Positions 1-25,586 of a DNA stretch of 25,586 bases are shown piece by piece; within the stretch, counting starts at the first letter, position 1, and the number at the start of each line of letters is the position of its first letter. The DNA is from a virus. The stretch is taken from positions 1 through 25,586 of the IMG/VR virus record IMGVR_UViG_3300037264_002187; one strand, 5' to 3'. Made by a program: the position numbers and the translations under genes. A model generated the notes under the pieces. That model was not told the DNA's origin and did not search any database. It saw only the letters and a program-made list of their open reading frames with translations.

Positions 1-2076
1 GCGCCGTCCCGCGACCCCGCGATTCTAGCGGGCGCCCAAGAGATCGTCGTCATGAAGGTGAACCCCGCGACCCAGAGCATCGCGAGCTTTGCGAACGCTC
101 AAGGTAATGCTCTCGATGTCGTAAGTCTGGACTACGGGGCGTTCACCAGCCAGATCAACGTCACGATTCAGACTGGCTCTGATCTATTGGTGGCGCGCAA
201 GCTCCTGACCATCCGGTTTGAGGACACCGTCGAGGCCGTCGACAACCTCGGGGGCGACAACATCTTCACGCTCCAGTACAGCGGCGGCGCCAACGGTTGG
301 GGTACCGCGATCGCCAAGGTCAACGGGACCGGCATCCAGGCCGATGCGACCCGTTCGTACGACGGTGAGTCTGATGCGATCACCGTGCAGTTCGGTGCCG
401 CGGTCCTCGTGGAGGTCTTGTCGTCGAACGTTGGGGATGTAGGCCAAGCGGTCACGATCTACGGGACCAACGCGGTCGATACTGCGGCCCAGAAGGAAAC
501 CGTCACGCTCAACGGCACCACAGTCGTGACCTCGACGCTCCAATTCCGACGGGTCCTTGGCGTCATCATCGTGGGGACCGCGACTCTCGGGACCGTCACG
601 GTCCGGGCCGCTCCTGGCGGCGCCACCGTGATCTCGTTGGGTATCGGGGTCATGCAGGAAGGTGCGTTCCTAGGTGAATACCAGTTCGTCAACAACACGA
701 CCATCTCGTTGGTCGCGGATGGCGCGACCACCAAGCAAGTCTTAATCTTCGGCAGGAACCCGAGCGGCGCGGCGGCCCAGGAGATCCGGGCGCTTACCGG
801 GGCGGTCGCGGTCTTGTCGGTCGGCTCCTACAGCTTGATCGAAGCTATCGTGACCGGCGACGTGGAGGCAGCCCGCACCGTCCAGGTTTCGGCCGTCGCG
901 GCGCTCGCGAGCGCCACGATCCAGACGACCGTCAAGAAAGCCGCCGACTATTTCAACGCCAAGCAGACGGTCTTGATCGGGCCCGTCACCCGGGGCTTCA
1001 TCTTCACGATCGTCACGACCCAGACCAACTTCTTGGTCGCTGACCTTGACTTCACGGTCACGCCCCACGTCAACATCTTTGACCCGGCGGTCGGGGCGTT
1101 CAAGGCCGATTTGAACGCGATCATCGCGTGGATCAACCAAAACAGCCAGCTCATCAGCGCCTCGAAGGCTACGGGCGCGTCCGGTGGGGCCCCGTCCAAT
1201 ACCTCGAACCCGGTGTTCTTGGCCGGCGGGGTTGAGGGTACCGCGACATTCGCGGACTACCAGGCGGCCTTGAACCTCCTGAAGCAAACCCGGATCAACA
1301 CGGTGGTGCCGCTCACCGGTGACCCCGCGGTCCACGCGGCTGTCGAGGCCCACTGCGCATACATGGGTGGGATTGGCCGGGCTGAGCGTGACGGAGTGGT
1401 CGGGGCCCTCAACGCGGCCTTGACCGATGTGCCGAACAAGACCGAGTACAAGGCCCAGGTCCAGGACCTCAACTCGCGGCATATGCGGGTCTGGGGTCAG
1501 GCGATCGAGCGGTTCAACACGGCGGGTGAGCGCCAGGAGTTCTTGCCGCCGTTCGGCGCCCTAGTGGTCGCGGGTATGCAGGCGGGCGCCCCCGTGGGGC
1601 TACCCTTGACCTCCAAGTACATGAACATCTTGGGGTTCCGTCAGCACTTGTCATGGAACCCCACCGAGGACTCCGAGGAGTTGATCCAGGCGGGCTGTAT
1701 CATCGCGGTGAACGTTGAGGGCCAAGGAAGCCGTATCGTCCGGAACGTCACCAGCTACTTGATCGACGATAACCTCGCGTTCACCGAGGCATCGGTCAAC
1801 CAGGCGGTCAACTTCGCGGTATTTAATTTTCGGACCGCCCTAGAAGCTGCGGTCGGCCAACCGGGGTTCTCCGGGACGGTCAACGCGGCCAAAGGGCTCG
1901 CGCTCAATACCCTGGGGCTCGCGGTCGACGCAGGCGCCTTGGTCGCGTACCAAGGGCTCGACTTGGAGTTGGTCCTGGATGTCTTGGAGGTATCGGTCGA
2001 GATGTCGCCGGTCCTTCCGATCAACTTTGTCGAGACGACCGTTCACCTCGTAACCGTGCGACAAGTGGCGGCGTAA
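1..2076 (+). CDS. Contractile tail sheath protein (5' end outside window)
   Basis: This is the subunit of the contractile sheath that surrounds the tail tube and shortens to drive DNA injection. The frame is open from the first base, so the N-terminus lies upstream and the Met at base 52 is probably internal; at least 691 residues are present, long but within the range of sheath proteins (T4 gp18 has 659). The C-terminal half carries the recognisable sheath pattern: a PPFGALVVAGMQAG segment, then conserved SKYMNILGF and an SEELIQAGC block followed by RIVRNVTSYLIDD, which matches the usual 'aGv..i....g..riiR.iTty..d' core. The gene is followed 35 bases later by the tail tube gene, the normal order in myophages. 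The middle third is variable and beta-rich, probably the surface-exposed part. Family assignment is by motif and neighbours. Confidence 0.9.
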   Translation, partial: APSRDPAILAGAQEIVVMKVNPATQSIASFANAQGNALDVVSLDYGAFTSQINVTIQTGSDLLVARKLLTIRFEDTVEAVDNLGGDNIFTLQYSGGANGWGTAIAKVNGTGIQADATRSYDGESDAITVQFGAAVLVEVLSSNVGDVGQAVTIYGTNAVDTAAQKETVTLNGTTVVTSTLQFRRVLGVIIVGTATLGTVTVRAAPGGATVISLGIGVMQEGAFLGEYQFVNNTTISLVADGATTKQVLIFGRNPSGAAAQEIRALTGAVAVLSVGSYSLIEAIVTGDVEAARTVQVSAVAALASATIQTTVKKAADYFNAKQTVLIGPVTRGFIFTIVTTQTNFLVADLDFTVTPHVNIFDPAVGAFKADLNAIIAWINQNSQLISASKATGASGGAPSNTSNPVFLAGGVEGTATFADYQAALNLLKQTRINTVVPLTGDPAVHAAVEAHCAYMGGIGRAERDGVVGALNAALTDVPNKTEYKAQVQDLNSRHMRVWGQAIERFNTAGERQEFLPPFGALVVAGMQAGAPVGLPLTSKYMNILGFRQHLSWNPTEDSEELIQAGCIIAVNVEGQGSRIVRNVTSYLIDDNLAFTEASVNQAVNFAVFNFRTALEAAVGQPGFSGTVNAAKGLALNTLGLAVDAGALVAYQGLDLELVLDVLEVSVEMSPVLPINFVETTVHLVTVRQVAA

Positions 2077-2111
2077 AGCGACACGTCCAGACTTTTGACT
2101 AGGAGACTACC

Positions 2112-2558
2112 GTGGCTGAGAAAGGCAAACTGTTTACAGGAGCGCGAGCGCGCTTCCTGTTGAACGGTCAAAAGGTCGGGTACGCCCGGAACGTTTCGGG
2201 CACCGAAGAGATCCAGTATGAGCCCGCCAACGTCGTGGATAACATCCAGGTCGAGGAACATGTCCCGGTTGGCTATACCGTATCGTTGTCGTGCTCGTTG
2301 TTCCGGATCGTCGGCAAGACCTTGAAGTCGCAGGGGTGGTTCCCGTCGTTGGGCGCCAACGTCGAAGAGCACCTCAGCAACATCCTGACGAGCGGGGCAT
2401 TGGTCGCGACCATCGAGGACAACCAGACCGGCGAGATCATCGCGACGTTCGAGCAAGTCAAGATCGCGACCAGGAATTTTACGATTGATGCCCGTGGGAT
2501 CGTAGGCGAGGATGTCACGTTCGTCGCGATCCGCCAAAAGGATGAATCAGAGGTCTAA
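2112..2558 (+). CDS. Tail tube protein
   Basis: This 148-residue protein is most likely the inner tail tube subunit through which DNA passes. It starts with GTG at 2112, preceded by AGGAG at 2101-2105 with good spacing; no better start exists nearby. The evidence is its size, its position directly after the sheath gene, and a beta-rich sequence with alternating hydrophobics (for example GYTVSLSCSLFRIVGKTL and GEIIATFEQVKIATRNF) typical of the tube beta-barrel fold. A conserved-looking N-terminus (KLFTGARARFLLNGQKVGYA) resembles tube proteins that begin with a 'g.ga.a.f.ing..v.ya' stretch. It ends just before a strong hairpin, so sheath and tube probably form one highly expressed transcript. 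No catalytic residues are expected. Confidence 0.8.
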   Translation: MAEKGKLFTGARARFLLNGQKVGYARNVSGTEEIQYEPANVVDNIQVEEHVPVGYTVSLSCSLFRIVGKTLKSQGWFPSLGANVEEHLSNILTSGALVATIEDNQTGEIIATFEQVKIATRNFTIDARGIVGEDVTFVAIRQKDESEV

Positions 2559-2582
2559 CGGTTCGCCATAGTGTCCTGGCCC

Positions 2583-2630
2583 CGACGGCCGGCTGTAGGG
2601 GTGACCCTCGGCCGGCCGTCGTTGCGTTTC
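2583..2630 (+). terminator. GC-rich intrinsic terminator after tail tube
   Basis: A perfect 11-bp stem pairs 2583-2593 (CGACGGCCGGC) with 2611-2621 (GCCGGCCGTCG). The loop contains a small nested hairpin (AGGG/CCCT). It is followed by TTGCGTTT, a short and imperfect T-rich tail. It lies 25 bases after the tail tube stop and before the chaperone gene, a sensible place to lower expression of the downstream, low-copy tail assembly genes. The interrupted T tract suggests partial rather than complete termination. Confidence 0.75.
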
Positions 2631-2694
2631 AGACCTTGAGGTCCGGTCGGCTACCAGGCAAGTATGGGGTAACCTTTTACTTGGAGCGACCCCA

Positions 2695-3174
2695 ATGCCA
2701 GTACCCGCCAATGCCCCAACCCTTGTTGAGCGGCTCAAGCCCACTCACCTGGACCCGGATGACCTGAAGGACCAGATCAAAGAAAAGTCTGGAACCGTCG
2801 ACAAGGCGGTCGATGATCCTAAGGGCCTAGAGACCTACACGTTCCAGTTCCGCTGGGTCGATGGCCGGGGCCAGATTTGGGAAGGTGAGTTCACCAACAA
2901 GATCTTGTCGATTGGGGAACGCCAGCAGGCCGGTGTCCTCCGGGCCATGCTAGGCCGTGGCGTTGGCCCAGGGCAACTCGATGAGTTCACCAACGAGATC
3001 AACATGATCATGGGGCACCTGACCTACAGCCTCGCCGAGAAGAAACCGGACTGGGCCAAGGACCTCACCGCGTTACAAAACCCCCGACTCCTTCAGGCTA
3101 TCTACGAGGAGGTGGCCTCGCATGAGGCCACGTTTTTCGGACTCAACCAGACTACGGGAGGCAGCAAAGCGTAA
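2695..3174 (+). CDS. Tail assembly chaperone, first frame (gpG-like position)
   Basis: This 159-residue soluble protein lies between the tail tube and tape measure genes, the position of tail assembly chaperones that coat the tape measure before the tube polymerises. It has an ATG start with GGAG at 2683-2686, eight bases upstream. The sequence is mixed alpha/beta with many charged residues (for example KDQIKEKSGTVDKAVDD) and no signal peptide or membrane segment. Its 3' end overlaps a second open frame (+1/-2 relative), which is open from base 3023. Runs of five C (3081-3085) and five T (3133-3137) in the overlap are candidate slip sites, so a longer fused product ending at 3511 may also be made, as in lambda G/GT and related systems. 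Assignment rests on position and gene arrangement rather than on a diagnostic motif. Confidence 0.7.
   Translation: MPVPANAPTLVERLKPTHLDPDDLKDQIKEKSGTVDKAVDDPKGLETYTFQFRWVDGRGQIWEGEFTNKILSIGERQQAGVLRAMLGRGVGPGQLDEFTNEINMIMGHLTYSLAEKKPDWAKDLTALQNPRLLQAIYEEVASHEATFFGLNQTTGGSKA
3079..3138 (+). other. Candidate programmed frameshift region (C5 and T5 runs)
   Basis: Inside the overlap of the two chaperone frames are AAC-CCC-CGA (3079-3087, five C) and ACG-TTT-TTC-GGA (3130-3141, five T). At either run a +1 slip of the P-site tRNA keeps three matched bases and moves ribosomes into the downstream frame, which is open from 3023. A -2 slip at TTC to TTT gives the same frame. The site actually used cannot be decided by inspection. 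Confidence 0.45.
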
Positions 3175-3511
3175 CGTCGCGTCAGGGATCGCGTCCCTCA
3201 AACGGTGGTGGGTCCAGAAATATAAGTTGCCCGCGGGTCACCGGTTGTTTCAGGGCCAGTCGGTCGCGGCCCTGAACTTGGAGATGTTGGAGGATCTATG
3301 GATACGGGAACGAGAATTGGCCGAGGAGGTCAAGACCGAAGAGGGTCGAGCCCAAGTCGCGGCATCACGACAGCTCTGGGAGGTCCGTAAGGTCCTTGGA
3401 GTGACCCCGGAATACGGATCAGCTCATTTGTCTGGAGACGATGACCTCATAGATCAATGGGAGCGTGATATCGAGGCTGGCCGAGAACCTGACCTCGATC
3501 GAAAAGGGTAG
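3122..3511 (+). CDS. Tail assembly chaperone, second frame (T-like extension or separate protein)
   Basis: This is a 129-residue frame in the +1/-2 phase relative to the preceding chaperone, overlapping it by 53 bases. It could be expressed in two ways. A programmed frameshift in 3023-3174 would append it to the upstream protein. Alternatively it could start independently at ATG 3122, which has AGGAGG at 3107-3112 nine bases upstream. The conserved-looking part starts downstream of the overlap, at WVQKYKLPAGHRLFQGQS, followed by acidic helical sequence, resembling the short C-terminal chaperone extensions found just before tape measure genes. It ends two bases before the tape measure start. 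The frame is open upstream of the ATG only back to a TGA at 3020-3022. The existence of the protein is fairly certain; the mode of expression is not. Confidence 0.65.
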   Translation: MRPRFSDSTRLREAAKRNVASGIASLKRWWVQKYKLPAGHRLFQGQSVAALNLEMLEDLWIRERELAEEVKTEEGRAQVAASRQLWEVRKVLGVTPEYGSAHLSGDDDLIDQWERDIEAGREPDLDRKG

Positions 3512-3513
3512 CG

Positions 3514-5658
3514 ATGGCAGATCTTGAGACAAAAGTTAGGGTATCGGCCAAGACCCAAGGGTTCGATAAGGTCCAGCAGGAGTCCGCCAAGCTCCAGGCC
3601 ACCCAGAAGGTCTTGTTCCAGGCCGCCAAGCAGGGGTTCTCCGACTCCAAGAAATCGGTCACCGAATACCGCAAGCTCATGGGGAACCTGGAGACCCAGC
3701 TCCAGGCTACCGCCAAAGCCCAGATCGAACTCCAGGAATCGATCTCCGAGACCAGTAAGTCGTCCGAGGTCTACAAGAAGTTGACCGACGAGATGAAGCG
3801 GTTGGACCAACAGTCCAACCAGGTCCGCAAGACCATCGGGTTGGTCGAGCAGGCGTTCAGGAGTGAGGCTAAAGCCGCCCGGGAATCGGCTGCCGCGTCG
3901 GGACAAGCCGGCGGGGCGTTTCGCCAGGGCTTTGCCCAAGGCGCGGGTATGGGCGAGTTCGTCCAACGTGGCCCCGGGATGGGTCGCCAACTCGCTGGAC
4001 GCTTCGCAGGGGGCGCCGCAGTGGGCGCCCCGATGGGGGTGGCTAAGGGGATAGCCTCGATGCCGTTCCAGGGGCTCCAGGGACTTGCTGGGGGCCTACA
4101 ACAGGCAGGAGCCGCCATACCCCTCGGTTTAGGGATCCCGGCGGTTTTGGGCGCCACCACCATGATGCAGGCCGCCGGGATGGCGGGGCCGGCGGTCCAG
4201 TTCCAGCGGCAACGTCTTGAATCGGCACCCTTTTTGCGCGGAATGTTCAATCAAGAGGGGGCGGCCGGGGCAGCGCGTCAAAAAAACCTGGCGGCCAATC
4301 GACTGACCCGCGAGGCTATCGAGCAACGGGCCAAAGCGGCGGGTGACGTGGCTGCCGGTCGTGTACCGGTTAGGCCAGAAACCCAAGGTGGCTTTTTCTC
4401 TTTGGGGGCTACAGCCCAAGGGGTACGGAGTGGCATAGCGCGGGGTGCTGCCGGGATTGAAAGCCCTGAGACAGTACGCAAGAGGGCCGAGAACGTTGAA
4501 CGGACTAGACTCCAAGGGGAAGCTCGAAAATTCGGCATCGCCGACACTGAACGGATTGGTAAACGCTTCGGTATGGCGATCCCGGAGACCAATGAATTGG
4601 CCGCCAGTATCTCGCAGGTCGGCGGTGGTCAAGGTCGCGAGATGTTGGGCAAAGGTGGGTTCCTAGAGACCGCGGCGGCAGCCAAACGGATGGGGATCGG
4701 GCCAGAGGTCTCGGGCGCCTTCCTGCAAGCTCAGCGACGCGGCGGTATCGCGGGGGTTACACCGGGCCAAGGTGTTGGGTCCAGCCAGATGGTCGATGCT
4801 TTCTCGGACGCGACCAAGATGGGGTTGGAGGGGTCTGAGGTTAACGAATACCTCGCGGTGATCGCGGAGGGCATTTCGAGCTGGAAAACGACGGGTATCC
4901 CGGTCGCCAAGGACGCGATCGCTGGGATCGGACTCTCGATCTCCCAGAAGGGTCTCAGCGGTGTTCGAGGCGCGGCTATCGCCCAGAACATTGTGGGGGC
5001 AGCCCAGGGACTCAGCCGGGGTGGTCCTCAGAGTGCCACCCAGCTCATGATGCTGCAGACGATGGGCGGGTTCAAAGGTGGGGGCGGTGCTGGCCTGGAG
5101 GAAGCTCAGATTCAGCTAGAGCAGTTGCAGGGCGATAAGGGCAAGATGGGGAAGAAGGGCGAAGAGTTTATCAGGCGGGTCATCCAAGGATACGGTGGCG
5201 AACGGACTGGTGCTCGGGCCGAATTGGCCCAGATGGGGATCAACTTCGGGGCCAAGGAGTTCAAGCTTTACGGCAAGCAACTGATGGGTGAGAAGTTGTC
5301 GCGCACGGAGCAGAAAGACTTGGAGCGTGAGCGCAAGCTGCGCGAGGGTACGGCCGCGGGTGCGCCATCGGGCGTCGCGGGGTTCCAAGCGTTGGCCGAG
5401 AGTTTCAAGAGCTACGCCAAGGACATCGACAAGACCGTTGCGATCCAGGATGAACAGCTCAGAATTGGTACCGATATGATCACGACGCTCAACAATCTTG
5501 ATGGCGCAATGAACAACTTGGTAATAGGGTTTGACCATTTGGCCGGAGACCCGCTCAAGAATTTGACTGACGCGATCGAAAAAGCCACCCAAGCGGCGGC
5601 CGGCAAGAAGGGCATGATGGAATCGGTCAGCGAGGCCCTCGGGATCTCTACCCAATAG
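3514..5658 (+). CDS. Tail tape measure protein
   Basis: This 714-residue protein sets tail length and is released before DNA injection. It starts at ATG 3514, two bases after the chaperone stop, with an AAAGGG just upstream. Residues 1-125 are strongly helical and coiled-coil-like, rich in K, E and Q (for example KVQQESAKLQATQK). Residues about 130-245 are Gly/Ala-rich and hydrophobic (AGRFAGGAAVGAPMGVAKG), as expected for the part that may insert into the host membrane. The rest is helical with charged stretches and Gly-rich linkers. At about 1.5 angstroms per residue it predicts a tail of roughly 105-110 nm. No peptidase, lysozyme or transglycosylase motif is visible. Its position after the chaperones and before the hub gene supports the call. 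Confidence 0.9.
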   Translation: MADLETKVRVSAKTQGFDKVQQESAKLQATQKVLFQAAKQGFSDSKKSVTEYRKLMGNLETQLQATAKAQIELQESISETSKSSEVYKKLTDEMKRLDQQSNQVRKTIGLVEQAFRSEAKAARESAAASGQAGGAFRQGFAQGAGMGEFVQRGPGMGRQLAGRFAGGAAVGAPMGVAKGIASMPFQGLQGLAGGLQQAGAAIPLGLGIPAVLGATTMMQAAGMAGPAVQFQRQRLESAPFLRGMFNQEGAAGAARQKNLAANRLTREAIEQRAKAAGDVAAGRVPVRPETQGGFFSLGATAQGVRSGIARGAAGIESPETVRKRAENVERTRLQGEARKFGIADTERIGKRFGMAIPETNELAASISQVGGGQGREMLGKGGFLETAAAAKRMGIGPEVSGAFLQAQRRGGIAGVTPGQGVGSSQMVDAFSDATKMGLEGSEVNEYLAVIAEGISSWKTTGIPVAKDAIAGIGLSISQKGLSGVRGAAIAQNIVGAAQGLSRGGPQSATQLMMLQTMGGFKGGGGAGLEEAQIQLEQLQGDKGKMGKKGEEFIRRVIQGYGGERTGARAELAQMGINFGAKEFKLYGKQLMGEKLSRTEQKDLERERKLREGTAAGAPSGVAGFQALAESFKSYAKDIDKTVAIQDEQLRIGTDMITTLNNLDGAMNNLVIGFDHLAGDPLKNLTDAIEKATQAAAGKKGMMESVSEALGISTQ

Positions 5659-5661
5659 GCT

Positions 5662-7131
5662 ATGCGTACTACCCCAACACGGCCACGGCCCGGCTTCCAA
5701 GGCTCAGAGACGAGCGGCGCAGAGGTCACGATCTACACACAAACCGGAGATCCGGTGGTGCTGACCAGTGGGGCCGAGGAGCGTAACCCCAAGATCGTGG
5801 TCGATGGCCGTCGTGCCCAGGCCTTACACGGTAGTCTTTTGAGTGTGTCGACCAGCAAAACCATGGGAGCCCCATCGGGGACCTGGCAGATCACGATCAA
5901 ACCATCGCAGACCGCAACCCGATTATTCAACCAGATCGTTGATGACGATTGGATCGACATCGTGTTCTATCGGCACGGCCGTAAGTGGCATGTGATGCGC
6001 GGGATCGTCGATGACGTTCGGCGTGATCGAGCGGTTGGTGGCGGGGGTGCGACCACCGAGGTCTACACGGTTACGGGCCGTGACTTCGCTAAAATCTGGG
6101 AGGTCACTCCGATTTGGTTTGGGGTGTTTGCTGGTGAGCCTGTGACCGGTGGGGTTAGCAACAAGGTGTTCTCAGGGACCAATGAATTGATCGGGTCTGC
6201 CGATGTAGCGGTCCGTGGCTTCCTACTTGGATTTTTGAACGAGTTGTCTGGGGTTGGTCGTGCTGTTTGGAAGCCGCCCCCTACGGTCCCCAACATTTTG
6301 CAAGAGAAATTCATCGCTAGCCTCGTGTTCAACACCGATGGATTCAGCAACAAGCCCCCGCGGGTCGCGTTGGATCCAAGCTACATGATGCCCGAGGGGA
6401 TGCTGTGGAACATCGCGCAAGAGTGGTCGGACCCGATGTTTACCGAGCTGTTCGCCGACACGTTACCGGGACTCCTGTCGTTCAACCCGGCCGAGGGTGT
6501 CCCGATCAATGAGACCGAGCTTACCTTGGTGTTCCGGGACAAGCCCTTCCCAACGCTAGAGAAAGCTGACGCCAGCCCCTACTTTTCGTTGCCGCTCCAC
6601 ATCATTCCGCGCCAAATGCTATTGGCTGACTCAATCGGTCGTTCGTCGATGGAGCGGTTCAATGCTTTCTTCGCGGCCCCAATCGTCTCGCAGGAGACGA
6701 TGAGATCGATGCAGGATCTCCATGGTCCCCTGTGGAACCCCGAGGAAATCTTGCGGCATGGGTTACGCCGCTTCGACGTAGTGACTCGGTACAAGTCAGA
6801 AGACATCGTCGGGCTGGCCGGTGGGCAACGGACGATCGCGAGAGACTGGCATTGCTTAAACCCTTATTTATTGAACGGGGTACTTTCGTTGGCAATTGGA
6901 CAGCCCCAGATCCATATTGGGGAACGAGTCCGGATCCCCGGGGTCAGTCCCGACTTGGATGAAACCTATTATACCGAACAGGTCTCACACTCATGGACGT
7001 TCGGGGGATCAGTCAGAACTTCGTTGGGCGTGACTCGTGGTTGGATCGGAACCGATAGCCAATACATCGACACCCTAGGAGCTGTGGCTGACGGCTATGT
7101 CTTGCAACCACTAGGAAAGAGTACCGGATGA
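5662..7131 (+). CDS. Baseplate hub protein (gpD/gp27-like)
   Basis: This 489-residue protein probably forms the trimeric hub that joins the tail tube to the central spike. It begins at ATG 5662, three bases after the tape measure stop, with only a weak ribosome binding site. The N-terminal part has the hub/tube-like beta pattern: a short domain leading to STSKTMGAPSGTWQITIKP, then DWIDIVFYRHGRKWHVMRGIVDD, matching the typical 'G.w.l.l.......i..gd.v.i....g.....G.vd.v' signature of hub domains, followed by YTVTGRDFAKIWE. The last 100 residues include a second beta region (GERVRIPGVSPDLDETYYTEQVSHSW) as in gpD-like proteins. It shares a 4-base ATGA overlap with the spike gene. Assignment is by pattern and position. 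Confidence 0.8.
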   Translation: MRTTPTRPRPGFQGSETSGAEVTIYTQTGDPVVLTSGAEERNPKIVVDGRRAQALHGSLLSVSTSKTMGAPSGTWQITIKPSQTATRLFNQIVDDDWIDIVFYRHGRKWHVMRGIVDDVRRDRAVGGGGATTEVYTVTGRDFAKIWEVTPIWFGVFAGEPVTGGVSNKVFSGTNELIGSADVAVRGFLLGFLNELSGVGRAVWKPPPTVPNILQEKFIASLVFNTDGFSNKPPRVALDPSYMMPEGMLWNIAQEWSDPMFTELFADTLPGLLSFNPAEGVPINETELTLVFRDKPFPTLEKADASPYFSLPLHIIPRQMLLADSIGRSSMERFNAFFAAPIVSQETMRSMQDLHGPLWNPEEILRHGLRRFDVVTRYKSEDIVGLAGGQRTIARDWHCLNPYLLNGVLSLAIGQPQIHIGERVRIPGVSPDLDETYYTEQVSHSWTFGGSVRTSLGVTRGWIGTDSQYIDTLGAVADGYVLQPLGKSTG

Positions 7132-8081
7132 GCGAGTACGGATCTAAACGGTTTGGTACCGCCGTCATGCAGTCGGCAGTACCGAAACGGTTTCCCCAGC
7201 AGGGTGGATTCAACCCCAAAGGTTTATTGATCCGTGGGGTCGTGACCGCAACTTACGTGGTAGATGACCCGAACCACCCTCGGGCGGACCAGCAACCCGT
7301 CGCAATCTACTGCGACGTGTTGGGTTACGGGAATATACCCGGCACGACGTTCCGGTACATCAAGAGCTGCTTGGTCTTGCAGGATCGGGGGGCAATACAT
7401 TCTGGGCGTATTTGGAAGCCCAGAGCCACCACCCTCGATATCGCCGGTGGGCTAGACACCGAAGGCGGCAGTAATCCAGTGAATCTTGATGGCGACCATG
7501 TGTTGGTCGGCTTCATGGACAACAGCTTCAACGTCCCGGTGATCCTCGGGGGGCTGCCCCACCCCAACGCTGATCTGGGCAATGAGTCGTTGGCGGTTGG
7601 CCAACGTAAGCGATTGAGGGTCGCCGACGGGGATCCAGACTTCTTTCGACATCATGGTGCGTTCTATGGGATCAGCACAGTTGGTGACTTCGTGGTGGAC
7701 CTCACCAAAGCGACCGATGGGTCTATCGAGGGCGATGGTAAAGAGACAGCACCCCCTGGTGACGGAACCGTCGGGAACCACCGGGTCAAGCTCCCGGCCG
7801 CCTCGAAGTATTTTCTGGACATCGACGGTGGCCCGACCATCGAGATTGAGCTGAAAGGCTCAACCGCTAAGTTGAAACTTGGGGATGGGGCGGTCCACGC
7901 CGCGATCTACGAGGCCTTGGAAGATTTCTGGAACAACACGATCCGGCCTCAGCATATTCTGGCGGACGCCCACCAACACCCCACCGCCATGGGGTTATCT
8001 GGACCCCCGACCGTCACGCTCTCAACCCCGGTGTTAGACACCGCGATCAAGTCGACCAAGGTGTCGTTCCCTGATGCTTGA
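7128..8081 (+). CDS. Baseplate central spike protein (gpV/gp5-like) with HxH tip motif
   Basis: This 317-residue protein is the likely membrane-piercing spike below the hub. It overlaps the hub gene by four bases (ATGA). The N-terminal half fits an OB-fold (LIRGVVTATYVV, then AIYCDVLGYGNIPG, and LDGDHVLVGFMDNSFNVPVILGGLPHP, the last being the classic spike OB segment). Residues about 245-260 (PTIEIELKGSTAKLKLGDG) look like the start of the intertwined beta-helix. Near the C-terminus is AHQHPTAMGLSGPP, with His282 and His284 forming an HxH motif; in P2 gpV and phi92 gp138 such a motif binds iron at the needle tip. No lysozyme domain is inserted, unlike T4 gp5. The spike is followed by an 8-base overlap with the next gene. 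Confidence 0.85.
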   Translation: MSEYGSKRFGTAVMQSAVPKRFPQQGGFNPKGLLIRGVVTATYVVDDPNHPRADQQPVAIYCDVLGYGNIPGTTFRYIKSCLVLQDRGAIHSGRIWKPRATTLDIAGGLDTEGGSNPVNLDGDHVLVGFMDNSFNVPVILGGLPHPNADLGNESLAVGQRKRLRVADGDPDFFRHHGAFYGISTVGDFVVDLTKATDGSIEGDGKETAPPGDGTVGNHRVKLPAASKYFLDIDGGPTIEIELKGSTAKLKLGDGAVHAAIYEALEDFWNNTIRPQHILADAHQHPTAMGLSGPPTVTLSTPVLDTAIKSTKVSFPDA

Positions 8082-8583
8082 TAACGCGGGGCTGGCGACT
8101 GGTCTCGAAACCATGACCGCGACCTCCAGCGAGGCGACCGCCATCGAGAATTTGGCCGAGGCCTACCGGAGCTACTGTGGCGCTGCCCAGGCCAACGGGG
8201 TCATCATCGCGGGGACCGTCTTGGCCACCGCCAAGACCGCGATGAAAGCCGCGATGGTGGGGATTTCTGGAACGAGTCCCCCTCAGGGCGCCATCAAGAT
8301 CCAAGCTGGCTGTATAGCGTTCTGGGCAAGTATTGCGCCGGCTTTTACGACAGCGTGGCCGGGGTCGACCGCGATGGCGCCACCCACGTGTGTAGGGTTG
8401 TCGGCGGCGCTCGCGGTCTTGTTCCCGTTGATCACGGCGGCCGAGGATAGTCTGGAAGATGCGGCCGCCAAGGTCGCCGACGAGATCCACAAGCAAACCG
8501 CGGGTTCGCTCAACACCAACCTCGTGGGCGTAGGGACCGGGGCCGTGACGTTTCCGGGCCCCACGGTCGCGCCGATCATTTAG
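8074..8583 (+). CDS. Small baseplate-cluster protein of unknown function
   Basis: This 169-residue protein starts at ATG 8074, inside the last codons of the spike gene (8-base overlap), so it is translationally coupled to it. The sequence is Ala-rich and helical (for example GTVLATAKTAMKAAMVG and GLSAALAVLFPLITAAEDS), then a conserved-looking C-terminus with DEIHKQTAGSLNTNL followed by a Gly/Pro-rich end (FPGPTVAPII). Small proteins ending in a short polar beta segment plus Gly/Pro tail are common next to phage spike genes, so a baseplate accessory or assembly role is plausible, but I do not recognise a named family. There is no signal peptide, and the hydrophobic stretches are Ala-rich rather than clear membrane segments. 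Confidence 0.6.
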   Translation: MLDNAGLATGLETMTATSSEATAIENLAEAYRSYCGAAQANGVIIAGTVLATAKTAMKAAMVGISGTSPPQGAIKIQAGCIAFWASIAPAFTTAWPGSTAMAPPTCVGLSAALAVLFPLITAAEDSLEDAAAKVADEIHKQTAGSLNTNLVGVGTGAVTFPGPTVAPII

Positions 8584-8634
8584 TGATTTCAGACCTAGAC
8601 ACGACCCACCGGCCCGGTAGAACCTGGGGCCAAG

Positions 8635-10563
8635 ATGGCGTCGTCAGCGATCAACATCATTTCGGAGGCGTCTAGGGCGTCCGCCAATCGCGATGTCCTG
8701 TTTTATACCAAACCGGTCTACTTCTTTGAGCTACGGGTGCCGGCTGAGGTCGGGGTAGTCGGTACCAGCTTCCTGTTCCCCCTGGCCCTCAACCCCCAAG
8801 AGATCACGATGGACGAGCCGTTCACCGTCGAGGCAACGCCCACCCAGGGGGGTGGCCTGTACGTCGAGGAGAACGGGATCGTCCAGCGGATGCTCCGGAT
8901 CCGGGGGCACACTGGGTTCAAGCCGCGTAAACTTGAGGCTACGGCCGGCCTTGGCTTCATTCTGAAGCCGGAAAAAGCCTCGTTTGGTCGTCAGATCCCG
9001 CCGGTCATTGCCAACGATCTCGGGACTGACGCGGTCGGCAAAGGGTTGTCTGGACAACGCCACTTCCAGTGGCTCCAGGACAAGGTGTTCCGGACTTACG
9101 CAGATCTCAAGCGAGACCCAACCACCGCGCTCGACACCAAACTGATCTGGCACAACCAAAAAGATGACGAGCACTGGGTCGTGGTCCCTAAGCAGTTCAC
9201 GATGACCAAGCAGGCTTCCCGCCCCGTCACCTACGAGTACAATATCGAGCTGTTGGTGGTCGACAAGGCAGATTCCGCCGACATCGAACAATCAGAGGAC
9301 AAAGGCCTTATCGACAAGCTCAAAGACAAGATTCGCCAGATCCAAGGGGGCATTGACCTGGCCCGTGGTGCGGTCGCGGACGTGACCGCGGCGGTCGGGG
9401 AGATCCGCAGCATCGTGGGAAACGTCGACCAGATCCTTGATTCAGTCAACCAGGTCGCGGACGCGGCGAGTGCGTTTGTCCAGGGGGTTACTGACCTGAT
9501 TGAGACTCCGCTTTCCCTCGTCCAGAGTTTGAACGACACCCTCGATGAAACCAACGCCTTCCTGACGGAACTCGTAGAATTGGAGACCACAGTCCAGACT
9601 TTGCCTGATAACCTGCACCAGAGTTTCCGCCAGATGGTCGACTCAATGGAGCAGATCACTAGCTATCCAGAGTCTTTTGCCAAACCAGCCGATAAGGTAT
9701 TGCGCGACCAACAGGCCCGCCAACAACTCTCGACCAACACGTCGGCCGCCGCACTTTCTGGAGCTGCCGCCGCGGCCCCCACGACACTCGATGGGTTCCG
9801 ACAGTTAGGTACCGGGTTAATGCCGGGCGACGCCGAGAAGGCCAAAGCCGACAGTACCCTCGGCCGAGTTGTCCCCCAGTACACTAGCGCCAAGGCACAG
9901 AAGATTCAGCGGGGCGATACTCTCCAGAGTTTGGCCGCAAAGTTTTTGGGGGATGCGCGGCTATGGAAGAACATCGCGATCACCAACGGCCTCAAGCCCC
10001 CGTTCATCAGCGACATCGAGATCCGAGACCTGACCCGTGGGTCCCCGCTCCCCAACACGCTTGGTCGTGGTGACTCTATCCTGATCCCGAGCTTTGCGAA
10101 GTCACCGGCCGCCCAACCCCTCCTCACGACCCACGGGGTCAGGCCAGAAGAGCCCAACGAGGTCCACCTGTTGGGTCGTGACTTCATGCTGGCGGAGGAC
10201 CCGGTGACCCGTCGGATCACGATCCCGATCGACGTGGAGGGCGGGGCGGTTGACGCTAAGTACGTGGCGGGGCTCCCGAACCTCCAGCAGGGCATCAAGA
10301 CCAGACTCGACACTGAGCGCGGCTCCGACATCCTTTACCAGTTGTTGGGGGTCCAGGCAGTCGTGGGGCTCACCAACAAGACCATCGACGTGGAGGCCGC
10401 AAAGTTCAGGGTCGGGGAGGCCATCACGATGGACCCCAGGATCGCGGCATTGGTCCAGATCGAATTTGAAGCTACCGGGGACGACCGCCTGGCCACCGAC
10501 ATGACTGTTGAGGTACGGGGGTTCTCGGAGCCGCTTCAACTACGGATCCACACCGCGAGGTAG
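8635..10563 (+). CDS. Baseplate protein: N-terminal beta domain, LysM, and gp25/gpW-like wedge domain fused
   Basis: This 642-residue protein combines at least three baseplate modules. Residues 1-220 form a beta-rich domain (FPLALNPQEITMDEPFTVEA, ending in TYEYNIELLVVD) seen at the start of several LysM-containing baseplate proteins. Residues about 225-345 are helical or coiled-coil. Residues about 422-484 are a LysM domain (QRGDTLQSLAAKFLGDARLW, then ILIPS), the fold that T4 gp53 uses between wedges. Residues about 510-642 match the gp25/gpW wedge family (GIKTRLDTERGSDILYQLLG and AITMDPRIAALVQIEFE). In most myophages the gp25 homologue is a separate small gene placed before gpJ; here it is fused and still sits just before the J gene. 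The start at ATG 8635 has a weak GGGG upstream. The LysM and gp25 calls are confident, the N-terminal one less so. Confidence 0.85.
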   Translation: MASSAINIISEASRASANRDVLFYTKPVYFFELRVPAEVGVVGTSFLFPLALNPQEITMDEPFTVEATPTQGGGLYVEENGIVQRMLRIRGHTGFKPRKLEATAGLGFILKPEKASFGRQIPPVIANDLGTDAVGKGLSGQRHFQWLQDKVFRTYADLKRDPTTALDTKLIWHNQKDDEHWVVVPKQFTMTKQASRPVTYEYNIELLVVDKADSADIEQSEDKGLIDKLKDKIRQIQGGIDLARGAVADVTAAVGEIRSIVGNVDQILDSVNQVADAASAFVQGVTDLIETPLSLVQSLNDTLDETNAFLTELVELETTVQTLPDNLHQSFRQMVDSMEQITSYPESFAKPADKVLRDQQARQQLSTNTSAAALSGAAAAAPTTLDGFRQLGTGLMPGDAEKAKADSTLGRVVPQYTSAKAQKIQRGDTLQSLAAKFLGDARLWKNIAITNGLKPPFISDIEIRDLTRGSPLPNTLGRGDSILIPSFAKSPAAQPLLTTHGVRPEEPNEVHLLGRDFMLAEDPVTRRITIPIDVEGGAVDAKYVAGLPNLQQGIKTRLDTERGSDILYQLLGVQAVVGLTNKTIDVEAAKFRVGEAITMDPRIAALVQIEFEATGDDRLATDMTVEVRGFSEPLQLRIHTAR

Positions 10564-10566
10564 CAA

Positions 10567-11979
10567 ATGCCGCGTTTCACACCCAAACGTTACGAGCAAA
10601 TCCTTACCGCGATGCTCGCGAAGCTCGTGTCCAGGACCGACCTCTCCGACATCACCGACGCCTCCGGGGTCAAGCATTTGCTGGCGGCAGCGGCCCGCCA
10701 AGACGACGAGTTGTACTTCCAGATGACCCTGTTGCTCGACCTTTTCTCGATCGATCGTGCTGTAGGCGAAGACCTGGATGAGCGGGCCAAGGACATTCAG
10801 CCCAGCATCGTGACCCGTTTCCAGGCGGTCGCGGCCAACGGCAACGTGGTGTTCAGTAGGGTTGGGACCGTCGGGACCATCAACGTACCGTCCGGCACCA
10901 AGGTCAAGACCGCAGACGGTAAAATCTTCACGACCACCGCGATCGCCACGATCACGCCAGCGTCACCTCAACAAATTGGGGGCCACGGGGTCGGTCGAGA
11001 TTCTAACCCGGTGGGTGCGATCGCAGATATCCCGGGGACCGCCGGCAACGTCGCGTCCAACACGATCATTAAGTTTGATGGCAAACCCGCGGGCGTCGAT
11101 GAGGTCACGAATCCCAACCCGTTCCAGAATGGCCTGGACCAAGAGCTTGATGATGCGTTCCGGGCCCGGCTCAAGCGGTTCATCGCGTCGCTACCGCGCT
11201 CGACCGTCGAGGCCATCGAGACCGGGGTCCTGGGGCTCACTGACCCGATCGGCGGTCGGACCGTCTTGTTCATCAAGGTGGTCGAGGACCTGATCCTCCG
11301 GGGTGACTTCACCACCTACGTGGACGACGGGACCGGGACCGCCGAGACTACCGCCGCGGTCGTCGGCGAAAACATGACCCTCGGGCTCGCGGGGCCACCC
11401 CCCAATTCAGCGGTTGGGGGCGAGCAATACCTGAACCTCAACAACAAGCCGGTCAAAGACTCGATCGTCCCGGTCCTGTCCAGCTCGACTCGTGGGGCCC
11501 TCACGATCAACGCGCATTACACGCTAGAGCCGGCCAGCGGACAAATCTTCTTCACCCCACCACTCGTTGCCAGCGAGGTCATCACGGCCGGCTACACCCA
11601 CTATACGGGGCTCATTCAGTTCGTCCAGAAAGTGATCGACGGCGACATACTCGACCGCGCTAATTACCCTGGGCTGCGGGCTGCCGGGACCCGGGCGTTG
11701 GTCCGGACCCCCCAGATCCTCGTCCAGACCGTGGCTGCGGTCCTGACGGTCAAGGAAGGGTTCGTCCAGGGTGATGTCCAGACTGCGGTCCGCGAAGAAA
11801 TAAAACGCTACATCAACGGCCTCGGGATTTCTGGAGATGTCATCCGCAACGAGGTCATCAAACGGATCATGACGGTCGCGGGCGTTTACAACGTGTCGTT
11901 AACGGTGCCGGCCGCCGACGTGATCTTGCTGGACGATCAAATGCCGCGTATTTCTGACCCCAACATCACCCTGAGTTAA
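10567..11979 (+). CDS. Baseplate wedge protein, gpJ/gp6-like
   Basis: This 470-residue protein belongs to the baseplate J family, which forms the wedge ring that triggers sheath contraction. It starts at ATG 10567 with GAGG at 10557-10560, six bases upstream. Signature features are an N-terminal helical segment with DELYFQMTLLLDLFSIDRAVGEDLDERAKD, then NGNVVFSRVGTVGTINVPSGTKVKTADG, the standard 'G.v.f.r......i..Gt.v.t.dG..f.t' motif, followed by GIAGN-like spacing (ADIPGTAGNVASNTI) and ELDDAFRARLKRFIASLPRSTVEAIE. The C-terminus (VLTVKEGFVQGDVQTAVREEIKRYINGL) is the usual end region. It lies directly after the gp25-like fusion, the canonical order W-J. The length is normal for J-like proteins of larger myophages. 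Confidence 0.9.
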   Translation: MPRFTPKRYEQILTAMLAKLVSRTDLSDITDASGVKHLLAAAARQDDELYFQMTLLLDLFSIDRAVGEDLDERAKDIQPSIVTRFQAVAANGNVVFSRVGTVGTINVPSGTKVKTADGKIFTTTAIATITPASPQQIGGHGVGRDSNPVGAIADIPGTAGNVASNTIIKFDGKPAGVDEVTNPNPFQNGLDQELDDAFRARLKRFIASLPRSTVEAIETGVLGLTDPIGGRTVLFIKVVEDLILRGDFTTYVDDGTGTAETTAAVVGENMTLGLAGPPPNSAVGGEQYLNLNNKPVKDSIVPVLSSSTRGALTINAHYTLEPASGQIFFTPPLVASEVITAGYTHYTGLIQFVQKVIDGDILDRANYPGLRAAGTRALVRTPQILVQTVAAVLTVKEGFVQGDVQTAVREEIKRYINGLGISGDVIRNEVIKRIMTVAGVYNVSLTVPAADVILLDDQMPRISDPNITLS

Positions 11980-12003
11980 AAAGGCTGGACAAGGAGTTTC
12001 AAA

Positions 12004-12405
12004 ATGTCGTTTACCAACTTTCTGGAAAATGAGCTGCTCGACCACGTGTTTGGCAACTCGGCCTACGGGGCCCCCGGCAACCTCCACATCGCGTTGTCGA
12101 CGACGCCGCCCAACGACGACGGCACCAACTTTACGGAGCCGGTGGGCGGCGCTTACGTCCGGGTCTCGACCGTCAACAACCTGACGAACTGGCCGGCCGC
12201 GGTCGCGGGGAGCAAGTCGAACGGCACCGCCATCGCGTTCCCCGAGGCGACGTTGAACTGGGGGACCATCACGCATTTCGGGATTTACGATGCGGGGGTG
12301 GGTGGCAACCTCCTGGGCAAGGGGGCCCTCACGGTGTCGCGGACCATTGAGATCGGCGACGTGGCCCAGTTCAATATCGGCCAAATCGCCATCACGCTAG
12401 ACTAA
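12004..12405 (+). CDS. Small tail fibre-like structural protein
   Basis: This 133-residue protein has a typical phage fibre/appendage pattern: FTNFLENELLDHVFG, then LHIALSTTPPNDDGTNFTEP, GGAYVRVS, WPAAVAG, GTAIAFPEAT and WGTITHFGIYDAG. This is a widespread small beta-sandwich family, usually annotated as a phage tail fibre or gp80-like protein, and is probably a virion surface protein. It starts at ATG 12004 with a strong AAGGAG at 11991-11996, seven bases upstream, and is the first gene of the host-contact module. It contains no membrane segment or catalytic motif. The family is recognised with good confidence; its exact location in the virion is not known from sequence. Confidence 0.75.
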   Translation: MSFTNFLENELLDHVFGNSAYGAPGNLHIALSTTPPNDDGTNFTEPVGGAYVRVSTVNNLTNWPAAVAGSKSNGTAIAFPEATLNWGTITHFGIYDAGVGGNLLGKGALTVSRTIEIGDVAQFNIGQIAITLD

Positions 12406-12416
12406 GGGGCTAGACG

Positions 12417-13736
12417 TTGCCCGCCGCTCACGTCCAGAGCGCACAGTCCGTCACCGCGACTGTGACGTTGCCCGGCGCCACCTCCCCGGGCAACACCTTG
12501 GTGTGTGTCCTGGCGCACCGTCAGGACGTGGTTTCCGCGGGCCCCACCAGCTCACACGGCACGTGGTTGCCGGCGGTTTCGATCAACCACCCGGGCAGCA
12601 CGGTCGTGACCGAAATTTGGTACGTTTCCAACCTCACCGGGGTCTCCACGGTCATCACGGTCCCGGCCCCTGGCGACAACATCGCGTTTGTCGCAGAGTA
12701 CAGTGGGGTTGCTAACTCTACGGTGGTCGATAGGATCGCTACCAACAACGGGGCAAGCGCCGGTCCTGCGACCACCGGGGCCACGGCCACGACCCAGAAG
12801 GGCACAGAGCTGTGGGTCGCGGCGTTGGCGTTGGAAGCGGGGGCCGCGTCGTTCAATACCCCACAGGCCGGGTTTACGATCCGGCAACAAGGTGCCGATG
12901 GTGGCGTTGGTGCGGGGGTAACCGGTGCCTTGTTGGATTTGTTCTCTGGGGCTCCTGGGACCGCCGCCACCGGGGCAAATTTCACGGGAGGCTCCGATAA
13001 TTGGATCGGAGCGATCGCGACGTTCTACGGGGTCGAAACCGAGGTTATCGCGGCATCGGTCGCCGCAATCTCGACGGTTACCGCGACTCTGAAGCGCACC
13101 CGCAACCTGGCGGCCGCGGTCGTGGCGGTCTCGACGGTTACCGCGACCCTCACGGAAGCCAGGTTACTGCAATCCACGGTCACGGTGGCGTCGAGTGTCA
13201 CGGGGACCATCAACCGGACCCGGAAGCTAGACGGAACAGTCGAGGCGCAGTCGTCCGTCCAGGACGCACCTCTCCACCGAAACAGGAAACTGGTGGGTGC
13301 CGTTTCCGCTGTGTCGGCTGTCTCGGGCAGCATGGACGCGGTTTCGTCTGAATTGGTAATTTTGTCGGTGGCGCCTTCCGAGGTCGAGGGGATCCCCGGG
13401 ACCGAGATGACATTGTTTGGAACTTTCACCCTGGGGATCCCGATCCATATCGCTATCGGGCCCCTAGGTAACGACAATGACCCCCATTGCTACTCAGGGG
13501 TACCGGGGCAAGGTGACGTTTATTTTTCAAAACGTGTCGACCAGTTGAGGGTATTTCTCCCGGATCTTCCGCCTGGAGTCTACCACCTCCACGCCCACAA
13601 CGGGGACGACTCCTTCACGTTGTTGAACGCGATCACGGTCAGGCCCAAGCAATTCCGTTCCAACCTCATTGGGCTGCGCCGTATCCTCCCACCCAAGTGG
13701 GACGTGGGGCCCCGCAGCATTGAGGTTGAGCCGTGA
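12417..13736 (+). CDS. Repeat-containing adhesin with C-terminal Ig-like (IPT/TIG) domain
   Basis: This 439-residue protein starts with TTG at 12417, preceded by AAGGGG at 12404-12409, which decides the start. Residues 1-205 form a beta-sandwich-like domain (GNTLVCVLAHRQ, WYVSNLTGVSTVIT, VAEYSGVANSTVVD, LWVAALALE) of a type common in extracellular and virion binding proteins. Residues about 210-312 contain five tandem units of about 20 residues, each with an 'AVAAxSxVTAT...R' pattern. Residues about 317-413 look like an IPT/TIG immunoglobulin-like domain (LVILSVAPSEVEGIPGTEMTLFG, ending LNAITVRP). The last residues overlap the next gene by four bases. It is most likely a tail appendage involved in surface binding; the ligand cannot be inferred. 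Confidence 0.7.
   Translation: MPAAHVQSAQSVTATVTLPGATSPGNTLVCVLAHRQDVVSAGPTSSHGTWLPAVSINHPGSTVVTEIWYVSNLTGVSTVITVPAPGDNIAFVAEYSGVANSTVVDRIATNNGASAGPATTGATATTQKGTELWVAALALEAGAASFNTPQAGFTIRQQGADGGVGAGVTGALLDLFSGAPGTAATGANFTGGSDNWIGAIATFYGVETEVIAASVAAISTVTATLKRTRNLAAAVVAVSTVTATLTEARLLQSTVTVASSVTGTINRTRKLDGTVEAQSSVQDAPLHRNRKLVGAVSAVSAVSGSMDAVSSELVILSVAPSEVEGIPGTEMTLFGTFTLGIPIHIAIGPLGNDNDPHCYSGVPGQGDVYFSKRVDQLRVFLPDLPPGVYHLHAHNGDDSFTLLNAITVRPKQFRSNLIGLRRILPPKWDVGPRSIEVEP
13044..13353 (+). repeat. Five tandem ~20-residue repeats in the adhesin
   Basis: The repeats cover residues about 210-312 of the adhesin gene. The first two are also close at DNA level: TCTCGACGGTTACCGCGA occurs twice, about 63 bases apart. 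Later copies have diverged in sequence but keep the alternating small/hydrophobic pattern, so this is an old repeat array that still tolerates recent duplication of its first units. Confidence 0.7.
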
Positions 13737-15865
13737 CCATCGGGTTGCTCCAGGGAATCGTCGAGGTGATCGGAGAGTCCGACAACGACATCGGTGGCCT
13801 CTTCTCGACTCGCTTGACCGCCGTGGTCGCGGCGGGCGCTACGTCGCTGCCGGTCGAGTCCACGTTGGGTTGGGCGTCGAGCGGCAGGGTGGGGCTGGAG
13901 GGCCAGTTCTACACGTACGATAGCCTTACCGCCACAACATTGGACGGGATCAAACGGAATAACAACGGGGTCGTGGTCCCGGGGACCGCCCAAGACCATC
14001 GCGACGAGGGCGAAGTCATCGACCTCACGAGAATCCGGAGCGCCATCGACCTCGTGAGACGGGCCCTGTTGGCCGATTACGCGGAAGGCCCGGACCTCAA
14101 TACCATCGGCCGCAACCTGAACGTGCTGCGAAGCCCATTCTTGAGTGATGACGACCGGTTCCGTAAGATCATCAAGGCGCTTGCGTACAACCCGCGTGGC
14201 ACTATGTACGGGTTGGAGCTGGCGCTCGATGGGCTCGTGGACCCCGGCAATTACGAAATCTTCGAGGACCTGGTCAACTTCCCCTGTACCGTGTTCGTCC
14301 GGCTGCTCGGGGCCGCCACCACCGACGACGTTTCCGCAGGCAAGGCGTTCGTGAACGATGGGGTCGCGGCTCCCGCGACCAGCGACACCACCGTTGTGAT
14401 CCCGAGCACGCCCCTGACCGTTGAGAGCGTTTTGTGGGCCGATGAGTTGGCCGAGACCGACACGCGGTCGGCGAAGCCGTCGGCCGACACCATCGTGGAG
14501 TACGACGGCCAAGCCCCTCAACCCGTCTGGACGTTCGATGGCGCCAGCGAAGTCGCCGACGTGTTGGTGACGGCCGGCCAATACACCGAGTTGACCGACT
14601 CGGCGGTTGGGACCCGAACCGCGTATGAGCGGACCGCCCGGATCCAGCCCGAGAGTAACGCCGACATCACGGTCCTGTGGAACTTACCGTCGACCGGGAC
14701 CTTTGGGGCCGCGATCCGTCAGGCGGTTGTCGAGATCCGCGACACCGCCCGCGACTTGTTTGCTGGGGTCCTGGACAACAGCCCGACCGACTACCTGGTG
14801 GGGCTCGCGAATGACGCGGGTCACCTCGGGACCCCGGTGTTGCTCCAGAAAGATACGTTTTACTCGATCGGGGTTCACAAACGTGGGGTCGGGACCGTCG
14901 AGATGACGGTCGACGGCACCGTCGTTGATCGTGTCCCCTACACATCGTTCTCGTTGAGCCTTGACCACAAGTTCATCTTCGGGTGCCGCTCAACTACGGC
15001 GGCGGGCGCCAAGATCCGGGTCAAGTCGGTCGAGATCCACGCCACCACCCTGACGGACTACTGGAACAGCCGTGGAGCTGCCGGCGACGTATCGGCCGCG
15101 ACCCCCCAGATCCTCGACATCAACATCCCAGGCCACGTGACGGTCGCGGACATTGGGAAACGGTGCATCACCCGGGGTTCCACGGTTACGAACCCGCAAG
15201 GCGGCAACAACAACGGGGTGTGGAAGGTCCTCGGGGTCCCGACCGGCGAAACCCTGGACCTGACTGGAGATCCGCATCCAGACAACGCTGCCGTCAACAC
15301 CGCGAACCCGACCCGGATCACGGTCTCGCTACCGAAGGCTTTTCGGTTCCCCGACGACCTCGGAAAAAAGATCCAGATCACGGGGTCAGGGCTGGGGAAC
15401 AACGGGACGTTTGTAATCGACAAGCTTTTGGACCCCGACACCCTGGTGGACCTCCAGGCAGCCCTCACCCAGAACCCCAGCCGCACCAACGTCTGCGAAG
15501 TTGTGGGGGGCGCGTTTGTCACGGAGCTAAGTCTGGATTGGCGGCTCTTTCCCGACTTTGCCACCGAAGTCGGGATCGATTGGGAGCTATCGGCTACCGG
15601 GTCGGTCGCGGGCACGACCTTGACGCTCCGCCAGGTCCTCCCGTTGGCCGCCGGGGTATGGCGGGTCTTGCGGGTCCGGTACACCGACGTGTTGTCTGGA
15701 CAGATCATGCAGGATTCCTTTGTCTCGAACACGCTGTTGTCGGAGGGGCCGCCACCGCTTTACGACTACTACCCGTTCTACGTGTCGGATCCGTTGGGGT
15801 TCGTCCGCTCATACCTGGACGCCATCACGGCCGCCGGGGTAATTCCAGAGTTCCTGATCGTTTAA
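13733..15865 (+). CDS. gpI-like baseplate/fibre-anchoring protein with inserted lectin-like domain
   Basis: This 710-residue protein starts with GTG 13733 in a 4-base GTGA overlap with the adhesin; GAGG lies seven bases upstream. Residues about 115-205 resemble P2 gpI-type proteins (GPDLNTIGRNLNVLRSPFLS, DDDRFRKIIKALAYNPRGTM, LELALDGLVDP), which link fibres to the baseplate. Residues about 265-440 look like a concanavalin/LamG-type beta-sandwich (for example TELTDSAVGTRTAYERTARI and FYSIGVHKRGVGTVEMTVDG). Residues about 450-600 hold more beta domains with repeated Gly/Asn-rich turns (GSTVTNPQGGNNNGVWKVLG). The C-terminus (YDYYPFYVSDPLGFVRSYLD) may bind the fibre. Standard gpI is about 180-200 residues, so this is a much enlarged version. 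The gpI and lectin calls are by pattern only. Confidence 0.65.
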   Translation: MTIGLLQGIVEVIGESDNDIGGLFSTRLTAVVAAGATSLPVESTLGWASSGRVGLEGQFYTYDSLTATTLDGIKRNNNGVVVPGTAQDHRDEGEVIDLTRIRSAIDLVRRALLADYAEGPDLNTIGRNLNVLRSPFLSDDDRFRKIIKALAYNPRGTMYGLELALDGLVDPGNYEIFEDLVNFPCTVFVRLLGAATTDDVSAGKAFVNDGVAAPATSDTTVVIPSTPLTVESVLWADELAETDTRSAKPSADTIVEYDGQAPQPVWTFDGASEVADVLVTAGQYTELTDSAVGTRTAYERTARIQPESNADITVLWNLPSTGTFGAAIRQAVVEIRDTARDLFAGVLDNSPTDYLVGLANDAGHLGTPVLLQKDTFYSIGVHKRGVGTVEMTVDGTVVDRVPYTSFSLSLDHKFIFGCRSTTAAGAKIRVKSVEIHATTLTDYWNSRGAAGDVSAATPQILDINIPGHVTVADIGKRCITRGSTVTNPQGGNNNGVWKVLGVPTGETLDLTGDPHPDNAAVNTANPTRITVSLPKAFRFPDDLGKKIQITGSGLGNNGTFVIDKLLDPDTLVDLQAALTQNPSRTNVCEVVGGAFVTELSLDWRLFPDFATEVGIDWELSATGSVAGTTLTLRQVLPLAAGVWRVLRVRYTDVLSGQIMQDSFVSNTLLSEGPPPLYDYYPFYVSDPLGFVRSYLDAITAAGVIPEFLIV

Positions 15866-15875
15866 GGAGGCCGCG

Positions 15876-18053
15876 ATGCCGAATTTATTGCGAGTAGAAG
15901 CGAGCGAGCGGATCGACCTAGCGGATTGGCAGCACGCGACCGACACGACCCCCGACGCTTTCAGCCGCCACACAATCGAACAGGTCATGACGAACCCGGT
16001 CGGGTCCCAGCGGACCTGGATCTTGGATGGGTTCAGGATCGATGTGCCCGCCGGCACACAGGTCCGGGTCACCAAGGGGGTCGCGCTTTTGGCATACCGC
16101 GAGGGGGGCCTCACCCGCTTTGGTGCGGTCTCGGCCGAAGGCGACGCCACCAAGATCGTCGACATCAACACGTTCGCGCCCGGGACCTACGGGATCTACA
16201 TCCGGTTCGAGTACGTCGAGGGTGACGCACAGAACCGTATTTTCTGGAACCCCTCTGGATTGGGCAACGAGTTTGCCCAGACCATTGAGACCCGTCGCAA
16301 CGCAAATTGGTCGGTTCGGATCGAGCTGACGACCCCGGGGGGCGAGTGGACCAAGATCGGGGAAGTCGATCGCGCCACCGTAGGGCCCCCAACCACCGGG
16401 ATCACGGACCAGCGCCCCCTCTACTTCGAGGGCAAGGTCAACGCGACTTACCAGTCAGGCTGGTCCACCGACGGCGGGGGTGGCGCAAACGATCGCGACG
16501 CCGACCGCCAGCTCTATGGGGTACGGGACTTCCAGACTTTTACAGCCGCGATGCGGCAATGTCTGGAAGACGTGAAGGGTCGTGGCCTCCGTCGGTGGTT
16601 CGCAAGGGATATCGGTGGCATGAACGTGGGGTTTGATGCCGCGCCTGTCGAGGACCGGGTCGCGGTCGGTGATGCGGACTTCATGCTCCTGGGCAGCGGG
16701 ACGATCCCACAGGTGGCGTTCGACGCCGGGGATCGGCTGGCCTACACCCGGGCCTCAAACCAGTGGGACTTTGAAATCGGTGGGACCTCGGAGGTCCGGG
16801 TTACGACCGCGGGCATGTCGATCACCAACGGCCTGACCGTTGGGTTCGTGGCGGCCCCAACCGACGACGCGGTGTTGGTCCTCGACACTAATTTCGGACT
16901 CGTGGGCGGCGGGGCAGTCCCGTCCGTATATTTCGATAGCGTTACCGATCGGCTGGCCTATACGAGGGCAACCGATCAATTTGAGTTCATCATCGGCAGC
17001 GCCCAGGAAGCGATCATTAGCCCGGCCGGCCTCCAGGTCGCTAACGGGTTGGTCGTTGGGTTCGCATTGGCCCCAGTGGATGATCGGGTGTTGGTCGGGG
17101 ACGCCAACTTTGGTTTGTATTACTCGGTTAATCCAGAAATTGTATTCGACCAGTCCGGTGGCAATTATGACACGGTGCTGTATCGGCGAGCGAGCGACCG
17201 TTGGGAGTGGTATTTCGCGTCGGTCGAGGCCATGCGGTTCTCGACCACCGGGTTAGAGATCCGAGAGGGCCTCAACGTCGGGATGGCGATGGGGACCGCG
17301 GTCACGGCCGACACCGTGAAGGTCGGGGACCTGACGTTCGGGTTGGTCGGGGGTACGACCCCGCAGTTACTTTTCGATACCACCGACGCCTTTCAATACC
17401 TGCGGGCGGGCAATCAGTTCCAATGGGTCATCGGGGGCGCAACCCTCGCGACCCTCGATGTTAATGAGTTCACGGCCCTCGTCAACGCCGACACCGTGCA
17501 GTTCTCCCTGACCAGCAATGGGGCGGTCCTGGACTTCGACACCGATGGCCAGAACTTCAGCATCACGGGCGACAACTCTACGGCGGGCGAGGGGATCGTT
17601 TCGATCCACAACGACGGCAACAACCTGAACCGTGAGGGCATCATCCTGGCCGCAGGGCTAGATTCGCCCGCGTCGAACGGCGACATCGTTTGGCTTCGAT
17701 TGCGGGACGGTAACCACACCGATATCGCGCAGCTCCAATATTCCACGTCGTCACCGTTTGCCGCGCTGGTCGCGGCGTCTGATGAACGACTGAAGGAGAA
17801 CATTCAGCCCACGAAGATCCAGGGGCTCGACATCATCGATCGCCTCAACCTGGTCGAGTTCGATTGGATCAAGTCAGGGACCCACCAGGCCATCGGCTAT
17901 ATCGCGCAACAGGCCAGAGAGGTGTTCCCCGCGATGGTGAGCGAGGACCAAACCACCGGCCACCTTTTGCTGGGGGACGCTTGCCTAATCCCGGTGCTTG
18001 TCAAAGCGGTCCAAGAAATGTCCACCCGCCTCACGGCCCTGGAAGCCGCTTAG
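15876..18053 (+). CDS. Tail fibre/spike with C-terminal S74 intramolecular chaperone
   Basis: This 725-residue protein is probably the main receptor-binding fibre. It starts at ATG 15876 with a near-perfect TAAGGAGG (15863-15870) that overlaps the preceding stop. Residues about 1-240 attach it to the baseplate and include beta structure. Residues 248 to about 537 form four repeats of 71-74 residues, each with a 'GLxVGFxxAPxDDxVxVGDxxFGL' opening and a 'DRLAYTRAxxQWxFxIG' middle. The C-terminal ~90 residues are an S74 domain: ASDERLKENIQP (Ser635 and Lys640 are the expected autocleavage pair), then VEFDWIKSGTHQAIGYIAQQAREVFP. In other phages this domain trimerises the fibre and then cuts itself off, so the mature fibre would end near residue 634. 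It is the last large gene of the tail module. Confidence 0.9.
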   Translation: MPNLLRVEASERIDLADWQHATDTTPDAFSRHTIEQVMTNPVGSQRTWILDGFRIDVPAGTQVRVTKGVALLAYREGGLTRFGAVSAEGDATKIVDINTFAPGTYGIYIRFEYVEGDAQNRIFWNPSGLGNEFAQTIETRRNANWSVRIELTTPGGEWTKIGEVDRATVGPPTTGITDQRPLYFEGKVNATYQSGWSTDGGGGANDRDADRQLYGVRDFQTFTAAMRQCLEDVKGRGLRRWFARDIGGMNVGFDAAPVEDRVAVGDADFMLLGSGTIPQVAFDAGDRLAYTRASNQWDFEIGGTSEVRVTTAGMSITNGLTVGFVAAPTDDAVLVLDTNFGLVGGGAVPSVYFDSVTDRLAYTRATDQFEFIIGSAQEAIISPAGLQVANGLVVGFALAPVDDRVLVGDANFGLYYSVNPEIVFDQSGGNYDTVLYRRASDRWEWYFASVEAMRFSTTGLEIREGLNVGMAMGTAVTADTVKVGDLTFGLVGGTTPQLLFDTTDAFQYLRAGNQFQWVIGGATLATLDVNEFTALVNADTVQFSLTSNGAVLDFDTDGQNFSITGDNSTAGEGIVSIHNDGNNLNREGIILAAGLDSPASNGDIVWLRLRDGNHTDIAQLQYSTSSPFAALVAASDERLKENIQPTKIQGLDIIDRLNLVEFDWIKSGTHQAIGYIAQQAREVFPAMVSEDQTTGHLLLGDACLIPVLVKAVQEMSTRLTALEAA
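16617..17487 (+). repeat. Four ~72-residue repeats in the tail fibre
   Basis: The units begin at residues 248, 319, 391 and 465 of the fibre protein. Conserved positions include GxxVGF, APxDD, VGDxxFGL, VxFD, YxRAxxQ and a closing 'xxxGLxxxNG'. The copies are diverged at DNA level, so they are ancient rather than recent duplications. They probably form a repeating shaft segment. Confidence 0.8.
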
Positions 18054-18064
18054 GCTTGTAAGGG

Positions 18065-18079
18065 ACGGCAATCTGCCGT
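18065..18079 (+). promoter_or_regulatory. Small hairpin between fibre gene and next gene
   Basis: ACGGCA (18065-18070) pairs with TGCCGT (18074-18079) around a 3-base loop, 12 bases after the fibre stop. There is no T tract, so it may be an mRNA-stabilising or weak pausing structure rather than a terminator. A GAGGAGAG ribosome binding site for the next gene follows. Confidence 0.4.
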
Positions 18080-18105
18080 AAAGAGGGGCGAGGAGAGCGA
18101 ACTCT

Positions 18106-18465
18106 ATGAACCGAAAGCAACGCCGTATGGAAGCTGCCACTGGACGACCCCAACCCAAACCGAACGGAAAGCTCGCGATCGACGCCGCGACTCAGCGGAT
18201 CGAGCAAATGCTCAACGGGACCCTGACCCCAACCAACGAGTTTGTCGTGTACTTGGTCGAACAGGCGAAAAAGTCCCGTCAAGACCTCATGGTTTTGCAG
18301 GCCAACATCCAGCAGGCCGAGCAACAGCTCGCGGGGATGCGGCAGAACATGCACCGGCTCCAGGGCCAGGCCGCGAAGTACGTGGAAGACATCCGGGCCT
18401 GGGACAATAAGGCAAGCGCGCCATCCCAAAAACCTGTTACCTTGCAAGCAACCGTACCATCCTGA
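18106..18465 (+). CDS. Small helical protein of unknown function
   Basis: This 119-residue soluble protein starts at ATG 18106 with AGGAGAG at 18091-18097. It begins with a very basic NRKQRR stretch, and residues about 40-100 are coiled-coil-like (QQAEQQLAGMRQNMHRLQGQ). It has no signal peptide, membrane segment or known motif. Its position after the fibre and before small conserved phage proteins suggests a virion accessory or assembly role. The protein is likely real because of the ribosome binding site and the tight spacing to the next start (14 bases after its stop). I do not recognise the family. Confidence 0.6.
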   Translation: MNRKQRRMEAATGRPQPKPNGKLAIDAATQRIEQMLNGTLTPTNEFVVYLVEQAKKSRQDLMVLQANIQQAEQQLAGMRQNMHRLQGQAAKYVEDIRAWDNKASAPSQKPVTLQATVPS

Positions 18466-18478
18466 AAGTGAGGCTCCC

Positions 18479-18799
18479 ATGCCATTGTTATTGACCACCC
18501 CGTTCAACCCCGGCGACATCGACCCCGGCCAAACCTATACCCACGCGAAGATCGAATACTTCGGGTTCGTAGCCCCAAACAACCTGATCGAAGTGGTCTT
18601 GACGTTCGGGACCATGGCGGGCTCGGTGTTCACCAAAGGGGCGGTAGCACCGAACCGTAAGTACAACATCACCGGCAACGATTTCATCACGATGGTCCAG
18701 AAATTACCCCTCGGGGGCGAAACCACCTACACGGCGGCAGCCCGTGAGCTGTACGAATGGCTCATCTCTAAGGGGTATGCGGCCGGTACCATCATCTAG
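18479..18799 (+). CDS. Small conserved-looking phage protein (106 aa)
   Basis: This 106-residue protein starts at ATG 18479, not at an upstream in-frame codon, because GTGAGG lies five bases before that ATG and because the upstream extension runs antiphase through the preceding gene. It is beta-rich at the start (TPFNPGDIDPGQTYTHAKIEY, FVAPNNLIEVVLTFG) and ends with a helical AARELYEWLISKGY. Proteins beginning 'lltTPfnPGdi' are found as small unannotated genes in tailed phages; I believe this belongs to that group but cannot name a function. It has no membrane segment or catalytic motif. Confidence 0.6.
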   Translation: MPLLLTTPFNPGDIDPGQTYTHAKIEYFGFVAPNNLIEVVLTFGTMAGSVFTKGAVAPNRKYNITGNDFITMVQKLPLGGETTYTAAARELYEWLISKGYAAGTII

Positions 18800-18831
18800 G
18801 CTGGCGTTCCGGGGCAATTCTGGTTAGCTTG

Positions 18832-18848
18832 CCTGGGTTCCCAGGAGG
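18832..18848 (+). promoter_or_regulatory. Hairpin overlapping ribosome binding site of candidate holin
   Basis: CCTGGG (18832-18837) pairs with CCCAGG (18840-18845) across two bases. A two-base loop is too tight to close fully, so the outer four or five pairs probably form. The right arm covers part of the AGGAGG that starts translation at 18856, so the fold would weaken initiation. Confidence 0.4.
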
Positions 18849-18855
18849 AACCCAA

Positions 18856-19263
18856 ATGGACCCCACTGCCGCCCCGAGTGCTGCCGCGACCGCGGTCGCC
18901 GATGTAGCGAGTCAAACCACCGACATTTTGGTCGAGCTGTTGGTTCGCCAAGAAAACGTCTACATCATGGCGGCGGCCTGGAGCATCTTGAGCGTCATCA
19001 AGCGGGTGATGCCTAAGGTCCACGGTCATGCTTGGTACGTTCGGTTGGCCCCTACCTACCCGTTGGTCCTGTGTCTCGCGTTTGTCTGGATCCCCGGAGC
19101 CCAGCCCGCCGGTATGGCCCCGTTCAGCAAATTTCTGGTCGGCTGCATCCTGGGTGGCGCTACCGGCTACCTCCACAAAGTCTGGAGCCAGACGATTCGT
19201 GGCAAGGATTCACGGATCCGTGGGGAGAAGCGTCGTGCGTCGGACCACAATCCGGGTGAATGA
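18856..19263 (+). CDS. Multi-spanning membrane protein, candidate holin
   Basis: This 135-residue protein has ATG 18856 as its most likely start, because AGGAGG (18843-18848) lies seven bases upstream; a TTG 27 bases earlier is in frame but less likely. It has two or three hydrophobic segments (VYIMAAAWSILSVIKRV, then YPLVLCLAFVWIPG, then FLVGCILGGATGYLHKVW) and a very basic C-terminal tail (IRGKDSRIRGEKRR). This size and layout fit class I/II holins, which form the lethal membrane lesion that releases endolysin. The ribosome binding site lies in a CCTGGG-TT-CCCAGG hairpin (18832-18845), so expression may be translationally delayed, as expected for a lysis timer. No endolysin is visible nearby, so the role is an inference. 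Confidence 0.55.
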   Translation: MDPTAAPSAAATAVADVASQTTDILVELLVRQENVYIMAAAWSILSVIKRVMPKVHGHAWYVRLAPTYPLVLCLAFVWIPGAQPAGMAPFSKFLVGCILGGATGYLHKVWSQTIRGKDSRIRGEKRRASDHNPGE

Positions 19264-19345
19264 GTTGATCGACCGCCTCAAGGCGGTGGTCGTGATGGCG
19301 TTGTTGGGGTTGGCGTTCCTTTTGGTGGCATGGAGGTCAAGATGA
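19256..19345 (+). CDS. Very small single-pass membrane protein (29 aa)
   Basis: A 29-residue frame starts at GTG 19256, overlapping the end of the candidate holin by eight bases, and ends at TGA 19343-19345. The product has a basic amphipathic start (NELIDRLK) followed by one strongly hydrophobic segment (VVVMALLGLAFLLVAW) and a basic end (RSR). The next gene starts at ATG 19342 in a 4-base overlap, so a coupled chain of three membrane genes is seen. It has no strong ribosome binding site and would depend on coupled translation. Such tiny hydrophobic proteins occur in lysis cassettes as pinholins or antiholins, but this is inference from layout. It could also be an untranslated accident. Confidence 0.5.
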   Translation: MNELIDRLKAVVVMALLGLAFLLVAWRSR

Positions 19346-19686
19346 AACGGGCGTTCCAGTTCTTAGTTGACCATTGGTATATCCCGCTGTTCGCGATCGG
19401 CACGCTGTTGGGCTGGTGGATGACGCGAGGCCGCAAGACCCCGCCACCACTCGCCCAGCTCAAGGGGGAGCTGAAGTTGATCGAATCGGTCCGGGAAGCC
19501 AAAGAGCTGCAAGCTAAGCTGGGGGCCCAGGGGGCCGCCGAAGAGGTACGCCGACAACACGTTGAAACGATCCAGCGGATGGACGCGGCTGACGCCACGA
19601 AGGCCGCGGCTCTCCGGGATGACCCGGTCGCGTTGTCCAGATTTCTGGTGAAGGCCGGCCGACGTACCAATCCCGCTAGCCAATAG
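19342..19686 (+). CDS. N-terminally anchored, helical protein; i-spanin-like candidate
   Basis: This 114-residue protein starts at ATG 19342: GGAGG sits five bases upstream, and the ATG overlaps the preceding stop. A longer start at 19330 is in frame but has no ribosome binding site. Residues about 9-28 form one membrane segment (HWYIPLFAIGTLLGWWM), followed by RGRK and a long charged helical region (residues 35-110, coiled-coil-like, with AAALRDDPVALSRFLVKAGRR near the end). This is the layout of inner-membrane spanins (one N-terminal anchor plus a periplasmic coiled coil), which help disrupt the outer membrane of Gram-negative hosts. The two basic residues after the anchor would instead suit a cytoplasmic tail, so topology is uncertain. 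No overlapping o-spanin lipoprotein frame was found, so the assignment is tentative. Confidence 0.5.
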   Translation: MKRAFQFLVDHWYIPLFAIGTLLGWWMTRGRKTPPPLAQLKGELKLIESVREAKELQAKLGAQGAAEEVRRQHVETIQRMDAADATKAAALRDDPVALSRFLVKAGRRTNPASQ

Positions 19687-19747
19687 ACCAGGATCCAGGT
19701 AGGTTGGCGTTCGCCGCTTTGGCATAACTTTTCTGGAGGAACTCTCA

Positions 19748-20185
19748 ATGGAAGCAACAGTCACCGAATCAGTTGCCGCCGCCGCTACCAAAGCGGCTTC
19801 CGGTATCACTTCACCCCGCAAGACCATCATCGTGACCGGCCTTGCCTATGCGGTCACCCCCGACGACCACGGAGCCCTGATCCAGTGTTCGGCGGACGGC
19901 GCAGTCGTGTCGTTGCCGACCGGCCTGCCCGCAGGCTTCAAGGTTAAGGTCCAGAACATCGCGGCCGACACCGCCGCGTTGGTCTCGATCAGCCCGGCCG
20001 CGACCCACGCGATCAAAGGCACGGTCATCGGGGCAGCCCGGGTCCAGTCTGGCGGGGCCGTCAACAAGGATTGGCAGAACACCAAGGCGACCGCCGAACA
20101 GGGCGACTACTCGGAGGTCGAGTATGACGGCCTCTTGGCGTGGTGGCTCACGGGCGGGACCGGCGTCTGGATCTCTGAAGCTTAG
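19748..20185 (+). CDS. Small beta-rich structural protein (fibre or decoration-like)
   Basis: This 145-residue protein starts at ATG 19748 with a strong TGGAGGAAC about eight bases upstream. It matches a common small phage structural pattern: GALIQCSADGAVVSLPTGLPAGFKVKVQN, then LVSISPAATHAIKGTVIG, GGAVNKDWQNTKATAEQGDYSEVEYDG, and GGTGVWISE at the end. Domains with this 'i.c.a.gavvtLP....G....i.N.......v..sp...D.I.G' layout are found in phage fibres, head fibres and decoration proteins. It therefore probably sits on the virion, although its position among membrane protein genes is unusual. It has no catalytic residues. Confidence 0.6.
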   Translation: MEATVTESVAAAATKAASGITSPRKTIIVTGLAYAVTPDDHGALIQCSADGAVVSLPTGLPAGFKVKVQNIAADTAALVSISPAATHAIKGTVIGAARVQSGGAVNKDWQNTKATAEQGDYSEVEYDGLLAWWLTGGTGVWISEA

Positions 20186-20187
20186 TC

Positions 20188-20640
20188 ATGGGTTTTATCT
20201 GGTTGGCCGCCGGCATCGCGCTGGCGGCCCCAGGAGCCTCGCCGGGACCAGATCCCTCATTCTGTGACCCGGGAGCCCCCAAACGTTGCGCCCAGCCCCT
20301 CCAGCAGGGCCAGGTGGCTCCCTACGCAGGCCAGCTCCTCACCCCCGAGCTAGCCGCTGACCTTGGGGTCAAGGCGGACGGCTGCGACGGCCGGATCGCC
20401 CAAGAAGTCGACTTCACGAAACGGGTCGCCGCCATCGACCTAAACTTAGCGCAACAGCTCAGGGCCATCGACAAAATCGCTTGTGACCACGCTGTCTCGA
20501 TCCTCACCCGCGCCCATGAGGCCGCGATCGAGCCCCCACCAATCTACGAACGTCCCTGGTTCGTCGCGAGCGTCACGTTCATCCTGACGGTGGCGGCCGG
20601 GTCCCTCGCGGTCCGAGGGGCTAGCCAGCTCGCTAAGTAA
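20188..20640 (+). CDS. Secreted/membrane protein with signal peptide and C-terminal anchor
   Basis: This 150-residue protein starts at ATG 20188, two bases after the preceding stop. Residues 1-17 look like a signal peptide (MGFIWLAAGIALAAPGA). Next come a Cys/Pro-rich stretch and APYAGQLLTPELAADLGV, a motif I associate with a family of phage-encoded exported proteins. Residues about 65-115 are helical, with Cys68 and Cys94 flanking an acidic amphipathic helix. One membrane segment lies near the C-terminus (WFVASVTFILTVAAGSLAV), followed by basic residues. Two topogenic ends joined by a periplasmic helix resemble unimolecular spanins, but there is no lipobox cysteine, so that call stays open. 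It is the last gene before the regulatory junction at 20641. Confidence 0.6.
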   Translation: MGFIWLAAGIALAAPGASPGPDPSFCDPGAPKRCAQPLQQGQVAPYAGQLLTPELAADLGVKADGCDGRIAQEVDFTKRVAAIDLNLAQQLRAIDKIACDHAVSILTRAHEAAIEPPPIYERPWFVASVTFILTVAAGSLAVRGASQLAK

Positions 20641-20685
20641 ATACACGTTTAATTTCTGACACTTACGTCGGTTTATGCTTGCTGG

Positions 20686-20787
20686 ATGACGAATAAGTCT
20701 GGATCAAGGCCCAAAAAGCCCGGCCCAAGCGTCTATATCGTCGAGGTTGTGGAACCTCCACCCTATGCCCCCAAATTGCCCCCGTAA
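20686..20787 (+). CDS. Possible very small protein (33 aa)
   Basis: A 33-codon frame starts at ATG 20686 and ends at TAA 20785-20787. The product is basic then proline-rich (KSGSRPKKPGPS, ending EPPPYAPKLPP). There is no clear ribosome binding site. A TATGCT (20674-20679) lies six bases before the ATG, so a leaderless message is conceivable, but no good -35 box precedes it. The frame uses TCT GGA for Ser-Gly like several confident genes here. Low confidence: it could be random. Confidence 0.3.
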   Translation: MTNKSGSRPKKPGPSVYIVEVVEPPPYAPKLPP

Positions 20788-20819
20788 GAGCCACTTCCCC
20801 GGAGTGGCGCGTTGGGGGC
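20778..20819 (+). other. Nested hairpin structure in the junction
   Basis: GCCACT (20790-20795) pairs with AGTGGC (20803-20808). Around this, GCCCCC (20778-20783) can pair with GGGGGC (20814-20819). The left outer arm overlaps the end of the small ORF. There is no T tract, so this is not a standard intrinsic terminator; it may stop or pause late transcription together with another signal. Confidence 0.45.
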
Positions 20820-20872
20820 GGGGTGCATTTGACCTCCCACGGTACAGTATTAGCTGTGTGGTGGAGTGGTAA

Positions 20873-20902
20873 CTGAAGAGGTACTGATAGCGTAGCTATC
20901 AT
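20873..20902 (+). promoter_or_regulatory. Candidate promoter with palindromic operator-like site
   Basis: TATCAT (20897-20902) is one base off the TATAAT -10 consensus. A weak CTGAAG (20873-20878) lies 18 bases upstream. The -10 box is covered by a perfect inverted repeat, TGATAGC (20885-20891) and GCTATCA (20895-20901), separated by GTA. A repressor binding this palindrome would block the promoter. It precedes the helicase and the replication genes. The promoter strength is a guess; the palindrome is seen directly. Confidence 0.4.
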
Positions 20903-20937
20903 GCACTGAAAAAGTTTGAGGACTGGAGAACGAACGA

Positions 20938-22605
20938 GTGGACGGAGTTCCTCCTGAAGGCCCCGCGCAGGGCGCGGGGCAGAGTCCCTTCGGGACTCAT
21001 TTCCCATTGGCTGATCTGGGAGGAGGAACAGGGATCCTTACCCTGGAGGTCCACAACACCTGGATCTCGATCCTCAACCCCCATCCCTATGGACTCGACC
21101 TGATCGATCACGAAACGAGGTACCCGACCGAAACCGCACTTGCGCTCGCCCGCGGGTTCCGCGCCCCCGACCAACACCCCTGTTCCGCCTGCCAGGCCAC
21201 CGGCCTGGTCAACGGGACGTTCTGTGAGGGGTGCCGGGGGACTGGCCTTACCTCGGGGTGGGACGGGTGGATCCGGTTGCTTCACCGGACCAAGACCAAG
21301 CCCCCGTACTTCCCGGCCGGCCTCCTGTACCGGGCCACCAACGTCCTCCAGGCCAATCAGGTCCCGTTCACCGTGGTGGACCGTCGTGAGCGGCCTGTCG
21401 AGGGGTTCCCGGAGGCCGCTGACCTCCAGCTCCGTGACTACCAGGTCGCGGCCGCGGACTTGGCGCTCAAGCAGGGCCGCGGGGTGCTCGATATGCCGCC
21501 GCGTTCTGGAAAGACCAGGACCATGGCCGAGATCGTCAGGCGCCTCGGCCTCAAGACTATCTGGATGGCTCCAACCGATCGGATCGTCCAACAGACCCAT
21601 GAATTTCTGGACGGCGCGGTTGGCCCCCACTACTGCCACCGACAGACCGGGGTAGCGGGTTGGGAGGTCGCTGCCAACCACAACGTCGTGGTTTGTACCG
21701 CGTCGACCGCCGCGATGCTGCCCGCCGAGTTTTATCGGTCCCGCGAGGTCTTGGTTGTAGACGAAATTCACCATGCCTCGGCAAAATCGTACGGTGAGAT
21801 CGCGAAGATGTGCGACCACGTGTATTACCGGTTCGGGATGACCGGGACGTTCTTCCGGTCTGGTCCAGACTTATTGGCGCTCCATGGTTTTTTGTCCGAC
21901 GTGATCTACCGGATCACCAGCGTGGAGTTGGAGCGGCGCGGTCACTTGGTCCCCACCAAGGTCGTGTTCTTACCGGTATTGTCTGGACCGCTCAAGGGTG
22001 TGCCGCGGTCGTCAACCTACCAGCAGGGGATCGGGAAGCTGGGGATCCAGGAGCACGAGTACCGGCAACAGCTTGCGGCGAATTGCGCAGCCTACCTGGA
22101 TAAGTCTGGACGCCGCGTCCTTTGTCTGGTCGCGACAAAGCGACAAGGCCGTGACCTTGCGGAGCGAATCGGACCGTTGATCAAAAAGGCCCCGACCGGT
22201 GCCCAGTTCAAGGCGGTTGAGTTCGTTTCGACCGATACAGAGCGGTCGACCCTCAACAAGATTCTGGACAGTTTCATCAACCACCAGGAGGTCAGGGTCT
22301 TGATCGGGACCAGCTTGTTGGGCGAGGGCGTCGATCTCCCGGGCGCCGACGCCCTCGTGTACGCCCGCGGCGAGAAGGCCGAGGTCTCGCTCACCCAGAA
22401 CGCCTATCGGGTTTGTACGGCGGCCGAGGGCAAGGGTGCGGCCGTCATCGTGGATTTCGCGGATCGCCACCACCCGAAGCTTTTGGCGCACTCCCAGGAG
22501 CGGCTCGCCGTCTATTACGACGAACCGATCTTCTCGTGCGAAGTCCTTGCAGATCCGGCCGACTTCCCGGGGTGGGCCCAACGGGCGGGGCTCATTCGTC
22601 TATAG
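20938..22605 (+). CDS. SF2 helicase with N-terminal DnaJ-like zinc knuckle (start uncertain)
   Basis: This DEAD/DEAH-type superfamily 2 ATPase is likely involved in replication, recombination or transcription restart of phage DNA. Numbered from GTG 20938 (555 residues), there is a zinc knuckle CxxC-x10-CxxC at Cys82, 85, 96 and 99, with DnaJ-style spacing (CQATG, CRGTG). A Q-like motif LRDYQ precedes Walker A PPRSGKT (187-193). Motif II DEIH is at 275-278 and motif III GMTGTF at 300-305. Motif V is GTSLLGEGVDLPGAD. Motif VI is QNAYRVCT, which lacks the usual second arginine. The layout is like UvsW-type and RecG/XPB-like phage helicases. The GTG lies within a folded leader; a strong GGGAGGAGG at 21018-21026 instead points to an ATC at 21034 (523 residues), giving a natural-looking LTLEVHNTW start. 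Confidence 0.85.
   Translation: MDGVPPEGPAQGAGQSPFGTHFPLADLGGGTGILTLEVHNTWISILNPHPYGLDLIDHETRYPTETALALARGFRAPDQHPCSACQATGLVNGTFCEGCRGTGLTSGWDGWIRLLHRTKTKPPYFPAGLLYRATNVLQANQVPFTVVDRRERPVEGFPEAADLQLRDYQVAAADLALKQGRGVLDMPPRSGKTRTMAEIVRRLGLKTIWMAPTDRIVQQTHEFLDGAVGPHYCHRQTGVAGWEVAANHNVVVCTASTAAMLPAEFYRSREVLVVDEIHHASAKSYGEIAKMCDHVYYRFGMTGTFFRSGPDLLALHGFLSDVIYRITSVELERRGHLVPTKVVFLPVLSGPLKGVPRSSTYQQGIGKLGIQEHEYRQQLAANCAAYLDKSGRRVLCLVATKRQGRDLAERIGPLIKKAPTGAQFKAVEFVSTDTERSTLNKILDSFINHQEVRVLIGTSLLGEGVDLPGADALVYARGEKAEVSLTQNAYRVCTAAEGKGAAVIVDFADRHHPKLLAHSQERLAVYYDEPIFSCEVLADPADFPGWAQRAGLIRL
20947..21029 (+). ncRNA. Folded 5' leader that can hide a strong ribosome binding site
   Basis: Three perfect pairings nest here. 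Outer stem: GTTCCTCCT (20947-20955) with AGGAGGAAC (21021-21029), which is itself the ribosome binding site. Inside are two tandem hairpins: GCCCCGCGC (20960-20968) with GCGCGGGGC (20972-20980), and GAGTCCC (20982-20988) with GGGACTC (20992-20998). Together they make a multibranch RNA fold in which the Shine-Dalgarno sequence is paired. I know no matching riboswitch family. The fold suggests regulated translation of the helicase; an alternative is that the GTG at 20938 starts the protein and these pairings are inside coding sequence. Confidence 0.5.
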
Positions 22606-22609
22606 GGGC

Positions 22610-22726
22610 ATGGGAGCCGTGTGTTATTGTGTTGAGGCTGCGAGCCTCTTGGCTCTTGCCGACTTCCCGGCTGACCGTGGTTACCCCTTCGGTCAGCCGG
22701 GTTTTTCTTTTGGAGGTCTTCGGTGA
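22610..22726 (+). CDS. Possible leader peptide ORF running through the terminator
   Basis: A 38-codon frame runs from ATG 22610 to TGA 22724-22726. It ends in a 4-base GTGA overlap with the next gene, as real coupled genes do. It starts four bases after the helicase stop, with a GGGG only one base before the ATG, too close for efficient initiation. The product is unremarkable (contains ALADFPADRGYPFGQ). Ribosomes translating it would prevent the terminator stem from folding, giving possible translation-dependent readthrough. Speculative. Confidence 0.3.
   Translation: MGAVCYCVEAASLLALADFPADRGYPFGQPGFSFGGLR
22634..22655 (+). promoter_or_regulatory. Two mutually exclusive small hairpins upstream of the terminator
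   Basis: GAGGCT (22634-22639) can pair with AGCCTC (22643-22648). Alternatively GAGCC (22642-22646) can pair with GGCTC (22651-22655). Both use the AGCC at 22643-22646, so they exclude each other. Such arrangements occur in attenuators, and the strong terminator follows 11 bases later. Short stems, so evidence is suggestive only. Confidence 0.3.
22666..22711 (+). terminator. Strong intrinsic terminator abutting the next gene's ribosome binding site
   Basis: A perfect 12-bp stem (CCCGGCTGACCG 22666-22677 with CGGTCAGCCGGG 22690-22701) is followed by TTTTTCTTTT (22702-22711), the best terminator in the window. The next base starts TGGAGG, the ribosome binding site for the gene at 22723, so no promoter fits between. 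Downstream genes must be read through it, or it must be controlled. Confidence 0.85.
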
Positions 22727-23133
22727 GCACAGTGTTGGGTTCTGACGGGATGGCGTTGAGCCAGGCCCAGATCGATACCGCGATGAAATCGCCTCAGCAT
22801 CTTCGGGCTTGGCTCGACGCCAGTGGTAGGCGTTGGCTCGTGCTCAACGGGATGGATTTGGTCGACGCTGTCCAGCACCCGTGGCCCGCGGGCGTCCTCA
22901 GGTTCATGCAGACCGTGATGGCGTACCGGGATCACCGTCGAACCATTTGGACCGGTAGGACTCAACGGGTCACCGGTCACCACCCGGCCACCGGTGAGCC
23001 GCTCGACCAGGAGGTCAAAGTCATGAAAGGCGAGGCCTTGGAGATCGAGGAGCTGGACCGGGCGATCCGTTACCTCACGTCCCAAATTCTGGAGCGTGAC
23101 CCCAGTTGGTCGATCGAGAAACCGGCCCTGTGA
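22723..23133 (+). CDS. Unknown protein in replication module (136 aa)
   Basis: This 136-residue soluble protein starts at GTG 22723 with GGAGG at 22712-22716, directly after the terminator. It contains a helical N-terminal part (QIDTAMKSPQHLRAWLDAS), a central RWLVLNGMDLVDAVQ beta/alpha segment and an acidic C-terminus (ALEIEELDRAIRYLTSQILERD). There is no catalytic motif, zinc site or membrane segment. It is the first of three tightly coupled small genes before the DnaB-like helicase: its stop overlaps the next ATG (TGATG). A role around DNA replication is suggested by the neighbours alone. Family not recognised. Confidence 0.6.
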   Translation: MSTVLGSDGMALSQAQIDTAMKSPQHLRAWLDASGRRWLVLNGMDLVDAVQHPWPAGVLRFMQTVMAYRDHRRTIWTGRTQRVTGHHPATGEPLDQEVKVMKGEALEIEELDRAIRYLTSQILERDPSWSIEKPAL

Positions 23134-23405
23134 TGGCGGACTTCAACAAGCTCATGGAGCTGGACGGCCACAAGCGCAAGCGCCGGCCCCCAGAGTCCGA
23201 GCGGTACGATGAGCTGAAGGGTAAGCGCGTCCAGGTCATTTTTGATGACGATTCGATGTTGTTCGCGGTACTCCAGTGGGTCGCCCCCTACACCCTTGGT
23301 CTTCGGTTTTCCAGGGTTATAGAAAACGGCAAACTGGTGCGGACTGCAAAAGAACAAGTCTGGATCACCAACAAGGCCTACATCGTGATGATCGGTGAGG
23401 CATGA
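23133..23405 (+). CDS. Sm/Hfq-like small protein
   Basis: This 90-residue protein starts at ATG 23133, which overlaps the upstream stop; an in-frame TTG at 23106 is less likely. After a basic, proline-containing N-terminus (GHKRKRRPPES), residues about 27-88 follow the Sm fold pattern. The Sm1-like strand set is LKGKRVQVIFDDDSMLFAVLQWVAPYTLGLRF, close to the 'l.gk.v.v.l.dg....g.l.....y.l.l' pattern. The Sm2-like end is QVWITNKAYIVMIGE, in place of the Hfq YKHAI segment. Small Sm-like proteins bind U-rich RNA; a phage version could control messenger or small RNA use. The call is a fold-level guess from pattern and length. It overlaps the next gene by four bases (ATGA). Confidence 0.45.
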   Translation: MADFNKLMELDGHKRKRRPPESERYDELKGKRVQVIFDDDSMLFAVLQWVAPYTLGLRFSRVIENGKLVRTAKEQVWITNKAYIVMIGEA

Positions 23406-24058
23406 CCAACAGCGATCTATTGGTCCTGTTGGACGACTTCAACTTCTACCGGTCCCACACCGATCATTTCCAGAAATTACAGCGCGAGCAGCCGTTCATC
23501 AGGCCCCCCAAGTTGAACAAAGAGCGCACCAAGCTCTTGGTCGCGATGGTGGAGTGGTGCAAGGCCAATGGCTTGGAGCCCCGCCACTGGATCTATTGCC
23601 TGTTCGCCCGCGGTCGCTGGCTGTTTGCGCCCAAGTTGACCCCGGGGTTCCTGATGAGTGAGTCGGGGCTCAAGTGGTACCAGGGGCGAGCCAAGACCGT
23701 CGACGATCGACTCTACCGCCAGCGGTTGGCCCAGACCCAGTACATCGCGGAACTCGCGGCCGGGACCTCTCTGGTCTACGATCCCAACCTCCACCTCAGC
23801 GCCGAAGTCGAGGCCCGCAAAGGTCGTCATGTTGCCCGGGGTGATTGGGCCCGATGCTTGGAGGACTCGTTTCATCCAGACGCCCCCACTCTCGGGTTCC
23901 ATCCGGACTCCGGGGTTTGCTTCCATTGTCCGATAAAGCCGGAGTGCTGTGGGAAGACCCGGGCGGTGTTTCCGTTCGATCTCGTGGCGCTCCGGGAGCG
24001 CAAGATCACGATCCAACAGGCCCAGTTAGCGTCGGTGGTGTCCCGTGGCCGTCCGTAG
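23402..24058 (+). CDS. Unknown protein with C-terminal cysteine cluster
   Basis: This 218-residue protein starts at ATG 23402 in a 4-base overlap with the Sm-like gene. The N-terminal part is helical and basic (ERTKLLVAMVEWCKANGL, then HWIYCLFARGRWLFAPK). The C-terminal part has FHPDSGVCFHCPIKPECCGKTR, whose cysteines (CxxC-x5-CC) and nearby His could hold zinc, suggesting nucleic-acid or protein binding. There is no nuclease or polymerase motif that I can identify. It overlaps the DnaB-like helicase gene by 14 bases, so it is probably a replication accessory protein such as a loader or adaptor, but this rests on context only. Confidence 0.55.
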   Translation: MTNSDLLVLLDDFNFYRSHTDHFQKLQREQPFIRPPKLNKERTKLLVAMVEWCKANGLEPRHWIYCLFARGRWLFAPKLTPGFLMSESGLKWYQGRAKTVDDRLYRQRLAQTQYIAELAAGTSLVYDPNLHLSAEVEARKGRHVARGDWARCLEDSFHPDAPTLGFHPDSGVCFHCPIKPECCGKTRAVFPFDLVALRERKITIQQAQLASVVSRGRP

Positions 24059-25484
24059 TCCCGTTTCGACAACGATTGCGATCCCTGAGAAGTTTCCGTT
24101 CGGGCTAGATTTCCAGAAAATGTTGGTCCGGTTGCTCGCTGAGGACACGGTGTTCGCGTTCCAGGTCGCCCAGTACCTCAAGCCCACCTACTTCGAGAAC
24201 GCGGCGTTGGCGTGGGCGTGGAGCTACATGCTCCGGTTTCGAGAACGGTACAGTACGTTCCCCAGCCTTTTGGTGGTCCGCGAGGAGGCCAGGCGGCTCG
24301 ACCCGCGGTTCTCCGCGATCTATCTGGCGATCGTCGAGCAGGCGATCCACGAACCAATCCGGGACGAAGTCTGGATCCGTGACAACGTGCTCGACTTCAT
24401 TCGGCGCAACATCTTCGTCAAGGCGTTCCACGAGTCCCGTGAGCAATACAATTCTGGAAAGCCGGCCGAGGCCTACGACACCATGATGTCCAGGATGCAC
24501 GAGTTGCTACGGGCCTCTTGGGAGCCGGTGGCCCGAACCTGGTTGTGCGCGGATCTGCCGGCGCGACAAACCCGACGGCTGCGGGATGCGGAGCAGGGTG
24601 ACTCGATCACGACCGGCTTCCCGACGCTCGATAACCTGATGAAGGGCGGGGCCCGCTATGGGGAGCTGTTGCTCTGGATCGCGTACCCGAAGATTGGGAA
24701 GTCCACGTTGTTGATCAACCACGGGGTCGTGGCGGTCCGGAACGCTTACAAGAACGTGCTGCATTGCGCGTTCGAGGGGTCGTCTAAGTTGATCGAGGAC
24801 CGGTACGATGCGGCGTTCTCCGGGGAAAAGTACCACCTGATTCGGGCCGGCAACCTCGACGCCCACCGGTTCGCCCAGCTCTTTCAGGAGTACCAGCAGT
24901 ACCGGGGCAAGCTTTTGGTCCGGACCTATACGGACCGCTGGGACTACAGCGTGACCGACATCCAGGACGAATTGGTTGCGCTCAAGCGGGATTACGCTTG
25001 GAAGCCTGATTGTATCATCGTGGACTACGGGGATCTCCTTGAGGGGCGGGGTGGTAAATATCGAAATACCTATGAGTCCCAGAAGGCGGCGTTCCGTGAT
25101 CTTAAAAGTCTGGCGAACCGTGGGTATGTGCTGTGGAGCGCCAGCCAGGCGAGCCGGCCCGATGAAAACGCAGAGACTACTCCCCATGAGCTAAAGGCCC
25201 GCGATATTGCGGATTGCTACGAGAAAGTCCGGATCGCAGATTTTGTGGGGTCGGCCAACCAGACTCTTGGCGAGAAGCTGAAGGGCGGGATGCGGCTCTA
25301 CGCCGACATTTACCGGGATGCTCCCGCCGGCTGTGTGATTCCGGTTTGGGACAATCGTGACGCGATGGTGATGCGGGAAGGTGTCCCCCCGACGGCAGCC
25401 CCAGCGGGAGCGGCCCCCCTCCAGACTCCTCCTGTCCAGACTTCCTCACCGTTACCTGGCTATGGCGCTCGACCCAGAAATTGA
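24045..25484 (+). CDS. DnaB-like replicative helicase
   Basis: This 479-residue protein is most likely the hexameric helicase at the phage replication fork. It starts at GTG 24045, overlapping the previous gene by 14 bases. Residues about 15-110 fit the DnaB N-terminal helical domain (DFQKMLVRLLAEDTVFAFQV, LKPTYFENAALAWAW). The RecA-like core begins near residue 185 with TGFPTLDNLMKGGARYGELLL. Walker A is AYPKIGKST (Ala213 to Thr221), with Ala in place of the usual first Gly. An FEGSSKLIEDRYDA segment matches the DnaB 'LEMs...l..R' region, and Walker B is IIVDYGDLL (Asp327). SASQASR (motif H3-like) follows. The C-terminal tail is Pro/Ala-rich and probably disordered. The next gene starts 23 bases before its end and looks like a primase. 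Confidence 0.85.
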   Translation: MAVRSPVSTTIAIPEKFPFGLDFQKMLVRLLAEDTVFAFQVAQYLKPTYFENAALAWAWSYMLRFRERYSTFPSLLVVREEARRLDPRFSAIYLAIVEQAIHEPIRDEVWIRDNVLDFIRRNIFVKAFHESREQYNSGKPAEAYDTMMSRMHELLRASWEPVARTWLCADLPARQTRRLRDAEQGDSITTGFPTLDNLMKGGARYGELLLWIAYPKIGKSTLLINHGVVAVRNAYKNVLHCAFEGSSKLIEDRYDAAFSGEKYHLIRAGNLDAHRFAQLFQEYQQYRGKLLVRTYTDRWDYSVTDIQDELVALKRDYAWKPDCIIVDYGDLLEGRGGKYRNTYESQKAAFRDLKSLANRGYVLWSASQASRPDENAETTPHELKARDIADCYEKVRIADFVGSANQTLGEKLKGGMRLYADIYRDAPAGCVIPVWDNRDAMVMREGVPPTAAPAGAAPLQTPPVQTSSPLPGYGARPRN

Positions 25485-25586
25485 CCTAGCGGCGGCGATC
25501 CGTGACTTCGACCTCGTGCGGTATTGCCAGGACCACGCGGCCGACCAGGTCAGTGAGGCCGATTGGGTCTTGGATTGTCCGGAGTG
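25462..25586 (+). CDS. Start of a possible DNA primase (truncated by window end)
   Basis: A frame opens at ATG 25462, overlapping the helicase gene by 23 bases, and runs off the window after 41 codons without a stop. It has an acidic helical start (DPEIDLAAAIRDFDLVRY) and ends in DWVLDCPE followed by TG, consistent with a CxxC as in the 'w.v.CP.C' zinc entry of primases (CHC2-type). Primase beside a DnaB-like helicase is common in phages. With so few residues this is inference from context and one partial motif. Confidence 0.45.
   Translation, partial: MALDPEIDLAAAIRDFDLVRYCQDHAADQVSEADWVLDCPE

Follow-up and report, generated by a model that had tools for sequence, protein, structure and literature searches.

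Leaders that sequester the ribosome binding site (RBS) have been documented for the mRNAs of the phage T4 genes e, soc, 49 and I-TevI and of mobE of phage Aeh1, and T4 genes 25 and 38 have split initiation regions (PMC3014915). The general kind of element described here, a leader that covers a Shine-Dalgarno sequence (SD), is therefore already known from T4; what is new in detail is the leader element itself, the turnover of its hairpins and the absence of the ATG. The e-type leaders of T4 and Aeh1 are the closest precedent, for in them, too, the SD of a single phage gene lies under a stem when the transcript is full-length. The present leader differs from them in the two perfect clamp hairpins inside a branched fold and in a candidate start codon other than AUG; moreover, no promoter was recognised in its 5' arm, and removal of this arm in silico leaves the SD paired. 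T4 genes 25 and 38 likewise have hairpin structure at the initiation region, but there it is located between the SD and the AUG, which it brings closer together, whereas the SD studied here is already 7 nt from the codon. According to one in vitro study, initiation factor IF3 gives preference to codon-anticodon pairs that are strong at the third base (PMC10158994).

The DNA analysed (the window) is a virus record of 25.6 kb. Its left part carries tail genes and its right part replication genes, every one of them on the + strand (Table 1). The first gene of the replication block, directly preceded by the structured leader, encodes a protein with ResIII and Helicase_C domains that belongs to a phage helicase family and can be classed as a UvsW-like SF2 helicase. 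With UvsW and XPB-RAD25 it has the helicase domains and the family's N-terminal start in common. It differs from the proteins of named phages by its low identity (only 26-29%), and from its relatives by a Cys-rich CxxC...CxxCxGxG insert (residues ~82-103 of the GTG form). This insert, CSACQATG...CEGCRGTG, is encoded by positions 21181-21246, gives a weak match to the DnaJ zinc domain and is missing from the aligned relatives. The strong intrinsic terminator right behind the gene suggests that the helicase has its own transcription unit. At the position of the small upstream gene, for which PHROG gave no match, the relatives encode CDPxDPKSCVQPLLEGExAPFxGQLLT.... Named phages included no DNA relative of the window, and searches of IMG/VR with exact peptides and with the SD-ATC DNA pattern detected no close relative. 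A search for tRNA and tmRNA genes in the window was negative.

Table 1. Features of the helicase locus (positions in the window)
Feature	Position	Strand	Basis or remark
Small upstream protein gene, last of the tail/lysis side	20188..20640	+	ORF; synteny conserved
Structured intergenic leader of the helicase	20641..21033	+	z -4.87 (20640-21060); syntenic counterparts in relatives
GC-rich stem, arms 20777-20783 / 20814-20820, variable apical hairpin	20777..20823	+	covariation, 11 phages; model match
Perfect 7-bp hairpin, loop GTA	20885..20901	+	
GGAG, SD of GTG 20938	20925..20928	+	dG -6.4
GTG, upstream in-frame start candidate	20938..20940	+	extension 20938-21033 non-coding in composition
P1 5' arm GTTCCTCCT, anti-SD-like	20947..20955	+	inverted repeat, MFE fold
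P2 hairpin, 9 bp, loop AGG	20960..20980	+	MFE fold, hairpin search
P3 hairpin, 7 bp, loop TTC	20982..20998	+	MFE fold, hairpin search
In-frame TTG inside the fold	21007..21009	+	poor SD
P1 3' arm AGGAGGAAC	21021..21029	+	AGGAGG 21021-21026, the hidden SD
ATC at the family start position	21034..21036	+	aligned to the ATG codons of phage G gp400 and L036
UvsW/XPB-like SF2 helicase gene	21034..22605	+	Pfam ResIII/Helicase_C, phrog_16, PDB XPB/UvsW matches
Intrinsic terminator following the helicase gene, 12-bp stem and TTTTTCTTTT	22666..22711	+	

A sequence-only reading of the window had described a 9-bp stem (P1) between 20947-20955 and 21021-21029, enclosing hairpins of 9 and 7 bp. All three stems were found at these positions and are perfect. 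The minimum free energy structure of 20938-21036 was exactly this three-stem fold (-51.9 kcal/mol; z -3.33, with 3 of 200 shuffles as good). Folding of 20870-21060, which that reading had proposed, gave a z of -3.75, and the whole intergenic stretch (20640-21060) one of -4.87. The assertion that an SD match together with two hairpins is unlikely by chance was borne out by the fold (z -3.3) and by the rarity of both elements in the window. A 9-mer with a perfect complement within 100 nt upstream occurs at 0.15% of positions, and among the 44 GGAGG sites only the P1 site and the one at 21411 have an upstream complement of at least 7 nt. Two perfect hairpins of at least 7 bp with 3-nt loops within 60 nt were seen in one of 60 shuffled windows. 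The fold is real and apparently selected.

The sequence agreed with the description of an AGGAGG 7 nt 5' of ATC 21034, followed by no later ATG, GTG or TTG. GTG 20938 is, however, not the only conventional in-frame start upstream, as had been claimed, because TTG 21007 lies inside the fold, although without a good SD. The SD of the ATC (-11.7 kcal/mol) ranks second among the tabulated genes and is stronger than those of 99.7-99.9% of random positions (chance 0.1-0.3%); an SD as strong as that of the GTG is found at 5-11% of random positions. Between the GTG and the ATC (20938-21033), G+C by codon position is 0.81/0.62/0.53, compared with 0.61/0.46/0.77 in the genes, and the codon log-likelihood falls at the 0.4th percentile of coding windows. 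Homology of this extension with the N-terminal extensions of three relatives (L053, L054 and L068) did not rise above that of shuffles. Since the extension looks non-coding and resembles no relative's extension, these results argue against the GTG, unless its use is recent.

Homology, too, begins at the ATC codon, so that the gene shows both this and the suitably spaced SD looked for in an AUC-started gene. In about 25 relatives (39-58% identity) the conserved N-terminus lies at the ATC position or within a few codons of it, and most have the family start at the ATC or at most 5 codons away. The nearest relatives (L030-L037 and L042, 52-58% identity) start at the ATC position or up to 4-5 codons upstream. 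L036 has an ATG exactly there, with a matching SD (MLNLEVGNTW, compared with ILTLEVHNTW in the window), and the annotated ATG of phage G gp400 also aligns with the ATC. In L029 and L042, which are one and the same phage, the homologous sequence starts from residue 33 of the GTG form. The expectation that conservation would begin at LTLEV thus held, the alignments of helicase homologues beginning at ILTLEV and the upstream frame being non-coding-like. On sequence comparison this supports the ATC site as the initiation site of the family. Loss of the ATG with recruitment of the GTG, or a wrong base at the ATC, may both be compatible with a family start at this place. Several relatives already use the weak starts GTG or TTG. 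Helicase genes without a structured leader (L038, L039, L041, L047 and L069) tend to such weak starts, and those with one (L030-L037, L042 and L060) mostly have ATG, a comparison in which the shared ancestry of the phages is not controlled.

In the predicted full leader the SD of the ATC is 1-6% unpaired and P1 forms with a probability of 0.75-0.96, so that the SD is paired in the full-length form, as in RBS-sequestering leaders. The SD of the GTG is predicted to be 36-91% unpaired, depending on the chosen ends. In nascent RNA the P1 5' arm is predicted to pair first with the SD of the GTG (probability about 0.5) and to shift to the SD of the ATC once the latter has been made. In silico truncations lacking the 5' arm did not free the SD, which found other partners, indicating that P1 is not cleanly a gate. 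Release by shorter transcripts, as in T4 e, is therefore disfavoured, also because no sigma-70-like promoter was recognised, the consensus possibly not being the phage's own. Rfam gave no match at gathering or relaxed thresholds; the best sub-threshold match was on the other strand (22.4 bits, cut-off 49.5). The idea of an RNA switch was not supported by these searches: there is no Rfam match and no conserved, ligand-binding-like core with covarying stems, only the upstream GC-rich stem covaries, and the SD pairing is not conserved in relatives.

In one kind of relative the helicase gene is separated from the conserved small gene by a gap of roughly 260-510 nt. In 10 gap-bearing phages (including L066) the 130 nt before the ATG at or near the family position had z values from -1.9 (L030) to -6.1 (L060). 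Where the helicase directly follows another gene (L047, L038, L041, L039 and L061), and also in L048 and L071, z was about 0 (-0.9 to +0.6). The z values for L053, L054, L064, L068, L070, L073 and a few others are approximate, as the segments do not end exactly at the start codon. Tandem, near-perfect hairpins are present in L032, L034, L036, L037 and L060, but share no sequence with the window, and from one relative to another the hairpins near the start have no sequence in common either. Occlusion of the SD is predicted to be strong only in the window phage (3% unpaired, compared with 18-82% in relatives). In L053, L054 and L068 the hairpins are followed by no start codon and hence lie inside a coding N-terminal extension. 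Here L053 and L054 are identical over about 60 nt except for three base pairs at a hairpin tip, GGG-CUUCG-CCC in one and CCC-CUUCG-GGG in the other. These are three compensatory changes, on both sides, in one sequence pair and possibly from one event; a pattern search found the hairpin in only these two phages. Because it lies within a coding extension, the family tolerates read-through of leader hairpins. The searches found no near relative that shares the P1-P3 stems; the compensatory changes are in equivalent leader structures and not in P1-P3 themselves. In three phages, GATC-rich direct and inverted repeats were noticed downstream of the GC-rich stem and ahead of the hairpins close to the start (L030:4885-4940, L033:1570-1620 and L034:4850-4900).

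The GC-rich stem, about 200-260 nt upstream of the ATC, is common to 11 phages. RNAalifold applied to a plain MAFFT alignment returned almost nothing because the registers were misaligned, and covariation appeared when the alignment was trimmed to the stem ends. In the trimmed alignment 94.5% of the cells pair, and 4 of the 7 pairs are changed on both sides. The covariation score of 0.418, somewhat flattering because the structure was read from the same sequences, compares with at most 0.132 in slid registers and was reached by none of 500 shuffles. A model of the stem gave a single match in each of two long relative records (109 and 85 kb); Rfam contains no such stem. Having no U-run, it is not a plain intrinsic terminator; our guess, given the C-rich 5' flank, is that it acts where the upstream operon ends, for instance in a Rho-dependent manner.

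The interpretation that we favour, tentatively and with considerable reserve, is that the helicase mRNA is restrained and read mainly from the GTG, the ATC site being a former or minor start of the family. This mRNA would have a selected, structured leader, placed between the tail/lysis and the replication blocks, with the fold as its 3' end, and the leader would restrain translation of the UvsW-like helicase. The internal anti-SD GTTCCTCCT would pair with the strong SD at the family start, with the two clamp hairpins between them, and the site would stay closed unless something opened P1. The likeliest opener would be a ribosome coming from GTG 20938, with its weaker and accessible SD, and reading through the fold in frame; AUC 21034 would be a former ATG start, used little or never. 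We prefer read-through from the GTG since a ribosome starting there would melt the fold in frame and the GTG's SD is partly open, and in ranking the starts we set the rareness of AUC initiation against how good the ATC site is. The analysis establishes the fold and its strength, where the family starts, the presence of structured leaders in relatives and the compensatory changes in equivalent structures; that translation is repressed, that read-through opens the fold and that the GTG is preferred to the AUC is what we infer. With a leader of this kind the locus would offer a concrete system for how phages hold a helicase back until replication has begun.

AUC initiates very poorly, and no other phage that uses it was found. 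Translation from AUC 21034 itself, under a near-perfect SD and with the leader keeping the site mostly closed, which was the main proposal of the sequence-only reading, is unlikely, though it deserves serious attention: this SD is among the strongest in the window and optimally spaced, homology begins at the codon, the extension has hardly the codon usage of a gene, and weak starts are not foreign to the family. This SD is buried as well, however, and a serviceable GTG with its own SD lies upstream in frame. If true, the helicase gene would be a rare natural case of an AUC start, one that a strong SD maintains and that structure keeps closed. A wider version, which we hold to be doubtful, has an undescribed clade leader, made of the covarying GC-rich stem and the hairpin array, controlling the UvsW-like helicase and gating a natural AUC start in the window phage; the sequence of the array would turn over completely while its architecture is kept, sometimes into coding sequence. 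Independently of the start codon, the leader of this helicase clade is an unlisted structured element; it appears to be selected for fold rather than for sequence, and in one instance three compensatory changes fall within coding sequence.

Because occlusion of the SD is not conserved, what the leader hairpins have in common may be a role in stability or in the binding of a protein. In the corresponding account the pairing of the SD is incidental, and the hairpins act in the stability or processing of the mRNA or bind a protein; the helicase, for example, might regulate itself in this way, as its relative in T4 works on branched nucleic acids. This account seems to us improbable: the hairpins recur in relatives, within coding sequence in L053, L054 and L068, and the SD pairing does not, but the P1 complement of the window spans the whole SD, a 0.15% event. 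Less probable again is a true ATG at 21034, altered by an assembly or sequencing error or in a rare defective variant, that would be an ordinary start behind a structured leader. It would account at once for the SD and its spacing, for where the family starts and for the non-coding look of the extension, with L036 having its ATG exactly at this position, but single-base errors are rare in assembled contigs and no second copy of the phage was found for comparison. That the inverted repeats act as DNA, as a replication origin or other site, is very improbable. Their location before the replication block and the palindromes and GATC-rich repeats of L030, L033 and L034 fit such a role; however, GC skew showed no turn at the site in the two long relative records, and the hairpins sit directly at the start codon and are missing in relatives without the intergenic gap.

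Some further observations were made in the relatives. A 12-bp palindrome, GGCTTGACTGCA-AATT-TGCAGTCAAGCC, occurs twice in one phage (L085 and L083; G001 56298-56325 and 11772-11799), one copy immediately following the small gene that precedes the helicase leader, and L033 has the related ACTGCAAATTTGCAGT at the place after the small upstream gene. The helicase gene of L069 (1603-4122) is interrupted at Walker A (PPRC...NSGKT) by an intein-like insert, in frame and some 330 residues long, and that of L076 (1348-3816) contains an intein-like insert at motif II (DEWHHC...NSASKTY). Inside the latter there is a long open frame in the +1 frame which looks like a homing endonuclease.
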